Shown: one piece after another, positions 1-64,000 of the stretch
How the letters are laid out: each line of letters starts with the position of its first letter
How positions within the stretch are numbered: position 1 is the first letter of the stretch
From: Herbaspirillum hiltneri N3
GTDB lineage: Bacteria; Pseudomonadota; Gammaproteobacteria; Burkholderiales; Burkholderiaceae_D
Direction of reading: 5' to 3'
Length of the DNA: 64,000 nucleotides
Assembly (NCBI RefSeq): GCF_001267925.1
Contig: NZ_CP011409.1
Span: forward strand, 2,232,001 to 2,296,000
Notes under the pieces: generated by a model
What the model saw: only the letters and a program-made list of their open reading frames with translations
Database searches by the model: none
Told to the model about the DNA's origin: nothing
Position numbers and translations under genes: made by a program

Positions 1-643
<643 letters not shown>

Positions 644-713
644 TCGACCTTTGGTAAAATTACGTGTTGCAAAACGGTGCTCGGCTCGCGGCTTTGCCCT
701 GCATCCATCCCGA

Positions 714-732
714 CTGCAATCTACGTTTGCAG
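714..732. promoter_or_regulatory. Inverted repeat in the uvrB/aminotransferase divergent promoter region
   Basis: CTGCAA at 714-719 and TTGCAG at 727-732 form a perfect 6-bp inverted repeat with a 7-bp centre, 22 bp before the aminotransferase ATG. It could be an operator for either divergent gene. It does not fit the LexA consensus, because the spacing between CTG and CAG is too long. The regulator is unknown. Confidence 0.25.
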
Positions 733-753
733 CTAACTTTTTATGTTATCACG

Positions 754-1971
754 ATGAACGCATCTCTCTCAGCCTCCCTCTTCACCGCCATCGAAATGGC
801 GCCCCGCGACCCTATCCTCGGCATTACCGATGCATACAATGCCGACAAGAATCCAGGCAAAACCAACCTCGGCGTTGGCGTCTACTATGACGATAACGGC
901 AAGGTGCCGTTGCTGGAGTGCGTGAAAAAGGCGGAAGCTGAACTGGCCGCCAAACTGGCGCCGCGTACCTATTTGCCGATCGACGGTCTGGCAACGTACG
1001 ACAAGGCGGTCCAGGAATTGGTATTTGGTGCCGATAGCGCGGTTGTTCAAGAGAAGCGCGCGATCACCGTGCAAGCCCTGGGCGGCACCGGCGCACTGAA
1101 GCTCGGCGCCGACTTCATCAAACATTTCTCGCCGGCATCGACCCAGATCTGGATCAGCGACCCGAGCTGGGAAAACCATCGCGCGCTGTTCGAGATGGCC
1201 GGCTTCACCGTCAACAACTATCCCTACTACGACGCGGCCACCCGCGGCGTGAACTTCGCGGGCATGCTCGATGCGCTCAAGACTATGGCCTCCGGCTCGG
1301 TCGTGCTGCTGCACGCATGCTGCCACAACCCGACCGGCGCCGACCTGACTGCCGATCAATGGACCCAAGTCATTGAAGTAGTGACATCGCGCGGCCTGAT
1401 CCCGTTCCTCGACATGGCCTATCAAGGTTTCGGCGACGGCATCGAAGAAGACGGCAAGGTCGTGCGTCGCTTCGCTGAAGCAGGCGGTCCGTTGTTCGTG
1501 TCGAACTCGTTCTCGAAGTCGTTCTCGCTGTACGGCGAGCGCGTCGGCGCGCTGAGCATCGTCGCTTCGACCAACGAAGAAGCTGCACGCGTGCTGTCGC
1601 AACTCAAGCGAGTGGTGCGCACCAACTATTCCAACCCGCCGATCCACGGTGGCCAGGTTGTCGCCACTGCACTGGCTTCGCCGGAACTGCGTGCTCTGTG
1701 GGAAAGCGAACTGGCCGAGATGCGCGTGCGCATCCGCGAAATGCGTCAGCTGCTGGTCGCGAAGCTGAAGGAAAAAGCGCCTGCGCACGATTTCGACTTC
1801 GTCATCAAGCAACGCGGCATGTTCTCGTACTCGGGCCTGACCAAGGCGCAAGTCGAGCGTCTGCGCAATGAGTTCTCGATCTATGCCGTTGATACCGGCC
1901 GCATTTGCGTCGCCGCACTGAACAGCAAGAATATCGACGCCGTCGTTGACGCCATCGCCAAGGTGCTCTAA
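754..1971 (+). CDS. tyrB: Class I aromatic amino acid / aspartate aminotransferase
   Basis: PLP-dependent transamination of aspartate and/or aromatic amino acids with 2-oxoglutarate, in the cytosol. The 405-aa product has the usual length of the AspC/TyrB (subgroup I-alpha) family. Visible signatures are CHNPTG near residue 190 (substrate and PLP contacts), FLDMAYQGF with Asp220 and Tyr223, and SNSFSKSFSLYGERVG with the Schiff-base Lys255. The reading frame is open 30 codons further upstream, but MNASLSASLF at 754 matches family N termini. Whether it prefers aspartate or aromatic substrates cannot be decided from the sequence alone; tyrB is used in the broad betaproteobacterial sense. Confidence 0.9.
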   Translation: MNASLSASLFTAIEMAPRDPILGITDAYNADKNPGKTNLGVGVYYDDNGKVPLLECVKKAEAELAAKLAPRTYLPIDGLATYDKAVQELVFGADSAVVQEKRAITVQALGGTGALKLGADFIKHFSPASTQIWISDPSWENHRALFEMAGFTVNNYPYYDAATRGVNFAGMLDALKTMASGSVVLLHACCHNPTGADLTADQWTQVIEVVTSRGLIPFLDMAYQGFGDGIEEDGKVVRRFAEAGGPLFVSNSFSKSFSLYGERVGALSIVASTNEEAARVLSQLKRVVRTNYSNPPIHGGQVVATALASPELRALWESELAEMRVRIREMRQLLVAKLKEKAPAHDFDFVIKQRGMFSYSGLTKAQVERLRNEFSIYAVDTGRICVAALNSKNIDAVVDAIAKVL

Positions 1972-2016
1972 AGAGAAAAGCGTTCCACCCTGAAACGGGC
2001 GGGACGCAAAAAGGTT

Positions 2017-2045
2017 TTGACAGGAAGTGAAAATCAAGTCATAAT
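2017..2045 (+). promoter_or_regulatory. Sigma-70 promoter of the first tRNA-Asn
   Basis: TTGACA at 2017-2022, a 17-bp spacer, and CATAAT at 2040-2045, with the tRNA starting 15 bp after the -10 box. This near-consensus promoter drives the first tRNA-Asn. The second copy keeps a CATAAT at 2359-2364 but has no obvious -35 box. Confidence 0.7.
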
Positions 2046-2060
2046 CTTTTTCTCAGCTGT

Positions 2061-2136
2061 TCCCTGATAGCTCAGTCGGTAGAGCGACGGACTGTTAATC
2101 CGCAGGTCCCTGGTTCGAGTCCAGGTCGGGGAGCCA
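2061..2136 (+). tRNA. tRNA-Asn (GTT), copy 1
   Basis: A 76-nt cloverleaf with an encoded CCA end. The acceptor stem pairs TCCCTGA with the bases before GCCA, the D arm is TAGCTCAGTCGGTAGAGC, the anticodon loop ACTGTTAAT carries GTT at 2094-2096, and the T arm contains GGTTCGAGTCC. The same 76 bases recur at 2380-2455. Confidence 0.97.
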
Positions 2137-2150
2137 AAAAAATCGAAGAA

Positions 2151-2175
2151 GCCTCGCATTCGTGCGGGGCTTTTT
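2151..2175 (+). terminator. Rho-independent terminator of tRNA-Asn copy 1
   Basis: GCCTCGCA pairs with TGCGGGGC (one wobble) around a TTCG tetraloop and is followed by TTTTT. It sits 14 bp after the tRNA. Confidence 0.85.
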
Positions 2176-2379
2176 CTATTCCGGAGTTTGTTTCTGCATG
2201 GCGCCGCATGCCTGGTGGCGAGCAAGCGCGAGATGTTTCAGAATCGTTTTTCGTGGTCGCGCGTTGTCCGCAATGCGCGATGAAGAAGAGGGCGGTGCGT
2301 AGCGAATTATTTAGCAATTTTCTGGCGTGGAAATATAGCCGCGAAGGAAAATTTAGTTCATAATCGCGCCCTCAGCTGT

Positions 2380-2455
2380 TCCCTGATAGCTCAGTCGGTA
2401 GAGCGACGGACTGTTAATCCGCAGGTCCCTGGTTCGAGTCCAGGTCGGGGAGCCA
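2380..2455 (+). tRNA. tRNA-Asn (GTT), copy 2
   Basis: Identical over 76 nt to the copy at 2061-2136, again with encoded CCA. The similarity extends into the short 5' flank (CTCAGCTGT) and through the 3' terminator, so the duplicated unit is roughly 120 bp. The 243 bp between the copies contain no recognisable gene. Confidence 0.97.
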
Positions 2456-2467
2456 AAAAATTCGAAA

Positions 2468-2492
2468 GCCTCGCATCCGTGCGGGGCTTTTT
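2468..2492 (+). terminator. Rho-independent terminator of tRNA-Asn copy 2
   Basis: GCCTCGCA/TGCGGGGC hairpin with a TCCG loop and TTTTT, almost identical to the terminator after copy 1. Confidence 0.85.
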
Positions 2493-2570
2493 CGTTGGCC
2501 GGCGCCAAACGCTCGCCTGCAGCCGGGGAATTTTGCAGGTATGCTGGCGCACTTCGACGGGAGATTGCAC

Positions 2571-3050
2571 ATGATAGAAATCGAGGCAACCATCTTGTGG
2601 GCGCGCGGCAGTGAAGAGGCGTTCGCCGACAACCGCTACAGCCGCGTGCATCGCTGGCGTTTCGACGGCGGGGTGGAAGTGCCGGCGTCGTCATCGCCGC
2701 ATATCGTTCCTTTGCCGTATTCCTCGCCGGACAATGTCGATCCGGAAGAGGCTTACCTGGCGTCGCTGTCGAGTTGCCATATGCTGACGTTCCTGGCCAT
2801 CGCGGCAAAGCGTGGTTTCGTGGTCGATCGCTATGTCGACCGCGCCGGCGCCGTGATGGAAAAGAACGCCAGGGGCAAGCTGGTGGTCAGCAAGGCGACC
2901 TTGCAACCGGTCGTCGTGTATCGCGGCCGTGTGCCGACGTCGGATGAGGACGAGGTCCTGCACCATGCGGCCCATGAAGAATGTTTCCTGGCCAATTCGG
3001 TGCTGACCGAGATTACGGTCGTGCCGACATCGACGGCTGCGGACGCTTGA
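2571..3050 (+). CDS. OsmC/Ohr-family protein
   Basis: 159-aa protein of the OsmC/Ohr fold, a cytosolic family that reduces organic or inorganic peroxides with paired cysteines. The first cysteine, Cys69, lies in LASLSSCHMLTFL at the start of the central helix, and the second, Cys138, in HEECFLANS; both are placed as in OsmC-like peroxidases. GGGAG precedes the ATG at 2571, which is preferred over the in-frame ATG 30 bases upstream. An Rrf2-type regulator with cysteines follows, which fits a redox setting, but a shared function is inference. It is closer to the general OsmC/YhfA group than to true Ohr. Confidence 0.85.
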   Translation: MIEIEATILWARGSEEAFADNRYSRVHRWRFDGGVEVPASSSPHIVPLPYSSPDNVDPEEAYLASLSSCHMLTFLAIAAKRGFVVDRYVDRAGAVMEKNARGKLVVSKATLQPVVVYRGRVPTSDEDEVLHHAAHEECFLANSVLTEITVVPTSTAADA

Positions 3051-3122
3051 TCAGGCTCGTTTCGGGCTTGTTGTTTTAACAGGTGCATAAGCATATTCGG
3101 ACAAGTTGCTTGACTTCGCTAT

Positions 3123-3143
3123 CTGTATCGAATATAAATACAG
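3123..3143 (+). promoter_or_regulatory. Candidate autoregulatory operator of the Rrf2 gene
   Basis: CTGTAT at 3123-3128 and ATACAG at 3138-3143 form an inverted repeat ending 1 bp before the ATG of the Rrf2 gene. Rrf2 proteins commonly bind AT-rich inverted repeats in their own promoters. A bound dimer here would block translation initiation or transcription of its own gene. The assignment rests on position and symmetry only. Confidence 0.4.
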
Positions 3144-3144
3144 T

Positions 3145-3567
3145 ATGAAGTCGAGTCGATTTGCCGTGGCGGCACACATATTGGTCAGCGTCGAGCACGC
3201 GACCCGGGGAGGGGAAGCTTTTTTGTCCTCCGCCGCCATCGCGGCCAGCGTCAACACCAATCCGGTGTTTGTTCGCGAACTGCTGCGCAAGTTGTCGAAG
3301 GCGCATCTGGTCGTGACCAAGGAAGGCAAGGGCGGCGGCGCGCAACTGGCGCGCGCGGCTTCGCAAATCAGCCTGGCTGAAATTTACCAGGCGGTGGAAG
3401 AAGAGCCGGTGCTCAAGCACAATACGCGGCCCAAGGATCCATGTTGCCGCGTCAGTTGCGGCATGGATATGGCGCTGGAACCGGTGATTTCCGAAGTCGA
3501 GGGCGCGATGCTGAAAGTGCTGAAGGGCAGGAAACTATCCGAACTGGTCACCACGATCTGCGGCTAG
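3145..3567 (+). CDS. Rrf2-family transcriptional regulator
   Basis: 140-aa winged-helix DNA-binding protein. MKSSRFAVAAHILVSVEHA is the typical Rrf2 N-terminal helix; the HTH region covers about residues 26-60 (SSAAIAASVNTNPVFVRELL) and the wing is GKGGGAQLAR. Three cysteines, Cys100, Cys101 and Cys105, sit where iron-sulphur Rrf2 members (IscR, NsrR) hold their cluster ligands, but the spacing CC-N3-C is unlike those families. It may sense redox by thiol chemistry or not bind a cluster; this is inference. The target may be the MFS exporter downstream. The start at 3145 follows the inverted-repeat operator. Confidence 0.85.
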   Translation: MKSSRFAVAAHILVSVEHATRGGEAFLSSAAIAASVNTNPVFVRELLRKLSKAHLVVTKEGKGGGAQLARAASQISLAEIYQAVEEEPVLKHNTRPKDPCCRVSCGMDMALEPVISEVEGAMLKVLKGRKLSELVTTICG

Positions 3568-3892
3568 CAAGCGGGCCGGATCAACAATGAAATTCACGAC
3601 AAGGCCGATGATCTGATTTTGGATTACCAGGCCTTGCGCATAAGGCGAAAAGCCGCATTCAGGGATGCTCGAAAAAGGAGGATCGGTCAACGGTCCTCAT
3701 TTTTATTTCATAACTGTCATTAAAAATAAGACAGTTTTGGCGGCGGGCATCTGCAAGACGGGCGACGAAACAGGCAGGACATTGCATTTCACTGCAGCCG
3801 GCATCACCGGTTGGCGGCGGCTGCATGCATTCACACACAATCGATCCAAGGCGCTGGGGCGGCGCAGGGTCAAACAGATTCAGGAGTTTTTA
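3568..3892 (+). other. Intergenic region between the Rrf2 gene and the MFS exporter
   Basis: 325 bp with no convincing gene. The exporter frame is open from 3665, but the translation of 3665-3892 looks non-coding and lacks an RBS. The region holds a terminator-like hairpin (3678-3704) and the exporter's RBS CAGGAG just before 3893. Confidence 0.5.
3678..3704 (+). terminator. Terminator-like hairpin after the Rrf2 gene
   Basis: GAGGATCG (3678-3685) pairs with CGGTCCTC (3691-3698), one G-U wobble, with loop GTCAA and then ATTTTTATTT. It probably ends Rrf2 transcription or acts as an attenuator before the exporter. Confidence 0.5.
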
Positions 3893-5140
3893 ATGGAAAA
3901 GAATATCGCGGTGAATAACGCGCCGGTCGAGGTCTCGCACGACCCGCTCAGCGCGGCGGAAAACGCGGCCTCGCCTTTGCGTTCGTGGTTGTCGGTAGTT
4001 GCAGTGGCGACCGGCGCGTTTGCTTTCGTCACGACCGAGTTCTTGCCGGTCGGCCTGTTGCCGCAGATCGCGCATGACCTCGGCGTATCGCCGGGAACCG
4101 CCGGCCTGATGGTGACGACGCCGGGTGTGGTCGCGGCCATTTCGGCGCCGGGTCTGATGCTTGGGGCGGGGCGCATCAACCGCCGCTTCATCTTGCTGAT
4201 GCTATCGGTACTGTTGCTGGCATCGAACCTGGTGTCGGCCTTTGCGCCGTCGTTCGGCGTCATGCTGCTCGGCCGTGCGCTATTGGGAGCGGCTCTGGGC
4301 GGCTTCTGGACGCTGGCGCTGGCGACTGCCGGTCGTCTGGTGCGGCAGGAACATGCGGCCAAGGCAACGGCGATGATCCTTAGCGGAGTGACGTTCGCGA
4401 CCGTTATCGGCGTGCCGCTCGGCACCTTCATTAGCGGCCTGTCGTCGTGGCGCGCATCGTTCATCGCGACCGGCATTCTGGCTGCGCTGGCATTGGCGGC
4501 GCAAACTTTGCTGTTGCCGTCGCTGCCGTCGAAGGCGGCGATCCGCTTCCGCGATCTGACTACGCTGGTGAGCCGCCGCAATCCGCGCAAGAGTTTGCTG
4601 ATGGTGGCGCTGGTGTTCGGTGCGCATTTTTCGTCGTACACCTATATCGCGCCTTTCCTGGGGCAGAACGGCTTCAGCCTGACGCTGATCACGTCGGTGC
4701 TGCTGGCGTTCGGCTTCGTCGGCTTCGTGTCCAACCTGGTGATTTCCGCCTTCGTCACGCGTCATCTGCAGGCCTCGTTGTTCGGCGTGGTGGCGTTGCT
4801 GATGGTGGCCTTGTTCGCCATGCCGCTGGTGCACGCGTCGCAACTCGGCGTGACCGCGATGGTAATCGCCTGGGGCGTCGCCTTCGGTGCGATTCCCCTG
4901 TGCCTGAGCATCTGGCTGCAGCTGTCGTCGCCGGATTTGCCGGAAGCCGGTTCGGCGCTGTTCGTCAGCATCGTGCAGGTCGCCATCGCCGTCGGTTCTT
5001 TCGTCGGCGGGGTGGTGGTCGATGCGATGGGTATTCCATCGACGCTGTGGCTGGGTAGCGCGCTGGGCCTGCTGGGTCTGCTTGCGATTGCCAGCTTCGG
5101 CATGGGCAACAAGAAGCTCGACGAAATACTGAGCAAGTAA
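3893..5140 (+). CDS. MFS exporter, DHA1 family (NepI/purine-efflux-like)
   Basis: 415-aa inner-membrane proton-coupled efflux protein with about 12 hydrophobic segments. The N-terminal half reads VEFLPV-type motifs (TTEFLPVGLLPQIAHDLGVS) and GRALLGAALGGFWTLALATAGRLV, a signature shared with the NepI/AraJ exporters. Substrate is uncertain: purine ribonucleoside, sugar or drug export are all possible. The start at 3893 is supported by CAGGAG upstream. It lies downstream of, and in the same direction as, a cysteine-bearing Rrf2 regulator, so regulation by that protein is plausible. A strong terminator follows. Confidence 0.85.
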   Translation: MEKNIAVNNAPVEVSHDPLSAAENAASPLRSWLSVVAVATGAFAFVTTEFLPVGLLPQIAHDLGVSPGTAGLMVTTPGVVAAISAPGLMLGAGRINRRFILLMLSVLLLASNLVSAFAPSFGVMLLGRALLGAALGGFWTLALATAGRLVRQEHAAKATAMILSGVTFATVIGVPLGTFISGLSSWRASFIATGILAALALAAQTLLLPSLPSKAAIRFRDLTTLVSRRNPRKSLLMVALVFGAHFSSYTYIAPFLGQNGFSLTLITSVLLAFGFVGFVSNLVISAFVTRHLQASLFGVVALLMVALFAMPLVHASQLGVTAMVIAWGVAFGAIPLCLSIWLQLSSPDLPEAGSALFVSIVQVAIAVGSFVGGVVVDAMGIPSTLWLGSALGLLGLLAIASFGMGNKKLDEILSK

Positions 5141-5150
5141 TCGAAAGAAA

Positions 5151-5180
5151 GCCCGTGAGCTGAAACTCGCGGGCTTTTTT
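5151..5180 (+). terminator. Rho-independent terminator of the MFS gene
   Basis: GCCCGTGAG pairs with CTCGCGGGC (one wobble), loop CTGAAA region, then TTTTTT. It starts 10 bp after the stop codon. Confidence 0.85.
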
Positions 5181-5293
5181 CATTGGTGAAGTCGTGATGC
5201 CGAATGCGGAACCAGTCGTACCGGCGTCTCTCCTATCATCACGCGAGGCGCGATCATGTTGATCGTGTTGTCGTCTCAACAAGGAGTTATCCC

Positions 5294-5677
5294 ATGAGCG
5301 CAAAACCAGTCAAGGTCCCCGGACCGGATCATCCCATCACCATCACGCCGACTGCGGCCCGCGTGGTCGTCTCGCTGGCCGGCCGCACCATTGCCGATAC
5401 ACGTGCGGCACTCGCCTTGAAGGAGGCGAGTTATCCGCCGGTGTACTACATTCCCCGTGCAGACGTCGACCAGAGCCTGCTGGAGCGTACCGATCATCAG
5501 ACCTATTGTCCTTACAAAGGCGAGTGCTCGTACTACAGCATCCCGATCGGCGGCGAACGCTCGGTCAACGCGGTCTGGAGTTACGAGGATCCGTATGCTG
5601 CCGTGGCGGCGATCAAGGATTACGTCGCCTTCTATCCGGATCGCGTGGATGCGCTTGAGGTACGTGATATCGCCTGA
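5294..5677 (+). CDS. DUF427 domain protein
   Basis: 127-aa soluble protein of the DUF427 family, whose function is not established. Family marks are GRTIADTRAALALKEASYPPVYYIPRADV in the first half, the YCPYKGECSYY box near residue 75, and the C-terminal region AVWSYEDPYAAVAAIKDYVAFYP. An AAGGAG RBS lies 8 bp before the ATG at 5294. No transmembrane segment is visible. Its neighbours give no functional clue. It is separated from the next gene by a candidate FliA promoter. Confidence 0.85.
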   Translation: MSAKPVKVPGPDHPITITPTAARVVVSLAGRTIADTRAALALKEASYPPVYYIPRADVDQSLLERTDHQTYCPYKGECSYYSIPIGGERSVNAVWSYEDPYAAVAAIKDYVAFYPDRVDALEVRDIA

Positions 5678-5692
5678 TAGCGGGGCGTGTAT

Positions 5693-5719
5693 TAAAGATG
5701 TTGCGACGGCGGCCGTTAC
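5693..5719 (+). promoter_or_regulatory. Candidate FliA (sigma-28) promoter before the unknown 136-aa gene
   Basis: TAAAGATG at 5693-5700, exactly 11 bp, then GCCGTTAC at 5712-5719. Against the consensus TAAAGTTT-N11-GCCGATAA each box matches 6 of 8 bases, with the correct spacing and 32 bp to the start codon. The same -10 variant (GCCGTT) occurs before flgK in this window, which supports the call. Confidence 0.5.
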
Positions 5720-5751
5720 CTGAGGATCACAATAATCAGCGGGAGCACGTC

Positions 5752-6162
5752 ATGTTGATCGGCGCAAACGGCAATCTGCCGCAATCCGCGTATGCGAGCG
5801 ATGCGGTCGGGACCAGGACAGAAAACGCTGCGCCTGTGGTTGCAAGTACGGCAACTGCAGCCGCTGCGCCATCCGTACAGATCGACAAGATCACGCTTTC
5901 GGCTGCTGCGGTGAGGCTGATCGAAGAAAATAGCCGGCTCGCCCAAGCCGCGGCGGGCAGCAGCGAAATCCCTGCGCCGGCAAGTCCTGACAGCAGGAAG
6001 GCAAAGAAGCGCCAGCCGAGTGCTTCGCCGATGCTGGATGTCGATGCCTTCCGCCTGATCCGCGAGAAGTTGCGCGCGCAGAATCTGCAACTGAAGGATC
6101 CGGGCCTGCAGGACAAGAAAAACAAGGATGACAAGGATCAGACCACGGCGGTCTCGCTATAA
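5752..6162 (+). CDS. Unknown 136-aa protein, possible flagellar-regulon member
   Basis: I do not recognise a family. The product has a low-complexity Ala/Thr/Ser-rich N terminus, a short motif [21 protein letters not shown] near residues 45-65 that is predicted helical, a basic linker ([10 protein letters not shown]) and a charged C terminus rich in Lys and Asp. It has no signal peptide or membrane segment, and such composition suggests a partly disordered protein. GGGAG lies upstream of the ATG at 5752. A candidate sigma-28 promoter (5693-5719) points to co-expression with late flagellar genes. A role as an export substrate, adaptor or anti-sigma-like factor would be pure inference. Confidence 0.65.
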
Positions 6163-6183
6163 TCATCGCGATCAATGTTGGCA

Positions 6184-6213
6184 GAGACAAAACAAATCCC
6201 ACTCTGCTATAAT
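6184..6213 (+). promoter_or_regulatory. Promoter of tRNA-Pro
   Basis: A perfect TATAAT at 6208-6213 lies 11 bp before the tRNA; GAGACA at 6184-6189, 18 bp upstream, is a plausible -35 box. Confidence 0.55.
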
Positions 6214-6224
6214 TGTCGGCTCGT

Positions 6225-6301
6225 CGGGGCGTAGCGCAGCCTGGTAGCGTACTTGCATGGGGTGCAAGGGGTCGAGTGTTCGAATCACTCCGTCCCGACC
6301 A
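6225..6301 (+). tRNA. tRNA-Pro (GGG)
   Basis: 77-nt cloverleaf. The acceptor stem CGGGGCG pairs with CGTCCCG (one wobble), discriminator A, encoded CCA. The anticodon stem CTTGC/GCAAG encloses the loop ATGGGGT with GGG at 6259-6261. The D arm GTAGCGCAGCCTGGTAGCG and the T arm match bacterial tRNA-Pro(GGG). Confidence 0.96.
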
Positions 6302-6335
6302 ATAGAATCAAACCTCGCGGAGCAATCCGTAAGGA

Positions 6336-6376
6336 AAAACAGCACTGAATCGGCATCGCCGGTTCAGTGCTGTTTT
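6336..6376. terminator. Strong bidirectional terminator after tRNA-Pro
   Basis: AAAACAGCACTGAATCGGC (6336-6354) pairs with GCCGGTTCAGTGCTGTTTT (6358-6376) around ATC, with a single wobble. The run of A on one side and T on the other lets it end both the tRNA and the convergent minus-strand gene at 6456. Confidence 0.85.
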
Positions 6377-6455
6377 GCTTTCCACCCTCGGAAATCAAAA
6401 ATCGAAAATCAGAAAAGCATCTGCAGCCTTGCAGTCAGCCAAGGGAGCATTGACT

Positions 6456-7214
6456 TTAGAACGCGTACTGCACCCGCATCGTAAAGCTCTTGGCCGGACG
6501 GCCGCCGTTCTTGCCGATGAGGTAGGCCGTTTCATACAGGACCTTGTGCGCGTTGGGCAGGTACCAGGTGCCGAACAGCGCGGGGCCGATACGATGCGAC
6601 TGGTCGGCTTTGCTGTTCCAATTGTCCCAGCGGCCGAGTTCGCCGAAGCCTTGCAGGCCGAAGTTGAGCAGCGGTTTCCAGTGTTGACGGACCTGCCATT
6701 GATATGCCAGTTGGGTGGCGTTGCTCTGGCTGGTGCGGTAATCGCGTTGCAGGAATAGGTTGGCGTTGAATTGGGTGCGCCAAATTTCCGTCTGGAAAAC
6801 CGGCCCCCATTCCAGGCCGTAGCCGTCACCCCGTGCGTATTGCTCGACGTTGGTGTGAATGGCCAGGTCGAACCAGTATTGGCCCTGCGTCAGCAAGAAA
6901 TCGTTTTGCCAGTTGAGGCTGCCGAAGCGTGTTCCTTGCGCGGCGGTCTGCGTGTAGACGCCATAGACTTCGGTGTACCACTGCGAAGTGACGCCGTAAC
7001 CGATGCCGATTTCGGGCGAGCCGAACGGCGCGCTGTCGTGCTTCTTGGCGTTCCAGTATTTGTAGTCGACGGAGAGCTGGTTTTCGGCACTGTAGACGGA
7101 CACGAGGTAGTAGCCGGTGGCGGCATGCGCGCTGCCGCAGACGATTGTGCCGGCGGCAAAGATCAGTGCGGCGACGCAAAACCGTGTCGCGCCAATCGGC
7201 TTTTTTACCTGCAT
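6456..7214 (-). CDS. Putative outer-membrane beta-barrel protein
   Basis: 252-aa exported protein. MQVKKPIGATRF starts a classical signal peptide whose hydrophobic core (CVAALIFAAGTIV) ends at a likely AHA cleavage site near residue 31. The mature part alternates aromatic and polar residues (WYTEVYGVYTQT, YWFDLAIHTNVEQ) and ends in VQYAF, a terminal Phe as found in outer-membrane barrels. No specific porin family is recognised; function unknown. GGGAAGGGGA lies upstream of 7214, which is preferred over an upstream in-frame ATG because the signal peptide then begins at residue 1. Confidence 0.7.
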   Translation of the reverse strand: MQVKKPIGATRFCVAALIFAAGTIVCGSAHAATGYYLVSVYSAENQLSVDYKYWNAKKHDSAPFGSPEIGIGYGVTSQWYTEVYGVYTQTAAQGTRFGSLNWQNDFLLTQGQYWFDLAIHTNVEQYARGDGYGLEWGPVFQTEIWRTQFNANLFLQRDYRTSQSNATQLAYQWQVRQHWKPLLNFGLQGFGELGRWDNWNSKADQSHRIGPALFGTWYLPNAHKVLYETAYLIGKNGGRPAKSFTMRVQYAF

Positions 7215-7420
7215 CGGTGTTTTCCCCTTCCCGTTTTCGCCCCGGCATTGCGGTCGCAAGATTATCTGTTTCCCCGTATATGCCTTATCGCGTCCAGGCG
7301 CATATCGTCGGGTGAGTATAGCGCGCCCGCGCATTTGCCTGCTTCGGTGGCGGCATATCTTTTCCGCTTCGGAGTGCTGCGCTTTTCATGCTAGGATTCT
7401 GCGACTTTATGGAGATCCAC

Positions 7421-7660
7421 ATGGAAACACCTGATACATGGAAATTGCGCGCCGATGAACTGAGGCTGCAGATTGAGGCACTGCTGGAAGCGCAGCTTTG
7501 CGAGTACGAGTTATTGAATGAGAAGCTGGAAGAGTGGAAGAAGAATCCGGGCGCCGAATGGTTGACGATGGCCGACTATGAGCCCTGGCAGGCTGCGCTC
7601 AAATCGCTTGAGCTGGCGCAGCGCGCGCTGGATGAGCACATCAGCGTTCGTCCCAAGTAA
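7421..7660 (+). CDS. Small helical protein of unknown function (79 aa)
   Basis: METPDTWKLRADELRLQIEALLEAQLCEYELL begins an acidic, Leu-rich, helical product that probably forms a coiled coil; Trp residues recur in its middle (EEWKKNPGAEWLTMADYEPW). No family is recognised. GGAG six bases before the ATG at 7421 supports this start over ATGs at 7388 and 7409. It is monocistronic as far as can be seen: a GC-rich hairpin follows at 7676-7706. Confidence 0.6.
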   Translation: METPDTWKLRADELRLQIEALLEAQLCEYELLNEKLEEWKKNPGAEWLTMADYEPWQAALKSLELAQRALDEHISVRPK

Positions 7661-8037
7661 CATCCATGCCTCATCCCGCCGCCCCGGCATGACCGGCGGG
7701 CGGCGGCGACCTTTCCCTATCTCCCCCGAACGACACTCTGCTGTGCCTACCTGCGGGTACGGCCGGGGCAGTATACATTTCCTATGCATTCCTTTGAACG
7801 CTGTTCCTTGAGAATGCTCACCAAACGGTTCCGTATAAGTTACGCGTAAGTTATCCCTTGTAAGCTGGGTCAAAAATAGGGGAAGGCTGCGCGCCGATTT
7901 GCTCGAATCAGAACAATGGATAGCGGACGGCGCGGCGTATTCAGATTTTCTTCCTGATAAAAGTTGTTCGGATGACATCCGTGCATGCCAATGAGACCAA
8001 GACCAGGCATGACGGCAACTCGTAAGGAGACTGCTGT
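7661..8037 (+). other. Intergenic region upstream of the chemoreceptor gene
   Basis: 377 bp without a convincing gene. It holds a GC-rich hairpin (CCGCCGCCCCGG at 7676-7687 with CCGGCGGGCGGCGG at 7693-7706) that may end the small upstream gene, a candidate sigma-28 promoter (7874-7900), and the AAGGAG RBS of the mcp gene. Confidence 0.5.
7874..7900 (+). promoter_or_regulatory. Weak candidate FliA promoter of the mcp gene
   Basis: GCCGATTT at 7893-7900 matches 6 of 8 bases of the sigma-28 -10 box; AAAA at 7874-7877 lies exactly at the TAAA-N15 position. The rest of the -35 box is poor. Chemoreceptor genes are typical sigma-28 targets, which raises the likelihood. Confidence 0.35.
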
Positions 8038-9717
8038 ATGTTCGAGAGGAAAAGCAGGGCGCTGTCGCGCTCGCTGGACGTGCTGATTCAGGTCGTTGTT
8101 CCCATCGCCGTCGGCGCCGGCATTTTCGCCGGTCTCGGCGCGCTGGCCGTGCCGCTGTCGCCGTTGTGGCTGGCAGTGATTGCGACGGCGGCGGCGGTGA
8201 TTTTGTCGCGTCTGTCGCGCCTGGCGCGGCGCGGCGAGTCGGACCAGGGCGGCGGCTTCGTCGACAAGATCGGCAGCGAGATTGATCACATCATGATCGG
8301 CGCCGCCGAGACTTCCTATTTCGTCGACTCCATCAAGAACAAGATCGCGCAGGACGTGCAGGCTGCAAACGGCATCGTCACCGGTTCGGAGCAGAACGCA
8401 AGCACCACCGAACAGATCGCGGCCAATGCCGAACGCGCCTCCAAAGTGGCCGCCGACGTGCGCGCCGAAAGCGTGGCCGGCCGCGCGGAGGTGGACCTTG
8501 GACTGGAGCAAATCGGCAAGGCGCGCACCGACGCGCAAAATGCGTCGGCGATGATGTCGGCGCTGCAGGAAAAATCCAAGCGCATCCACGGCATCACCGA
8601 AGTCATCAGCGAAATCGCCGCACGCACCAACTTGCTGGCGCTGAATGCCGCCATCGAAGCGGCACGCGCCGGCGAACACGGTCGCGGGTTTGCGGTGGTG
8701 GCAGGCGAAGTCCGGCAACTCGCCCAGCGCACCAAGGAAGCCACCGACGACATCGGCGCAATGGTGCGCTCGATTACCGAAGAAGCCGAGCGGGCTTCCG
8801 GCGGCATGCAGGCCCTGAGCACCAAGGTGCTGGAGGCGTCGCAGAATGTCGAGCGCGTGCACGGTTTCCTCGGCAACATCGAGCGCTCCGCCGGCATTTC
8901 GGAAGAGGAGATCCAACAGATCGCACGCGCCTCCCGCGAGCACGTCGAAACCACCCACCGCATTGCCGAAGCAATCCTCAAAATCCGCGACGGCATGCTG
9001 GCGACCGACATCGAGTTGCCGCGCGTGGCGGCGTCCGCCATGGCCTTGTCGGAACGCGCCGAACTGGTCTATGACGCCATCGCCGCCAGCAACGCCAAGA
9101 CCCAGCACGACGACATCCAGAAAGTCGCAACGGCCGCCGCCAAGCGCATCGGCAAGCTGTTTGAGGAGGCTATCAGCGCCGGCCGGATCAGCGAAGGCGC
9201 CTTGTTCGACCGCACTTATAAACCGCTGCCCAATACCAATCCGCCCAAGCACACCACGCAATTCGACGCCTTCACGGATCGCGTGCTGCCGGATGTGCAG
9301 GAAGCGATTCTCGATGCCATGCCGCAACTGGCGTATGCCGGTGCGGTGGACAACAACGGGTATTTCCCCACGCACAACAAGAAATTCTCCAAGCCGCTGA
9401 CCGGCGACTACGACACCGACCTGGTCAACAATCGCACCAAGCGCATCTTCAGCGATCGCACCGGAAAGCGTTGCGGGGCGAATACAAAACCCTTCCTGTT
9501 GCAGACTTATAAACGCGATACCGGCGAAGTCATGCACGATCTTTCGGTGCCGATTTACGTGAACGGCAAGCATTGGGGAGGCTTCCGCGTCGGCTACCGT
9601 TCCAGCCAGGCGCAGGAGGCGGCGCCTGCGCAGGCTGCCGCTCCGGCGGCCAAGCAGCTTAAGCAAACGGTCAAGACCGAGAACAGCAAGGGATTGGTGC
9701 GCCAGATCTCGGCTTGA
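8038..9717 (+). CDS. Methyl-accepting chemotaxis protein with C-terminal cytoplasmic sensor region
   Basis: 559-aa chemoreceptor. Two hydrophobic segments near residues 14-36 and 42-59 are separated by only a few residues, so there is essentially no periplasmic domain, and no HAMP domain is seen. The signalling helical hairpin covers about 90-345, with the invariant tip [23 protein letters not shown] at about 188-210. After it comes a globular region, about 365-521, with [25 protein letters not shown] and [20 protein letters not shown], which resembles a Cache/PAS-like ligand-binding fold. No CheR-binding pentapeptide (NWETF type) is present at the C terminus. It heads the cheRDBYZ cluster. 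AAGGAG precedes the ATG. Confidence 0.9.
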
Positions 9718-9767
9718 ACAGCTTGACCGGGAAGGGCAGGTTGATAGACTATTCGACAACGGGGGTA

Positions 9768-9798
9768 ACCTATCGAGAATGCTGAGAAAGCGATAGGT
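9768..9798 (+). other. Hairpin between mcp and cheR
   Basis: ACCTATCG (9768-9775) and CGATAGGT (9791-9798) form a perfect 8-bp stem with a 15-nt loop, 25 bp before the TTG start of cheR. It lacks a U-run, so it is not a classical terminator. It may set mRNA stability or relative expression between mcp and cheR. Confidence 0.35.
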
Positions 9799-9822
9799 CC
9801 GGATTAGAAAAGGAACATCAAC

Positions 9823-10689
9823 TTGAAACCTGCTCCGCAGAATAAGCTCGATTCTGTCAAAGAGTTCGATTTTACGAATCGCGATTTTGACAGGGTCCGG
9901 GATCTTATCTATAAGCGCGCCGGCATTGCGTTGGCCGAAAGCAAGCAGGAAATGGTCTATAGCCGCCTGGCGCGGCGCCTGCGCGCGACCGGCATTGCCT
10001 CCTTCGTGCAATACCTGGACATGCTGGAACGCGGTGGCGACACCGACGAGTGGGAGGCGTTCACCAATGCGCTGACCACCAACCTGACGTCGTTCTTCCG
10101 CGAGTCGCATCATTTTCCGATCCTTGCCGATTTCGTCAAGACGCTCAAGGAGCCGGCCACCGTCTGGTGTTCGGCCGCCTCCACCGGCGAAGAACCCTAC
10201 ACGATCGCCATGACGCTGTGCGAGGCTTACGGCACGCTGACGCCGCCCGCGCAGATCATCGCCACCGACATCGACACCAACGTGCTGGCCACCGGCGCCA
10301 ACGGCGTCTATCCGATTGAACGCATCGACAAGCTTTCGCCCGAGCGCATCAAGAAATTCTTCCTGCGCGGCAAGGGCAACCAGGAAGGCTACGTCCGGGT
10401 GCGTCCGGAATTGCGCAAGCTGGTGACCTTTAAGCAACTGAACCTGCTGGCCGACGGATGGCCCCTGACCGGGCAGTTCGACGTCATCTTCTGCCGCAAC
10501 GTGATGATCTATTTCGACAAGCCGACGCAGAGCAAGATCCTGTCTCGCTTCGTGCCGCTCATGAAACCGCATGCGCTGCTGTTTGCGGGCCATTCCGAGA
10601 ACTTCCTGTATGTCTCCGACGCCTTGAAGCTCAAGGGGAAAACGGTCTACGAGCTTGGAGCCGCAACGCAACGCAAGGCGGGGAAATAA
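9823..10689 (+). CDS. cheR: Chemotaxis protein methyltransferase CheR
   Basis: S-adenosylmethionine-dependent methylation of glutamates on chemoreceptors. 288 aa, normal for CheR. The N-terminal all-helical domain (about 14-90) is followed by the SAM-binding domain with WCSAASTGEEPYTIAM near 115-130, IIATDID, and FDVIFCRNVMIYFD. It uses a TTG start at 9823 preceded by AAAAGGA; no ATG in frame gives a complete N-terminal domain. The cheD gene follows after 3 bp, so the two are co-translated. Confidence 0.95.
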   Translation: MKPAPQNKLDSVKEFDFTNRDFDRVRDLIYKRAGIALAESKQEMVYSRLARRLRATGIASFVQYLDMLERGGDTDEWEAFTNALTTNLTSFFRESHHFPILADFVKTLKEPATVWCSAASTGEEPYTIAMTLCEAYGTLTPPAQIIATDIDTNVLATGANGVYPIERIDKLSPERIKKFFLRGKGNQEGYVRVRPELRKLVTFKQLNLLADGWPLTGQFDVIFCRNVMIYFDKPTQSKILSRFVPLMKPHALLFAGHSENFLYVSDALKLKGKTVYELGAATQRKAGK

Positions 10690-10692
10690 GCC

Positions 10693-11295
10693 ATGAGCCA
10701 AGGCCAGGATCAATTCGCTTCCAACGTCTACTACGACCGCACCTTCGATTGCGATGCGGCCAAGATATTGCCGGGCGAATACTATTTCACGCACAAGGAC
10801 ATGATGATCGTCACGGTGCTGGGTTCGTGCGTGTCCGCGTGCATCCGCGACCGCGTCACCGGCATCGGCGGCATGAATCACTTCATGCTGCCCGACAGCG
10901 GTGATGGCGACAGCCCGATTTCGGCATCGATGCGCTACGGCACTTACGCCATGGAAATTCTGATCAATGACGTGCTCAAGGCCGGCGCCCGGCGCGAGAA
11001 CCTGGAAGCCAAGGTATTCGGCGGCGGCAACGTGCTGCGCGGCTTCATCGCCATCAACGTCGGCGAACGTAACGCGCAGTTCGTGCGTGATTATCTGAAG
11101 GCGGAAAATATTCGCGTGGTCGCGGAAGATCTTAACGATATCTGGCCGCGTAAGGTATATTTCTTCCCCCGCACCGGCAAGGTGCTGGTCAAAAAGCTCA
11201 AACAATTGCATAACAACACACTGGTGAATCGCGAACAGGATTACGCCAGCAAGCTGGTCGCCAAACCGGTGGGCGGCGCAGTCGACTTGTTTTGA
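10693..11295 (+). CDS. cheD: Chemoreceptor glutamine deamidase CheD
   Basis: Deamidates glutamines on chemoreceptors to glutamates that CheR can methylate. 200 aa. The catalytic Cys46 in [12 protein letters not shown] and His63 in GGMNHFMLP are 17 residues apart, as in characterised CheD proteins. FGGGNV and the region [17 protein letters not shown] are further family marks. The gene lies 3 bp behind cheR and about 95 bp before cheB, within one chemotaxis operon. Confidence 0.93.
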
Positions 11296-11390
11296 CGCTG
11301 GTGTTTTAGCGTCTGCATTGCAAGCGGCAAAGTTTTTTATCCGCCTCTGCCGGGTGTTGCCGAGGCGAGTTTCAGGAAAGTACGGATCGT

Positions 11391-12470
11391 ATGAAAATAA
11401 AAGTATTGATCGTCGACGACTCGGCATTGATCCGCAGCGTCATGAAAGAGATCATCGGCAGCCAGCCTGACATGGAAGTCGTGGGCGTTGCCCCCGATCC
11501 CATCATTGCGCGCGATCTGATCAAGCAGACCAACCCTGACGTCCTCACGCTGGACGTTGAAATGCCGCGCATGGACGGCCTCGATTTCCTCGAGAAACTG
11601 ATGCGCCTGCGGCCGATGCCGGTGGTGATGGTGTCGTCGCTGACCGAGCGCGGCTCGGAAATCACGCTGCGCGCGCTGGAATTGGGTGCGGTCGACTTCG
11701 TCACCAAACCGAAGATCTCGATCCAGAGCGGCATGCAGGAATACACCGACATGATTGCCGACAAGATTCGCGCGGCGTCCAAGGCCAGTATCCGCCCACG
11801 CGCGATCCCGCATCCGGATGCGGCCAAGGCGAGCGGCGGCGAACCGCTGCCGCAGATGCGCAATCCGCTGCTGTCGAGCGAAAAGCTGATCATCATCGGC
11901 GCCTCCACCGGCGGCACCGAGGCGATCAAGGAATTCCTGATCCGCATGCCCTCGGACTGTCCGGGCATCCTGATCACCCAGCACATGCCGGAAGGCTTCA
12001 CGCGCTCCTTCGCGCAACGCCTCGACAATCTGTGCAAGATTTCGGTCAAGGAAGCCGCGGGCAACGAACGTGTCCTGCCTGGCCACGCCTACATCGCGCC
12101 TGGCCATTCGCACCTCAAGCTGGTGCGCAGCGGCGCCAACTACATGACCCAGCTCGATCAGGGGCCGCCGGTCAACCGCCATCGGCCGTCGGTCGACGTG
12201 CTGTTCAATTCGGCAGCGGCCTGCGCCGGCAAGAACGCGGTCGGCGTGATCCTGACCGGCATGGGCAAGGACGGCGCTCTGGGGATGCTGGAGATGCGCA
12301 ATGCCGGCGCCTATAATTTTGCCCAGGACGAAGCCTCGTGCGTGGTCTTCGGCATGCCGCGCGAAGCGATTGCAGTGGGTGGGGCGCATGAGGTGCTGGC
12401 GCTGCAGGCCATGCCGGGCCGCGTCTTGAGTTACCTGGCCGAGCACGGCAGCCGTGCATTGCGGGTGTAG
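11391..12470 (+). CDS. cheB: Chemotaxis response regulator protein-glutamate methylesterase CheB
   Basis: Removes methyl groups from chemoreceptors when phosphorylated by CheA. 359 aa. The receiver domain (1-about 120) has acidic residues Asp9/Asp10 and the phospho-acceptor Asp55 in [12 protein letters not shown]. The C-terminal esterase has the triad Ser172 (GASTGGT), His198 (TQHMPEGFT) and Asp294 (MGKDGALGM). All catalytic residues are present. A short GACGCT/AGCGTC hairpin at 11294-11313 lies between cheD and cheB. Confidence 0.96.
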
Positions 12471-12588
12471 TTCGAGTACCATTCAGCCATCCACGAAATT
12501 TCACGGGTAGTTAGCTGTCGGGCCTTAAGTTTTGCCGAATTAGTGTCGTTATCGTCAACAATAGTTTCGAATCAATGGAGTAATAATC

Positions 12589-12984
12589 ATGGCAGGCCCA
12601 AATACCAAGTTTCTCGTTGTAGACGATTTCTCCACGATGCGCCGCATTGTCCGTAACCTGCTCAAAGAGCTCGGCTACACCAATGTGGACGAAGCCGAAG
12701 ACGGCGTGCAAGGTTTGCAAAAACTGCGCAGCGACCAGTTCGATTTCGTGGTGTCGGACTGGAACATGCCAAATATGGACGGCCTGACCATGCTGCAGGA
12801 AATCCGCAAGGATCCGGCGCTGTCGAAGTTGCCGGTCCTGATGGTGACTGCCGAAGCCAAGAAGGAAAACATCGTTGCCGCCGCGCAAGCCGGCGCCAAT
12901 GGTTACGTGGTCAAGCCATTCACGGCCGCAACTCTTGACGAAAAGCTCGGCAAGATCTTCGAAAAGCTGGAGGCCGGAGGCTAA
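12589..12984 (+). CDS. cheY: Chemotaxis response regulator CheY
   Basis: 131-aa single receiver domain that, when phosphorylated, binds FliM and changes motor rotation. The canonical residues are all present: Asp12, Asp13, phospho-acceptor Asp57 ([12 protein letters not shown]), Thr87 and Lys109. GGAG lies upstream of the ATG. The RBS of cheZ (GGAGGCCGGAGG) is inside the last codons of cheY, and cheZ starts 1 bp after the cheY stop. Confidence 0.97.
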
Positions 12985-12985
12985 C

Positions 12986-13636
12986 GTGGATACCGCATCC
13001 CAGGGAGCAGTGCCGCCGGGCGCACCGGTAGCGGAACAGCAGGATCAGTTCCTGGCGCGTATTGGCCACATGACGCGCAGTTTGCATGACAATCTGCGCG
13101 GACTCGGTTTCGACCGTTTGCTTGAAAAAGCCGCCAGCGACATGCCGGACGCGCGCGATCGCCTCGAATACGTGGCGATGATGACCGAGAAGGCTGCCCA
13201 GCGCGTGCTGAACGCGACCGAAACCGCCGGCCCGATGCAGGACGCCATCGGCGAGGGTGCAAGTACGCTGGCTGCGGAGTGGAAGGCAGTCACGGACGCG
13301 CCGTTTTCCGAGAGCGATTACCGCGCTTTGGCGGAAAAGACCCAGGCTTACCTCGGTGCAACACGTGAAAACGTCAGCCTGACCAAGCAGCAATTGCTCG
13401 ACATCATGATGGCCCAGGACTTCCAGGACCTGACCGGGCAGGTGATCAAGCGCGTGACCGAAGTGGCGCACGATATCGAAAGCCAGCTGGTGCAGTTGTT
13501 GGTCGATTATTCGCCGCCGGAAGCCAAGCGCGAAGATAGCGGCCTGCTGAACGGTCCGCAGATCAATCCGACCGGTCACAACGTGATTGCCAACCAAAGC
13601 CAGGTGGACGATTTGCTGGAAAGTCTCGGCTTTTAA
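12986..13636 (+). CDS. cheZ: CheY-P phosphatase CheZ
   Basis: Accelerates dephosphorylation of CheY-P. 216 aa from a GTG start at 12986, chosen because it lies directly after cheY behind a strong RBS. The catalytic segment MMAQDFQDLTGQVIKRV carries the Asp and Gln expected for the CheZ active site. The C terminus QSQVDDLLESLGF is the amphipathic helix that docks on CheY. It closes the chemotaxis operon; about 250 bp separate it from flhB. Confidence 0.95.
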   Translation: MDTASQGAVPPGAPVAEQQDQFLARIGHMTRSLHDNLRGLGFDRLLEKAASDMPDARDRLEYVAMMTEKAAQRVLNATETAGPMQDAIGEGASTLAAEWKAVTDAPFSESDYRALAEKTQAYLGATRENVSLTKQQLLDIMMAQDFQDLTGQVIKRVTEVAHDIESQLVQLLVDYSPPEAKREDSGLLNGPQINPTGHNVIANQSQVDDLLESLGF

Positions 13637-13765
13637 GTTGTTTTAACGATAGTTTGCATGCTTGCGGTGTTGTTTCGAGCGGTTTTTACAACTGCTCAGC
13701 GACACCGCAGACCGCCGTCCTGTCTGCCTTCACGCCCTGAAGGCAGATATGGCGCGCTTCTCCTG

Positions 13766-13800
13766 CTCCGAAATACGGGGCGTTTCGCCCCTTATTCCCG
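13766..13800 (+). promoter_or_regulatory. Candidate FlhDC-type box upstream of flhB (overlaps a GC hairpin)
   Basis: GAAATACGGGG (13770-13780) and CCCCTTATT (13788-13796) form imperfect symmetric half-sites of the AAATA-CG / CG-TATT kind known for FlhD4C2. The same 11-mer GAAATACGGGG occurs in the fliF/fliE divergent region (46106-46116). The core GGGGCG-TTT-CGCCCC followed by TTATT could instead be a weak terminator after cheZ. Confidence 0.35.
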
Positions 13801-13893
13801 CGATGATTCGAGGTCTCCCTCGCCAATAATTCTGCCTGATAGTCTCAAAATTCCGTCTTTACAAGCGGAAAGAAGCAATACGGGGGAACGGCA

Positions 13894-15075
13894 GTGGCCG
13901 AAGATAGCGATCAAGAACGGACCGAACAGCCCACCAGCAAACGCATTGAAAAAGCGCGTGAGCAGGGCGACGTGCCGCGCTCGCGCGAAATGGCTACGTG
14001 CGTCATGCTGCTCATCGGCGGCAGCACCCTGTGGATGTTTACCGGCCCGCTCGTGACCAGCCTCAACCGCTTCATGGTCTCCACCATGACGTTCGAGCGT
14101 GAAATGGCTTTCGATCCGGCCTTGCTGTTCGAACGCATGAGCGGTCATTTCATGGAAGTGGCGGTCGCCTGTATTCCCATCGCTTTCCTGATGACGCTGG
14201 CGGCCGTGGCCTCGCCGCTGATTCTGGGCGGCTGGCTGTTCAACGGCAGCTCGCTGGAACCCAAGTTCGACCGCCTCAACCCCATGAAGGGCATCATGAA
14301 CCTGTTCTCGCTCAATTCGCTGGTCGAGTTGGGCAAGGGCATTCTGAAGTCCGTCCTGGTCGGCGTCATCGCCTGGTTCGCCATGCGCAGCCATATCGAC
14401 GCGGTCCTCAACCTGAGCGTCGAGCCGCTCAAGGTGGCCAGCAGCCACATGCCGAATTTGCTGTGGACCTGCTTCATCATGATGGTCTGCGCCCTGATCG
14501 TGATTGCCGTGATCGACGTCCCGTATCAGCTGTGGAACTACACCCGCAAGCTCAAGATGACGCGCCAGGAAGTCAAGCAGGAACACAAGGAATCCGACGG
14601 CGACCCGTTGATCAAGGGCAAGATTCGCGCCCTGCAACGTGCCGCCGCACGCCGCCGCATGATGTCGTCGGTGCCCACGGCGGACGTCGTGGTGACCAAC
14701 CCGACCCACTTTGCCGTGGCGCTGAAGTACAGCGAAGGCGGCATGTCGGCGCCGCAGGTGGTGGCCAAGGGCACCGAAGCGGTGGCCGCCAACATCCGCA
14801 AGATCGCTGCGGAGAACAACGTACCGATCCTCGAAGCGCCGCCGCTGGCGCGCGCATTGCACTACCACACCGAAATCGGCGACGAGATTCCGGAATCGCT
14901 CTACACAGCGGTCGCTGAAGTCCTCGCCTATGTCTTCCAGCTGCGCACCTACAACAGCAATGGCGGCGTCCGTCCGGACGAGCCGAGCGAGCTCGAGGTG
15001 CCGAAGGAACTGGACGATCCACTGTACAAACGCAAGGCCGCCATGGCTGCCGCACAAGCTAGGGCCGGACAATGA
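13894..15075 (+). CDS. flhB: Flagellar export gate protein FlhB
   Basis: Inner-membrane component of the flagellar type III export gate that switches substrate specificity from rod/hook to filament. 393 aa with four hydrophobic segments in residues 35-215. The C-terminal cytoplasmic domain carries the autocleavage site NPTH at 269-272, followed by FAVALKYS. The GTG start at 13894 follows CGGGGGAACG; the N terminus AEDSDQERTEQPTSKRIEKAREQG is typical. Its stop overlaps the flhA start by 4 bp (ATGA). Confidence 0.97.
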   Translation: MAEDSDQERTEQPTSKRIEKAREQGDVPRSREMATCVMLLIGGSTLWMFTGPLVTSLNRFMVSTMTFEREMAFDPALLFERMSGHFMEVAVACIPIAFLMTLAAVASPLILGGWLFNGSSLEPKFDRLNPMKGIMNLFSLNSLVELGKGILKSVLVGVIAWFAMRSHIDAVLNLSVEPLKVASSHMPNLLWTCFIMMVCALIVIAVIDVPYQLWNYTRKLKMTRQEVKQEHKESDGDPLIKGKIRALQRAAARRRMMSSVPTADVVVTNPTHFAVALKYSEGGMSAPQVVAKGTEAVAANIRKIAAENNVPILEAPPLARALHYHTEIGDEIPESLYTAVAEVLAYVFQLRTYNSNGGVRPDEPSELEVPKELDDPLYKRKAAMAAAQARAGQ

Positions 15076-17162
15076 ACATCAACAGCATGAAACTCCCGGC
15101 CTGGGTGCCGATCAAGCATACCAAAGCGCTCGCAGCGCCGATCCTGATCGTCATGATGCTGGCGATGATGGTGCTGCCGCTGCCGGCGTTTGCGCTCGAC
15201 ATCCTGTTCAGCTTCAATATTTCGCTGTCGGTGATCGTGTTGCTGACCGCGCTGTACACCGTCAAGCCGCTCGACTTCGTGGCGTTCCCGGCGGTGCTGC
15301 TGGTGAGCACCATGCTGCGCCTGTCGCTCAACGTGGCATCCACCCGCGTGGTGCTGACCGAAGGCCATACCGGTCCCGACGCAGCGGGTAAGGTGATTGA
15401 GGCCTTCGGCCACTTCCTGATCGGCGGCAACTACACCGTCGGTATCGTCGTCTTCATCATTCTGACGATCATCAACTTCACCGTCGTCACCAAGGGTGCC
15501 GGCCGTATCGCCGAAGTGGGTGCACGCTTCACTCTCGATGCGATGCCCGGCAAGCAGATGGCGATCGACGCCGACCTCAACGCCGGCATGATCGGCGAGC
15601 CGGAAGCCCGCGCCCGCCGCAAGGAAGTGGCGCAGGAAGCCGAATTCTACGGCGCCATGGACGGCGCCAGCAAGTACGTGCGCGGCGATGCCGTGGCCGG
15701 CATTATCGTGACCGTGGTCAACATCGTCGGCGGTCTCGTGGTCGGCATGATCCAGCATGACCTGGCCTTCGACATGGCATTGAAGAACTACACGCTGCTG
15801 GCCATCGGTGACGGCCTGGTCGCACAGATTCCTTCGCTGATCATCTCCACCGCTGCAGGTGTGGTGGTCTCGCGCGTCGCCAACGATCAGGACGTCGGCG
15901 GCCAACTGATCAACCAGCTGTTCGCCAAGCCGGAAGTCCTGTACCTGACCGCCATCATCATCGGCGGCATGGGCCTGATCCCGGGCATGCCGCATGTTGC
16001 GTTCATCATCATTGCCGCCATGCTGGCCGGCGCCGGTTATTCCGTCAGCCAGCGTAAGCAGCAGGCCGGCGCGATCGCCGAATTGCCGGCCCCCGTCACG
16101 ACGCCGCAGGAAATCGAGGAAGCCACCTGGCAGGACATCTTGCCGGTCGACACGCTCGGTCTGGAAGTCGGTTACCGCCTCATCCCGCTGGTGGACAAAG
16201 GGCAGGGCGGCGAACTGCTGCGCCGGATCAAAGGCATCCGCAAGAAATTCGCGCAGGAAGTCGGCTTCCTGTCGCCGCCGGTACATATCCGCGACAACCT
16301 CGAACTCAAGCCGTCGGCCTATCGCATCGCCTTGAAGGGCGTGGAAATCGGCAAGGGCGAAGCCACTTTCGGCCAGTTCCTGGCGATCAATCCGGGCATG
16401 GTCACCGGCCCGTTGCCAGGGCTCATGACCACCGACCCTGCGTTCGGCCTGCCGGCTGTCTGGATCGAAAGCAACATGCGCGAAATGGCGCAGACCATGG
16501 GCTACACCGTGGTCGATACCGGCACCGTCATTGCGACCCACCTCAACCATTTGATCACCATCCACGCAGCGGAATTGCTGGGGCGCCAGGAAGTGCAGCA
16601 ATTGCTCGATCACATCGGCAAGGATGCGCCGAAGCTGATCGAAGATCTGGTGCCGAAAGCCTTGCCGTTGGGCACGGTCCAGAAAGTGTTGCAAAACCTG
16701 CTCATCGAAGGCGTGCATATCCGCGATATGCGGACTATTATCGAAACCCTGGCCGAGCATGCGCCGCGCGTGCAGGAGCCGAACGAACTGACCGCCATCG
16801 TGCGCATTGCCCTGGGCCGCGCGATCGTGCAACAGATTTTCCCGACCGAGAGCGAGCTGTCGGTCATGACACTGGACACCAAGCTGGAGCGTCTGCTGAT
16901 GCAGGCGATGCAGGCCAGCGGACCGGAAGGCGGCGGCATCGAGCCCGGTCTGGCAGATACGCTGATTACTCAGACAGAAAACGCAGCACGTCATCAAGAG
17001 CAGTTGGGTTTAACCCCGGTATTGTTGGTCCCGGGTCCTTTGCGGGCATTGCTGGCGCGCTTCTTGCGACGCGCAATGCCTCAACTCCGGGTGCTTTCAC
17101 ACGCTGAAGTTCCTGATTCGAAAACGATTAAAGTTACCAGCCTAGTTGGAGGGCAAGCATGA
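15072..17162 (+). CDS. flhA: Flagellar export gate protein FlhA
   Basis: Large export-gate subunit that forms the nonameric ring receiving chaperone-substrate complexes. 696 aa, normal length. The N-terminal half has about eight membrane segments; the conserved FHIPEP loop reads RFTLDAMPGKQMAIDADLNAG near residues 162-182. The cytoplasmic half begins near residue 350 (QEIEEATWQDILPVDTLGLEVG). It overlaps flhB by 4 bp and flhF by 4 bp, so the three are translationally coupled. Confidence 0.97.
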   Translation: MNINSMKLPAWVPIKHTKALAAPILIVMMLAMMVLPLPAFALDILFSFNISLSVIVLLTALYTVKPLDFVAFPAVLLVSTMLRLSLNVASTRVVLTEGHTGPDAAGKVIEAFGHFLIGGNYTVGIVVFIILTIINFTVVTKGAGRIAEVGARFTLDAMPGKQMAIDADLNAGMIGEPEARARRKEVAQEAEFYGAMDGASKYVRGDAVAGIIVTVVNIVGGLVVGMIQHDLAFDMALKNYTLLAIGDGLVAQIPSLIISTAAGVVVSRVANDQDVGGQLINQLFAKPEVLYLTAIIIGGMGLIPGMPHVAFIIIAAMLAGAGYSVSQRKQQAGAIAELPAPVTTPQEIEEATWQDILPVDTLGLEVGYRLIPLVDKGQGGELLRRIKGIRKKFAQEVGFLSPPVHIRDNLELKPSAYRIALKGVEIGKGEATFGQFLAINPGMVTGPLPGLMTTDPAFGLPAVWIESNMREMAQTMGYTVVDTGTVIATHLNHLITIHAAELLGRQEVQQLLDHIGKDAPKLIEDLVPKALPLGTVQKVLQNLLIEGVHIRDMRTIIETLAEHAPRVQEPNELTAIVRIALGRAIVQQIFPTESELSVMTLDTKLERLLMQAMQASGPEGGGIEPGLADTLITQTENAARHQEQLGLTPVLLVPGPLRALLARFLRRAMPQLRVLSHAEVPDSKTIKVTSLVGGQA

Positions 17163-18616
17163 ACGTCAAAAAATTTATAGCAGGGTCGTCGCGAGACGCA
17201 TGGCGCCAGGTGCGCGAAGCGCTGGGTCCTGACGCCGTCATTCTCTCCAACCGGAATATCGACGACGGTGTCGAGATCCTGGCCATGGCAAACGAAGACA
17301 TGTCGTCGCTGGTGGTGCCGGCCATGTCCAAGGATGCCATGCCGCGTCCGGCCGTGCGCCGACCGCCTGCCCAGCCTGCATCGCTGCAGGCCGCCGTGCC
17401 GCGCACGCGCGTTGAACCACAACAGCAGCAGCAACCGCCCGGTGCATCCATGCCGGTCGAACACAATACCGCGCAAGCCGATGCCCGTGTCTGGCGTACG
17501 CGCAATGCCGCACGCGCCAGCGCCAAGGAACAGCAGGCACAAGCGCTGACGCCGGCACAAGTGGCCGCGGGACCTAAGGCTGCCGCAGCGACGCGTCCGC
17601 AACAGGCCGGTGTCATGGCTGAGTTCGACGGCAAGGACTACGACGAGATCCTGTCCGACGTCATGACCGAAATCCGCTCCATGCGCGGCGTGCTGGAAAC
17701 TCAGCTGGCGGAAATCTCCTGGGGCGGCACGCAAAAGCGCGAACCGGCCAAGGCCGCGATCATGCGCGAAATGCTGGCCGCCGGTTTCAGCGCCAGCCTG
17801 TCGCGCCTGATCACCGAGAATCTGCCGCAAAGCCCGAAATCTCAGGACGCCATGTTCTGGGTCAAGTCGGTGCTGGCCAAGAATCTGATGACCATGGCCA
17901 ACGAAAACGAATTGCTGGAAGAGGGCGGCGTCTACGCGCTGGTCGGCCCGACCGGTGTTGGCAAAACGACCACGACCGCGAAACTGGCGGCGCGTTGCGT
18001 GATGCGCCACGGCCCGGGCAAGCTGGCGTTGATCACCACCGACGGCTACCGTATCGGCGGCTACGAACAACTGCGCATTTACGGCAAGATTCTCGGCGTG
18101 ATGGTGCACTCGGTGAAAGATGAATCCGATTTGCGTATCGCCCTCGACGAACTGCGCGGCAAACATACTGTCCTAATCGATACCGCCGGCATGGGCCAGC
18201 GCGACCAGATGGTGGCCGAACAGGCTGCGATGCTGTCCGGCGCAGGCACCGACATCAAGCGCCTGTTGTGCCTCAATGCAACGGCCACCGGCGGCACGCT
18301 CAATGAAGTCGTGAGCGCGTATTCGGGCGACGGCCTGGCGGGTTGCATCATTACCAAGCTCGACGAAGCAGCCACCATCGGTAATGTGCTCGATGTTGTC
18401 ATCCGTCAGAAACTGAATCTGTATTACGTCGCAAACGGTCAGCGCGTGCCGGAAGATTTGCATGTTGCCAACAGGTTGTATCTGGCCGACCGCGCCTTTA
18501 AACTGAAGCGTGAAACTGCGCCGTTCGAATTCCAGGATGCCGAGTTGCCGGTCGTGGTCGGGCCGACGGCCACGGCCATGAATGACAAAAGCCTGCGGGA
18601 GGTGATCCTTGGCTAG
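17159..18616 (+). CDS. flhF: SRP-type GTPase FlhF
   Basis: Signal-recognition-particle-like GTPase that places and numbers polar flagella. 485 aa. A basic N terminus (MNVKKFIAGSSRDAWRQVREALGPDAVILS) is followed by a Gln/Ala-rich linker (about 60-160) and the NG domain. Walker A is GPTGVGKT at 263-270, the G3 motif DTAGM at 341-345 and the G4 motif TKLDE near 399. All GTPase motifs are intact. It overlaps flhA by 4 bp and flhG by 8 bp. Confidence 0.96.
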   Translation: MNVKKFIAGSSRDAWRQVREALGPDAVILSNRNIDDGVEILAMANEDMSSLVVPAMSKDAMPRPAVRRPPAQPASLQAAVPRTRVEPQQQQQPPGASMPVEHNTAQADARVWRTRNAARASAKEQQAQALTPAQVAAGPKAAAATRPQQAGVMAEFDGKDYDEILSDVMTEIRSMRGVLETQLAEISWGGTQKREPAKAAIMREMLAAGFSASLSRLITENLPQSPKSQDAMFWVKSVLAKNLMTMANENELLEEGGVYALVGPTGVGKTTTTAKLAARCVMRHGPGKLALITTDGYRIGGYEQLRIYGKILGVMVHSVKDESDLRIALDELRGKHTVLIDTAGMGQRDQMVAEQAAMLSGAGTDIKRLLCLNATATGGTLNEVVSAYSGDGLAGCIITKLDEAATIGNVLDVVIRQKLNLYYVANGQRVPEDLHVANRLYLADRAFKLKRETAPFEFQDAELPVVVGPTATAMNDKSLREVILG

Positions 18617-19448
18617 CTATGACGTTGATCAAGCGGAAGGACTGCGACGGATGCTGGAGCGTCCGACGCCGCGCGTATTCACTTTCTTCTCGGTTCTGCC
18701 CGACGAGGAAAAAGGCGCGATGCTGATCAATCTGGCTGCCTCTCTTGCCGCCGCCGACCACAACGCATTGTTGGTCGACGCTTGCATGACGCCTTCGGTG
18801 ATCTTGTCGCGTTTCGGCGGTGTCGCCGTGGCGACGCTGCTCGATGTTGCACGCCAGGAGCGGCAACTGGACGAAGCGGTGCGCATGGTGCCGGAAGGTT
18901 TTGCGCTGGCGCGGCTGTCGCGCAAGAACGTCTCGGCTTCCACGCATCCGCAAGCCTCCCGGCTGGCGCAGATTTTTGACGGACTGACGGAAGAGTCCGA
19001 CATCACCCTCATCAACGGTGAACTGAACGACGACGAACTGTTGCCGGTGCCGGCCATGGAAATGGGCGAAATCGTGGTGCACATGTCGACCAGCCCGACC
19101 TCGATCAAGGCGGCGTACGTCTTGCTCAAGGGCCTCAGCGACAAGCTCGGCCGCCGTCCTTTCAACCTCCTCGTGAGCGGTGGTTCGGACGCGGATGCAC
19201 AGATGGTGTATGCCAACATGGCGCAGGCCGCCAATCGTTACCTGGCGGCGCAATTGCATTTCATGGGTTCTATCCCGGCCGACGAACACATCCGTCGCGC
19301 ATCGGGGCAGGGCCGCACCGTGCTGGAAGCATTTCCATTGGCGGGTGCGACGCTGGCATTCAAGCGCCTGGCGGATCAGTTTTCGTTATCCAATCTCACC
19401 AAGGGCACGTACGGTATGGCGACCGATGGAGCAAGTCTCGGAGTATGA
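18609..19448 (+). CDS. flhG: FlhG/FleN-type protein with a degenerate nucleotide-binding site
   Basis: 279 aa, from a TTG start at 18609 overlapping the end of flhF. Active FlhG is a MinD-like ATPase that limits flagellar number and stimulates FlhF. The N-terminal helix DQAEGLRRML (residues 7-16) matches the FlhF-activating motif. The deviant Walker A, expected as SGKGGVGKTN, reads SVLPDEEKGA (28-37): all glycines and the signature lysine are lost and only Lys35 remains. The following NLAASLA and LLVDA keep the ParA/MinD pattern, but the second Asp is Cys (DACM) and the switch II DTGAG equivalent reads INGELN. It is probably a pseudo-ATPase. Confidence 0.85.
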   Translation: MASYDVDQAEGLRRMLERPTPRVFTFFSVLPDEEKGAMLINLAASLAAADHNALLVDACMTPSVILSRFGGVAVATLLDVARQERQLDEAVRMVPEGFALARLSRKNVSASTHPQASRLAQIFDGLTEESDITLINGELNDDELLPVPAMEMGEIVVHMSTSPTSIKAAYVLLKGLSDKLGRRPFNLLVSGGSDADAQMVYANMAQAANRYLAAQLHFMGSIPADEHIRRASGQGRTVLEAFPLAGATLAFKRLADQFSLSNLTKGTYGMATDGASLGV

Positions 19449-19494
19449 CGCGCCTTGCATTGCATGATAGTTCGCACTCACCATTATTGACGAG

Positions 19495-20238
19495 ATGAGT
19501 TCTATGTATAACGTCAAAGGAAAGACGGCCAAGAACGGTTTGCTCGAGCTGCATGCGGCGCTTGTGAAAAAGCTGGCGCATCAGATGAAGGCAAAGCTTC
19601 CGCCCAGCGTGGAAGTGGACGACTTGATTCAGGCAGGCATGATCGGTCTGCTTGATGCCGTCAATCGCTATGAGGAAACGCACGGCGCACAGTTTGAAAC
19701 CTATGCCGTGCAGCGTATCCGCGGCGCCATGCTGGACGAATTGCGCAGCAGCGACTGGCTGCCGCGCAGCATCCGCCAGAACACCCGCAAGATCGAAGAG
19801 GCCATCCATGTCCTGCTGCAGCAGCTCGGCCGTCCGCCGCAGGAGACCGAAGTCGCCACGCAGCTCAAGATGAGCCTGCTGGAATACCAGGACATGCTGA
19901 CCGAATGCGGCGGCCATCAACTGATTTACTACGAAGATTTCCATGACGCCGACGGCGGCCACGAGCATTTCCTCGATCGCTACCAGACCAGCGATACCGA
20001 TGACCCTTTGCAGAACCTGATCAACGGCGGTTTCCGCGAGGCCGTCATCGATTCGATCAAGGCCTTGCCCGAGCGTGAAAAGATTCTGATGGGCCTGTAC
20101 TACGAACAGGAAATGAACTTGAAGGAAATCGGCGCCGTCATGGGCGTCTCCGAGTCGCGGGTTTGCCAGCTGCACAGCCAGGCCATCGCCCGCATGCGCT
20201 CGACCTTGAGGGAGCAGGCGTGGACTGGAGTAGCGTAG
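19495..20238 (+). CDS. fliA: Flagellar RNA polymerase sigma factor FliA (sigma-28)
   Basis: Directs transcription of late flagellar and chemotaxis genes; inhibited by FlgM. 247 aa. Region 2 reads VEVDDLIQAGMIGLLDAVNRYE and FETYAVQRIRGAMLDELRSSDWLPRS; region 4 reads LPEREKILMGLYYEQEMNLKEIGAVMGVSESRVCQLHSQAIARMR. The start at 19495 (MSSMYNVKG) aligns with the E. coli start MNSLYTAEG; an ATG at 19504 is an alternative. Its 3' end overlaps motC by 19 bp. Candidate target promoters in this window precede flgM, flgK, fliC, the mcp gene and an unknown gene at 5752. Confidence 0.97.
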   Translation: MSSMYNVKGKTAKNGLLELHAALVKKLAHQMKAKLPPSVEVDDLIQAGMIGLLDAVNRYEETHGAQFETYAVQRIRGAMLDELRSSDWLPRSIRQNTRKIEEAIHVLLQQLGRPPQETEVATQLKMSLLEYQDMLTECGGHQLIYYEDFHDADGGHEHFLDRYQTSDTDDPLQNLINGGFREAVIDSIKALPEREKILMGLYYEQEMNLKEIGAVMGVSESRVCQLHSQAIARMRSTLREQAWTGVA

Positions 20239-20966
20239 GAGGCTTACTGCTGGCGTTGGGTGGCATCTTGCTGGGCTTGCTGCTCGAAGGCGGTCATCCC
20301 GGTTCGATCCTGCAGCCGACCGCTTTCCTGATCGTCTTCGCCGGCACCGTCGGCGCGGTGCTGCTGCAAACCAGGCTCGACAACTTCGTTCACGGCGTCA
20401 AGCTGCTGTCCTGGGTATTTTCTCCACCGCTTCACAATCACCGCACACTGATCGACAACATCACGGTGTGGAGCGGCATCTCGCGGCGCGAAGGTCTGCT
20501 GCATCTTGAAGAACACATGAACGACAGCACCGATCCCTTCGTCAAGAAAGGCTTGCGCCTGCTGATCGACGGCATTACGCCGGCGAAGCTGCTCGAGATC
20601 CTTGACGTCGACACTACCGCGTACGAAACCCGCCAGCGCCAGGCGCTCAAGATCTGGGAAGCCGCCGGCGGCTATTCGCCCACGATCGGTATCCTCGGCG
20701 CGGTGCTCGGGCTGATCCACGTGATGGAAAATCTGTCGGATCCCGCCAAGCTGGGCGGCGGCATCGCGGTGGCATTCGTGGCGACGATTTATGGGGTCGG
20801 CCTGGCCAACCTGTTCTTCCTGCCGGTGGCCAACAAACTCAAGGACTTGCTGGCGGCGGAAGTGAACCGGCGCGAGATGGTGGCCGACAGTCTGTTCGGT
20901 ATCGCCAGCGGCGATAACCCGCGCGTGATCCAGGAGCGCGCCGAGTCGTATTTCCCTGCTTCATGA
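20220..20966 (+). CDS. motC: Flagellar stator protein MotC (MotA-like)
   Basis: MotA/PomA-family proton channel subunit, 248 aa, from a GTG at 20220 inside the end of fliA. Four membrane segments are expected: about residues 5-22, 30-47, 150-172 and 182-205. GGYSPTIGILGAVLGLIHVM contains the conserved proline of the third helix, and the large cytoplasmic loop between helices 2 and 3 carries charged residues for FliG contact. Position after fliA and pairing with a MotB-like gene match the MotCD-type stator of pseudomonads rather than the MotAB pair usually found with cheA; this naming is inference. Confidence 0.88.
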   Translation: MDWSSVGGLLLALGGILLGLLLEGGHPGSILQPTAFLIVFAGTVGAVLLQTRLDNFVHGVKLLSWVFSPPLHNHRTLIDNITVWSGISRREGLLHLEEHMNDSTDPFVKKGLRLLIDGITPAKLLEILDVDTTAYETRQRQALKIWEAAGGYSPTIGILGAVLGLIHVMENLSDPAKLGGGIAVAFVATIYGVGLANLFFLPVANKLKDLLAAEVNRREMVADSLFGIASGDNPRVIQERAESYFPAS

Positions 20967-20989
20967 TCGACTGACATCACCTGTTCATC

Positions 20990-21820
20990 ATGGCCCGAAA
21001 AAAACATGTAGAAGAGCACGAGAACCACGAACGTTGGCTGGTTTCGTATGCCGACTTCATTACGCTGCTGTTCGCTTTTTTTGTGGTCATGTACGCCATT
21101 TCCCAAGTCAACGAAGGCAAATACAAGATCCTCGCCGATTCGCTGGTCAACGCCTTCGGCAAAGAGCCGGTCTCGACCGCGCCGATCATAGTGCAGGCCG
21201 GGGGACAGGGCGCGCAGCAATCCGCTGCGCCCAAGATCACGTTGCAGAAGCCGCGCAGCAACGAAGCGCTGCGCCGTGAAAAAGAGCGCATGACTGACAT
21301 GGCGCGCGACATCATGCAAGTGCTGGCGCCGCTGGTGCAAGAGGGCAAGGTGCGCGTGACGCAAACCAGCGTGGGCGTCAACGTCGAGATCAACGCCAAC
21401 GTCCTGTTCGCACCCGGCGACGCCAAGGTCAGCAAGGAATCGGAAGAAACCCTGATCGCCATCGCGCGCGTGCTGAAGAACGACGATCATGCCATCCAGA
21501 TCGAAGGCCACACCGACAATACGCAGATCAGCACCAGCGTGTTTCCTTCCAACTGGGAGTTGTCGGCGGTGCGGGCCAGCACGGTGGCGCGGCTGTTCAG
21601 CAACCAGGGCATCGCCGAGCTGCGGCTGACGGCGGTGGGACATGGATCGAACCAGGCGGTGGCTTCCAACGATACGCCCGAGGGGCGGCTGCGCAATCGC
21701 CGCGTCGACGTGATGATCTTGTCGCGCCTGGCGGAGCAGGCGACCGAGGTGCCGTTTGCGGACCAAGGGGACAAGACAGTTCCGGCGGTTCCGCCCATCC
21801 AGCCCAAGCCGGCTCCATAA
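20990..21820 (+). CDS. motD: Flagellar stator protein MotD (MotB-like)
   Basis: 276-aa stator partner that anchors to peptidoglycan. A single membrane helix follows HERWLVSYADFITLLFAFFVVMYAIS; Asp22 is the expected proton-binding aspartate. The C-terminal OmpA-like domain (about 130-255) has VLFAPGDAKVSKESE, IQIEGHTDNTQIS, AVRASTVARLF and RLRNRRVDVMI, the peptidoglycan-binding pattern. It follows motC by 23 bp and ends at a strong bidirectional terminator. Confidence 0.9.
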   Translation: MARKKHVEEHENHERWLVSYADFITLLFAFFVVMYAISQVNEGKYKILADSLVNAFGKEPVSTAPIIVQAGGQGAQQSAAPKITLQKPRSNEALRREKERMTDMARDIMQVLAPLVQEGKVRVTQTSVGVNVEINANVLFAPGDAKVSKESEETLIAIARVLKNDDHAIQIEGHTDNTQISTSVFPSNWELSAVRASTVARLFSNQGIAELRLTAVGHGSNQAVASNDTPEGRLRNRRVDVMILSRLAEQATEVPFADQGDKTVPAVPPIQPKPAP

Positions 21821-21825
21821 AGCAA

Positions 21826-21853
21826 AAAGCCCGTTCATGCGAACGGGCTTTCT
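21826..21853. terminator. Bidirectional terminator between motD and flgN
   Basis: AAAGCCCGTTC (21826-21836) pairs perfectly with GAACGGGCTTT (21841-21851) around ATGC. It serves the plus-strand flhB-motD operon and the convergent flgAMN operon. Confidence 0.9.
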
Positions 21854-21874
21854 TGATTCAGGAGCGCCTGGAAA

Positions 21875-22348
21875 TCAGCCGATGCCGAGAGGGCGGCCGG
21901 AGCTGCGCAGGCTGGACTGTCCGTCAGGGCCGTAGAAGGAGCCGTTGCTCTTGCCTTGCAGGATGTTCATGGCGTTCTGGTTGATTGCCATTTGCTTGCC
22001 GATCAGCAAGCCGTTCAGGCGATTCAGTTCGCGCGCGGATTGCGCCAGCGCAAACAATTCTTCCCAAACTTGCTTGTCTTCGGCCGAACCGTGCTGTTCG
22101 ATCCATGACTGCATGCCGTTCTCGCCGGCAGTGAATCCCAGTGCGGCGAGCGTCTTGTGACGTTGATCCGCCAATGTGGCCATGCTGGCAACAATGTTGG
22201 CCTTCTCGTTGATGATGTCGGGAATCTTGTCCGCATCGCCATTGCCGCTGAGCAAATCCTGCTCTTGCTGCAACGCGGCCACCAGACGCGACGTGACTTG
22301 CTTTTCGTCGGAAAGCGTATGGGATGGCAGGAGCGGATTACTTGTCAT
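21875..22348 (-). CDS. flgN: Export chaperone FlgN
   Basis: Cytosolic chaperone for the hook-filament junction proteins FlgK and FlgL. 157 aa, mostly helical: EKQVTSRLVAALQQEQDLLSG then SARELNRLNGLLIGKQMAINQNAMNIL, the usual FlgN_C pattern. The last 20 residues (GPDGQSSLRSSGRPLGIG) look disordered, as in other FlgN proteins that bind substrate with the C terminus. It lies 4 bp after flgM and presumably shares the sigma-28 promoter at 22723-22749. Confidence 0.88.
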   Translation of the reverse strand: MTSNPLLPSHTLSDEKQVTSRLVAALQQEQDLLSGNGDADKIPDIINEKANIVASMATLADQRHKTLAALGFTAGENGMQSWIEQHGSAEDKQVWEELFALAQSARELNRLNGLLIGKQMAINQNAMNILQGKSNGSFYGPDGQSSLRSSGRPLGIG

Positions 22349-22352
22349 TGCA

Positions 22353-22673
22353 TTAAGCCTTGCGTGAACCGATCAGATCTTTGACTGTGTCGAGCAAGCC
22401 GTTGGCGACTTTCTCGGGATCAACCTGGAAGGTGCCGTTGGCGATGGCAGCCTTGATTTCTGCAACTTTCTTGGCGTCGAAAGTACCGCCGGGAGCGGAG
22501 GCCTTCACGCCCAGCGATTGATATTGCGAAGACAGCTGGACATTGGCTGCGGTAGAAGCGTCGCTGCCTGTCTTTGCGGTTGTGGTGCCGGCATTGCTGT
22601 TCGCGGTGCGCGCTTGGGGTTGCGCGATTTCCGGTAAGCCTTTGCCAGTTTTGAGGGCGTCATTAACGTTCAC
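22353..22673 (-). CDS. flgM: Anti-sigma-28 factor FlgM
   Basis: Binds FliA until the hook is finished, then is exported. 106 aa. Disordered Thr/Ala-rich N-terminal half and a C-terminal FliA-binding segment with VQLSSQYQSL and FDAKKVAEIKAAIANGTFQVDPEKVANGLLDTVKDL, a textbook FlgM pattern. The gene has its own consensus sigma-28 promoter, so FliA drives its own inhibitor. The 4-bp gap to flgN implies co-translation. Confidence 0.95.
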   Translation of the reverse strand: MNVNDALKTGKGLPEIAQPQARTANSNAGTTTAKTGSDASTAANVQLSSQYQSLGVKASAPGGTFDAKKVAEIKAAIANGTFQVDPEKVANGLLDTVKDLIGSRKA

Positions 22674-22722
22674 GGCATCATCCTTGTTGGGTTAGGGTTC
22701 TGTGACCCGCCTGTTGCCTAGA

Positions 22723-22749
22723 TTATCGGCCATTTCTCCGCAAACTTTA
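22723..22749 (-). promoter_or_regulatory. Consensus FliA (sigma-28) promoter of flgM-flgN
   Basis: On the minus strand TAAAGTTT (22749-22742), 11 bases, then GCCGATAA (22730-22723). All 16 consensus bases and the spacing match sigma-28 promoters. The flgM start lies 50 bp downstream. It lies in the gap between flgA and flgM, giving flgMN late expression independent of flgA. Confidence 0.93.
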
Positions 22750-22780
22750 ATACTTTTATCGCCCTGCAAAATGTTTCTTG

Positions 22781-23503
22781 TCAGTAATTGATCTCGAGGA
22801 TGCCGCCGGCCTTCGCTATCCCGCTCACGACCTGGCCTGCAGGCGTTTTGGCTTGCACCATCTGGCCTTCGCTGCCATTGGTGAGCGCACGTGCTTCGGT
22901 GGTAATCTGGAAGCCTGGTCCGGTGGACACTACGCGCACTGCCTGGCCTTGCTGCACCACGCGGTTGCTGCGCAGCGCATCCTGGCGTATCGGGGCGCCG
23001 AGTGCCAGCGAAATGTTGGCGGTGCGGCCGATGGCCTGCGACGCGTCGGTAATGGTGCCGTTGGGCAAATTGGAGAGGTCGCCCTTGACCTTGGTGATGT
23101 CGTTGGGGCCGATGACCTGGCCTTGCGCCAGCGGCGCCGCAGTCACAATGTACTCGGCGATGACCTGCACCGTGGCGCGCACGTACACCGTCCAGGCCGA
23201 CGGCGCGATGCACTTGATGCCGATGGTGGTGCGGCCCCACAGGCGACCGCCGTTGGGCATGAACGCTTGCGGCGAGGTGCAGGCGGCGAGATTGAGGCGA
23301 TTGTCGACCGGTTCGACGGCGATATTGACGGTGCCGGACAGGCCGGTCGTCTGGACTTTCATGAATTGTTCTGCAATCTTTTGCAGGGCGCCAAGATCCT
23401 GACGCGGCGGAGTGTTCGGTTCGGTGGTTTGGGCCAACGCAGAGAGCCCGAATGCGGGCAGCAACAGCAGCAAAGACAACAGCGCTTTGGACAATGATTT
23501 CAT
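22781..23503 (-). CDS. flgA: P-ring assembly chaperone FlgA
   Basis: Periplasmic chaperone for assembly of the flagellar P ring (FlgI). 240 aa with a signal peptide (MKSLSKALLSLLLLLPAFGLSALAQ). The C-terminal part is an SAF-like domain: YIVTAAPLAQGQVIGPNDITKVKGDLSNLPNGTI, then TANISLALGAPIRQDALR and VSTGPGFQITTEARALTNG. It is divergent from flgB with about 210 bp between them. Confidence 0.93.
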   Translation of the reverse strand: MKSLSKALLSLLLLLPAFGLSALAQTTEPNTPPRQDLGALQKIAEQFMKVQTTGLSGTVNIAVEPVDNRLNLAACTSPQAFMPNGGRLWGRTTIGIKCIAPSAWTVYVRATVQVIAEYIVTAAPLAQGQVIGPNDITKVKGDLSNLPNGTITDASQAIGRTANISLALGAPIRQDALRSNRVVQQGQAVRVVSTGPGFQITTEARALTNGSEGQMVQAKTPAGQVVSGIAKAGGILEINY

Positions 23504-23712
23504 AACGACAACTTTTCAACCGGGTGATCGGAGGCAGCGCCATCCTGTCAGCAATAGTACTGGCGGCCGACTCTGTCAAAAGGTCGAACAAGGCATAGTT
23601 TTCTCTCTTTCTCGGGCATTAGAGTTTGAGGGGGAGCCTTATGATCCAATGGTGTGTAAATCCCATTATCGGCATGATGCGTGCTTTATGAAGGGTACGT
23701 CAGGAGGATTAG

Positions 23713-24135
23713 ATGGCTGCAAAACTGGATGATTATCTGCGATTCAATGAAACGGCGCTGAATTTGCGCGCCCAGCGCCAGCAATTGCTGGCGTCCAACA
23801 TCGCCAATGCGGACACGCCGAATTACAAGGCGCGCGACATCGATTTCGCCAAGACGCTGCAGGGCGCCATGGCCGGCAAGTCGAGCACTGTTCCTCCGGT
23901 CGAGCTGGCGCGCACTTCGTCGGCGCACATCGCCGGCAAGGCGGCCGGCGACAGCGGCATCGGCGGCTCGCCGCTGCTGTATCGCAAGGAAACCCAGAGC
24001 AGTGTGGACGGCAACACCGTCGACATGGACGTCGAACGCAACCAGTTCACCGACAACGCGGTGCGCTACGAAGCAGGCATCACCGCCGTCAATGCGCAGA
24101 TCAAGGGTCTGCTAGCCGCCATCCAACCAGGCTGA
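23713..24135 (+). CDS. flgB: Flagellar proximal rod protein FlgB
   Basis: 140-aa rod subunit exported by the flagellar type III system. The N terminus has [34 protein letters not shown], the rod/hook family motif; the C terminus [29 protein letters not shown] is the partner helix. AGGAGG lies before the ATG. It opens the flgBCDEFGHIJ operon; flgC follows after 5 bp. A possible 16-codon leader ORF with a strong SD precedes it (23641-23691). Confidence 0.95.
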
Positions 24136-24140
24136 TCATC

Positions 24141-24545
24141 ATGTCTCTTTCCAATATTTTCAACGTCGCCGGTTCGGCCATGAGCGCGCAATCGCAGCGT
24201 CTCAATACGGTTGCCAGCAACATCGCCAACGCCGACAGCGCCACCGGCCCGGACGGCAAGCCGTACAAGGCCAAGCAGGTTGTGTTCAAGGCGGTGCCGT
24301 TCGGCAATATCGAGAACAGCGGCGTGCAGGTCAGCCAGGTCGTCGAAGACCAGGCGCCGCCCAAGCTGATCTACGATCCCAAGCATCCGATGGCCGATAG
24401 CAACGGCTACGTCGCCATGCCCAACGTCAATCCGGTGGAGGAGATGGTCAACATGATCTCCGCCTCGCGTTCGTATCAGACTAACGTCGAGACGATGAAT
24501 ACCGCCAAGAACATGTTGATGAAAACCCTCACCATCGGTCAATAA
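24141..24545 (+). CDS. flgC: Flagellar proximal rod protein FlgC
   Basis: 134 aa. [36 protein letters not shown] at the N terminus and [38 protein letters not shown] at the C terminus are the conserved FlgC helices; the middle [20 protein letters not shown] is also family-typical. Five base pairs separate it from flgB. Confidence 0.96.
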
Positions 24546-24559
24546 GGAAGATCCCAACC

Positions 24560-25279
24560 ATGACTACTGTTTCCAACGATCTGCTGTCGGCAGTGAATGG
24601 CTCGTCGACATCGAATTCCAATACGTCGAGCCTGAACGACAACAGCCCGGAAGCGATCCAGAATCGCTTCCTGAAGCTGCTGACAGTGCAGATGCAGAAC
24701 CAGGATCCGACCAATCCGATGGACAACTCGCAGCTGACCACTCAGCTGGCGCAGCTGTCGACCGTGTCGGGCATCAGCCAGCTGAACACCACGCTGGCTT
24801 CGCTCATGTCCAACCTGGGTACCTCGCAATCGCTCCAGGCTGCCAACATGATCGGCCACAGCGTGCTGGCTCCGGGCAACAACCTGACCCTGACTTCCGA
24901 CACCACCAAGGCTGCCGACGGCACCGAGACCACCACCCAGAAGGCCGTGTTCGGCGTGCAGCTCGGCGCCAACGCCGACAGCATCAAGGTCACCATCCGT
25001 GATGCGACCACCGGCGCGGTTGTACGTCAAATGGATCTGGGCAGCCAGGCTGCAGGCACTGTTCCGGTCATCTGGGATGGCACCAACGACGCCGGCACCA
25101 AGGCTGCCGATGGTCAATACACTTTCACCGTCGCAGCGACCAGCGGCGGCACCGCCGTGGACGCCGCCGCGCTGTCGTTCGGCACGGTTGCCAGCGTCAG
25201 CACCGGCGCCGACGGCGTCAAGCTGAATGTATCGAATATCGGCAGCATCAAGCCGACCGACGTTATCCAAATCCTCTAA
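24560..25279 (+). CDS. flgD: Hook cap protein FlgD
   Basis: Scaffold that caps the growing hook. 239 aa. The conserved N-terminal part reads NRFLKLLTVQMQNQDPTNPMDNSQLTTQLAQLSTVSGISQLN, the FlgD hallmark. The C-terminal half contains the FLG-hook Ig-like domain with VPVIWDGTNDAGTKAADGQYTFTV. It is followed by flgE, whose start is 34 bp after the flgD stop. Confidence 0.95.
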   Translation: MTTVSNDLLSAVNGSSTSNSNTSSLNDNSPEAIQNRFLKLLTVQMQNQDPTNPMDNSQLTTQLAQLSTVSGISQLNTTLASLMSNLGTSQSLQAANMIGHSVLAPGNNLTLTSDTTKAADGTETTTQKAVFGVQLGANADSIKVTIRDATTGAVVRQMDLGSQAAGTVPVIWDGTNDAGTKAADGQYTFTVAATSGGTAVDAAALSFGTVASVSTGADGVKLNVSNIGSIKPTDVIQIL

Positions 25280-25313
25280 ATCCACTGACGGCTTCCAGCA
25301 CAAGGAGAATCAA

Positions 25314-26588
25314 ATGAGTTTTCAACAAGGCCTGAGCGGTCTGGCAGGGGCATCGAAGAGCCTCGACGTGATCGGCAACAACGTTGCCAACGCCAGCACA
25401 GTGGGTTTCAAATCGGCACAGGCGCAGTTCGCCGACATGTACGCCAATTCGATGAACCGTTCCGGTAACTCGCCGGTCGGCATCGGCGTCGCGGTCGCGA
25501 ACGTGCAGCAGGCATTTACTCAGGGTAACGTCACCACCACCAACAATCCGCTGGACATCGCCATCAACGGCGACGGCTTCTTCCGCATGCAGGGCAGCCT
25601 GACCGACCAGTCGCCGATGTACGCCCGCAACGGTCAGTTCCAATTGGATAAAAGCGGCTACATCATCAATCCGAGCGAAAAGGGCGCGTACCTGACCGGC
25701 TGGCTCGGCACCGTGACTGGCGGTGATCCTGTGCCGCTGAAGATCGACACCTCGAATATTCCCGCTACCGCGACGACCCTGGTCAGCACCAAGCTGAACC
25801 TGGATTCTCGCCTGACCGCCATCGTTCCTGCAACGACGCCGTTCAGCCCGACCAACGCGGCCAGCTACAACAGCACCACCGGCGTCACCATGTATGACAG
25901 CCTCGGCAACTCGTACAACGTGCAGACGTACTACGTCAAGAATGCGACTACATCGACCGCGACGACAACCGACTGGGATGTCTACGCGACCATTGACGGT
26001 GTGACCTATCCTGTCGCCGGCGCTCCGGTCAAACTCGATACATTGACCTTCAACAGCTCTGGTGTACTGACCGCCGGTGCAACGGGCAGCTCGTTCGCCC
26101 TGGCGACATTGAACGGCACCTTCGTGAAGCCCGGCGCCACCTTCCCTGCAGCCGTCGCCTTCGACTACACCGGCACGACGCAAACGGGCCAGGCTTTCAC
26201 GCCCGTCGCACAAGACCAGAACGGTAAAGCGCCCGGCGTGCTGTCAAGCTTCTCGATCGGCAAGGATGGTTCCATCATCGGCAACTATTCGAACAACGAC
26301 ACCAAGGTGCTGGGTCAGGTTCTGCTGGTCAACTTCGCCAACCCGAACGGCCTGTCGCCGCTGGGCAATAACCTGTACACCGCTACTGCGGACGCCGGCC
26401 AGCCGCTGGTGGGCAAGCCGACCACCGGTCAGTTCGGCGTCCTGCAAGCGCGCGCCGTGGAAGACTCCAACGTCGACCTGACCACTGAACTGGTCAACAT
26501 GATCGTGGCGCAACGCGTCTATCAGGCAAACTCGCAGACCATCAAGGTGCAGGATACCGTCCTGCAAACGCTGGTCAGCCTGCGCTAA
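25314..26588 (+). CDS. flgE: Flagellar hook protein FlgE
   Basis: 424-aa hook subunit. The N terminus SFQQGLSGLAGASKSLDVIGNNVANASTVGFK and the C terminus EDSNVDLTTELVNMIVAQRVYQANSQTIKVQDTVLQTLVSLR form the D0 helices. Length is near that of E. coli FlgE. The start at 25314 follows AAGGAG; an upstream in-frame ATG at 25227 lies within flgD and would add non-homologous residues. Confidence 0.96.
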   Translation: MSFQQGLSGLAGASKSLDVIGNNVANASTVGFKSAQAQFADMYANSMNRSGNSPVGIGVAVANVQQAFTQGNVTTTNNPLDIAINGDGFFRMQGSLTDQSPMYARNGQFQLDKSGYIINPSEKGAYLTGWLGTVTGGDPVPLKIDTSNIPATATTLVSTKLNLDSRLTAIVPATTPFSPTNAASYNSTTGVTMYDSLGNSYNVQTYYVKNATTSTATTTDWDVYATIDGVTYPVAGAPVKLDTLTFNSSGVLTAGATGSSFALATLNGTFVKPGATFPAAVAFDYTGTTQTGQAFTPVAQDQNGKAPGVLSSFSIGKDGSIIGNYSNNDTKVLGQVLLVNFANPNGLSPLGNNLYTATADAGQPLVGKPTTGQFGVLQARAVEDSNVDLTTELVNMIVAQRVYQANSQTIKVQDTVLQTLVSLR

Positions 26589-26650
26589 GCAATTTGAAAT
26601 AAGTGGGGAAGCGCGCGACATCGCTGCCGCGCGCGCACAAAGGGGTAATT

Positions 26651-27394
26651 ATGGATCGTGTGATTTACACCGCCATGTCGGGCGCCAAGCACACAATGGA
26701 GCAGCAGGCCACCGCCAGCAACAACCTGGCGAACGCGACGACAACCGGCTTCCGTTCCCAGCTCGATACCTTCCGCGCAGTACCAGTGGTGGGCGGCGAA
26801 GGGCTGGCAACGCGCACCTTCGTGGTCGATTCGACCGCAGGCACCAACTTCGCGTTTGGCCCGATACAAGACACCGGTCGTGCGCTGGACGTCGCCGTGG
26901 CGGGTGAAGGGTGGATTGCAGTGCAGACCGCCGACGGCGGCGAAGCCTATACCCGCAACGGCAGCTTCAAGATGAGCGAAAACGGCATCCTGCAAACGCA
27001 GACCGGCCTGAGTGTGCTGGGTGACGGCGGTCCGATCAGCATTCCCCCCGACGTCACCGTGGCGATCGCACCGGACGGTACGGTGTCTTCAATCCCGACC
27101 ATGGGTACGCCCAATGCGGTCAACGTGCTGGGTCGCATCAAGATGGTCAATCCGGATGAGAAGTCGCTCAAGCGCGGCGACGACGGCCTGTTCCGCCTGA
27201 CTGCGGGCACCCAGGCTCCGCCTGATGCCAACGTCCGCCTCGTCGGCGGTGCGCTCGAGGGCAGCAACGTCAACGTGGTGGATTCCATGGTCAACATGAT
27301 CAATCTCGCGCGCCAATTCGACCTGAACATGAAGGTGGTGACAACCGCCCAGAGTGATGCAGACAAAGCCAACCAAATTCTGTCGTTGTCCTGA
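26651..27394 (+). CDS. flgF: Flagellar proximal rod protein FlgF
   Basis: 247 aa. MDRVIYTAMSGAKHTMEQQATASNNLANATTTGFRSQLDTFRAVPV is the FlgF-type N terminus; the C terminus EGSNVNVVDSMVNMINLARQFDLNMKVVTTAQSDADKANQILSLS is the D0 helix. AGGGG precedes the ATG at 26651. It lies between flgE and flgG, in conserved order. Confidence 0.95.
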   Translation: MDRVIYTAMSGAKHTMEQQATASNNLANATTTGFRSQLDTFRAVPVVGGEGLATRTFVVDSTAGTNFAFGPIQDTGRALDVAVAGEGWIAVQTADGGEAYTRNGSFKMSENGILQTQTGLSVLGDGGPISIPPDVTVAIAPDGTVSSIPTMGTPNAVNVLGRIKMVNPDEKSLKRGDDGLFRLTAGTQAPPDANVRLVGGALEGSNVNVVDSMVNMINLARQFDLNMKVVTTAQSDADKANQILSLS

Positions 27395-27427
27395 AGCTAA
27401 ACCAACTATTCAGGTACTGGAGAAAAC

Positions 27428-28210
27428 ATGATTCGTTCCCTGTGGATTGCCAAAACCGGTCTCGATGCGCAACAAACGCAACTGGACGTCATTTCGAATA
27501 ACCTCGCCAACACCAGCACCAACGGCTTCAAGCGTTCGCGCGCCGTGTTCGAGGATCTGATGTATCAGACCCTCCGCCAGCCGGGTGCACAGTCGTCGCA
27601 ACAAACGCAATTGCCGTCAGGCCTGCAAATCGGTACCGGTGTGCGTCCGGTGGCGACCGAGCGTATCCATACGCAAGGCAATACCAACCAGACCAATAAT
27701 GACAAGGACGTCGCTATTCAAGGCGCCGGTTTCTTCCAGGTGCTGATGCCGGACGGCACGACGCAATACACGCGCGACGGTTCATTCCAGTCGGATGCCC
27801 AGGGCCAGCTGGTGACGTCGAGCGGCTACGTGGTGCAGCCGCCGATCACGATGCCTGCCAACATGACCAAGCTGACCATCGGCCGCGACGGCACCGTTTC
27901 GATCATGCAGGCCGGATCGACGGCGACCACGCAGATCGGCACGCTGCAGATCGCCACGTTCATCAATCCGGCCGGTCTCGAAAGCAAGGGCGAAAACCTG
28001 TATGCGGAAACTGCCGCCTCCGGCACGCCTGCACCGAATACCCCGGGCACCAATGGCGCCGGCGCATTGTGGCAGGGTTATGTCGAGACCTCGAACGTGA
28101 ACGTGGTCGAGGAAATGGTCAACATGATCCAGACCCAGCGCGCGTACGAAATGAACAGCAAGGCAATCACGACATCCGACCAGATGCTGGCCAAGCTGTC
28201 GCAGCTGTAA
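27428..28210 (+). CDS. flgG: Flagellar distal rod protein FlgG
   Basis: 260 aa, the usual length. [47 protein letters not shown] at the N terminus is diagnostic for FlgG. The C terminus [41 protein letters not shown] is the terminal helix. A FlgG-specific stretch [28 protein letters not shown] is also present. Confidence 0.97.
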
Positions 28211-28250
28211 TTTGTTGAGTAATGCTTTGATGAAATGGGATGAGGCAAAC

Positions 28251-28910
28251 ATGAAAAGCCTGCTGAAACTTGCCGCCATCGTAGGGATGATTGCTCTTGC
28301 CGGATGCGAAACGGTGCCGGATTCGATCGTCAAGACGCCGTTGACAGCCAAGCCGCAGCCGGCTGCTTATGCGCCGCCGACCAACGGCGCCATCTTCCAG
28401 TCTGCGGCCTATCGTCCGCTGCTGGAAGACCGCCGTGCCCGCCTGGTGGGCGACACCCTGACCATCATCATCAATGAAAAGACCAGCGCCGCGAAATCGG
28501 CGGGCAGCTCCGGCAGCAAGACCGGCAGCGCCAGCGCCATTGCGCCGACGCTGTTCGGCACCAGCATCAAGGAGCTCTCCGGCAGCGGCGGCAGCACCAA
28601 CAAGTTTGAAGACAAGGGTGCGATCAGCTCGAGCAACAACTTCACCGGCACCATCGGCGTGACCGTCATCGAGGTGATGCCGAACGGCAATATGGTTGTC
28701 AGCGGCGAGAAGCAGGTGGCGCTGGACAAGGGCGTCGAATATGTCCGCTTCTCCGGCACGGTCAGCCCCGACAACATCGCAACCGGCAATACCGTGTCGT
28801 CGACGCTGGTGGCCGACGCCAAGGTCGAGTACCGGACCAATACACGTGTGGATATGGCGGAATTCATGTCTTCTTTGTCGCGCTTCTTCTTTAGCGTGTC
28901 GCCGTTCTAG
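28251..28910 (+). CDS. flgH: Flagellar L-ring lipoprotein FlgH
   Basis: Outer-membrane lipoprotein forming the L ring. 219 aa from 28251. The signal peptide MKSLLKLAAIVGMIALAGC has a lipobox LAGC with lipidated Cys19. The mature part has PTNGAIFQSAAYRPLLEDRRARLVGDTLTIIINEKTSA, NNFTGTIGVTVIEVMPNGNMVVSGEKQV and the C-terminal MAEFMSSLSRFFFSVSPF. GGGATGAGG precedes this ATG, preferred over ATGs at 28212 and 28230 because it gives a compact lipoprotein signal. Confidence 0.95.
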   Translation: MKSLLKLAAIVGMIALAGCETVPDSIVKTPLTAKPQPAAYAPPTNGAIFQSAAYRPLLEDRRARLVGDTLTIIINEKTSAAKSAGSSGSKTGSASAIAPTLFGTSIKELSGSGGSTNKFEDKGAISSSNNFTGTIGVTVIEVMPNGNMVVSGEKQVALDKGVEYVRFSGTVSPDNIATGNTVSSTLVADAKVEYRTNTRVDMAEFMSSLSRFFFSVSPF

Positions 28911-28925
28911 TCCCAAGGTGGCTTC

Positions 28926-30065
28926 ATGAATTTCCGTTCGTTTTCCCTGTTCCGCTCCAACCGCCTGGCAACGATGCTGGTGGCTGCGGCATGCCTGCTT
29001 GGCGCGGGCGTCAGCCATGCTGAACGCCTCAAGGACCTGGCCAGCATTCAGGGCGTGCGGCAGAATCAACTGGTGGGCTACGGCCTGGCCGTCGGTCTCG
29101 ACGGCAGCGGCGACCAGACCACGCAGACGCCGTTTACGGTGCAGAGCGTGATCAGCATGCTGCAGCAACTGGGAGTCAATCTGCCCAGCACCTCGACCAG
29201 CAACATGCAACTCAAGAACGTCGCCGCCGTGATGGTGACGACTTCCTTGCCTGCGTTTGCTCAGCCGGGACAGACGCTGGATGTTACTGTGTCCTCGATC
29301 GGTAACGCCAAGAGCATTCGCGGAGGCACACTGCTGATGGCACCGCTGAAAGGCGCCGACGGCCAGATCTACGCGATCGCCCAAGGCAACATCGTGGTTG
29401 GCGGCGCCGGCGCTTCGGCGGCCGGCAGCAGCACCACCATCAATCATCTGAGCGTCGGCCGCATCTCCGCCGGCGCCACCGTCGAACGTGCGGTGCCGTC
29501 CGCGCTGGGCCAGGGCGACATGGTCAACCTGGAACTCAACGACAACGACTTTTCCACCGCCAGCCGTGTGGTGGAAGCTGTCAACAAGCGCTTCGGCTTT
29601 GATACCGCAGTGGCGCAGGACGGTCGCGTGATTCGTATCCGCGCGCCGCTCGGCAGCGGCGAACGCGTGGCGTTCCTCGGTGCGCTGGAAAATATCGACG
29701 TCACGCCGTCGCGCGTGCAGGCCAAGGTGATCCTGAATGCGCGTACCGGTTCGGTGGTGATGAATCAGGCGGTGACGCTGGATACCTGCGCGGTATCGCA
29801 CGGCAATCTGTCGGTGGTGATCAACGCGGAAAACAGCATCAGCCAACCCGGCGCCTTGTCCGGCGGCCAGACTGCCGCCAATCAGAACGCACAAATTTCC
29901 ATCAGCTCCGCACCCGGCAAGGTCATGTATCTGAAGGGCGGCGCCTCGCTGGCAGAAGTGGTCAAGGCGCTCAACGCCATCGGCGCGACGCCACAGGACC
30001 TGCTGGCGATCCTGCAAGCCATGAAGGCTGCCGGCTCCTTGCGCGCCGAGCTCGAAATCATCTAA
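28926..30065 (+). CDS. flgI: Flagellar P-ring protein FlgI
   Basis: Periplasmic P-ring subunit, 379 aa, with a signal peptide ending near GAGVSHA. The mature start ERLKDLASIQGVRQNQLVGYGLAVGLDGSGDQTTQTPFT is diagnostic. The C terminus reads AEVVKALNAIGATPQDLLAILQAMKAAGSLRAELEII, also typical. It follows flgH by 15 bp and precedes flgJ by 12 bp. Confidence 0.97.
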   Translation: MNFRSFSLFRSNRLATMLVAAACLLGAGVSHAERLKDLASIQGVRQNQLVGYGLAVGLDGSGDQTTQTPFTVQSVISMLQQLGVNLPSTSTSNMQLKNVAAVMVTTSLPAFAQPGQTLDVTVSSIGNAKSIRGGTLLMAPLKGADGQIYAIAQGNIVVGGAGASAAGSSTTINHLSVGRISAGATVERAVPSALGQGDMVNLELNDNDFSTASRVVEAVNKRFGFDTAVAQDGRVIRIRAPLGSGERVAFLGALENIDVTPSRVQAKVILNARTGSVVMNQAVTLDTCAVSHGNLSVVINAENSISQPGALSGGQTAANQNAQISISSAPGKVMYLKGGASLAEVVKALNAIGATPQDLLAILQAMKAAGSLRAELEII

Positions 30066-30077
30066 CTGGGGCAGGTC

Positions 30078-31019
30078 ATGATCAACAACATCAAACCGGG
30101 TAATCCGACGGAAAGCCTGGCCGCCGACGCCAACAGTCTCAACAGCTTGCGTTCCGCCGCGGCCACGCAATCGCCGGAATCGCTCAAGGGCGCGGCCAAG
30201 CAGTTCGAAGCCTTGTTCCTGAACATGATGTTGAAGAGCATGCGCGATGCCACGCCGCAGGACGGCATGTTCGACAGCCCGCAGACCAAGATGTTTACCA
30301 GCATGCTCGACCAGCAGCTGAGCCAGAACATGGCGCAGCGCGGCGTCGGTCTTGCTGACATGCTGGTGCGCCAGCTGTCCAGCAGCCTGAGCAAGCCATT
30401 GCCTGCCGACGACGACGGCGCATCCGCTTTGCCGCTCGATATTCCGCTGGCCAACACACTGAGCGACCTCGACAAGTCGCGTCTGGTGCAAGGCCTGGCC
30501 AATGCCACCGATGACGGTGCGTCCTCCCAAGGCAAGCGCAAGGGCGGCCAGCAGCGTCCGGCGCACGTCGAAGCCTTCCAGAATCGTTTGCAGGCCGACG
30601 CCGAAGCAGCCAGCCGCGTCACCGGTATCCCGGCCAAGTTCATGCTGGCGCAAGCTGCACTGGAAACCGGTTGGGGCAAGAAAGAAATCCGCGCTCGCGA
30701 CGGCAGTTCAGCGCACAACCTGTTTGGCATCAAGGCCACGGGCAACTGGACCGGAAAGACGGTCGATGCGACCACCATCGAATACGTCAATGGGGTGGCG
30801 CAGCGCAAGGTGGAGAAATTCCGCGCCTACGATTCTTATTCGGAAGCCTTTCAGGATTACGCCAAGCTGTTGCGCAGCAACCCGCGCTACGAAAAAGTGT
30901 TGGCCAATGCGCAAGACGCCCACGGTTTCGCTTACGGCTTGCAACGCGCAGGCTATGCAACCGATCCGCACTATGCGGAAAAGCTATCGCGCATCATCCG
31001 CCAGTCGCTGTCGGCCTGA
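30078..31019 (+). CDS. flgJ: Rod cap protein / peptidoglycan hydrolase FlgJ
   Basis: 313-aa bifunctional protein. The N-terminal rod-binding domain (about 35-105) reads SLKGAAKQFEALFLNMMLKSMRDATP. The C-terminal glucosaminidase domain (about 165-313) has the catalytic glutamate Glu196 in AALETGWGKKEI, then SAHNLFGIKATGNWTGKTV and the Tyr-rich SYSEAFQDYAKLLRSNPRY. It bores a hole in the peptidoglycan for the rod. Last gene of the flgB operon; flgK has its own promoter. Confidence 0.96.
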   Translation: MINNIKPGNPTESLAADANSLNSLRSAAATQSPESLKGAAKQFEALFLNMMLKSMRDATPQDGMFDSPQTKMFTSMLDQQLSQNMAQRGVGLADMLVRQLSSSLSKPLPADDDGASALPLDIPLANTLSDLDKSRLVQGLANATDDGASSQGKRKGGQQRPAHVEAFQNRLQADAEAASRVTGIPAKFMLAQAALETGWGKKEIRARDGSSAHNLFGIKATGNWTGKTVDATTIEYVNGVAQRKVEKFRAYDSYSEAFQDYAKLLRSNPRYEKVLANAQDAHGFAYGLQRAGYATDPHYAEKLSRIIRQSLSA

Positions 31020-31115
31020 CGCGCGGCTTGATATCCGCCTGGGCGGGATCTTTTCCATATGCGGCGGGGAACGCCAGGCGCTTCCCGCACTCTCAAAATC
31101 ATTGGTAACACGTCC

Positions 31116-31142
31116 TAAAGTTTCCCTGCAGGATGCCGTTCA
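31116..31142 (+). promoter_or_regulatory. FliA (sigma-28) promoter of flgK-flgL
   Basis: TAAAGTTT (31116-31123) is a perfect sigma-28 -35 box; after exactly 11 bp comes GCCGTTCA (31135-31142), matching 6 of 8 bases of the -10 box. The flgK ATG is 33 bp downstream. flgKL are classic class-3 genes. Confidence 0.8.
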
Positions 31143-31175
31143 CTAGGTTATTCCGTTAAAGAACAGACAGATAGC

Positions 31176-33452
31176 ATGGCAACCAATATCTTCAGTATCG
31201 GGCAAAGTGCACTGGCCGCAGCTCAGGCGGCGCAGGCCACGACCAGCCATAATATTTCCAATGCGACAACCCCGGGCTATAACCGCCAGGTAGTCGTACA
31301 AAGCACGGCCGGCGGTATCAACTACGGTTATGGCTTTATCGGGCAGGGTACGCAGGTTGCCGAAATCAAGCGCGTCTATAACGATTTCCTCAACAAGCAG
31401 GTAATGGCGTCGCAGACCACTGCGAGCTCGCTGGACTCCTACCTGTCGCAAATCAGCCAACTGAACAATCTGGTCGCCGACACCTCGGCCGGCCTGTCGC
31501 CAGCGCTGCAGGATTTTTTCACGAAGATGCAGAATCTGGCGTCGACGCCGAACAACGATGCCGCCCGTCAGGCCGTGCTGTCCGCGGGTTCGACGCTGGC
31601 TGCGCGTTTCCAGAGCCTGAACGACCAGATGGCGCAGAGTCGCACCAGCGTCAATGCCCAGATCACATCGAGCATCGGCACCATCAATTCGTACGCAACG
31701 CAGATCCAGGAACTGAATCAGGCGATCATCAAGGCGCAGGGCAGTGGCGGCGGCGCCGCGCCGAACGATTTGCTCGATCAGCGTGACCAGGCGATTGCCG
31801 ATCTGAACAAGATCGTCAAGGTCACCACCTTGCCGCAAAACAATGGTTCGCTGAGCGTTTTCATCGGCAATGGCCAGCCGCTGGTACTGGGCGATCAGGT
31901 AGCGCAACTGGTGGCAACGCCGGCGGACGACGATCCGACGCGTCTGCAGGTCTCGATCAAGACCAGCAGCAACGCCACCATCCTGTTGCCCGACGGCGCC
32001 TTCACCGGCGGCAGTCTAGGCGGCATCCTGCAATACCGCACCGAAACGCTGGACACTGCGCAGAACACGCTGGGTCGCGTGGCGATTGTGCTGGCCAGCG
32101 CATTCAATGCGCAGCACAAACTGGGGCAGGATCAGAACGGTGCGCTGGGCACCAACTTCTTCAATGTTCCCGTGCCTTCGGTGGTTGCCAACACGAAGAA
32201 TCACACCGTGGCCCCCTTGGCAGCCGCCACAGCGACAATCAGCAATCCGTCGGCGTTGACGACCAGCGACTATCGTCTGGATTTCGACGGCACCAATTAT
32301 TCGGTTACGCGTCTGTCGGACAACACCAAGACGACATCGGCGACGATGCCGGTCACGATCGATGGCGTTGATTTCGGCTCGACCAACATGGCCGCGAACG
32401 ACAGCTTCCTGATCAAGCCGACCATCAATGGCGCCAACGGTATCAGCGTGGCAATTACCAATACGCAGAAGATCGCCGCCGGAACACCGATCGTCACCTC
32501 GACCAACGCGATCACCGACATGGGCCTGGTCACGACGGGCAATACGGGTACCGGCGTGGTGACTTCCGCGACGGTCGACAAGACGACGTTCGTGCCAAAC
32601 TCGACGCAGACGTACACCTATAGCAGCGGCACGACTTCGCTGGCGTTGACGCCGCCGGCAAGTGTGACGGTCACGACGACTGCCGGCGTAACCACCACGT
32701 ATGCAGCCGGTGCGCCGATTCCTTATTCGGCCGGGGCAACCATCAGCAGCGGCGGTGTCAGCTTCGTGCTGAGCGGTACTCCCGCCAACAACGACAAATA
32801 CGTGTTTTCGCCCAAGCCGGGAAATACAGGCACGGCCACGATTTCGTCGGGAACCATCAATACGAACTTCACCGCGACGTCGTTGCCGGCAGGTTCCAAA
32901 TTGAGCTTCACCTTCGATAGCGCGACCGGAACGCTGGTGCCGTCGCCTGCGATCGGGTCGGCGACGATGGGTACCGTGACGGTCAAGGATGCCAGCGGCA
33001 ACGCGGTTGCGGTGACGCCGCCGAATTTGCCTTTCGGCCCGGGCTACAGCTACACCACGTCGACCGGCATGAGCTTCAGCATTACCGGCCAGCCAGCCAA
33101 CGGCGACCAGTTCTACGTGTCGCCAAACACCAACGGCGTGACCGACAATCGCAACGCGCTCGCCTTGAACGCGCTGCAGACCGCCAATACGATCGGCAAT
33201 ACGTCGTTCCAGGGATCGTATTCGCAACTGGTCAGCCTGATCGGCAACAAGACCAATGAGATCACCGTCACCAACAAGGCTGAAAACGCGCGTCTGACCG
33301 CGATTCAGCAGGAGCAGCAATCCGAATCCGGCGTCAATCAGGATGAGGAATTGTCCAACATGATCAAGAACCAGACGGCCTACCAGGCTGCGGCAAAAAT
33401 CATTCAGGCTGCCAGCGACATGCTGAACGTCTTGTTCACGCTCGGCGGCTAG
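31176..33452 (+). CDS. flgK: Hook-filament junction protein FlgK (HAP1), enlarged
   Basis: First junction protein between hook and filament. At 758 aa it is about 200 residues longer than enterobacterial FlgK. Conserved ends are NIFSIGQSALAAAQAAQATTSHNISNATTPGYNRQVV and the C-terminal ESGVNQDEELSNMIKNQTAYQAAAKIIQAASDMLNVLFTLGG. Residues about 340-640 form a Thr/Ser/Gly-rich insertion with repeated beta-strand-like units (ATISNPSALTTSDYRLDFDG and YTYSSGTTSLALTPP types), likely surface-exposed domains. FlgN is the expected chaperone. Confidence 0.95.
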   Translation: MATNIFSIGQSALAAAQAAQATTSHNISNATTPGYNRQVVVQSTAGGINYGYGFIGQGTQVAEIKRVYNDFLNKQVMASQTTASSLDSYLSQISQLNNLVADTSAGLSPALQDFFTKMQNLASTPNNDAARQAVLSAGSTLAARFQSLNDQMAQSRTSVNAQITSSIGTINSYATQIQELNQAIIKAQGSGGGAAPNDLLDQRDQAIADLNKIVKVTTLPQNNGSLSVFIGNGQPLVLGDQVAQLVATPADDDPTRLQVSIKTSSNATILLPDGAFTGGSLGGILQYRTETLDTAQNTLGRVAIVLASAFNAQHKLGQDQNGALGTNFFNVPVPSVVANTKNHTVAPLAAATATISNPSALTTSDYRLDFDGTNYSVTRLSDNTKTTSATMPVTIDGVDFGSTNMAANDSFLIKPTINGANGISVAITNTQKIAAGTPIVTSTNAITDMGLVTTGNTGTGVVTSATVDKTTFVPNSTQTYTYSSGTTSLALTPPASVTVTTTAGVTTTYAAGAPIPYSAGATISSGGVSFVLSGTPANNDKYVFSPKPGNTGTATISSGTINTNFTATSLPAGSKLSFTFDSATGTLVPSPAIGSATMGTVTVKDASGNAVAVTPPNLPFGPGYSYTTSTGMSFSITGQPANGDQFYVSPNTNGVTDNRNALALNALQTANTIGNTSFQGSYSQLVSLIGNKTNEITVTNKAENARLTAIQQEQQSESGVNQDEELSNMIKNQTAYQAAAKIIQAASDMLNVLFTLGG

Positions 33453-33469
33453 TTTTAAGGAAGATCAAA

Positions 33470-34603
33470 ATGCGTATTAGCACAAGCATGCTCTATCAAC
33501 TGAGCAACACCGAATTGACCAGCATGCAGGGTTCGATCCTGAAGCTGAACCAGCAAGTGACCCAGCAGCAGACCGTATTGCTGCCATCCGATGACGCAGT
33601 CGCGGCTGCACGTGCGCTGGATCTGTCGCAGACGCAGGCGCTCAATGATCAGTACAAGATCAATCGCAACAATGCCGACAGCTCGCTGTCGCAGGTGAAT
33701 GCGGCGTTGACCAACGTCACGGCCATGCTGACCAAGATCAAGTCGAACATCACCCAGGCCGGCAACGCGGCATTTTCCAATAACGAGCGCGCCAACATGG
33801 CGACCGAGCTCAAAGGCAACCTGAAAGAGATGCTGGGTTTCGCCAATGCCACTGATGCGCTGGGCAACTACCTGTTCTCGGGTTTCAAGGCCACGACGCA
33901 GCCGTTCGACTACGACAGCATGGGTAACATCGTCTACAACGGCGACCAGGGCCAGCAGTCGTTGCAGGTGGATTCGACACGCAACATGGAAACCAGCGTG
34001 TCCGGCCAGGCGGTGTTCCAGGGCGCAGGACAGGACACCTTCAAGAACATGCAGGACCTGATCACGCTGTTGCAGGTTCCGGTTACTGAAGCCGCCAACA
34101 ATGCCGACACGCAGGCTGCCAATACATACGAATATCCGGCCGGTTCCGGCCAGTTCCCGATCCAGGCATACAAGACAGCGCAAGCAGCGGTGGACGCAGC
34201 CCTGCCAACCGATCCGAATTACGGCACCATGCTGACTCAGGCTGCGAACGCCAAGCTGCTGTCGGACAAAGCGGATGCTGCACGCACTCCGATTCCGGGT
34301 AGCCAGGCGGCATTGACGCGTGGCCTGAACAAGCTCGGCGCGGCGATCGACCTGCAGATGAACAGCGTCGGCGCAGCCACGGCATCGGTAGGTGCACGCC
34401 AGGCGGAAATCGACAATCTGAACGCAACAGGCGATGTACTCAAGGAGCAGTACACGCAAAGTGTTAACGACTTGCTGGGCCGCAATCCGTCGGACCTCGC
34501 GGCAAACATCAGCGCCTTGTCGCTGCAGCAGACTTACCTGCAAGCCGCTCAAAAATCCTTCGTCACCACCAGCAGCCTGACGCTGCTGAACTACCTGAAG
34601 TAA
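33470..34603 (+). CDS. flgL: Hook-filament junction protein FlgL (HAP3)
   Basis: 377 aa. MRISTSMLYQLSNTELTSMQGSILKLNQQVTQQQTVLLPSDDAVAAARALDLSQ is the flagellin-like N terminus; the C terminus LSLQQTYLQAAQKSFVTTSSLTLLNYLK matches FlgL. It follows flgK by 17 bp and ends at a terminator, so flgKL form one short operon under the sigma-28 promoter at 31116. Confidence 0.95.
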   Translation: MRISTSMLYQLSNTELTSMQGSILKLNQQVTQQQTVLLPSDDAVAAARALDLSQTQALNDQYKINRNNADSSLSQVNAALTNVTAMLTKIKSNITQAGNAAFSNNERANMATELKGNLKEMLGFANATDALGNYLFSGFKATTQPFDYDSMGNIVYNGDQGQQSLQVDSTRNMETSVSGQAVFQGAGQDTFKNMQDLITLLQVPVTEAANNADTQAANTYEYPAGSGQFPIQAYKTAQAAVDAALPTDPNYGTMLTQAANAKLLSDKADAARTPIPGSQAALTRGLNKLGAAIDLQMNSVGAATASVGARQAEIDNLNATGDVLKEQYTQSVNDLLGRNPSDLAANISALSLQQTYLQAAQKSFVTTSSLTLLNYLK

Positions 34604-34613
34604 TCCTTCCCGG

Positions 34614-34647
34614 CCGGGCGAACTGAGGTTTGCCCGGTGTCTCTCTC
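34614..34647 (+). terminator. Terminator after flgL
   Basis: CCGGGCGAAC (34614-34623) pairs with GTTTGCCCGG (34628-34637) with one wobble around TGAG, followed by the pyrimidine-rich TGTCTCTCTC. The minus-strand fliR gene ends at 34762. Confidence 0.65.
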
Positions 34648-34761
34648 TTCCTCGCAGTAGTTATTCGGTTTATTCCCGTTTGCAATCGATGCGGACGCGT
34701 CCGTCGCGACGCATGTCTCGTGCGACTGTTCGCTGTTGATTCCGGAGCGGCTGATGGTGTA

Positions 34762-35565
34762 TCAGCGTTTGGGTATCGGCGGGATGGTCGCCATGCCGCC
34801 GAGCATGCGCACGGTTTCGATGGTGTCGCTGAGGAAGTGCTGCAGTGGTGTCAGCATGTAGGGAAGACAGATCGCGATCAGCAGGAAGCCGACCACCATG
34901 GTGATCGGAAAACCGATGCCGAACAGGTTCAGTGCCGGCGCCGCGCGTGTCAGGATGCCCAGCGCCATGTTGGTGATCAGCAGGGCCACCAGCATGGGCA
35001 GCGACAACTGTAGCCCCATGCTGAAGATACGGGCGCCGGAAAGCGCTACGTAGTGAAAGCCTTCCGCCGTCACCGGCGTTGCGGTGATAGGCAGGGTATT
35101 GAAGCTGTCCGCCATGACCGCGACCAGGAGCAAGTGACCGTTGATGCTCAGGAAAACCAGCGTGGCCAGCAGCGAAAACAACTGGCTGACGGCGGAGGTG
35201 CGTCCTTGAGACTGCGGATCGAAGAAAACGGCGAAGCCGAGACCCATGGTGTTGCTGGTCATTTCACCCGCCATTTCAACAGCGGCAAAAACCAGGCGGA
35301 CGGAAAACCCCATGGCGGCGCCGATGATGAATTGCTGGACCAGGATCAGTAGCCCCGTCATCGACATCGGATCGAGCGCAGGAGGCACGGGTACATTGGG
35401 AGCGATGACCAGCGATGTCATGACCCCGAGCAGTATCTTCACCAGCATCGGTACGCTTGCGCTGCCGAATGGCGGCGCGACAGCCAGCAATCCGAGGATG
35501 CGCGTCAGCGGCCAGATGAAAGCGGCGATCCAGATATAGAGCTGAGCGCTGGTGACGTTGATCAT
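34762..35565 (-). CDS. fliR: Flagellar export gate protein FliR
   Basis: 267-aa inner-membrane gate subunit with about six hydrophobic segments. MINVTSAQLYIWIAAFIWPLTRILGLLAVAPPFGSASVPMLVK is the FliR N terminus; later QQFIIGAAMGFSVRLVFAAVEMAGEMTSNTMGLGFAVFFDPQSQ is diagnostic. Start at 35565, because 37 upstream codons are not FliR-like. Last gene of the fliF-to-fliR series. Confidence 0.95.
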   Translation of the reverse strand: MINVTSAQLYIWIAAFIWPLTRILGLLAVAPPFGSASVPMLVKILLGVMTSLVIAPNVPVPPALDPMSMTGLLILVQQFIIGAAMGFSVRLVFAAVEMAGEMTSNTMGLGFAVFFDPQSQGRTSAVSQLFSLLATLVFLSINGHLLLVAVMADSFNTLPITATPVTAEGFHYVALSGARIFSMGLQLSLPMLVALLITNMALGILTRAAPALNLFGIGFPITMVVGFLLIAICLPYMLTPLQHFLSDTIETVRMLGGMATIPPIPKR

Positions 35566-35606
35566 GATGTTGCGATTGCCGGCGAAAGCGGCAATCTTTG
35601 GATGCC

Positions 35607-35876
35607 TTACTGGACCATGGCAGGAATGCCGGTAAACATCAGGCGCATGTAATCGAGCATCACGCTCAGCATCCACGGACCGGCGATGATGAGCGCAAGG
35701 AAAACCCCGACCAGTTTCGGAATGAAGGTCAGCGTGGCTTCATTGATTTGTGTGGCGGCTTGAAAAATACTGACGATCAGGCCGATCACCAGCGCGGTAA
35801 ACAGCATCGGCGCGGCAATCATCAGAGTGACTTCCATGGCTTGGCGGCCGAGGGTCATTACGCTTTCTGGTGTCAT
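35607..35876 (-). CDS. fliQ: Flagellar export gate protein FliQ
   Basis: 89 aa with two membrane helices: MTPESVMTLGRQAMEVTLMIAAPMLFTALVIGLIVSIFQAATQINEATLTFIPK is the family pattern. It lies 9 bp after fliP and about 40 bp before fliR. Confidence 0.96.
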   Translation of the reverse strand: MTPESVMTLGRQAMEVTLMIAAPMLFTALVIGLIVSIFQAATQINEATLTFIPKLVGVFLALIIAGPWMLSVMLDYMRLMFTGIPAMVQ

Positions 35877-35885
35877 GGCGGGACC

Positions 35886-36674
35886 TTAGTAAAAACTTTC
35901 TGCCAGCGAACCGATCAGCAGCTGCCAGCCATCAACCAGCACGAACAGCATCAGCTTGAACGGCAGGGAAACGATCGCCGGCGACATCATCATCATGCCC
36001 ATCGACATCAGGATACTGGCGACCACCATGTCGATGATCAGGAAAGGAATGAAAATGGCGAAGCTGATCTGGAATGCAGTCTTCAGTTCGCTGGTGATGA
36101 ATGCCGGGATCAACAGGCGCAGCGGGACATCTTCCGGGCCTTGCAGGTCGGGGCTATGCGACAGCTTGACGTACAGGGCGAGGTCGGACTGGCGCGTTTG
36201 CTTGAGCATGAACTCCTTGAGCGGCGCGGCGCCTTTTTCCATCGCGTCGATCATGGAAATCTTGTTGTCGGCGAACGGCTGGTAGGCGTCGGTGTAGATC
36301 TTGTCGAATACCGGACCCATCACGAACAGGGTCAGGAACAGCGACAGGCCGACCAGCACCTGCGTGGGCGGCGTCGATTGCGTTCCCAGCGCCTGGCGCA
36401 ACAGCGACAGCACGATGACGATGCGGGTGAAGCAGGTCATCATCAGCAGCGCCGCCGGGATGAAGGACAGCGACGTGAGCAACAGCATCGTCTGGATGCT
36501 GAGGTTATACGTCTGTCCGCCGCCCGGGGCCGGTGTGCTCGTGAATGCCGGCAAGCCTTGCTGTGCCGCCGCGGCAAGCGGCAGACAGAGCAGGAACACC
36601 GGCAGCAGCCGCAGCCAGCGAGAAGAGCCAGAGGAGCGGGAAGGGCTTGCGGAAGAGGTTCTAACTGCTGCCAT
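35886..36674 (-). CDS. fliP: Flagellar export gate protein FliP
   Basis: 262 aa with a cleavable N-terminal signal ([15 protein letters not shown]) and about four membrane helices. [59 protein letters not shown] is diagnostic, as is the C-terminal [42 protein letters not shown]. It overlaps the end of fliO by 14 bp. Confidence 0.97.
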
Positions 36675-37119
36675 TACGTTTGTCGATCGTGTTTTTCAAC
36701 CAGGAGGCAAAGTTGGCGGAGGCGGCCGAGGCCGGCGCTGCAACATGGTCCTGGCGTGGCATGGTAGCCAGTGTATTGACGCGTCCCGGCGCAACGCCGA
36801 CGACGATCCATTGGTCCGCGACCTCGATGACCATCACGCGCTCGCGTGTGCCGACGCTGACGCCGCCGATGATCTTGGCGACTGCGTTGCCCTGTGCGCG
36901 CTGGACCAGGCCGGTGCGTTTGAACAGCCAGGCGATGCCGGCCATGATTGCCAGCACGGCCGTCAACCCCAGCAGCATGGTGAACACGCTGCCGGTAGTG
37001 GAGGGCAATGCCGGGGCAGCCGGTTGTTCCGCTGCATGCGCCGCGCCGACGGCAAGCGCTGCCGGCACAAGAGCGATGCTGCAGCGGATGCAGGTCAGGA
37101 CGGTGCGGGTACGGTTCAT
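36661..37119 (-). CDS. fliO: Flagellar biosynthesis protein FliO
   Basis: Assists FliP assembly into the export gate. 152 aa: an N-terminal hydrophobic signal ending near AHAAEQ, one membrane helix ([24 protein letters not shown]), then a cytoplasmic region with [39 protein letters not shown], the FliO motif. Overlaps fliN by 4 bp and fliP by 14 bp. Confidence 0.92.
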
Positions 37120-37562
37120 CTATTGAGCTTGCGGATGCGCTCTGCCGGCGTGATGATGTCGGTCAGGCGGATACCGAACTTGTCGTTGACCACCACCACT
37201 TCACCCTGCGCGATCAGGCAGCCGTTGACCAGCACGTCCATCGGTTCGCCGGCCATGCCGTCGAGCTCCACCACCGAACCTTGCGCCAGTTGCAGCAGGT
37301 TCTTGATGGCGATCTTGGTGCGGCCCAGTTCCACCGTCAACTGGACGGGAATATCGAGGATGAAATCGATGTCGTTGGGGGTATTGGTCTGTATATCGGA
37401 TGCGCTGAGATCCTTGAAGATGGTCGCTTCAGCCGGTTTGGTTGTCAGGCCTTCTTCTTCAGGAATATGTTTCTGCGCTTCTTCCGCTTGTGTCTGTTCG
37501 GCCAACGCAGCGCCCCACGGATCGTCTTCCGCCGCTGTTTGGTCAACGTTATCTTCAGCCAT
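37116..37562 (-). CDS. fliN: Flagellar motor switch protein FliN
   Basis: C-ring subunit. 148 aa. Acidic N-terminal extension, then the SpoA domain (about 65-145): FILDIPVQLTVELGRTKIAIKNLLQLAQGSVVELDGMAGEPMDVLVNGCLIAQGEVVVVNDKFGIRLTDIITPAERI. It overlaps fliM by 8 bp. Confidence 0.97.
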   Translation of the reverse strand: MAEDNVDQTAAEDDPWGAALAEQTQAEEAQKHIPEEEGLTTKPAEATIFKDLSASDIQTNTPNDIDFILDIPVQLTVELGRTKIAIKNLLQLAQGSVVELDGMAGEPMDVLVNGCLIAQGEVVVVNDKFGIRLTDIITPAERIRKLNR

Positions 37563-38568
37563 TCTGCTCTCCTTGAATACTTTCTGGTGTTTCGTTTTGC
37601 GTGATGGACAGCAGTTTTTCTACGCGCAACGCGTATTGACCATTCAATTTGCCATAGCTGCACTCCATCACGGGAACGCCATCGACTTGCGCGGTGACCG
37701 GATTGGCGGTCTGCAGCTGGATGACGTCGCCGACTTGCATGTTCAGCAAATCGGTAAATGTGACGCGGGCGGTGCCGAAGTTGGCAATCAGCTCAACTTC
37801 AGCGGTCTGGATCTGCTGCTTCATCAGGCGGATCCAGCGTTTGTCGACTTCCAGGGCTTCGCCTTGCATGCTGCTGGTGAGCTTGTCCCGGACCGGTTCG
37901 ATCATCGAATACGGTGTACAGATGTGAATTTCACCGCTGACGGGGCCGAGCTCGATGGTGAACGACGTCGACACTACAACTTCATTCGGCGTGGCGATGT
38001 TGGCGAACTGGGTATTCAGTTCAGAGCGGATGTACTCGAATTCGATCGGGTAGATCGGCTCCCACGACTTGGAATAGTTTTCGAACACGATGTCGAGCAC
38101 GCGCATGATGATGCGCTGCTCGGTCGGCGTGAATTCACGGCCTTCGATACGGGTATGGAAGCGTCCGTCGCCGCCGAACATGTTGTCCACCAGCAGAAAC
38201 ACGAACTGCGGATCGAAGACCACCAGGCCGATGCCGCGGAACGGTTTGATGTGGACCAGATTCAGGTTGGTCGGCACCACCAGGTTGCGGATGAATTCGC
38301 TGTACTTCGAGACTTTCACCGGTCCGACCGAAATCTCGGCGGTGCGGTGCAGGAAGTTGAACAAACCGATACGGAACAGGCGGGCGAAACGTTCGTTGAT
38401 GATTTCGAGCGTCGGCATCCGGCCGCGGACGATACGCTCTTGCGTTGCAAGGTTGTAGTTCCGTACCGTCCCGGGGGTTTCTTCGACGCTTTTTTCTTCG
38501 TCTTCGTCCCCCGTCACTCCTCTTAGGAGTGCATCGACTTCTTCCTGCGATAGAAAGTGTTCTGCCAT
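37555..38568 (-). CDS. fliM: Flagellar motor switch protein FliM
   Basis: C-ring protein that receives CheY-P. 337 aa from 38568. The N-terminal LSQEEVDALLRG is the CheY-P-binding peptide. The middle domain has RMPTLEIINERFARLFRIGLFNFLHRTAEISVGPVKVSKYSEFIRNLVVPTNLNLV; the C-terminal SpoA domain begins near VELIANFGTARVTFTDLLNMQVGDVI. The start lies 4 bp after the fliL stop, and the end overlaps fliN by 8 bp. Confidence 0.97.
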   Translation of the reverse strand: MAEHFLSQEEVDALLRGVTGDEDEEKSVEETPGTVRNYNLATQERIVRGRMPTLEIINERFARLFRIGLFNFLHRTAEISVGPVKVSKYSEFIRNLVVPTNLNLVHIKPFRGIGLVVFDPQFVFLLVDNMFGGDGRFHTRIEGREFTPTEQRIIMRVLDIVFENYSKSWEPIYPIEFEYIRSELNTQFANIATPNEVVVSTSFTIELGPVSGEIHICTPYSMIEPVRDKLTSSMQGEALEVDKRWIRLMKQQIQTAEVELIANFGTARVTFTDLLNMQVGDVIQLQTANPVTAQVDGVPVMECSYGKLNGQYALRVEKLLSITQNETPESIQGEQNG

Positions 38569-38572
38569 GATG

Positions 38573-39094
38573 CTACTGCTGTTGAATGACGAAAGAAGTG
38601 TAAAACACGTCGGTGATCGACGGACCCTTGCCGCCGCCGGCAAACGGCTCGCCCAACTGATCGATGATCTCGTCGGTGAGGTTGCGTTTACCTTCGCTGG
38701 TCAGTAGTTCAGAAGCCTTCTTGCTCGACAGGACCATCAGCAGACGGCTGCGCACCTGCGGCATGAAGACCTTGATGCTTTCAGCAGTTTCGGCGTTCGG
38801 CACTTGCAGCGTCAATGCGACTTGCAGGAACTGGTCACCGGTTTCCTGCTGCAGATTCACCACGAACGGTTCGATGACGACGAATACAGGCACCTTCGAG
38901 GAAGACTTTTCTTCGGCGTGTTCCTCGTCGGCTTTCTTGGATTTGCCGCCCATCAGCATGAAGGCCGCGCCGCCGCCGATTGCCAGCACCAACACCGCAC
39001 CGATGATGATGAAGAGCATTTTCTTCGACTTCGCCGGTGCTGCCTCTGCAGCGTCCGCCCCCTTGGCTGCCGGTTTTGCTGCTTTTGTTGCCAT
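38573..39094 (-). CDS. fliL: Flagellar basal body-associated protein FliL
   Basis: Inner-membrane protein that supports the stators. 173 aa: Ala/Lys-rich cytoplasmic N terminus, one membrane helix near residues 28-48 (MLFIIIGAVLVLAIGGGAAFMLMGG), then the periplasmic domain with PVFVVIEPFVVNLQQETGDQFLQVALTLQV. The C-terminal region RNLTDEIIDQLGEPFAGG...VFYTSFVIQQ is typical. It begins a possible fliLMNOPQR sub-operon after a 113-bp gap from fliK. Confidence 0.93.
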   Translation of the reverse strand: MATKAAKPAAKGADAAEAAPAKSKKMLFIIIGAVLVLAIGGGAAFMLMGGKSKKADEEHAEEKSSSKVPVFVVIEPFVVNLQQETGDQFLQVALTLQVPNAETAESIKVFMPQVRSRLLMVLSSKKASELLTSEGKRNLTDEIIDQLGEPFAGGGKGPSITDVFYTSFVIQQQ

Positions 39095-39138
39095 CTAATT
39101 TTCCCTTTCGTGCGTGTCCGTTGAGCACATCACAATAC

Positions 39139-39160
39139 TATCGGCAAGAAACTGCCGATA
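39139..39160 (-). other. Hairpin between fliK and fliL
   Basis: TATCGGCA (39139-39146) and TGCCGATA (39153-39160) form a perfect 8-bp stem with a 6-nt loop; the pairing extends imperfectly to CAATA/TATTG on the outside. No U-run follows on the minus strand. It lies in the 113-bp gap where an internal promoter for fliL-R could start. Confidence 0.35.
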
Positions 39161-39206
39161 TTGATACTGCCGGCTGAACACCTGTTTTTATTGAATGCTG
39201 TCCGAC

Positions 39207-40469
39207 TTATGCAAATGTATCCACGAGGCCTTGTCCGCCGCGAGCGATGGGGCGGGGCACGACGGCTACATTGACGTCTGGTTCGTTGTCACGGCCGCCG
39301 AAGTTCGACATGTCGCCGCTGCTGCTGCGCGCCTGTTGCTGCTGGTTCGCGCCTTGTTGCTGATTTGGCGTGCCGGTGTTGACGGTGGCCTGGCCCAGCT
39401 GGATGCCGGCCTGGTCCATCATTTCGCGCAGCTTCGGCATGGCTGCTTCGAGCGCCTGCTTGACTTCGGGCTGGGCGGTGATGAAGGTCGCATCGGCTTG
39501 CTGGTTGTTGACGTGCAGAACGACCTGCAACGGGCCCAGATCCGGCGGGTTCAGCGTCAGCGAGGCGCTTTGCAGGCCGCCGTTGGCCATCCACAGTACC
39601 TTCTGGCCGACAGCCTGATCCCATCCCTGGCTGCCGACAGCCGGCGTCAGGCGTTGCACTGCCTGGCCGCTCATGGCGGCTTGCTGGCTCAGGGACATTG
39701 CCTGCTGCAGGGCCGGGATGACGGTGGCGGCGGTTGGCTGCACCGGTGTTTCGATCGGTTTGACGTTGACTTCCGGCGTGACCTTGGCGTTGCGTGCCGC
39801 AGTGGCGGATTCCTGCAAATCGGCCTGGAAGGATTTGGCGGAAACCGGAGATTCGGCCTGGCTCTTTTCGGTAGTGGCGCGTGTCGGCAGCGCGGACTTG
39901 CCGTCGGCTGCGTCTTTTTCGCTGTCCTGCAATGCGGCGAGGTCGAGCGGGTTGTTCTTCGCCTTGCCCTTGTCCTCGCCCTGCGCATCCGCCAGCGGCA
40001 AATCCATCTTCGCGTCGGCGCCGATCTGGCCGATCGGTTTCTTGCCTTTCTGGCCGGCCAGGGCATCCATATCCTGGTCAGTGGTTTTCTTGGAAAGCGG
40101 CTGGACGATCATCTGGCCCATGTTGGCAACCAGCGCCAGCATCTGCTGTGCGGAGGCGGCGTCGGTAGCGGCGCTGGCGTCGTCCTCAGCCTGATCGTCG
40201 GCCTTCTTGTCGTCGGAGGAGGCGGCCTTGTCGGCATCCGACTTCGGCGCAGTCGAGGCGGCCGGCGCAGGCGCGGCTTTGACTGGTTCCGGCGAAGTAT
40301 CCTTGGCGGCCTCGTTCGGCTTGCTTTGGTTTTCGGCGTTGCGGTTGCTGACTTCCTTGTTCAACACCTGGTTGAAAGGAACGTCGGCCGTGAAAGAGTC
40401 GGCTTGGGTGGCGGGACGAGCGGAGTTCTGCAGGTTCGCGACGTTCAAGATCGGCAATTGTGTTTTCAT
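39207..40469 (-). CDS. fliK: Hook-length control protein FliK
   Basis: Exported ruler that stops hook growth and flips FlhB specificity. 420 aa, with a low-complexity Ala/Asp/Lys/Gln-rich ruler region (about 40-260) and the conserved C-terminal domain near 280-370: QKVLWMANGGLQSASLTLNPPDLGPLQVVLHVNNQQADATFITAQPEVKQALEAAMPKLREMMDQAGIQLGQATV. Follows fliJ by 20 bp. A second FliK-like gene is present at 47768-48943. Confidence 0.94.
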   Translation of the reverse strand: MKTQLPILNVANLQNSARPATQADSFTADVPFNQVLNKEVSNRNAENQSKPNEAAKDTSPEPVKAAPAPAASTAPKSDADKAASSDDKKADDQAEDDASAATDAASAQQMLALVANMGQMIVQPLSKKTTDQDMDALAGQKGKKPIGQIGADAKMDLPLADAQGEDKGKAKNNPLDLAALQDSEKDAADGKSALPTRATTEKSQAESPVSAKSFQADLQESATAARNAKVTPEVNVKPIETPVQPTAATVIPALQQAMSLSQQAAMSGQAVQRLTPAVGSQGWDQAVGQKVLWMANGGLQSASLTLNPPDLGPLQVVLHVNNQQADATFITAQPEVKQALEAAMPKLREMMDQAGIQLGQATVNTGTPNQQQGANQQQQARSSSGDMSNFGGRDNEPDVNVAVVPRPIARGGQGLVDTFA

Positions 40470-40489
40470 CGTTTCCGCCAGTTCCTAGA

Positions 40490-40930
40490 CTACCGTTTGT
40501 AAAACGTGATCCGCGACGCTTGTTCATCCGTCTGCTTCTGATCCCGTCGTGTTTCGCGCAATTGCGCCGTTTGTTTCGCGCGCGTCGCCAGTGTGTCATA
40601 AGACATTCGTTTGCGCTCGCATGCCTGCCATGCCGCCCGTGCTTCCGCCACGCGTTGCTGGGCGTTTTTCACCACATTTTGCTGCCCGGTGATGGCGCTG
40701 TCGATTTTTTCAATGAACAACTGAAAATTCCGATAGCTCATCGCCGTCAAGCCGGAAGACAGGCTTTCCTGGAAACGCAAAGCGTAGTCGTCACGGTATT
40801 GTTCCAGAATGACAAGTTTCTGCTGCGCCTCTTCGCTCGTGCGAACAGACCGGCCCAAGCGTTTGGTCGCTTCGTCGGTCTCTTTGGTCGCCAATTCGAT
40901 CAGCGTTTCGAGTGCAGTGGTCGTAGCCAT
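40490..40930 (-). CDS. fliJ: Flagellar export chaperone/stalk protein FliJ
   Basis: 146 aa, predicted as a long coiled coil (ALETLIELATKETDEATKRLGRSVRTSEEAQQKLVILEQYRDDYALRFQESLSSGLTAMSYRNFQLFIEKID). Such a two-helix coiled coil is the FliJ fold that sits in the FliI hexamer and touches FlhA. Located between fliI and fliK, in the conserved order. Confidence 0.92.
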   Translation of the reverse strand: MATTTALETLIELATKETDEATKRLGRSVRTSEEAQQKLVILEQYRDDYALRFQESLSSGLTAMSYRNFQLFIEKIDSAITGQQNVVKNAQQRVAEARAAWQACERKRMSYDTLATRAKQTAQLRETRRDQKQTDEQASRITFYKR

Positions 40931-40967
40931 GGTAGCTTTGATTATATTTTCGGGGCGAAGCGCTCAA

Positions 40968-42371
40968 TCACTGGAATAGAGCGGTAAGTTGCCCCAAGCT
41001 CTCGGAAACACCCGCGCGTTCGGGGATGCCCTGCTGCAAGAACGCCTCGATACGCGGCAATAACTGGATTGCCTGGTCCAGAACGGGGTCGGATCCGGCC
41101 GAATATGCGCCCACGCTGATAAGGTCGCGGTTGCGTTGATAACGGGAGTACAACTGTTTCAGCCGGCGCGTGTCGCGCTGATGTTCAGCGGAGGTAATGC
41201 TGTGCATGGCGCGGCTGATCGATTGTTCGATGTCGATGGCGGGGTAGTGCCCGGCTTCGGCCAGCACCCGGTTGAGCACGATGTGGCCGTCGAGAATCGC
41301 GCGCGCCGCATCGGCGATCGGATCCTGCTGATCGTCGCCTTCGGTGAGCACGGTGTAAAACGCCGTGATCGAGCCGCCGCCGACATCGCCGTTGCCGGCG
41401 CGTTCGACCAGCGCCGGCAGTTTGGCGAAGACGGAAGGCGGATAACCTTTGGTGGCCGGCGGTTCGCCGATGGCCAGGGCGATTTCGCGTTGCGCCATGG
41501 CGTAGCGGGTCAGCGAATCCATGATCAGCAGCACGTTCTTGCCCTGATCGCGAAAGTACTCGGCGATTGCAGTCGCGTAGGCGGCGCCTTGCAGGCGCAT
41601 CAGCGGCGGCGTATCGGCCGGCGCGGCGACCACCACCGAACGGGCCATGCCTTCGGTGCCGAGAATGTGCTCGATGAATTCCTTTACTTCGCGGCCGCGT
41701 TCGCCGATCAGACCGACCACGATGACATCGGCGCTGGTGTAGCGCGCCATCATGCCGAGCAAGACGCTCTTGCCGACGCCGGAACCCGCAAACAGTCCCA
41801 TGCGCTGGCCGCGTCCGACGGTCAGCATGCTGTTGATGGCGCGTACGCCGACGTCGAGGATATCCTCGATGGGGGCGCGTCCCAGCGGATTGGCGGCGCG
41901 CACGCTGAGCGGCGCGGAATTTTCCGTATGCAGCGGTCCGAGGTTGTCGAGCGGGCGGCCGGCGCCGTCGAGCACGCGTCCCAGCAATTCGTCGCCGACC
42001 GGCAGGCGGCGCGTGTGTTCGTCGTTGCGGCGGATATAGGCAATCGGGCCGGTGCGCGGCGGCGGTTTGACCGGTTCCACCGGGTAGACGCGGGTGCCCG
42101 GAACGATGCCTTCAACATCGCTCTGCGGCATCAAAAACAAGCGTTCGTCCTGGAAACCGACGACTTCTGCTTCGATCAGGGTACCATTCGGCAAAGGGAC
42201 TGTGCAGGGGCTGCCGACCGGCAATTTGAGGCCGACCGCTTCCATGACGAGTCCGGCGACGCGCGTAATGCGCCCGGAAAGCTGCGTCGGTTCGGTCATC
42301 GCCACCAGGCCGCTGCAATTATGCAGATAGGCCTGCCAACGGCTGAAATGCGAGGGCATCGGTGAATTCAT
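40968..42371 (-). CDS. fliI: Flagellum-specific export ATPase FliI
   Basis: 467-aa F1-beta-like ATPase that releases export substrates from chaperones. Walker A is AGSGVGKS at about 204-211; Walker B is [26 protein letters not shown] and [18 protein letters not shown] are family marks. Start at 42371 (MNSPMPSHF) or 42359. It lies 51 bp after fliH and 37 bp before fliJ. Confidence 0.97.
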
Positions 42372-42422
42372 CGTTGCACCTTGTACAGGTTGAGCGAGAC
42401 GGGGAGCGGTGCGCGCATGGCG

Positions 42423-43121
42423 CTACTCCAGCCAGTCGAGCTGTTTGCTGAGTGATTCGGCGATGCGGCGCCAGCGCGTCTGCACGGTAGCGTCGACCTG
42501 GTTGGTGCCGGTTTCCATGCGGCAGCCGCCGCGTTGCAGTTCAGGATCTTCGACGATGCGCCAGCCGTTCTGGCCAAGCTCCTCGCCGAGATGTTCGCGC
42601 ACCAGCGCGGCGTCGTCCGGTTGCAGATAGAGCAGGGCGGGCAACTGCAGGCTTGGCAGCGAATGAATGGCGGCGCTGATGGTTGGCAGGATCAGTTCCG
42701 GCTTGACGCTGAGCGCCGTCTTGATCATCGCCTTGCTGATGTCGAGACCGAGGTTGAGCAATTCCGGCGCCATGGTTTCGCTGGTTTGCGAGACTTCGGT
42801 GCCGAACGACACGGCGATCTGGCGCAAATGCTGGATGGTCTCGTTGACTTCCGTCTGGCCTTGCTGCAAACCGGCCATGTAGCCCTCCACCCGGCCGGCC
42901 TGCAAGCCTTGTTGCTGGCCTTCGGCATAACCTTCCTGGCGCGCCTGTTCACGGATGGCCTCGATTTCCTCGAGGGTCAGCGCGGGCGGCGGCGGGATCT
43001 CTTCCACGAACTGTTCTTCGGGCGGCGGGATCTCTTCCTGCGGCTCATCGAAGGACGCCATCTCCCAACGCTGGTAGGGCGTCATCTGTTCTTTGGGAAT
43101 GATGTTGTTTCTTGAAGCCAT
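42423..43121 (-). CDS. fliH: Flagellar assembly protein FliH
   Basis: Stator-like regulator of FliI. 232 aa. N terminus with a Trp (MTPYQRWEMASF) and Pro/Glu-rich stretches, then a helix containing the GxxxG repeats EGYAEGQQQGLQAGRVEGYMAGLQQGQ (about 70-96), the hallmark of FliH, and a C-terminal domain with DPELQRGGCRMETGTNQVDATVQTRWRRI. Lies between fliG and fliI. Confidence 0.94.
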   Translation of the reverse strand: MASRNNIIPKEQMTPYQRWEMASFDEPQEEIPPPEEQFVEEIPPPPALTLEEIEAIREQARQEGYAEGQQQGLQAGRVEGYMAGLQQGQTEVNETIQHLRQIAVSFGTEVSQTSETMAPELLNLGLDISKAMIKTALSVKPELILPTISAAIHSLPSLQLPALLYLQPDDAALVREHLGEELGQNGWRIVEDPELQRGGCRMETGTNQVDATVQTRWRRIAESLSKQLDWLE

Positions 43122-43201
43122 TTCAGATCCGGTAAGGCTGAGCCATGGATGCGATCGGCGTCATGCGGCCATGGAGGCAGCATGCGCCGGTCGCAGCGGC
43201 G

Positions 43202-44197
43202 TTAGACGAATGCATCTTCGCCCTTCGCGCCGAGCACGATCTGGCCTTCGTCGGCCAGGCGGCGGACGATCTGCAGGATGGCCTTTTGTTGCGCGTCGAC
43301 TTCCGACAGGCGCACAGGTCCCTTGGATTCCAGGTCTTCCCGCATCATTTCCGCAGCACGTTGCGACATGTTGCCGAAAATCTTGTCGCGCAGCGCTTGC
43401 GAGGCGCCCTTGAGTGCGACGATGAGCGATTCCGATTGCACTTCGCGCAGCAGCAGCTGGATGCCGCGGCCATCGATGTCGATGATGTTTTCGAACACGA
43501 ACATTTCGTCCATGATCTTTTGCGCCATGTCTTCGTCGTAGGCGCGCAGGTTGCTCATCACCGATGTCTCGCTCTCGCCGGACATGAAGTTGAGGATTTC
43601 CGCAGCAGTGCGGATACCGCCCATTTGCTGCTTCTTCAGGCTTTCGTTGCCGGTCAGCAGCTTGGTCAGCACGTCGTTCAGTTCGCGCAATGCCGTCGGC
43701 TGCACGCCATCCAGGGTTGCGATACGCAAAATGACATCGTTGCGCAGGCGCTCGGTGAAATTGTTGAGAATATCGCAAGCATGATCGCGTTCGAGGTGAA
43801 CCAGGATCGTCGCAATAATCTGAGGGTGTTCATTGCGAATAAGTTCAGCGACCGATTGCGCATCCATCCACTTGAGGCTTTCAATGCCGCTGGCATCGCG
43901 CCCGCCGAGGATGCGGTTGAGCAGGGAGGTGGCCTTGTCGTCGCCCAGCGCCTTGGTCAGCACGCTGCGGATGTATTCGTCCGAATCGAGGCCGATCGAC
44001 GAGGCTTGGCCGGTCTGCGCGAGGAAATCGTCGAGCACGCCGTTGATTTCCTCGAAGCTGATGTTTTTCAATGTGGTCATGGCCGCGCCCAGCTTCTGGA
44101 CTTCCTTGGGGCCGAGATATTTCATGACCTCGGCGGCCTCGTCCTCGCCCAGCGCGAGCATCAGGATGGCACCTTTTTGAACGCCTTCGTTACTCAT
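43202..44197 (-). CDS. fliG: Flagellar motor switch protein FliG
   Basis: Rotor protein that meets the stator. 331 aa. N-terminal domain with GAILMLALGEDEAAEVMKYLGPKEVQKLGAAMTTL; middle NEHPQIIATILVHLERDHACDIL; C-terminal torque helix region with FVFENIIDIDGRGIQLLLREVQSESLIVALKGASQALRDKIFGNMSQRAAEMMREDLESKGPVRLSEV, containing the conserved charged residues. It overlaps fliF by 8 bp. Confidence 0.97.
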   Translation of the reverse strand: MSNEGVQKGAILMLALGEDEAAEVMKYLGPKEVQKLGAAMTTLKNISFEEINGVLDDFLAQTGQASSIGLDSDEYIRSVLTKALGDDKATSLLNRILGGRDASGIESLKWMDAQSVAELIRNEHPQIIATILVHLERDHACDILNNFTERLRNDVILRIATLDGVQPTALRELNDVLTKLLTGNESLKKQQMGGIRTAAEILNFMSGESETSVMSNLRAYDEDMAQKIMDEMFVFENIIDIDGRGIQLLLREVQSESLIVALKGASQALRDKIFGNMSQRAAEMMREDLESKGPVRLSEVDAQQKAILQIVRRLADEGQIVLGAKGEDAFV

Positions 44198-45950
44198 TGT
44201 TCACCCATGCCTTAATGATGCTTGCAACCAGTTTCGGATCGGACTTGGCCAGTTGCTTGACGGATTCGAGATTCTTCTTGTACTCGGAGCGGGCATCGGC
44301 CTCTGCAGCTTCGGGCGACAGCTCGACGATGGCGTCCGGATTGTCCGGATCGTACATCGCGGCGGCGGCTTCGGCGGCAGCCTTGGCTTCGGCTTCGGCG
44401 CGTTCCTTGGCTTCGCGTTCTTCGCGGCCGGACAGCTTCCAGATGATGGGACGCAGGACGCCGAAGTAGAGGTACAGCAAGACGGCGGCGAGCAGGACGT
44501 ATTTGCCGATTTCCTTGGCCAGCTGGATCATGTCCGGCTGTTTCCACAATGGCAATTCCGGTTCCATCTCGCTGCTGAATTGTGTGTTGACCACATTCAG
44601 CGAGTCGCCGCGATCCTTGTTGAAGCCCATTGCTTCCTTGACCAGGTCGGAGATCTGATTGCGCTCGGCTTCGGTCAGCGGTTTCATGACGACCTTGCCG
44701 GTCTGGTCCACGGTGCGCTTGTAATTGACCACCACCGCGACCGTCAGGCGCTTGACGCCGCCCATCGGCTGCTGAACGTAACGTACGGTCTTGTCGACTT
44801 CGTAATTGATCGTGGCGTCTTTATGCGAGGTGCCGGAGCTGGTTGCCGGAGCGGCGGCACCGGTAGCACCCGGGGCGCCTGCCGCAGCAGGCGGATTGAC
44901 GATCGGTGCGGTGGCCGGGGCCGGTGGCTGATTGGTCAGGGCACCGGGGATCCCGGACGTGCTCGAATTGCCGTTTTGCGATTCGCTGCTTTGTTTGCTG
45001 CGGACGGCTGCGGTATCGGCGGTCTGGTTCGGCTTGTAGGTTTCGGCGGCTTGTTCGCTGCGCGAGAAATCCACATCGGCAGTCGCTTCGGCGCGGACGT
45101 TGCCGGTGCCGACGATAGGGGCGATGATCGATTCGACGCGCTTGATGATGTCCTGCTGCAGGTCCTGAACGTATTTGAGCTGGGTCGGGTCAAGGCCGTT
45201 GGCCGGCTGCTTGGTGGTGTCCGACAGCAGATTGCCGTTCTGGTCGACGATCGTCACGCTCTTGGGCGACAGCTCCGGAACGCTGCTGGCGACCAGGTGG
45301 ACGATGGCGCTGACTTGCTGGGCGTCCAAGCCGCGGCCAGGGTACAGGCTGAGGATGACGGAGGCGGTCGGCTTTTGCTGGTCGCGCACGAACACCGATG
45401 CCTTGGGCAAGGCCAGGTGGATACGGGCGGCCTGCACTGCCGACAGCGATTGAATGGAGCGTGCCAGTTCGCCTTCAAGGGCGCGCTGGAAGTTGACTTG
45501 TTCGAGGAACTGGGACACGCCCAGTTTCTGGTTTTCCATCAGTTCGAAACCGACATTGCCGCCCTTGGGCAGGCCTTGCGACGCCAGTTTCAGGCGTGCG
45601 TCGTGCACCATGGTTTCCGGAACCAGAATGGCGCTGCCGCCTTCGGAGTACTTGTACGGGACATTCATCTGCTGCAGCGATGCAACGATGGCGCCGCCGT
45701 CGCGGTCGGAGAAGTTGGAGAACAGGACCCGGTATTCGGTCTTCTGACTCCACATCCAGATACCGATCATCAAGGCGATGACCGCTGCTGCGGCGACCAT
45801 CAGCAGGACGCGGCGGCCCTGAGGCGACTGCGCATAGCGGACGACGCCGTTGCGTGGCGGTTCCTGGGGCGAATGCTCGCCCATAGTCGCGCCTTCCGTG
45901 GCTGTGGCGTTGCTGTCGCTGGTCAGCGTGCCATCGGCTGCTACCGCCAT
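44190..45950 (-). CDS. fliF: Flagellar MS-ring protein FliF
   Basis: 586-aa inner-membrane ring protein. First membrane helix near residues 45-68 (RVLLMVAAAAVIALMIGIWMWS); the secretin-like ring-building motifs follow (YRVLFSNFSDRDGGAIVASLQQMNVPYKY; QVNFQRALEGELARSIQSLSAVQAARIHLALPK). A Pro/Ala-rich loop is followed by the second membrane helix (IGKYVLLAAVLLYLYFGVLRPIIW) and the FliG-binding C terminus. First gene of the minus-strand fliF-R series, divergent from fliE. Confidence 0.97.
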   Translation of the reverse strand: MAVAADGTLTSDSNATATEGATMGEHSPQEPPRNGVVRYAQSPQGRRVLLMVAAAAVIALMIGIWMWSQKTEYRVLFSNFSDRDGGAIVASLQQMNVPYKYSEGGSAILVPETMVHDARLKLASQGLPKGGNVGFELMENQKLGVSQFLEQVNFQRALEGELARSIQSLSAVQAARIHLALPKASVFVRDQQKPTASVILSLYPGRGLDAQQVSAIVHLVASSVPELSPKSVTIVDQNGNLLSDTTKQPANGLDPTQLKYVQDLQQDIIKRVESIIAPIVGTGNVRAEATADVDFSRSEQAAETYKPNQTADTAAVRSKQSSESQNGNSSTSGIPGALTNQPPAPATAPIVNPPAAAGAPGATGAAAPATSSGTSHKDATINYEVDKTVRYVQQPMGGVKRLTVAVVVNYKRTVDQTGKVVMKPLTEAERNQISDLVKEAMGFNKDRGDSLNVVNTQFSSEMEPELPLWKQPDMIQLAKEIGKYVLLAAVLLYLYFGVLRPIIWKLSGREEREAKERAEAEAKAAAEAAAAMYDPDNPDAIVELSPEAAEADARSEYKKNLESVKQLAKSDPKLVASIIKAWVNNE

Positions 45951-46099
45951 GATTTCCCCTTGCGTGTGCTGCCGAGCTTGTGGCTATGTGTGATTTGCTT
46001 CACTGCTTCCCTACCCATATAGGTTTTTTGCTTAGTGTGGATTGTCCTGCCAGAGCGAAAATTTGATCTCTGGAACAGAATGGCTATTTCCCCGCTTAT

Positions 46100-46137
46100 T
46101 GTTGCGAAATACGGGGGATGACATGCTAATCTGCCGT
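46100..46137. promoter_or_regulatory. Candidate FlhDC-type box in the fliF/fliE divergent region
   Basis: GAAATACGGGG at 46106-46116 is identical to a motif upstream of flhB (13770-13780). CTAATCTGCCGTT at 46125-46137 could be the degraded second half-site of the FlhD4C2 type. A CTTATT at 46095-46100 offers an alternative symmetry. Position between two early flagellar operons makes a class-2 activator site plausible. Confidence 0.35.
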
Positions 46138-46206
46138 TGTAGAAGCGGGAATTGTGATTGCGCCGCGTGATCGCAGATGCTTGATTGAATTCGAAGAGGT
46201 GCTAAA

Positions 46207-46560
46207 GTGGCAACGAGTATGATCGATACTAGCAGGATTGAGGCGATGGTGTCCCAGCTGAAGGCCGCTGCCGCGCGCGCCCAGGGAAATGTTGCTCCGG
46301 TGGAAAGTATCACCGGCGGCGAAAAGCCAGCCTCCCGGGTGGATTTTGCCAGTGTTCTGAAGAATTCGCTCGATGAAGTGAATGCCTCGCAAGAAAAATC
46401 CAAGAAGATGTCCGAAGCCTTCGCCATGGGCGATGACAACATCAACTTGTCGGACGTGATGATCGCCATGCAGAAATCCAGTATTTCATTCCAGACCAGC
46501 CTTCAGGTGCGCAACAAGCTGGTGTCGGCTTATCGCGACATCATGACGATGCAGGTGTGA
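46207..46560 (+). CDS. fliE: Hook-basal body complex protein FliE
   Basis: 117 aa; links the MS ring to the rod. DFASVLKNSLDEVNASQEKSKKMSEAFAMGDDNINLSDVMIAMQKSSISFQTSLQVRNKLVSAYRDIMTMQV is the FliE pattern in full. The GTG at 46207 is chosen because GAAGAGG lies at proper distance; an ATG at 46219 would lack an RBS. Monocistronic; ends at a 46-bp perfect palindrome terminator. Confidence 0.94.
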   Translation: MATSMIDTSRIEAMVSQLKAAAARAQGNVAPVESITGGEKPASRVDFASVLKNSLDEVNASQEKSKKMSEAFAMGDDNINLSDVMIAMQKSSISFQTSLQVRNKLVSAYRDIMTMQV

Positions 46561-46591
46561 TCCTGTCGCCTCCGGCTTCTTTGGCAGCCGG

Positions 46592-46637
46592 GCCGCAATA
46601 AAAAAGAGCTGCCGCGGCAGCTCTTTTTTATTGCGGC
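46592..46637. terminator. Bidirectional terminator, 46-bp perfect palindrome
   Basis: The 23-base arm starting GCCGCAATAAAAAAGAGC (46592-46614) is the exact reverse complement of 46615-46637. A- and T-runs flank the GAGCTGCCG/CGGCAGCTC core, so it can end fliE and the convergent ycgR. Confidence 0.9.
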
Positions 46638-46657
46638 ATAGATATATGCCGGCGTGC

Positions 46658-47413
46658 CTACATCATGCCCGATGCTTTGGCGTTCTGTTCGCGTTCCAGC
46701 TTGGTAATAAAGCGCTGGACCGCCGCCAGAACGGCGCGGGGCAGGTCGACGAACTCGCAGCCGAAACGATTGACGGTCTTGCCTGAAGTCAGCTTGGCCT
46801 CCTTGCAATCGCGCACCACCAGTTTTACTGTCACGATGGTGTTGTCGGTCATTTCGAGCGAGACGTCTTCGTAAACGCGGCCGACGGTGGTGTCCAGAAT
46901 CTTCTTTTCATCGGTCAGGCCGACGCCGCCGGCACTGATGTTGTTCAGCAGCGTGACAATCGTGGTGAACGAGCCGTCTTCCTGTGTCACGCGAAAGGTG
47001 CAGCGCAAGGGCTTGGCGATCGGTGTTGGAATGCGGAAATATTCGCGGCGCTGCAGGCGCACCAGGCTTTCCGGGATGTCAATCTTGAGCGCAGGGCGCG
47101 ATTGAAACTCGCAATGCTTCGCCTTATCGACATTGAACGTGATGCGGATGTTGTTGTACAGCGCTTCAAAGCCGATGCGATTGCTTTGCAGAATGCTGAG
47201 ATTGAGCGAGGCGCTTGGCGCCGCATCGATGACGACGCTGTTCTGGTCTTCATCAATGTCCAGAATCGACGTAATGATAGATTCTGAGCCGCCCTTGATG
47301 AGCAGGCTCAGCAGCTGATTGCGTTCCATCATGCTATTCAGCAGGGATACGATTTCCCGGCGCGAATGTACGCGGTACGGGCTGTCGTCTTTAATCTCGT
47401 CGTTGTTTGCCAT
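46658..47413 (-). CDS. ycgR: Flagellar brake protein YcgR (PilZ domain)
   Basis: Binds c-di-GMP and slows the motor through FliG/MotA-type contacts. 251 aa from 47413 (MANNDEIKDDSPYRVHSRREI). N-terminal YcgR domain to about residue 118, then PilZ. The c-di-GMP motif RREYFR at 122-127 supplies the RxxxR, and NISAGG at 158-163 supplies the second [D/N]xSxxG motif. An in-frame ATG at 47467 is less likely. Its place among flagellar genes fits motility control. Confidence 0.93.
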   Translation of the reverse strand: MANNDEIKDDSPYRVHSRREIVSLLNSMMERNQLLSLLIKGGSESIITSILDIDEDQNSVVIDAAPSASLNLSILQSNRIGFEALYNNIRITFNVDKAKHCEFQSRPALKIDIPESLVRLQRREYFRIPTPIAKPLRCTFRVTQEDGSFTTIVTLLNNISAGGVGLTDEKKILDTTVGRVYEDVSLEMTDNTIVTVKLVVRDCKEAKLTSGKTVNRFGCEFVDLPRAVLAAVQRFITKLEREQNAKASGMM

Positions 47414-47493
47414 CTTTGCGTCTATGCGTCTCAAATCAAAGGATAGAAGGGTAGACTTATATCCCAAAAGGGCAGTATTTATCTAACCCCTAA

Positions 47494-47781
47494 TCATACA
47501 TCACTGCGATCCAATTGCATATTTTCAATGCGGTACAACCAGGCCAAAAGTTCCGCTACCGCACGATAAAGTGCGGGAGGAATTTGCTGGTCGAGGTCAA
47601 CCTGCATCAGCAGCGAGACGAGTTCCTTTGATTCGTGCACAAATACGCCACTTTCCTTGGCGCGCGCGATAATGGCTTCGGCAATCAGGCCGCTGCCCTT
47701 GGCGACGACTTTGGGGGCGGCCTGATTGGTGTTGTATGCCAGCGCAACGGCATTCTGGAAAGGCCGGTTAGGCTTGTTCAT
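47494..47781 (-). CDS. FlhB C-terminal-domain paralogue (FlhX/YlqH type)
   Basis: 95 aa, corresponding only to the cytoplasmic domain of FlhB that follows the NPTH cleavage point: AVALAYNTNQAAPKVVAKGSGLIAEAIIARAKESGVFVHESKELVSLLMQVDLDQQIPPALYRAVAELLAWLYRIE. The NPTH tetrapeptide and membrane part are missing. Such proteins can replace the cleaved FlhB C-terminal peptide in some bacteria. It overlaps the end of the second FliK-like gene by 14 bp, implying translational coupling. Confidence 0.87.
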   Translation of the reverse strand: MNKPNRPFQNAVALAYNTNQAAPKVVAKGSGLIAEAIIARAKESGVFVHESKELVSLLMQVDLDQQIPPALYRAVAELLAWLYRIENMQLDRSDV

Positions 47782-48943
47782 CCCGTTTCACAATCAATGA
47801 GTCGAGGGAAGAGCCGGCCGCCTCCATGGCGTCGGACAGCATGCTGCCGTTGGCGCGCAGCGCCGCAGCGGTGACGTCGTTGGCGGTGCGCACCTGCATG
47901 TGGATCTGCTGACCGATCAGGCGTATCGAGGCCGAGACAGAGCCAAGATGTTCGAAATTGAAGCGCACCACGCTATGCCATGACGGTGCGAATTCGTCTT
48001 CCTGGGCGTTCTGCTGTTGCTGGTCGGGGCTGTCCCGGTTGATTTCCCATTCCATCTGCTGGCCGGGCCAGACTTCGCCGTGCCAGACGATGCGTTGCTG
48101 TTCCAGTGCGTTGAGCTGAAGATTGATCAGCTGGCCCAATTGCGTATTGGCGGGATCGGTGGTGTTGAGCAGGCTGGAAACGCCTGCGGCCTGGGTCTGC
48201 TGCCCCAGTTGCGCTTGCGGCTCTTTGAGCAGTTCCGTCATCGGCCGCTTGCCGTCGGCCCATTCGGCCACATGTGATTCGTAAAATGCACCGCTCAATG
48301 CAACCGAGTCGCGCAGGGCGTTTGCCAGTTGCGGGGTATTGCTGGTCGGATTGGCAACCAGCGGGCTGCCGGGTTTGATGGCGCTGGGAAGGTCGCTTTC
48401 TTCGGAGGCATGGAGCAGGGCGTCGACCAGTTTGCCGGCGCTGCTGAGTGAAGTTTTGGTGCTTTCGGGCGCCAGCTGGTTCGGTGCGGCATTCTTGGCG
48501 TCGCCCTCGTCAAGCTGATTGTCGCGCGTGACGACATTGGTCAGGCCTTGCTGAGCCGCCTTGAGCGACTTCATGTCCTTTTCCATCGCCCGGCCGGCAG
48601 TGCTCAGCGAGACTTCGGTGCTTTCGTCATCTTCCCTGCGGGAGCTTTCCGTGAGCAGGAAAGTAGGGCGAGGATCCTTGCCGACCATGGTCAGCTGCAG
48701 CGTGTCGCCGGTGCGCGTCGAGGTCGGCAGGACCATGCGCGCCGCAGTATTGGCGATACGGACGAGATAGGTGCCGTCGTTGTAGGTCGAGAGAACCTTG
48801 GCCTGCAATTGCTGGCCGTTGGCGATTTGCGCGAGACGGCTGAAGGCTTCCTGTTTTGCGTCGGCGACGGAAACTATTGCCGTTGGCGCATCGACGGCGG
48901 CTACGGGCTGGACGGTCAAGGCGATGTCGGCCCGAGGAATCAT
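47768..48943 (-). CDS. Second FliK-like hook-length control protein
   Basis: 391 aa. The C-terminal third (about 280-385) has NFEHLGSVSASIRLIGQQIHMQVRTANDVTAAALRANGSMLSDAMEAAGSSLDSLIVK, equivalent to the Flg_hook domain of FliK. The N terminus (IANGQQLQAKVLSTYNDGTYLVRIANTAARMVLPTSTRTGDTLQL) forms a beta-rich domain seen in other FliK-like proteins, and the middle is Ser/Thr/Gln-rich. It is distinct from FliK at 39207-40469. Overlap with the FlhB-C paralogue suggests they act as a pair. Confidence 0.8.
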   Translation of the reverse strand: MIPRADIALTVQPVAAVDAPTAIVSVADAKQEAFSRLAQIANGQQLQAKVLSTYNDGTYLVRIANTAARMVLPTSTRTGDTLQLTMVGKDPRPTFLLTESSRREDDESTEVSLSTAGRAMEKDMKSLKAAQQGLTNVVTRDNQLDEGDAKNAAPNQLAPESTKTSLSSAGKLVDALLHASEESDLPSAIKPGSPLVANPTSNTPQLANALRDSVALSGAFYESHVAEWADGKRPMTELLKEPQAQLGQQTQAAGVSSLLNTTDPANTQLGQLINLQLNALEQQRIVWHGEVWPGQQMEWEINRDSPDQQQQNAQEDEFAPSWHSVVRFNFEHLGSVSASIRLIGQQIHMQVRTANDVTAAALRANGSMLSDAMEAAGSSLDSLIVKRDEQA

Positions 48944-48945
48944 TG

Positions 48946-49281
48946 CTAGCCTCTTTGATTCATGCCGTAGGTGTTGGCCAGTTTGCGTTCAGTGCTGGTG
49001 CTTTGGATCAGCGAGGACAGTTTTTGCAGGCCCGGTTCGGTGAGCTTGCGAATGTCGCGATCGTCTTCGAGGATTTTCTTCAGGATGGCGATCTTGCGGT
49101 CGCGCCGGTCGTCGTTCAGCACGACGTCCAATTCATTGCGCTTGAGAAAATCGACAACGTGAGCGCAGTCGATTTCCAGCTTGGACAACAATGCCCAGTC
49201 TTCCTTGCGCGCTGCGGCCAGCATCTGGTCGGTCAGGTCGGCAATCGACTCGTAAAGGGAGATGACTTCTGCACCGTCCAT
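48946..49281 (-). CDS. fliT: FliD export chaperone FliT
   Basis: 111 aa, helical: VISLYESIADLTDQMLAAARKEDWALLSKLEIDCAHVVDFLK, then RKIAILKKILEDDRDIRKLTEPGLQKLSSLI, the FliT pattern. Chaperone for the cap protein FliD and, in enterics, a regulator of FlhDC. It follows fliS by 50 bp and precedes the second FliK-like gene by 2 bp. Confidence 0.85.
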   Translation of the reverse strand: MDGAEVISLYESIADLTDQMLAAARKEDWALLSKLEIDCAHVVDFLKRNELDVVLNDDRRDRKIAILKKILEDDRDIRKLTEPGLQKLSSLIQSTSTERKLANTYGMNQRG

Positions 49282-49331
49282 GGTGTGTACTTTCGGGTGA
49301 CTGTGAGTGAGGAGTATCGTCGGTGCTGCTG

Positions 49332-49751
49332 TCAGGCGGCTGCTTGGGAGCTATCTGCAGTACTTGGAGCGATCTGCTCCCACGCGTCACGCAGCCCGTC
49401 AAGCAAGTCATGCACTTCGTCCAGGGTTTCCTGCGAATTTTCAATATTTGCCGAGAGCAGGCGGCGCCCCATGTATTCGTACAGGGCGTCGAGATTCATG
49501 GCGATCTCGCCACCGACGTTCTTGTTCAGACTGGCGCGCAAGCCGCTCTCGATGATCAGGATTGCCTTGGTGATCGACTCGCCCTTGTTCTTGATGTCGC
49601 CGGCTTTCATGTACTTCTGGCCCATCGCGATCGCCACTAGGGCGCCATCAAACAGCATGGTGATCAGCTTGTGCGGACTCGCTGCGATAACGCCGGTTTC
49701 GACACCGATATTCGCATAGGCGTTTGCGCCTCGTTGCATGGTTCCGAACAT
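49332..49751 (-). CDS. fliS: Flagellin export chaperone FliS
   Basis: 139 aa. ANAYANIGVETGVIAASPHKLITMLFDGALVAIAMGQKYMKAGDIKNKGESITKAILIIESGLRASLNKNVGGEIAMNLDALYEYMGRRLLSANIEN is diagnostic for FliS. Keeps flagellin monomeric in the cytosol. It lies 26 bp after fliD. Confidence 0.96.
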   Translation of the reverse strand: MFGTMQRGANAYANIGVETGVIAASPHKLITMLFDGALVAIAMGQKYMKAGDIKNKGESITKAILIIESGLRASLNKNVGGEIAMNLDALYEYMGRRLLSANIENSQETLDEVHDLLDGLRDAWEQIAPSTADSSQAAA

Positions 49752-49777
49752 TATCCTCTCCTGTGTTCGCTTAACGC

Positions 49778-51847
49778 TTAACCGCCGGCTTTGGGCAGGT
49801 TGGCCAATTGCTGCGTCAGGTAGCTCTGCGTCGCCGCCATGCTGGCCAGCGTCAGGTTCAACGCGTTGAACTGGTTGGTGTATTGATCCTGCATATTGCT
49901 CAAGCGGGTGTTGATGACGCTCTGGCGATCAGTGTTGATCTTCAGGCTGGCCTGCAATCCCTTGGTCTTGGTGTCAATAATACCGCCATCGGCGAGGAAT
50001 CCGTCGACCAATTTTTGCACATTGGTCAAAATACCATTGGTTCCGGTCGTCGTGCCATCGGCGTTGGTCGTCGCAGTCGATGTGAACAAATTGGCAATGC
50101 CGGCGAAATTCTTGGTCGTCGCAGTCGATAATTTGGTCGCATCCAGCGCCAGCGTGCCGTCCTTCTGGAAGCCGATGCCGATGTCGGTCAGCGAACTGAT
50201 CCCGCTGCCGCCAGGAACGTTGCCCAGAAGGGCGCTGCGCAACTGGGTCAAGATGCTTTGCACCGACGATTCGCTTGCCAGCGGCGACGAAGTGCCTGCC
50301 TGGCCGAGCGTGGTTGCAGGCGTCTGTTTGGTGAGATCGGCGATCGACTTGGCGAGCGCGTTGTACGCGGAGACGAAAGTGGTCGCCGTGCTGGTCACGC
50401 CGGTCGTATCGTTGGAGATGGTCAGCGAGAAGTTGTCGGCTGCAGTGGTGACCTTGGTCAGGTTCAGCGTCACGCCCGAAATGGCGTCCTTGACCGTGTT
50501 CGACGCGCTGGTGACGGTGGTGCCGTCGATGCTCAGCTTTGCATCCTGCGCAGCTTGCAGTTGTCCCATGGTGCTGCCGGACAGGTTGACGAAGTCGCCG
50601 GTGCCCGTCAACGAAACGGGGCTGGTCGCGCCGCTGCCGGAGGGTGTCAGGACCAGGTGGTCTTGCGTGCCGTCATTGGTGATGCTGGCGGTGACGCCTG
50701 CGTTGGCGGTATTGATCGCATCGCGCACATCCTGCAAGGTCTTGCCCGCGCCGGACAAGGCGACATTGGTGGTCGTATTGCCGACTTTCAGCGTCAACCC
50801 GCCTGTGCCTGCGTCATAAGTCTGGCCAGTGGCGACGCCTGGCGACGAATACTTGCCGCTCGGGTCAAAGGTCAGCGCCGCATAGCTGCCGGTGCCGGAG
50901 ACCCGGATCGAATTGGCGGAGCCGCTGTCCTTGGCCGTCAGAACCAGATGGGCCGCAGTGCCGTCGCTGACGATGGTCGCACTGACACCGGCATCGCTCG
51001 CATTGATGGCGTCGCGTACGCCGGCCAGCGTGTTGGTTGCCGGCTTGATGATTGCGGTCGAGCCGGTGCCGGTCTTGATCGCCAGAATACCCGTGTCGAA
51101 CGAGTAGCCAGCGGCAAAACCGGTCGAAGTAATTTTTTGCGCCTGAGCCAGTTGCGATACCGACACGGAATAGGTGCCGGAAGCCGCTGCGGTTGCATCG
51201 CGCGGAGCCTGAATCTGGGTCACTGTGCTCGGCGTCGAGCTAGACGGATCGTATGCCAGTCCGGCGAGGCTGTTGTTTGCCTGAACCTTGATGGTATTCG
51301 CGGTGCCGGCAGTGTTCGATTCCATGACCAGGTGGTCGCCCGTGCCGTCCGTCACGATGCTGGCGGTGACGCCTGCCTTGGAGGCATTGATCGCATCGCG
51401 AACGCCCGCCAGGGTGGCATTTGCCTGCAAAGTGACGAAAGTCGGCGGGTTGGTGCCGATCTTGATCGCGACGGAGTCGCCGGCAGTAAACTGTTGTGAG
51501 CTCGGGTAGCCGGCAGACTGGATCTTTTGCGCCAATACCTTGGTGGAATCGTCGGTGTTGACGTCGGCCGTGAACGGATCGGTCGTCAGCGGTGTGCCGG
51601 TGCCGCTATTGGATACGCTGGACTTTTGCGCAGCAAAACTTGCAGCCGTCAGGCCCTTCAGGGCGCTTTGATAGGTGGAAACCGCATTTTTCAGATTTCC
51701 GTAGGCGGAAATCAGGCTGTTATAGCTGCTGGCTTGCGAGGTGAGCGGATCAAGGACTTTGGCCTCGGCGCCCATCAGTTTGGAAACGAGGGTCGCTACG
51801 TCGAGGGGACCTGCCGAGGTCGAGATTGTCCCGGTAGAGGTGGCCAT
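49778..51847 (-). CDS. fliD: Filament cap protein FliD (HAP2), enlarged
   Basis: 689 aa, about 200 residues longer than common FliD proteins. Conserved N terminus SAGPLDVATLVSKLMGAEAKVLDPLTSQASSYNSLISAYGNLKNAVSTYQSALKGL and C-terminal coiled coil LQASLKINTDRQSVINTRLSNMQDQYTNQFNALNLTLASMAATQSYLTQQL. The middle carries three similar hook-IN motifs at about 145-176, 273-304 and 370-401 (TLAGVRDAINAS-AGV-A-IV-DGT-HLV), each in a domain of about 100-130 residues. The first two are separated by VSVSQLAQAQKI, the usual D2/D3 entry. Confidence 0.95.
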   Translation of the reverse strand: MATSTGTISTSAGPLDVATLVSKLMGAEAKVLDPLTSQASSYNSLISAYGNLKNAVSTYQSALKGLTAASFAAQKSSVSNSGTGTPLTTDPFTADVNTDDSTKVLAQKIQSAGYPSSQQFTAGDSVAIKIGTNPPTFVTLQANATLAGVRDAINASKAGVTASIVTDGTGDHLVMESNTAGTANTIKVQANNSLAGLAYDPSSSTPSTVTQIQAPRDATAAASGTYSVSVSQLAQAQKITSTGFAAGYSFDTGILAIKTGTGSTAIIKPATNTLAGVRDAINASDAGVSATIVSDGTAAHLVLTAKDSGSANSIRVSGTGSYAALTFDPSGKYSSPGVATGQTYDAGTGGLTLKVGNTTTNVALSGAGKTLQDVRDAINTANAGVTASITNDGTQDHLVLTPSGSGATSPVSLTGTGDFVNLSGSTMGQLQAAQDAKLSIDGTTVTSASNTVKDAISGVTLNLTKVTTAADNFSLTISNDTTGVTSTATTFVSAYNALAKSIADLTKQTPATTLGQAGTSSPLASESSVQSILTQLRSALLGNVPGGSGISSLTDIGIGFQKDGTLALDATKLSTATTKNFAGIANLFTSTATTNADGTTTGTNGILTNVQKLVDGFLADGGIIDTKTKGLQASLKINTDRQSVINTRLSNMQDQYTNQFNALNLTLASMAATQSYLTQQLANLPKAGG

Positions 51848-52016
51848 GCTATCTCCTGAAATCTATGCGCTGAGCGCAAAATGCGATGCTGAAATCAGAC
51901 AAGAGTGATAAAGCTGGCTGGCTTCACATCAATCGAGTGTCAACTCTTGATGGGGTTCTGATGACATGCAACAGAAAAATAAAAATCTGTTATGAACTAC
52001 CGGGGCGAAATATACC

Positions 52017-52041
52017 ATGCGCAAATATTGCCCTTGCGCAT
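52017..52041 (-). other. Hairpin between flaG and fliD
   Basis: ATGCGCAA (52017-52024) and TTGCGCAT (52034-52041) form a perfect 8-bp stem with a 9-nt loop in the AT-rich gap after flaG. There is no clear U-run, so termination is uncertain. The fliD promoter was not identified. Confidence 0.35.
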
Positions 52042-52076
52042 GAATATTCAAAATGCTCCAACAGTTCGTAGCAGAC

Positions 52077-52436
52077 TTACGCCTTGTGATTGATCAGCAA
52101 ACCTTGCATCTTGTCAATCGACTTTGCGATAGCGACAGCTTCTTCGCTTGGAATCTGGCGAATGACGGCATCGGTTGCCTTATCGATGACTTTCACAATC
52201 GTTTTGCCGGTTTCCTGATCGCGCGAAAAATTGAGATCCGATGCATTCTTGCTGGCAAAGTCATTCAATTTATCAACGGCGTCGGCCACATCGCTTTCGG
52301 TCGAACGTTGTGCTTGCGGGGTTGCAGCAGGCGCAACTGTCGATACCACTGGATCTGGTTTGGTGTTGGACGGCTGCACCGGCGTGTACGAACCGGAATC
52401 GCCTGCAGCTGTGATATTAAGCGGGGAAATCGACAT
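52077..52436 (-). CDS. flaG: FlaG-family protein
   Basis: 119 aa. The C-terminal half ASKNASDLNFSRDQETGKTIVKVIDKATDAVIRQIPSEEAVAIAKSIDKMQGLLINHKA is the FlaG domain, with the RQIP-E motif. The N-terminal half is Pro/Thr/Ala-rich and disordered. FlaG influences filament length in other bacteria; its mechanism is unclear. It lies downstream of fliC behind a strong hairpin. Confidence 0.9.
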   Translation of the reverse strand: MSISPLNITAAGDSGSYTPVQPSNTKPDPVVSTVAPAATPQAQRSTESDVADAVDKLNDFASKNASDLNFSRDQETGKTIVKVIDKATDAVIRQIPSEEAVAIAKSIDKMQGLLINHKA

Positions 52437-52457
52437 GTTTTTACTCCTTCATCAAGG

Positions 52458-52493
52458 AATATGCGGAGAATATTTACATATTCTCCGCATATT
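52458..52493 (-). other. Perfect 15-bp hairpin between fliC and flaG
   Basis: AATATGCGGAGAATA (52458-52472) and TATTCTCCGCATATT (52479-52493) pair perfectly around TTTACA, 21 bp after the fliC stop. No U-run follows on the minus strand. It may stabilise the abundant flagellin mRNA or attenuate flaG. Confidence 0.5.
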
Positions 52494-52513
52494 ATCCTAC
52501 ATGGCTCTTAAGA

Positions 52514-53602
52514 CTACTTCAACAGAGACAGGACGCTTTGCGGCGCGGAGTTCGCCTGCGAGAGCATCGCCGTACCTGCTTGTTGCAGAATTTGCGCACG
52601 TGTGAGGTTTGCAGTTTCTGCCGCGTAGTCGGTATCCATGATACGGCTGCGCGATGCGGTGATGTTTTCGCTCGAAATCTGCAAGTTGCTGATAACGGCG
52701 CTGAAACGGTTCTGAACTGCACCGAACTCTGCACGCTTGGACGAGATCAGGTTGATCGCGTTGTCCAGGTTCTTGATCGCCTTTTGTGCATCGCTTTGTG
52801 CCGATGGATCGGCAATTGCCTTGTCCAAAGCCAGCTTGGCGGAGTCGATCGTCGTTTGCAGAGTCACAGCCGACGATGCCAGCGCTGTTGCTGTCATTGT
52901 CGAACCTGTTGCGAACAGGTTGTCCAGAGCTGCCTTGGCCGAAGTGTAAGTCACTTGAGCTGCGTCAACCGAAGTAGTCACGCCCAGACCGATCAGACCC
53001 TTGGCGCTGGTGCCGATGACGTTTGCCATGGTCTTGTCGTTCGACAGATCGGACAGCGAGATGCTGATTTGATCGTTCAGCTTGTTGTCAACAACGTTGG
53101 CGCCGACTTGGAAAGTCAGTGTCAGCGAAGCGGAAACATTTGCCGAGTCGGAACCTGTACCAGCGCTGGCGCCGGAGCCGATACCTGTGAACAGGTTTTG
53201 GCCGTTGAAGGTTGTGCCGTTCAGAACACGGAAAACTTCGTCCGACAGTTGCTTGTATTCGTCGTTCAGAGTTTTACGGTCTTGGGCGCTGTTCGAACCG
53301 TTGGTTGCTTGAACAGCCAGTTCGCGCATACGTTGCAGGTTGTCGGTAACTGTGCTCAGTGCGCCTTCAGCGGTTTGAGCCAGGGAGATACCGTCGTTGG
53401 CGTTACGTTGCGCAACTGCCAGGCCTTTGACCTGAGCATTCATGCGGTCGGCAATTGCCAAGCCTGCAGCGTCGTCCTTTGCGCTGTTGACGCGCAGACC
53501 GGAAGACAAACGTTGAATCGAAGTATTCAACGACGATTGCGACGTGTTGAGGTTGCGTTGCGTGTTAAGCGACGCAATATTGGTATTAATGACTGATGCC
53601 AT
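52514..53602 (-). CDS. fliC: Flagellin
   Basis: 362-aa filament protein. N-terminal D0/D1: [62 protein letters not shown]-terminal [64 protein letters not shown]. The central variable domain (about 140-270) is short and Ser/Thr/Ala-rich. A candidate sigma-28 promoter lies about 100 bp upstream. Only one flagellin gene is present in this window. Confidence 0.98.
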
Positions 53603-53701
53603 GTTAATTCTCCTAAGATTTGAGGCCGATAAATCCGAGTTTCAGTGCTTAACTTTGGTTTTTACCTAAAGCCTCAGGCGTTCAAACCGCTGTTGTTAGC
53701 T

Positions 53702-53728
53702 ATATCGGACGGTATCGGAAAAAGTTTA
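53702..53728 (-). promoter_or_regulatory. Candidate FliA (sigma-28) promoter of fliC
   Basis: On the minus strand TAAACTTT (53728-53721), 11 bases, TCCGATAT (53709-53702): 7 of 8 and 6 of 8 consensus bases with exact spacing. An A/T-rich tract lies immediately upstream. Flagellin is the archetypal sigma-28 gene. Confidence 0.7.
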
Positions 53729-53903
53729 ATGTTTATCGCAAAAAAATTTTTCCAATGCTGTCCGACCTAAAACTGCGTGCTTCTATACGTCAAGCAAATC
53801 TTATTTCGACGCTATTTAAGAAAACTTTAGTGGGTATTCCTGGAAAAGTTCCAATTTTGATGCGCGGGAAGGCGGCAGGGGGATGATGCGGGGGACTTTG
53901 AGG

Positions 53904-53934
53904 GACTTGCCGCATCGGGGTGATGCGGCAAGTC
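53904..53934 (-). terminator. Strong hairpin after the TPR-glycosyltransferase gene
   Basis: GACTTGCCGCATC (53904-53916) and GATGCGGCAAGTC (53922-53934) pair perfectly over 13 bp with a 5-nt loop, 6 bp past the stop codon on the minus strand. A U-run on the minus strand is missing, so termination may be incomplete. Confidence 0.55.
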
Positions 53935-53939
53935 TTTGA

Positions 53940-55907
53940 TTAGGCAGCGGTTTTTTTCTTTTCTTGTGCCAGGGTTGCTAGCTCCGAAGCCACTTTGCTG
54001 ATGACAGTCGGCCAATCGTTGCGGGTTTGTTGCCGGAACAGGCGCATGCTCGGATACCACGGCGAGTCTTCCCGCTCGTTCAGCCAGCGCCAGTCCGGCG
54101 TGTGGGCCAGTAATGTCCAAGTCGGGCGGCCGAGCGCGCCGGCAAGGTGGACCACCGAGGTGTCGACACTGATAATCAGGTCGAGGTTGGCCATTGCCGC
54201 CGCAGTGTCGGCAAAGTCGTTGAACGAGTCACCTATATTGTATACAGGCAGTTCTTTAGGAAGTTTAGCCAACTCCGGCGTGGCAAGTCCTTTCTGGATG
54301 GAAAAGAACTGCACGCCAGGCGTATTAAATAGCGGGGCAAAGATGTCGAGCGGAATCGAACGTTTCCGATCATTGCCGTGCTCAGGATTGCCGGCCCAGA
54401 CGAAGCCGACCCGCAAATCGCTGGTGTTGCCCGCGAGCATGTCGATTTTCTCTTTCCAGGTCTTGATGTCCTGCGGATCGGCTGACAGATAATACGGATA
54501 GGAGGGAATGTCCTCCACGCTATCTGTGCCCAGCGCATGCGGCAAGCTCATCAGTACGTAGGCGCAATCGCACTTGGGCAACGGATCTGTCTCGCGCACC
54601 AGGGTCACTTGGTCGGATACGCTACGGAACAGGCGAGCAAGCGGATCCTTGACGTGTAGCGCCACGCGGGCGCCTTGCGCCAGCAGCAAGTGGACGTAGC
54701 GCACGAACTGAATGCTGTCGCCGAAGCCTTGTTCGTGCATCAGCAGGATATATTTGCCCTTCAACGAAGATTTGCCGTCCCATTTCGGGATCATTCCGAA
54801 AAGCTTGTGAATCAGCTTGTAAACATAGCTGCGTTCCTTGACTTCAAGGCGGCTTTCGTGATTTGCCCAGCCTTCCTTCAGATCGCCCGCCAGTAATTGC
54901 CCTAATGCAAGGTTGTGCTGGGCGGTCAGATAGTTGGGCTTGAGCGCCAGCGCATCGTGGAAAAACTGCAGCGAAGACACCGTTTCGCCATAGTCATACA
55001 TGGTTGCTCCAATGTTATTCAGCGTCAACGGATGCTTGGGGTCCACTTCGAGTGCCTTGCGGAACAGCGCCATCGCGTCTTCATAGCGGTCCTGGGTGGA
55101 AAACAGGCTGGAGGCAAGCTTCGCGTAGCTGTTCGGGTCCTTGGGCGCCAATTCGATGACCCGCTGGTAGTGCTCGTGGGCCTTGTCGTAGTCTTTTTGC
55201 TTGATATACGTGTCGGCAATCTTGTTCTGGGCGTAAATGTCGGTCGGATCCAGCAACAGCGAGGTCTTGTGGCATTCAAGGGCATCCTTGAGCATGCCCA
55301 TTTCCTGGAAGGCGATGCCCAGGTTGGTGTGCGCCGGCGCAAAGTTGATCTGCAGCTGCAGCGCTTTGAGCAAAACCTCGATCGCTTCCTTGTATTGCTT
55401 GGCATCGATCAGGGCTTTGCCCAGATGGGACAGCGGGCCTGGTGCGTCCGGGTTGCGTTTGACGGCATCCTCGAAGTAGGCAATCGAGGCGTCCGGATCG
55501 TTTTTTTCATGCAGCGCGTTGGCCAGGCCGATGCGCGCGTCCTTGTTGTCTGTGTTGAGCTTGATGGCTTCGTCGTACAGCGCGATCGAATCATCGATGC
55601 GATCCTGCTTGAGAACGGAGGTGGCCAAATTGGCGACGTATTCCGAATTGGTCGGATCTGCAGCTACTGCTTTACGCAGGGCAGCCTCTGCGGCGACATA
55701 GTCGTTCTCATGCATGGCGATCAGACCCCAGGCATGATTGGCATAGACCAGATTGGGCGCGCGCTTGAGTACCTGAGCGCACAATACTTTCGCTTCGGCG
55801 ACCTTGTGGTCGTCCAGCAAGCCCAGGCATTCTCTTACGGCGAGGAGATCTTTGACATTGGGTTGAGCATTCTTGTGGGCGGGCTTGTTGCTGCTACGCG
55901 TTGACAT
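53940..55907 (-). CDS. TPR protein with glycosyltransferase-family-9-like domain
   Basis: 655 aa. Residues about 20-345 form a series of tetratricopeptide repeats (for example AYANHAWGLIAMHENDYVAAEAALRKAVAADP-like units and YAKLASSLFSTQDRYEDAMALFRKALEVDPKHP). The C-terminal half (about 375-640) looks like a heptosyltransferase-like GT-B fold: LLMHEQGFGDSIQFVRYVHLLLAQGARV, RVGFVWAGNPEHGNDRKRSIPLD, FFSIQKG and LIISVDTSVVHLAGALGRPTWTLL. No signal peptide. Its place beside fliC suggests flagellin modification, as such TPR-GT proteins occur in flagellar clusters; the acceptor and sugar are unknown. Confidence 0.85.
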   Translation of the reverse strand: MSTRSSNKPAHKNAQPNVKDLLAVRECLGLLDDHKVAEAKVLCAQVLKRAPNLVYANHAWGLIAMHENDYVAAEAALRKAVAADPTNSEYVANLATSVLKQDRIDDSIALYDEAIKLNTDNKDARIGLANALHEKNDPDASIAYFEDAVKRNPDAPGPLSHLGKALIDAKQYKEAIEVLLKALQLQINFAPAHTNLGIAFQEMGMLKDALECHKTSLLLDPTDIYAQNKIADTYIKQKDYDKAHEHYQRVIELAPKDPNSYAKLASSLFSTQDRYEDAMALFRKALEVDPKHPLTLNNIGATMYDYGETVSSLQFFHDALALKPNYLTAQHNLALGQLLAGDLKEGWANHESRLEVKERSYVYKLIHKLFGMIPKWDGKSSLKGKYILLMHEQGFGDSIQFVRYVHLLLAQGARVALHVKDPLARLFRSVSDQVTLVRETDPLPKCDCAYVLMSLPHALGTDSVEDIPSYPYYLSADPQDIKTWKEKIDMLAGNTSDLRVGFVWAGNPEHGNDRKRSIPLDIFAPLFNTPGVQFFSIQKGLATPELAKLPKELPVYNIGDSFNDFADTAAAMANLDLIISVDTSVVHLAGALGRPTWTLLAHTPDWRWLNEREDSPWYPSMRLFRQQTRNDWPTVISKVASELATLAQEKKKTAA

Positions 55908-56039
55908 TGTGATTCCTTACCGGATTGAATAGTTATGCTGTTGCACGAGCGGGCTGCGAATGCGAATTGAGCTGCCCGGTCGCAATAAGCTATACGTATC
56001 ATATGATGCAATTCCGGTTTCGATCCGGCAAACAGACGT

Positions 56040-56067
56040 AAAAAAAGCCCGCGATTTAGCGGGCTTT
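56040..56067 (-). terminator. Terminator of lexA
   Basis: AAAGCCCGC (56044-56052) pairs with GCGGGCTTT (56059-56067) around a 6-nt loop; on the minus strand it is followed by a run of seven T. Starts about 25 bp after the lexA stop. Confidence 0.88.
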
Positions 56068-56092
56068 AGTTTGTGTGGGGCTCGAGGCGGGA

Positions 56093-56743
56093 TCAGTTCC
56101 AGCTGCGCAGCAAGCCCACGGCCAAGCCTTCCAGAGCGAAGTTTTCTTCCTCGGAAGAGACCTTGATCACCTTGAAGTCGGGATTTTCCGGCAGCAGTTC
56201 AATCAGGGAGCCGGTCTTGCGATAGCGCTTGACGGTGACGTCGTCGCCTATTCGCGCCACGACGATCTGCCCGTTGCGCGCCTGATCGGCCTTTTTCACC
56301 GCCAGCAAGTCGCCGTCCAGTATGCCCGCATCGCGCATCGACATGCCGCGCACTTTCAGCAAATAGTCCGGTTTGGCCGAGAACAGCGCCGGATCGACGT
56401 TGTAATTGCTTTCGATATGTTCTTGCGCCAGGATCGGCGAACCGGCGGCGACGCGGCCTACCAGCGGCAGCGACAGCTGCATGAGCGCCGGGTGCGGCAG
56501 GGCCATCTGGCGGCCCGGATTGCCGGCCGATCCATCGCGCAGGCGGATGCCGCGCGAGGTGCCTGGTGAAATCTCAATGGCGCCTTTGCGCGCCAGTGCC
56601 TGCAAATGTTCTTCGGCGGCGTTGGCGGAGCGGAAGCCGAGCTCGTTGGCGATCTCTGCCCGCGTCGGCGGGAAGCCGGTATTTTCGATGGCATCTTTGA
56701 TCAGATTCAGAATCTGTTCCTGGCGAGCGGTCAGTTTGAGCAT
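56093..56743 (-). CDS. lexA: SOS repressor LexA
   Basis: 216-aa repressor/self-cleaving peptidase. N-terminal winged helix: [58 protein letters not shown]. Cleavage site Ala100-Gly101 in RVAAGSPI; catalytic Ser135 (RGMSMRDAG) and Lys172 (VTVKRYRK), 37 residues apart as in E. coli. Upstream lie two LexA boxes, so it is autoregulated. Confidence 0.98.
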
Positions 56744-56766
56744 GTCGGCTTTCGGGGGAAGTTATG

Positions 56767-56782
56767 CTGGTTGCATAAACAG
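56767..56782. promoter_or_regulatory. LexA box 2 (proximal)
   Basis: CTGGTTGCATAAACAG fits CTG-N10-CAG. It lies 24 bp before the lexA ATG and 1 bp from the stronger box at 56784, the tandem arrangement known for lexA in other proteobacteria. Confidence 0.7.
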
Positions 56783-56783
56783 T

Positions 56784-56799
56784 CTGTATTTTTATACAG
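56784..56799. promoter_or_regulatory. LexA box 1 (consensus)
   Basis: CTGTATTTTTATACAG matches CTGT-N8-ACAG with an A/T-only centre, an excellent SOS box. Confidence 0.92.
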
Positions 56800-56857
56800 T
56801 TATAAAGCAGTGTCAATCTGCAATATTGAAATCATGTCATCGGCCGTTTTCTGATTT

Positions 56858-56873
56858 GTGGGCCCGGGCCCAC
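56858..56873. repeat. Perfect 16-bp GC palindrome between lexA and rpsF
   Basis: GTGGGCCCGGGCCCAC is fully self-complementary and lies about 20 bp upstream of the rpsF -35 box. It may be a protein-binding site; no regulator can be named. Confidence 0.5.
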
Positions 56874-56891
56874 GGCAAATGCCTGAAAGCA

Positions 56892-56920
56892 TTGAGGTTT
56901 TTGACATTCTGTTATATGAT
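56892..56920 (+). promoter_or_regulatory. Promoter of the rpsF operon
   Basis: TTGAGG (56892-56897), 17 bp, TATGAT (56915-56920). The predicted transcript starts about 70 nt before rpsF and includes the hairpin at 56937-56964. Confidence 0.6.
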
Positions 56921-56936
56921 TGCGGGCTTTCCTCTT

Positions 56937-56964
56937 CCCACACTCGTCTTGACGCCGAGGTGGG
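56937..56964 (+). promoter_or_regulatory. Candidate S6:S18-binding leader hairpin (rpsF autoregulation)
   Basis: CCCAC and CTCG (56937-56946) pair with CGAG and GTGGG (56956-56964) around TCTTGACGC, leaving a bulged A; the 3' arm contains the sequence CCGAGG. The S6:S18 complex is known to repress its own mRNA by binding a leader hairpin with a conserved CCG. The match to that motif is from memory. Confidence 0.5.
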
Positions 56965-56996
56965 CGATTTGTTAATCAGTCCATAAAGGAGTCTAC

Positions 56997-57365
56997 ATGC
57001 GTCATTATGAAATCGTATTTATCGTCCATCCGGACCAAAGCGAGCAAGTTCCAGCGATGATCGAGCGTTACAAGGGCATCGTTACTGCACGCGGCGGCAA
57101 GATTCACCGTGTCGAAGATTGGGGCCGTCGTCAATTGGCGTACCAAATCCAAAAACTGGCAAAAGCACACTACGTTTGCCTGAATATCGAAGTTGACGGC
57201 GAAACTCTGGCCGAAATCGAAACCGGCTTCAAGTTCAACGATGCAGTGTTGCGTCATCTGACAGTCAAGTTGAAGAAGGCCGAAACCGGTCCTTCGCCAA
57301 TCCTGAAGGCTGTCCAGAAAGAAGACGCCGCAAAGAGCAATCGCGCAGAAGCACCAGCGGCCTGA
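56997..57365 (+). CDS. rpsF: Ribosomal protein bS6
   Basis: 122-aa 30S protein that binds S18 and 16S r[68 protein letters not shown] is diagnostic. AAAGGAG precedes the ATG. First gene of rpsF-priB-rpsR-rplI. Confidence 0.98.
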
Positions 57366-57399
57366 TTGCTGATATCGCGATAGAAAAGCACCAGGGAGC

Positions 57400-57693
57400 G
57401 TGAATCACTTTCAGTTTGTTGCCAGTATCGCCGAGCGTGACGTCATACGTTACACCCCGGCCGGCATCCCGGTAGTGACTGCGAAGTTGCAGCACCAGTC
57501 GGAACAGACGGAAGCAGGCATCAAGAGGTTGGTCGAGTTTGAAATCACTGCATTCGCTGCAGGTGAAATTTCAGGCCGGCTCAATCAGGCCGGTCTCGGC
57601 GAGATGCTCAAGTTCAGTGGCTTCATGGCGCGCAGGAATCGCAACAGCAAAAGCCTCGTGTTTCACATCGTTGATTTTGAATCTGTAGTTTAG
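57400..57693 (+). CDS. priB: Primosomal replication protein PriB
   Basis: 97-aa single-stranded-DNA-binding OB-fold protein for restart of stalled forks. [89 protein letters not shown] is the PriB pattern. GTG start at 57400 behind AGGGAG. Its place between rpsF and rpsR is conserved. Confidence 0.95.
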
Positions 57694-57727
57694 AACCACT
57701 CAATTTTTAGATATCAGGAGCCGCAAA

Positions 57728-58012
57728 ATGGCATTCGGTAAAAAGTTCGATAAAAGCAAGTTGAAGCAAAAACGCCAACAGCAAAACCCGCTGTTCAAGC
57801 GCAAAAAATTCTGCCGTTTCACAGCAGCAGGTGTTGAGCAAGTCGATTACAAAGACGTCGACACCCTGAAGGATTTCGTGCAAGAAAACGGCAAGATCAT
57901 GCCAGCACGTCTGACCGGCACCAAGGCACACTATCAGCGTCAAGTTGACACTGCGATCAAGCGCGCACGCTACCTCGCGTTGCTGCCATACACAGATCTG
58001 CACAACGCGTAA
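57728..58012 (+). CDS. rpsR: Ribosomal protein bS18
   Basis: 94 aa, Lys/Arg-rich. [68 protein letters not shown] is diagnostic; the N-terminal extension [18 protein letters not shown] is common in betaproteobacteria. Confidence 0.98.
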
Positions 58013-58038
58013 TTGACGACGAGATATAGGAGAAAAAC

Positions 58039-58491
58039 ATGCAAGTCATTCTGTTGGAAAAAGTCGTTAATCTCGGTGGTCTGGGCGAAGTCGTCCGCGT
58101 CAAGGACGGTTACGCACGTAACTTCCTGATCCCGCAACGCATGGCGCGCCGCGCCACAGCAACCGCCATCGCCGAATTCGAAGCGAAGCGCGCCGAGCTG
58201 GAAAAGGCCGCCGCTGAAAAGCTGGCAGCAGCACAAGCCCAAGGCGAAAAGCTCACCGGCCTGACAGTCAAGATCACCCAGAAGTCCGGCGTTGACGGTC
58301 GTCTGTTCGGTTCCGTGACCAACTTTGACATCGCTGATGCGCTGACAAAGCAAGGTTTCCCGGTCGAAAAGGCGCAAGTTCGTCTGCCACAAGGTCCTCT
58401 GAAGATCGTTGGCGAGCACGCTGTTTCGGTTGCTCTGCACACCGACGTCGTGGTTGACGTGACTGTTGCTGTTGCGGGCGACCACGCGTAA
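58039..58491 (+). CDS. rplI: Ribosomal protein bL9
   Basis: 150-aa 50S protein with N domain [40 protein letters not shown], a long central helix and the C domain [49 protein letters not shown]. Ends the rpsF operon at a terminator. Confidence 0.98.
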
Positions 58492-58528
58492 TTCATCACG
58501 CCAAGTCGTTCCATCTGTTTTGATAAAG

Positions 58529-58558
58529 AAGCCGGGTTCGCCTGGCTTTTTTATTTTT
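58529..58558 (+). terminator. Terminator of the rpsF-rplI operon
   Basis: AGCCGGG (58530-58536) pairs with CCTGGCT (58541-58547) around a TTCG tetraloop, followed by TTTTTTATTTTT-type tract. Confidence 0.88.
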
Positions 58559-58637
58559 ACCGGCCTGTGGCGACATGCCGCGGCCGGTGCAAGTCCGACT
58601 GCAGGTTGTAAAACCGCCGGCTAATTCGTCCCCGCAC

Positions 58638-58666
58638 CTGAAGCGACTACTCTTAGCAGGTATAAT
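58638..58666 (+). promoter_or_regulatory. Promoter of dnaB, giving a very short or absent leader
   Basis: A perfect TATAAT at 58661-58666 with CTGAAG 17 bp upstream (58638-58643). Transcription would start near 58673, at or next to the ATG at 58674, leaving no room for a Shine-Dalgarno sequence. Confidence 0.5.
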
Positions 58667-58673
58667 GCGCGCC

Positions 58674-60071
58674 ATGAACGCATCTCCCGATCCGCAACTA
58701 GAATCCCTGCGCGTCCCGCCGCACTCCATCGAAGCCGAACAATCCGTCCTTGGCGGTTTGCTGCTCGACAACGCCGCGTGGGATCGTATCGCCGACTTCG
58801 TCAGCGCGGAAGATTTCTATCGCTACGATCATCGCATCATTTTCCAGCACATCGTCAAGCTGATCAACGAAACCAAGCCGGCCGACGTGATCACGGTCTA
58901 CGAAGCGATGTCCACCAGCGGCAAGGCCGAAGAGGTGGGCGGCCTGAGCTATCTCAACGCGCTGGCGCAAAACACGCCCTCGGCGGCGAATATCCGCCGC
59001 TACGCCGAAATCGTGCGCGACCGCAGCATTCTGCGCAAGCTGATCACGGTCTCCGACGAGATTTCCGGCGACGCTTTCCATCCGCAGGGCAAGAACGTCA
59101 AGCAGATGCTGGATGAAGCGGAATCAAAAATTTTCGCCATCGCCGAAGAGGGCTCGCGCGGCTCCCAGGGCTTCCTGTCGATCCAGCCGCTGCTTACCCA
59201 GGTGGTGGAGCGTATCGACGAACTGTACAACCGCGACAGCACCAGCGACATCACCGGCGTGCCGACCGGCTTCATCGACCTCGACAAGATGACTTCCGGG
59301 TTGCAGCCAGGCGACCTGATCATCGTCGCCGGCCGTCCTTCCATGGGTAAAACCGCGTTTTCCATCAACATCGGTGAAAACGTTGCCATCGACAGCGGCT
59401 TGCCGGTTGCGGTGTTTTCGATGGAAATGGGCGGCGCCCAGCTGGCCATGCGTATGCTCGGTTCGGTCGGCCGTCTCGACCAGCATCGCCTGCGCACCGG
59501 CCGTCTGATCGACGAAGACTGGCCGCGCCTGACGCATGCGATCCAGAAGATGAACGATGCGCAGTTTTACATCGATGAAACGCCGGCTTTGAGCCCGATT
59601 GAATTGCGCGCCCGTTCGCGCCGCCTGGCGCGGCAATGCGGCAAGCTTGGTCTGATCATCATCGACTACCTGCAACTGATGTCAGGCAACGGCGGCGGCA
59701 ACAGCGGCGAAAACCGGGCCTCTGAAATTTCTGAAATTTCACGGAGCCTGAAGGGCCTGGCCAAGGAACTCAATTGCCCGGTAATCGCCTTGTCGCAGCT
59801 GAACCGCGCGCTGGAGCAGCGCCCCAACAAGCGTCCCGTGATGTCGGACTTGCGCGAATCCGGCGCTATCGAGCAGGATGCGGACGTAATCTTGTTCATT
59901 TATCGCGACGAAGTTTACAATCCCGATTCACCTGACAAAGGTACCGCGGAAATCATCATCGGCAAACAGCGTAACGGGCCGATCGGCAGCATCCGCCTTG
60001 CCTTCCTGGGGCAATTTACCAAGTACGACAACTATGTCGGCAGTCTGGCGTCGCCTTACGGCGGCGACTGA
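58674..60071 (+). CDS. dnaB: Replicative DNA helicase DnaB
   Basis: 465-aa hexameric helicase of the replication fork. N-terminal domain to about 150 (PPHSIEAEQSVLGGLLLDNAAWD); Walker A GRPSMGKT at about 220-227; further helicase motifs VAVFSMEMGGAQLAMRML, KLGLIIIDYLQLM (Walker B) and MSDLRESGAIEQDADVILFIYRDE. The ATG at 58674 is chosen because a TATAAT box overlaps the other in-frame ATG at 58665. No intein or insertion. Confidence 0.96.
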   Translation: MNASPDPQLESLRVPPHSIEAEQSVLGGLLLDNAAWDRIADFVSAEDFYRYDHRIIFQHIVKLINETKPADVITVYEAMSTSGKAEEVGGLSYLNALAQNTPSAANIRRYAEIVRDRSILRKLITVSDEISGDAFHPQGKNVKQMLDEAESKIFAIAEEGSRGSQGFLSIQPLLTQVVERIDELYNRDSTSDITGVPTGFIDLDKMTSGLQPGDLIIVAGRPSMGKTAFSINIGENVAIDSGLPVAVFSMEMGGAQLAMRMLGSVGRLDQHRLRTGRLIDEDWPRLTHAIQKMNDAQFYIDETPALSPIELRARSRRLARQCGKLGLIIIDYLQLMSGNGGGNSGENRASEISEISRSLKGLAKELNCPVIALSQLNRALEQRPNKRPVMSDLRESGAIEQDADVILFIYRDEVYNPDSPDKGTAEIIIGKQRNGPIGSIRLAFLGQFTKYDNYVGSLASPYGGD

Positions 60072-60179
60072 CGCTGCGTGGTTCATCGCTCAGCCCCGGG
60101 CTGGGTGGACAATGCAGGCCGCTTCTCGGGCGGCTCATGTTGTGTAAGCGAAGCATAATTATTGATAAGAGAGTGGAAC

Positions 60180-60806
60180 ATGTTTGGACGCCTGATGCCC
60201 TCCGAGGGCAAGTTTTTTGATCTGTTCAACCAGCACGCGGAGCTGGGTGTGAAGTGCGCCAAGGAAATGGTCGCATTGATGACCAATTTCGACGACCTGG
60301 AAATTCGCGTGCATGCGATCGAGACCCTGGAAAAGCAGGCGGACAAAGTCACTCACAACACGATTGAGCTGCTGCACAAGACCTTCATTACGCCGCTGGA
60401 CCGTGATGACATCCATCAATTGATCACCCGCATGGACGACATCCTCGACCTGCTGGAAGATGGCGCGCAGACCATTTCGCTGTACGACATCAAAGCCATC
60501 ACGCCGGAAGCCAAGCGCCTCGCCGAGCTGTGCCTGGCCTGTGCAGAGAAGGTGAAGGCAGCTGTCGGCCTGCTGCACAACATGGACAACTCGCGCCAGA
60601 TCCTCGCCATCTGCGAAGAGATCGACCGCTTCGAGTCGGATGCCGACCATGTCATGCGCGCCGCCATGTCCAAGCTGTTCCGCGATGAGCCGGACGTGCG
60701 CAACCTGATCAAGCTCAAAGCCATCTACGAAATCCTGGAAACCGTTACCGATCGCTGCGAAGACGTCGCCAACATCATTGAAGGCATCATCGTCGAAAAC
60801 GCCTGA
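60180..60806 (+). CDS. DUF47 family PhoU-like protein
   Basis: 208-aa all-helical cytosolic protein. MFGRLMPSEGKFFDLFNQHAELGVKCAKEMVALMTNFDDLEIRVHAIETLEKQADKVTHNTIELLHKTFITPLDRDDIHQLITRMDDILDLLED is the DUF47/TIGR00153 pattern. Such genes are regularly paired with pit, as here, and are thought to modulate the transporter. GAGTGGA lies before the ATG. Confidence 0.92.
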   Translation: MFGRLMPSEGKFFDLFNQHAELGVKCAKEMVALMTNFDDLEIRVHAIETLEKQADKVTHNTIELLHKTFITPLDRDDIHQLITRMDDILDLLEDGAQTISLYDIKAITPEAKRLAELCLACAEKVKAAVGLLHNMDNSRQILAICEEIDRFESDADHVMRAAMSKLFRDEPDVRNLIKLKAIYEILETVTDRCEDVANIIEGIIVENA

Positions 60807-60891
60807 CTTTCGCCATTGACTGCGCCGGCGCTCGACACTGGCGCCGTCGCAGCGCGATGTTGCCGCCGCTTCTCAAGACAACGGTTTATCC

Positions 60892-61899
60892 ATGCATACA
60901 GTTCAAATTAGTTTTCACATTCTTGCCTTGCTGATCGTCCTGGCGCTGCTGTTCGATTTCATGAATGGTTTCCATGATGCGGCAAATGCAATTGCGACGG
61001 TGGTTTCCACCGGCGTGTTGCGTCCGCAGACAGCCGTGGCGATGGCGGCGTTCTTCAATCTGGCCGCCGTCTTTGTTTTTCACCAGCTGCATGTCGCCGC
61101 CTCGGTGGGCAAGGGCACTATCGATCCGGCGGTGGTCGATCACGTGGTGGTGTTCGGCGCGCTGGTCGGCGCGATTTTCTGGAATCTGGTGACCTGGTAC
61201 TACGGCATTCCGTCGTCTTCGTCGCATGCCCTGATCGGTGGTCTGGTGGGCGCAGCAGTGGCCAAGGCCGGCACCGGTTCGCTGGTGGCTTCCGGCCTGA
61301 TCAAGATCGTCATCTTCATCGTGCTGTCGCCGTTGCTGGGCTTTATCCTGGGCTCCATCATGATGTTGCTGGTGTCGTGGATCTTCGTGCGCTCGACGCC
61401 GCGCAAGGTCGACGGCTGGTTCCGCCGCGCGCAGTTGGTGTCGGCATCGATGTACAGTCTCGGCCATGGCGGCAATGACGCGCAGAAGACCATCGGCATC
61501 ATCTGGATGCTGTTGATTGCGTCGGGCAATTCCGGAGCGGACAATCCGCCGATGTGGGTCATCATCAGCTGCTATTGCGCCATCAGCCTGGGCACCTTGT
61601 TCGGCGGCTGGCGCATCGTCAAGACCATGGGCCAGAAGATCACCAAGCTCAAACCGGTAGGCGGCTTCTGCGCCGAAACCGGCGGCGCCATCACGCTCTT
61701 CATTGCCACCGCGTTGGGCGTGCCGGTCTCGACCACGCACACCATTACCGGCGCCATCGTCGGCGTCGGCGCGTCGCACAAGATGTCGGCGGTGCGCTGG
61801 GGCGTGGCAGGCAATATCGTGTGGGCCTGGATCTTCACGATTCCGGCATCGGCCTTCGTCGCTGCGATCGCCTGGTGGATCGGCATGCACATCCTGTAA
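60892..61899 (+). CDS. pit: Low-affinity inorganic phosphate transporter, PiT family
   Basis: 335-aa inner-membrane metal-phosphate:proton symporter. Duplicated PiT signatures: FDFMNGFHDAANAIATVVSTGVL near the N terminus and GGNDAQKTIGII in the second half, about ten hydrophobic segments in all. It is 85 bp after the DUF47 gene and ends at a symmetric terminator. Confidence 0.95.
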   Translation: MHTVQISFHILALLIVLALLFDFMNGFHDAANAIATVVSTGVLRPQTAVAMAAFFNLAAVFVFHQLHVAASVGKGTIDPAVVDHVVVFGALVGAIFWNLVTWYYGIPSSSSHALIGGLVGAAVAKAGTGSLVASGLIKIVIFIVLSPLLGFILGSIMMLLVSWIFVRSTPRKVDGWFRRAQLVSASMYSLGHGGNDAQKTIGIIWMLLIASGNSGADNPPMWVIISCYCAISLGTLFGGWRIVKTMGQKITKLKPVGGFCAETGGAITLFIATALGVPVSTTHTITGAIVGVGASHKMSAVRWGVAGNIVWAWIFTIPASAFVAAIAWWIGMHIL

Positions 61900-61921
61900 G
61901 CGGGCGATCTCGACGGACAAT

Positions 61922-61949
61922 AAAAAAGCCACCTCGCGGTGGCTTTTTT
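61922..61949. terminator. Bidirectional terminator between pit and the PhoH gene
   Basis: AAAAAAGCCACC pairs perfectly with GGTGGCTTTTTT around TCGC. Serves both convergent genes. Confidence 0.92.
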
Positions 61950-61977
61950 ATTTGCAGCGTACTTCTCCGATACTGCC

Positions 61978-63648
61978 TTACAGGACGTCGCTGGCATGAT
62001 CCGCCAAACGCGAACGTTCTCCGCGCGCCAGCGTGACGTGACCGCTGTGCGACCAACCTTTGAAGCGATCGACCACGTAAGTCAGGCCGCTCGAACCTTC
62101 CGTCAGGTATGGCGTGTCGATCTGCGCGATATTGCCGAGGCAGACGATCTTGGTGCCGGGACCTGCGCGCGTCACCAGGGTTTTCATCTGTTTCGGCGTC
62201 AGGTTCTGCGCTTCGTCGATGATCAGGAATTTGTTGACGAAGGTGCGACCGCGCATGAAGTTCAGCGACTTGATCTTGATGCGCGAGCGGATCAGGTCTT
62301 GCGTTGCCGCGCGACCCCATTCGCCGGCGTCGCCGTCGGACTTGTTCAGCACTTCCAGGTTGTCGTCGAAGGCGCCCATCCACGGCCCCATCTTTTCTTC
62401 CTCGGTACCGGGCAGGAAACCGATATCTTCGCCCACCGGTACGGTGACGCGGGTGACGATGATTTCATTGTAGTTCTTGGTTTCCAGCACTTGCGCCAGG
62501 CCGGCAGCCAACGCCAGCAGGGTCTTGCCGGTGCCGGCCTGGCCCAGCAGCGTGACGAAGTCGCACTCCGGATTCATCAGCAGGTTCAGGGCGAAGTTCT
62601 GCTCGCGGTTGCGCGCCGTAATGCCCCATACGCTGTTCTTGGTGTGGCCGTAGTCGCGCAAGGTCTGCAGGACCGCGGTCTTGCCGTTGATTTGCGTGAC
62701 CTGGCCGTAGAAGGCCGGCTCGCCGTTCTTCGGTTCGATGAAGACGAACTGGTTCATCAGCATGGAAGGCACGTGAGGACCGGTCACACGATAGTAGGTG
62801 TAACTGGTGCCATGCTTGTTTTCCTGCCACGATTCCATGCCCTTGCCATGCTTGGTCCAGAAATCGTCCGGCAACTGCTGGATGCCCGAATACAGCAGGT
62901 CGGTATCTTCCAGCACGTGGTCGTTGAAGTAATCTTCCGCCGGCAAACCGATGGCGCGCGCCTTGATGCGCATGTTGATGTCCTTCGACACCAGCACGAC
63001 CGGGCGGTCCGGATATTGCTGATCGAGTGCGCGCACCACGCCGAGAATCTGGTTGTCGGCTTTGCCTTCCGGCAGGCCGTCGGGCAGCTTGGCGTTCTGC
63101 AGCTTGGTCTGGAAGAACAGGCGGCCCTTGGCGTCCTTGTTGCCCAGCTTGGACAGCGGGATGCCGAGGTCGATGGCATCTTCGGCGATGTCGCTGACCA
63201 GCGCATCGAGCGAGCGCGAAATCTGGCGTGCATTGCGGGCGACTTCCGACATGCCCTTTTTATGGTTGTCGAGTTCTTCCAGCGTGATCATCGGCAGATA
63301 GATGTCATGCTCCTCGAAGCGGAACAGCGAGGTCGGATCATGCATCAGCACATTGGTGTCGAGTACGAACAGCTTCGACACGCCGAGCTTGTCGGCAATG
63401 CGGCTGGTGGTCGACTTGGCGCGCGATTCCAGCACTTTCGGTGTGGCCGCGCGCGGTTTTTCGACTGGGCTCTTGCCGGTGATTCTGGCTTGCGGCTGCG
63501 GCGTCGCCTTGGCGGCCGGAGCAGCGATCGGTGCAGCAGGTTCTACCAATGCGATATGGGGTTTGACGGTTTTACCGCGTTCGGCCTTCGGATAATCTTT
63601 GGGTGCCAATAAGGCAGCTGGTTTACTCGGCAGTTTGGGCAGGGGCAT
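61978..63648 (-). CDS. PIN-PhoH fusion ATPase (PhoH family)
   Basis: 556 aa. A Pro/Ala/Lys-rich N-terminal tail (1-about 85), a PIN-type RNase domain (about 90-240) with Asp97 in FVLDTNVLMHD, LEELD and SKDINMRIKA, and the C-terminal PhoH ATPase domain (about 345-556) with Walker A GQAGTGKT at 369-376, FLPGTEEEKMGPW, and Walker B-like KFLIIDEAQNLTPKQMKTLVTRAG. It resembles the YlaK/PhoH2 type of toxin-like RNA helicase-nucleases; the cellular role is not settled. Confidence 0.92.
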   Translation of the reverse strand: MPLPKLPSKPAALLAPKDYPKAERGKTVKPHIALVEPAAPIAAPAAKATPQPQARITGKSPVEKPRAATPKVLESRAKSTTSRIADKLGVSKLFVLDTNVLMHDPTSLFRFEEHDIYLPMITLEELDNHKKGMSEVARNARQISRSLDALVSDIAEDAIDLGIPLSKLGNKDAKGRLFFQTKLQNAKLPDGLPEGKADNQILGVVRALDQQYPDRPVVLVSKDINMRIKARAIGLPAEDYFNDHVLEDTDLLYSGIQQLPDDFWTKHGKGMESWQENKHGTSYTYYRVTGPHVPSMLMNQFVFIEPKNGEPAFYGQVTQINGKTAVLQTLRDYGHTKNSVWGITARNREQNFALNLLMNPECDFVTLLGQAGTGKTLLALAAGLAQVLETKNYNEIIVTRVTVPVGEDIGFLPGTEEEKMGPWMGAFDDNLEVLNKSDGDAGEWGRAATQDLIRSRIKIKSLNFMRGRTFVNKFLIIDEAQNLTPKQMKTLVTRAGPGTKIVCLGNIAQIDTPYLTEGSSGLTYVVDRFKGWSHSGHVTLARGERSRLADHASDVL

Positions 63649-64000
63649 CAGAACCTCGGTAGTGAAGGGAAGAAAAATGCCGCTTTGTCAGAGCGTACAG
63701 GTACTGCTGGAGGTGCAACAACGAACGACTGCCGCTAATAAAACCCTTCTTGGTACAGGCATGCGCCGCCGACGGACGCAGGAAAAGAGGAAGGAGGGCT
63801 TGATTAGTGGAAGAGGTGACGGCTGCGGACAAGGCAATGCCGCGCGTACCGCCGGTACAGGCGCGGCGTGTTGCCGGCGTTTTATCCACAGTGCAAATTT
63901 GCAAAGTAAAAAAGCCGTTTTGGCAGGTTCGGGACCTGATCCAAAAACGGCTTCCAAAAAACGGTTTTCTATTTGAATTCAAAGGCTTATCTAAATTGAC
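63649..64000. other. Region upstream of the PhoH gene
   Basis: 352 bp to the window edge with no convincing gene: the open frames here have no recognisable family or RBS. It includes the PhoH promoter region (not identified) and a terminator-like hairpin at 63903-63963. Confidence 0.5.
63903..63963 (-). terminator. Terminator of a minus-strand gene beyond the window
   Basis: AAGCCGTTTTGG (63912-63923) pairs with CCAAAAACGGCTT (63951-63963), one bulged A, with an inner pair CAGGT/ACCTG. On the minus strand it is followed by TTTTTTACTTT, so a minus-strand gene probably ends just past base 64000. Confidence 0.6.

Follow-up and report, generated by a model that had tools for sequence, protein, structure and literature searches.

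The closest described relatives of the protein reported here are the canonical FlhG/FleN/YlxH proteins of polar flagellates and Bacillus. Canonical FlhG/FleN inhibits FleQ/FlrA (PMC7226244, PMC10723142, PMC12826062), with FleN of Pseudomonas aeruginosa acting on FleQ via ATP-driven dimers (PMC10723142); mutating Walker A abolishes the function of Vibrio alginolyticus FlhG and leaves the cells hyperflagellated (PMC7226244). The same studies describe purified V. alginolyticus FlhG as monomeric even with ATP (PMC7226244), and report that K19A, a Walker A mutant of P. aeruginosa FleN, still co-purifies with FleQ (PMC10723142); because of these two observations, canonical FlhG/FleN may work partly without ATP dimers. 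A 2025 review, in the text available to us, calls FlhG "the ATPase" of the FlhF-FlhG switch and makes no mention of ATPase-dead FlhGs (PMC12826062). Nor is a P-loop-less FlhG reported in the available parts of the open-licence literature that was searched, including PMC12826062, PMC3885665, PMC4905959, PMC7064773, PMC7226244, PMC10723142, PMC7439463 and PMC10241942.

The DNA analysed here (the window) is a stretch of 64,000 nucleotides from Herbaspirillum hiltneri N3, whose GTDB family and order are the host family and the order referred to throughout; N3 FlhG is the product of 18609..19448. The features of the locus are as follows:

13894..15075, plus strand: flhB, named from its translation alone
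15072..17162, plus strand: flhA, named from its translation alone
17159..18616, plus strand: flhF, SRP-type GTPase and partner of FlhG, GTPase motifs intact
18609..19448, plus strand: flhG, 279 aa, TTG start, FleN/FlhG fold without P-loop
18627..18647, plus strand: DQAEGLR, the "enhancer helix" motif, residues 7-13, from the alignment
18690..18719, plus strand: Walker A equivalent, residues 28-37, reading SVLPDEEKGA, with no P-loop in the alignment
18777..18785, plus strand: Walker A' equivalent, D57-A58-C59, catalytic second Asp lost
19014..19028, plus strand: switch II equivalent, N136-G-E-L-N140, where canonical proteins have DTAAG
19101..19130, plus strand: helix alpha6, S165-I166-K-A-A-Y170-...-K174, with K174 corresponding to Lys177 of Geobacillus FlhG
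19239..19241, plus strand: Y211, corresponding to Phe215 of Geobacillus FlhG
19392..19445, plus strand: C-terminal tail, residues 262-279, lacking the amphipathic membrane helix that canonical FlhG has
19495..20238, plus strand: fliA, flagellar sigma factor directly 3' of flhG, with Sigma70 regions 2, 3 and 4

In this flagellar operon flhG lies directly 3' of flhF, an order common to relatives, and the two open reading frames share 8 nt at the flhF stop. The FlhF translation contains GPTGVGKTTT, DTAG and TKLD, scores 281.7 bits against the TIGR03499 FlhF model (cut-off 174), and represents the single flhF in the N3 genome at E <= 1e-25. The canonical P-loop GKGGVGKT aligns to residues 29-36 of N3 FlhG (VLPDEEKG), where the sole coincidence with Walker A is Lys35, which falls on the Walker A lysine in the alignment with canonical FlhGs; residue 30, at the column of the MinD-type signature lysine, is Leu. 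Residues 57-60 read DACM and residues 135-140 INGELN, the switch II Asp being replaced by Asn136. These motifs, the intact FlhF-activating helix at 7-13 and the complete set of GTPase motifs in the adjacent FlhF had all been pointed out in a sequence-only reading of this DNA, and translation and alignments bear them out.

Compared with canonical FlhG/FleN/YlxH, N3 FlhG lacks the deviant Walker A, the catalytic Asp and the C-terminal membrane helix, and carries Asn at switch II. It shares the SIMIBI fold with MinD/ParA but has neither their deviant Walker A nor the second Walker A' Asp, just Lys35 and Asp57 being left. The feature by which the MinD/ParA family is recognised, a deviant Walker A with its signature lysine, is absent, and the Pfam CbiA match reaches merely E 0.17, below the cut-off. 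The N3 protein is FlhG by descent and place, and falls outside the ATPase family that defines FlhG. The predicted model retains the MinD/FleN fold; in it, just residues 29-31 form the loop between the end of strand 1 (residue 28) and the start of helix alpha1 (residue 32). A control model of the P-loop-keeping P0311 of Sulfurimicrobium lacus has the strand at 22-28, the loop at 29-34 and the helix from Lys35. The models thus predict that, in N3 FlhG, extra helix has taken the place of the phosphate-wrapping loop. The tail at 262-279 has a pLDDT below 50 with no predicted helix past residue 263, and the control model has a C-terminal helix at 274-290. Together, sequence and predicted structure strongly support the earlier proposal of a pseudo-ATPase with a kept helix. 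What did not stand is its status as a feature special to N3: what N3 shows is a variant of the known FlhF-FlhG system that is shared across its lineage.

Within the host family, 168 of the 195 genomes searched had a match, and 96 FlhG rows from part of these, including eight named records, were read. GK[ST] is absent and the helix present in 92 of the 96; the remaining four have SGKGGVGKT, lack the helix and all belong to genus code g5. The set of 92 rows (L001-L101 minus the canonical L090, L091, L094 and L097, L096 with no ORF match, and the paralogues L098-L101) holds 90 distinct sequences, the N3 gene (L001) included, while the weakly matching g5 genomes G156, G167, G178 and G189 lie outside the rows read. 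FlhF is encoded beside FlhG in 91 of the 92, the exception being L082, and is weak in L083-L089. Eight named relatives, each with its own record (seven are Herbaspirillum, the eighth a Duganella MAG), carry the P-loop-less motif in slightly varied form, as does every remaining FlhG row of the genus that has the helix. Residues D7, Q8, A9, L12 and R13 are each present in 92/92 rows, as is Asp57; Lys or Arg occupies position 35 in 80/92, Asp136 is found in 67/92 and Met38 in 58/92.

Two degenerate loops are the commonest among the 92: an acidic stretch with Lys, found in Herbaspirillum (N3 included) and Noviherbaspirillum, and a GxxPxVGVTS form found in Collimonas, Herminiimonas and Paraherbaspirillum. 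A search with an FlhG of the latter type also lists Variovorax, Rhodoferax and Polaromonas, and among its 411 matches the best 120 are all without GK[ST]. Like N3 FlhG, this Collimonas/Variovorax/Polaromonas-type FlhG (GxxPxVGVTS, GATS and similar) has lost the Walker A lysine and retains the helix, here as DQADGLR; unlike N3 FlhG, it keeps remnant loop glycines in a different degenerate motif.

For the order as a whole, which we take to be the former Betaproteobacteria, 160 genomes were searched with FlhF, so that genome choice was independent of FlhG state; organism names in this survey come from protein matches only. FlhF was found at E <= 1e-25 in 110 of the 160 genomes, 108 of them with FlhG downstream. 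After two short split ORFs (L123, L141) were dropped, 106 rows from 40 GTDB family codes were scored; these counts cover FlhG beside FlhF at that threshold, so an FlhG beside a divergent FlhF is not captured. Strict DQAxxLR is found in 102/106 rows. GKxxxGK[ST], on the other hand, is kept in 1/106 FlhGs beside a typical FlhF, and plain GK[ST] in 23/106 (24 pattern matches less one false match, L163), spread over 11 family codes, with none in 29 codes. The sequence-only reading had suggested aligning FlhGs and mapping Walker A on a tree, and done in this way the loss spans most of the order.

Even the FlhGs that keep the P-loop are altered. The MinD-type signature lysine column has Lys in just 7/106 order rows, and among the 23 P-loop keepers it holds Arg in 14 and Lys in 2; catalytic Asp59, present in 62/62 rows outside the order, is found in 0/23 keepers and 6/83 losers within it. 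Named keepers without the catalytic Asp are Sulfuricella and Sulfurimicrobium. Their FlhG type resembles that of N3 in having DQAxxLR and in having lost the signature lysine (the consensus of 18 has Arg) and the catalytic Asp, but differs from it in keeping GK[ST] and a predicted C-terminal helix, and such proteins are, as far as their motifs indicate, an intermediate state.

The rest of the class presents a mirror image. Among 140 genomes searched outside the order, 66 had FlhF; 64 of these 66 loci were read (G393 and G485 were left out), of which 63 have FlhG (L275 has none), and column counts refer to 62 rows, with the truncated L269 omitted. Here GKGGxGK[ST] is found in 62/63, the exception being a truncated ORF, and strict DQAxxLR in just 37/63; Gln8 is present in 46/62, compared with 106/106 order rows. 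The two groups conserve opposite ends of FlhG. In an FlhF tree, made by a quick method and having some long branches, the order forms one side of a branch with an SH-aLRT of 99, and Walker A GK[ST] requires at least 9 changes (losses or regains), or 17 losses with regain barred. Probably the MinD signature lysine and the catalytic Asp were the first to go, near the base of the order, at which point FleQ appears to be missing too, and the loss probably then continued in many separate lineages.

FleQ/FlrA, the partner of canonical FlhG, has no strong domain match in the 160 order genomes: the FleQ domain PF06490 gives weak matches only, in 17/160, the best at 5.8e-9 (in N3, 2.0e-6 in a 719-aa frame). 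Outside the order it matches in 55/66 FlhF-positive genomes, 49 of them more strongly than 5.8e-9. Since PF06490 is weak within the order and frequent outside it, a loss of the FleQ arm before or together with ATPase decay fits these data, although the split between the order and the rest is a single event, which limits the correlation. As a sufficient cause, loss of FleQ is contradicted by ten FlhF-positive gammaproteobacteria that have no PF06490 match and yet keep the P-loop, so absence of FleQ alone is no explanation. Replacement of FleQ by FlhDC was also considered as a cause and rejected, since within the order P-loop loss does not follow the presence of FlhC: FlhC (E < 1e-60) is found in 49/110 FlhF-positive order genomes, with the P-loop lost in 37 and kept in 8 where FlhC is present, and lost in 46 and kept in 15 where it is not.

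The C-terminal half of FlhG is strongly conserved in places (Y170, K174, G220, P223 and D225). In a phmmer alignment, K174 and Y211 correspond to Lys185 and Phe223 of the 4rz3 chain sequence, which are Lys177 and Phe215 in 4rz3 numbering if an inferred offset of eight holds. These two residues of Geobacillus FlhG we take to be the ones that bind FliM/FliY of the C-ring as well as FlrA. K174 is present in 62/62 rows outside the order, in 101/106 within it (the rest having Arg) and in 89/92 family rows; Phe or Tyr at 211 is found in 62/62, 83/106 and 92/92, respectively. The C-terminal membrane helix behaves differently from this patch: its motif occurs in 53/63 rows outside the order and in 1/92 family rows, and within the order in 20/23 P-loop keepers vs 26/83 losers, counts that are descriptive because the pattern was picked after the tails had been seen (a stricter first pattern gave 4/106). 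The association between P-loop and C-terminal helix has a Fisher p of 2e-6 when descent is ignored, the tree offering too few independent pairs.

Across most of the order, then, the ATP-site motifs and the membrane helix have been lost, while the enhancer helix and the C-terminal patch have been kept under purifying selection. For flhG, dN/dS against 13 relatives is 0.03-0.24, comparable to 0.04-0.22 for flhF, with dS > 1 in several pairs; on these values flhG is under purifying selection. We consider it likely that N3 FlhG is an ATP-independent activator of FlhF, possibly still binding the C-ring, and that, though FlhG by descent, it is now a scaffold left by decay of the MinD-type ATPase. 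We infer that the protein binds no ATP, activates FlhF and docks to the C-ring. As in canonical FlhG, GTP hydrolysis would be set off when the Gln of the DQAxxLR helix enters the GTP-bound FlhF homodimer, while the conserved alpha6/alpha7 patch (Y170, K174, aromatic 211) would dock a flagellar partner, with FliM of the C-ring as the likeliest candidate. Recruitment of FlhG by C-ring proteins would determine when or where FlhF is switched off, or FlhG dosage would simply do so, and neither ATP-driven dimerisation, membrane cycling nor FleQ/FlrA repression would be required. It is the conservation of the helix, K174 and the aromatic residue at 211 that leads us to propose FlhF activation gated by docking or dosage; a scaffold without FlhF activation would keep the fold too. 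A wider version, that FlhG throughout the Betaproteobacteria has turned into a nucleotide-free FlhF activator that reads C-ring assembly directly, and that its modules evolve oppositely in sister groups (betaproteobacteria keeping the helix and shedding the ATPase, other gammaproteobacteria keeping the ATPase and often shedding the helix), seems to us possible but somewhat short of probable.

The altered site could instead bind nucleotide through Lys35, Asp57 and, in relatives, Asp136, and switch on binding without hydrolysis. Some unusual form of nucleotide binding is conceivable because of the high frequencies of Lys/Arg35 and Asp57 in the family, to which Asp136 can be added, and Vibrio FlhG with the catalytic substitution D60A binds ATP and shows just a slight effect, so that hydrolysis may be dispensable (PMC7226244). 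However, the loop glycines are gone, a predicted helix fills the phosphate site, Asp136 is Asn in N3, and Lys35 is found in just 7/83 P-loop losers of the order; we regard this reading as unlikely. That constraint has merely been relaxed, leaving a vestigial FlhG in which the N-terminal peptide is the sole needed part and the rest serves folding or stability, would agree with the invariant Q8 of the order, the freely varying ATPase residues and the many separate losses on the tree. It agrees poorly with the strong conservation of Y170, K174, G220, P223 and D225, with a dN/dS comparable to that of flhF, and with a family replacement motif that is itself partly conserved at K/R35 and Met38, and we think it quite unlikely.

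It appears highly improbable to us that the ATP switch is supplied in trans, by MinD or ParA pairing with the P-loop-less FlhG. Candidates are there: searched with a canonical FlhG at E <= 10, the N3 genome yields six matches, namely flhG itself, MinD, ApbC/Mrp, a protein of the tyrosine-autokinase type and two ParA-like proteins, and the P-loops of MinD (L278, an intact protein), ApbC and both ParA-like proteins are intact. In Escherichia coli, moreover, MinD affects flagellar genes (PMC12826062). Against such pairing, the dimer face formed by the signature lysine and the catalytic Asp is gone from FlhG, and the MinD, ApbC and ParA-like genes are located far from flhG. A second, intact FlhG, which by the sequence-only reading would have spoken against its own proposal, was not found in the N3 genome with either canonical query, that from the second flagellar locus type giving no N3 match at E <= 1e-20. 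Finally, a sequencing error within 18690-18720 or a pseudogene can be dismissed, given the eight named relatives with the P-loop-less motif, the low dN/dS and the lack of GK[ST] in 92/92 helix-bearing family rows.

If N3 FlhG is an ATP-independent activator, FlhF activation in N3 might be constitutive and flagellar number might be freed from the FlhG ATP cycle, as the sequence-only reading had supposed. FlhG may nonetheless still be gated by assembly rather than simply always on, because the residues taken to bind the C-ring are retained. Since Walker A mutants of V. alginolyticus lose function and are hyperflagellated, bacteria with a P-loop-less FlhG probably have other means of controlling flagellar number. 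If most of the order runs the switch ATP-free, then FlhG can do without the ATP cycle, and FlhF activation and restraint of the master regulator would be separable by comparing natural FlhGs, whose variants provide a direct test of which FlhG function requires ATP. It is also relevant to how bacteria of this kind, possibly including Burkholderia cenocepacia, set their flagellar number; in B. cenocepacia flagellar number is variable and FlhF overproduction lowers rather than raises flagellation (PMC4905959).

Canonical FlhGs do exist in the order, but they belong to a separate locus type and lack the helix. Those of g5 (L090, L091, L094, L097) adjoin a divergent FlhF-like gene and a second fliA. 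When the canonical FlhG of this second flagellar locus was used as query, the 160 order genomes gave at least two canonical helix-less FlhGs (L283 and L284, in G292 and G328), six MinD-like proteins with GKGGVGK[ST] in stretches without flhF or fliA (L291, L293, L300-L303) and one partial match (G200:C13) outside the rows read. The canonical FlhG is the sole match in the g5 genomes G047, G122 and G145, and genome G135, also of g5, holds both kinds in one cell: P-loop-less FlhG with the helix (L042/L081) and canonical FlhG without it (L097).

In six Burkholderiales genomes, a canonical FlhG with an intact GKGGVGKT P-loop and no FlhF-activating DQA helix is encoded next to a gene for a divergent FlhF-like protein and another resembling fliA, and this combination is a second type of flagellar locus. 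The loci, as read in these relatives, are as follows.

Loci with a canonical, helix-less FlhG
L097, 72-2985: genome G135
L090: genome G145
L091: genome G122
L094: genome G047
L283: genome G292
L284: genome G328

G135 and G292 encode a P-loop-less FlhG in addition to the canonical protein; in G047, G122 and G145 the canonical FlhG is the sole match.

Outside the order, among gammaproteobacterial FlhGs encoded beside flhF (loci L212-L276), the P-loop is retained in 62 of 63, while the strict DQAxxLR helix is missing from 26 of the 63. In these motifs the gammaproteobacterial FlhG, with its P-loop kept and its helix often missing, mirrors what is seen in betaproteobacteria.

Six genomes of the order also encode an extra MinD-like protein with the motif SGKGGVGK[ST]F (L291, L293, L300-L303); neither flhF nor fliA was found in the stretch read around it. 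No recognisable flhG was found downstream of flhF in two genomes of family f4 (L174 in G287, L197 in G321). In two genomes of family f19 (L123 in G331, L141 in G212) the flhG frame is apparently split or frameshifted, the match being confined to one ORF of 133 aa. The catalytic-position Asp (VVDGD) persists in some Herbaspirillum-type FlhGs despite loss of the P-loop (L012, L013, L017-L020).
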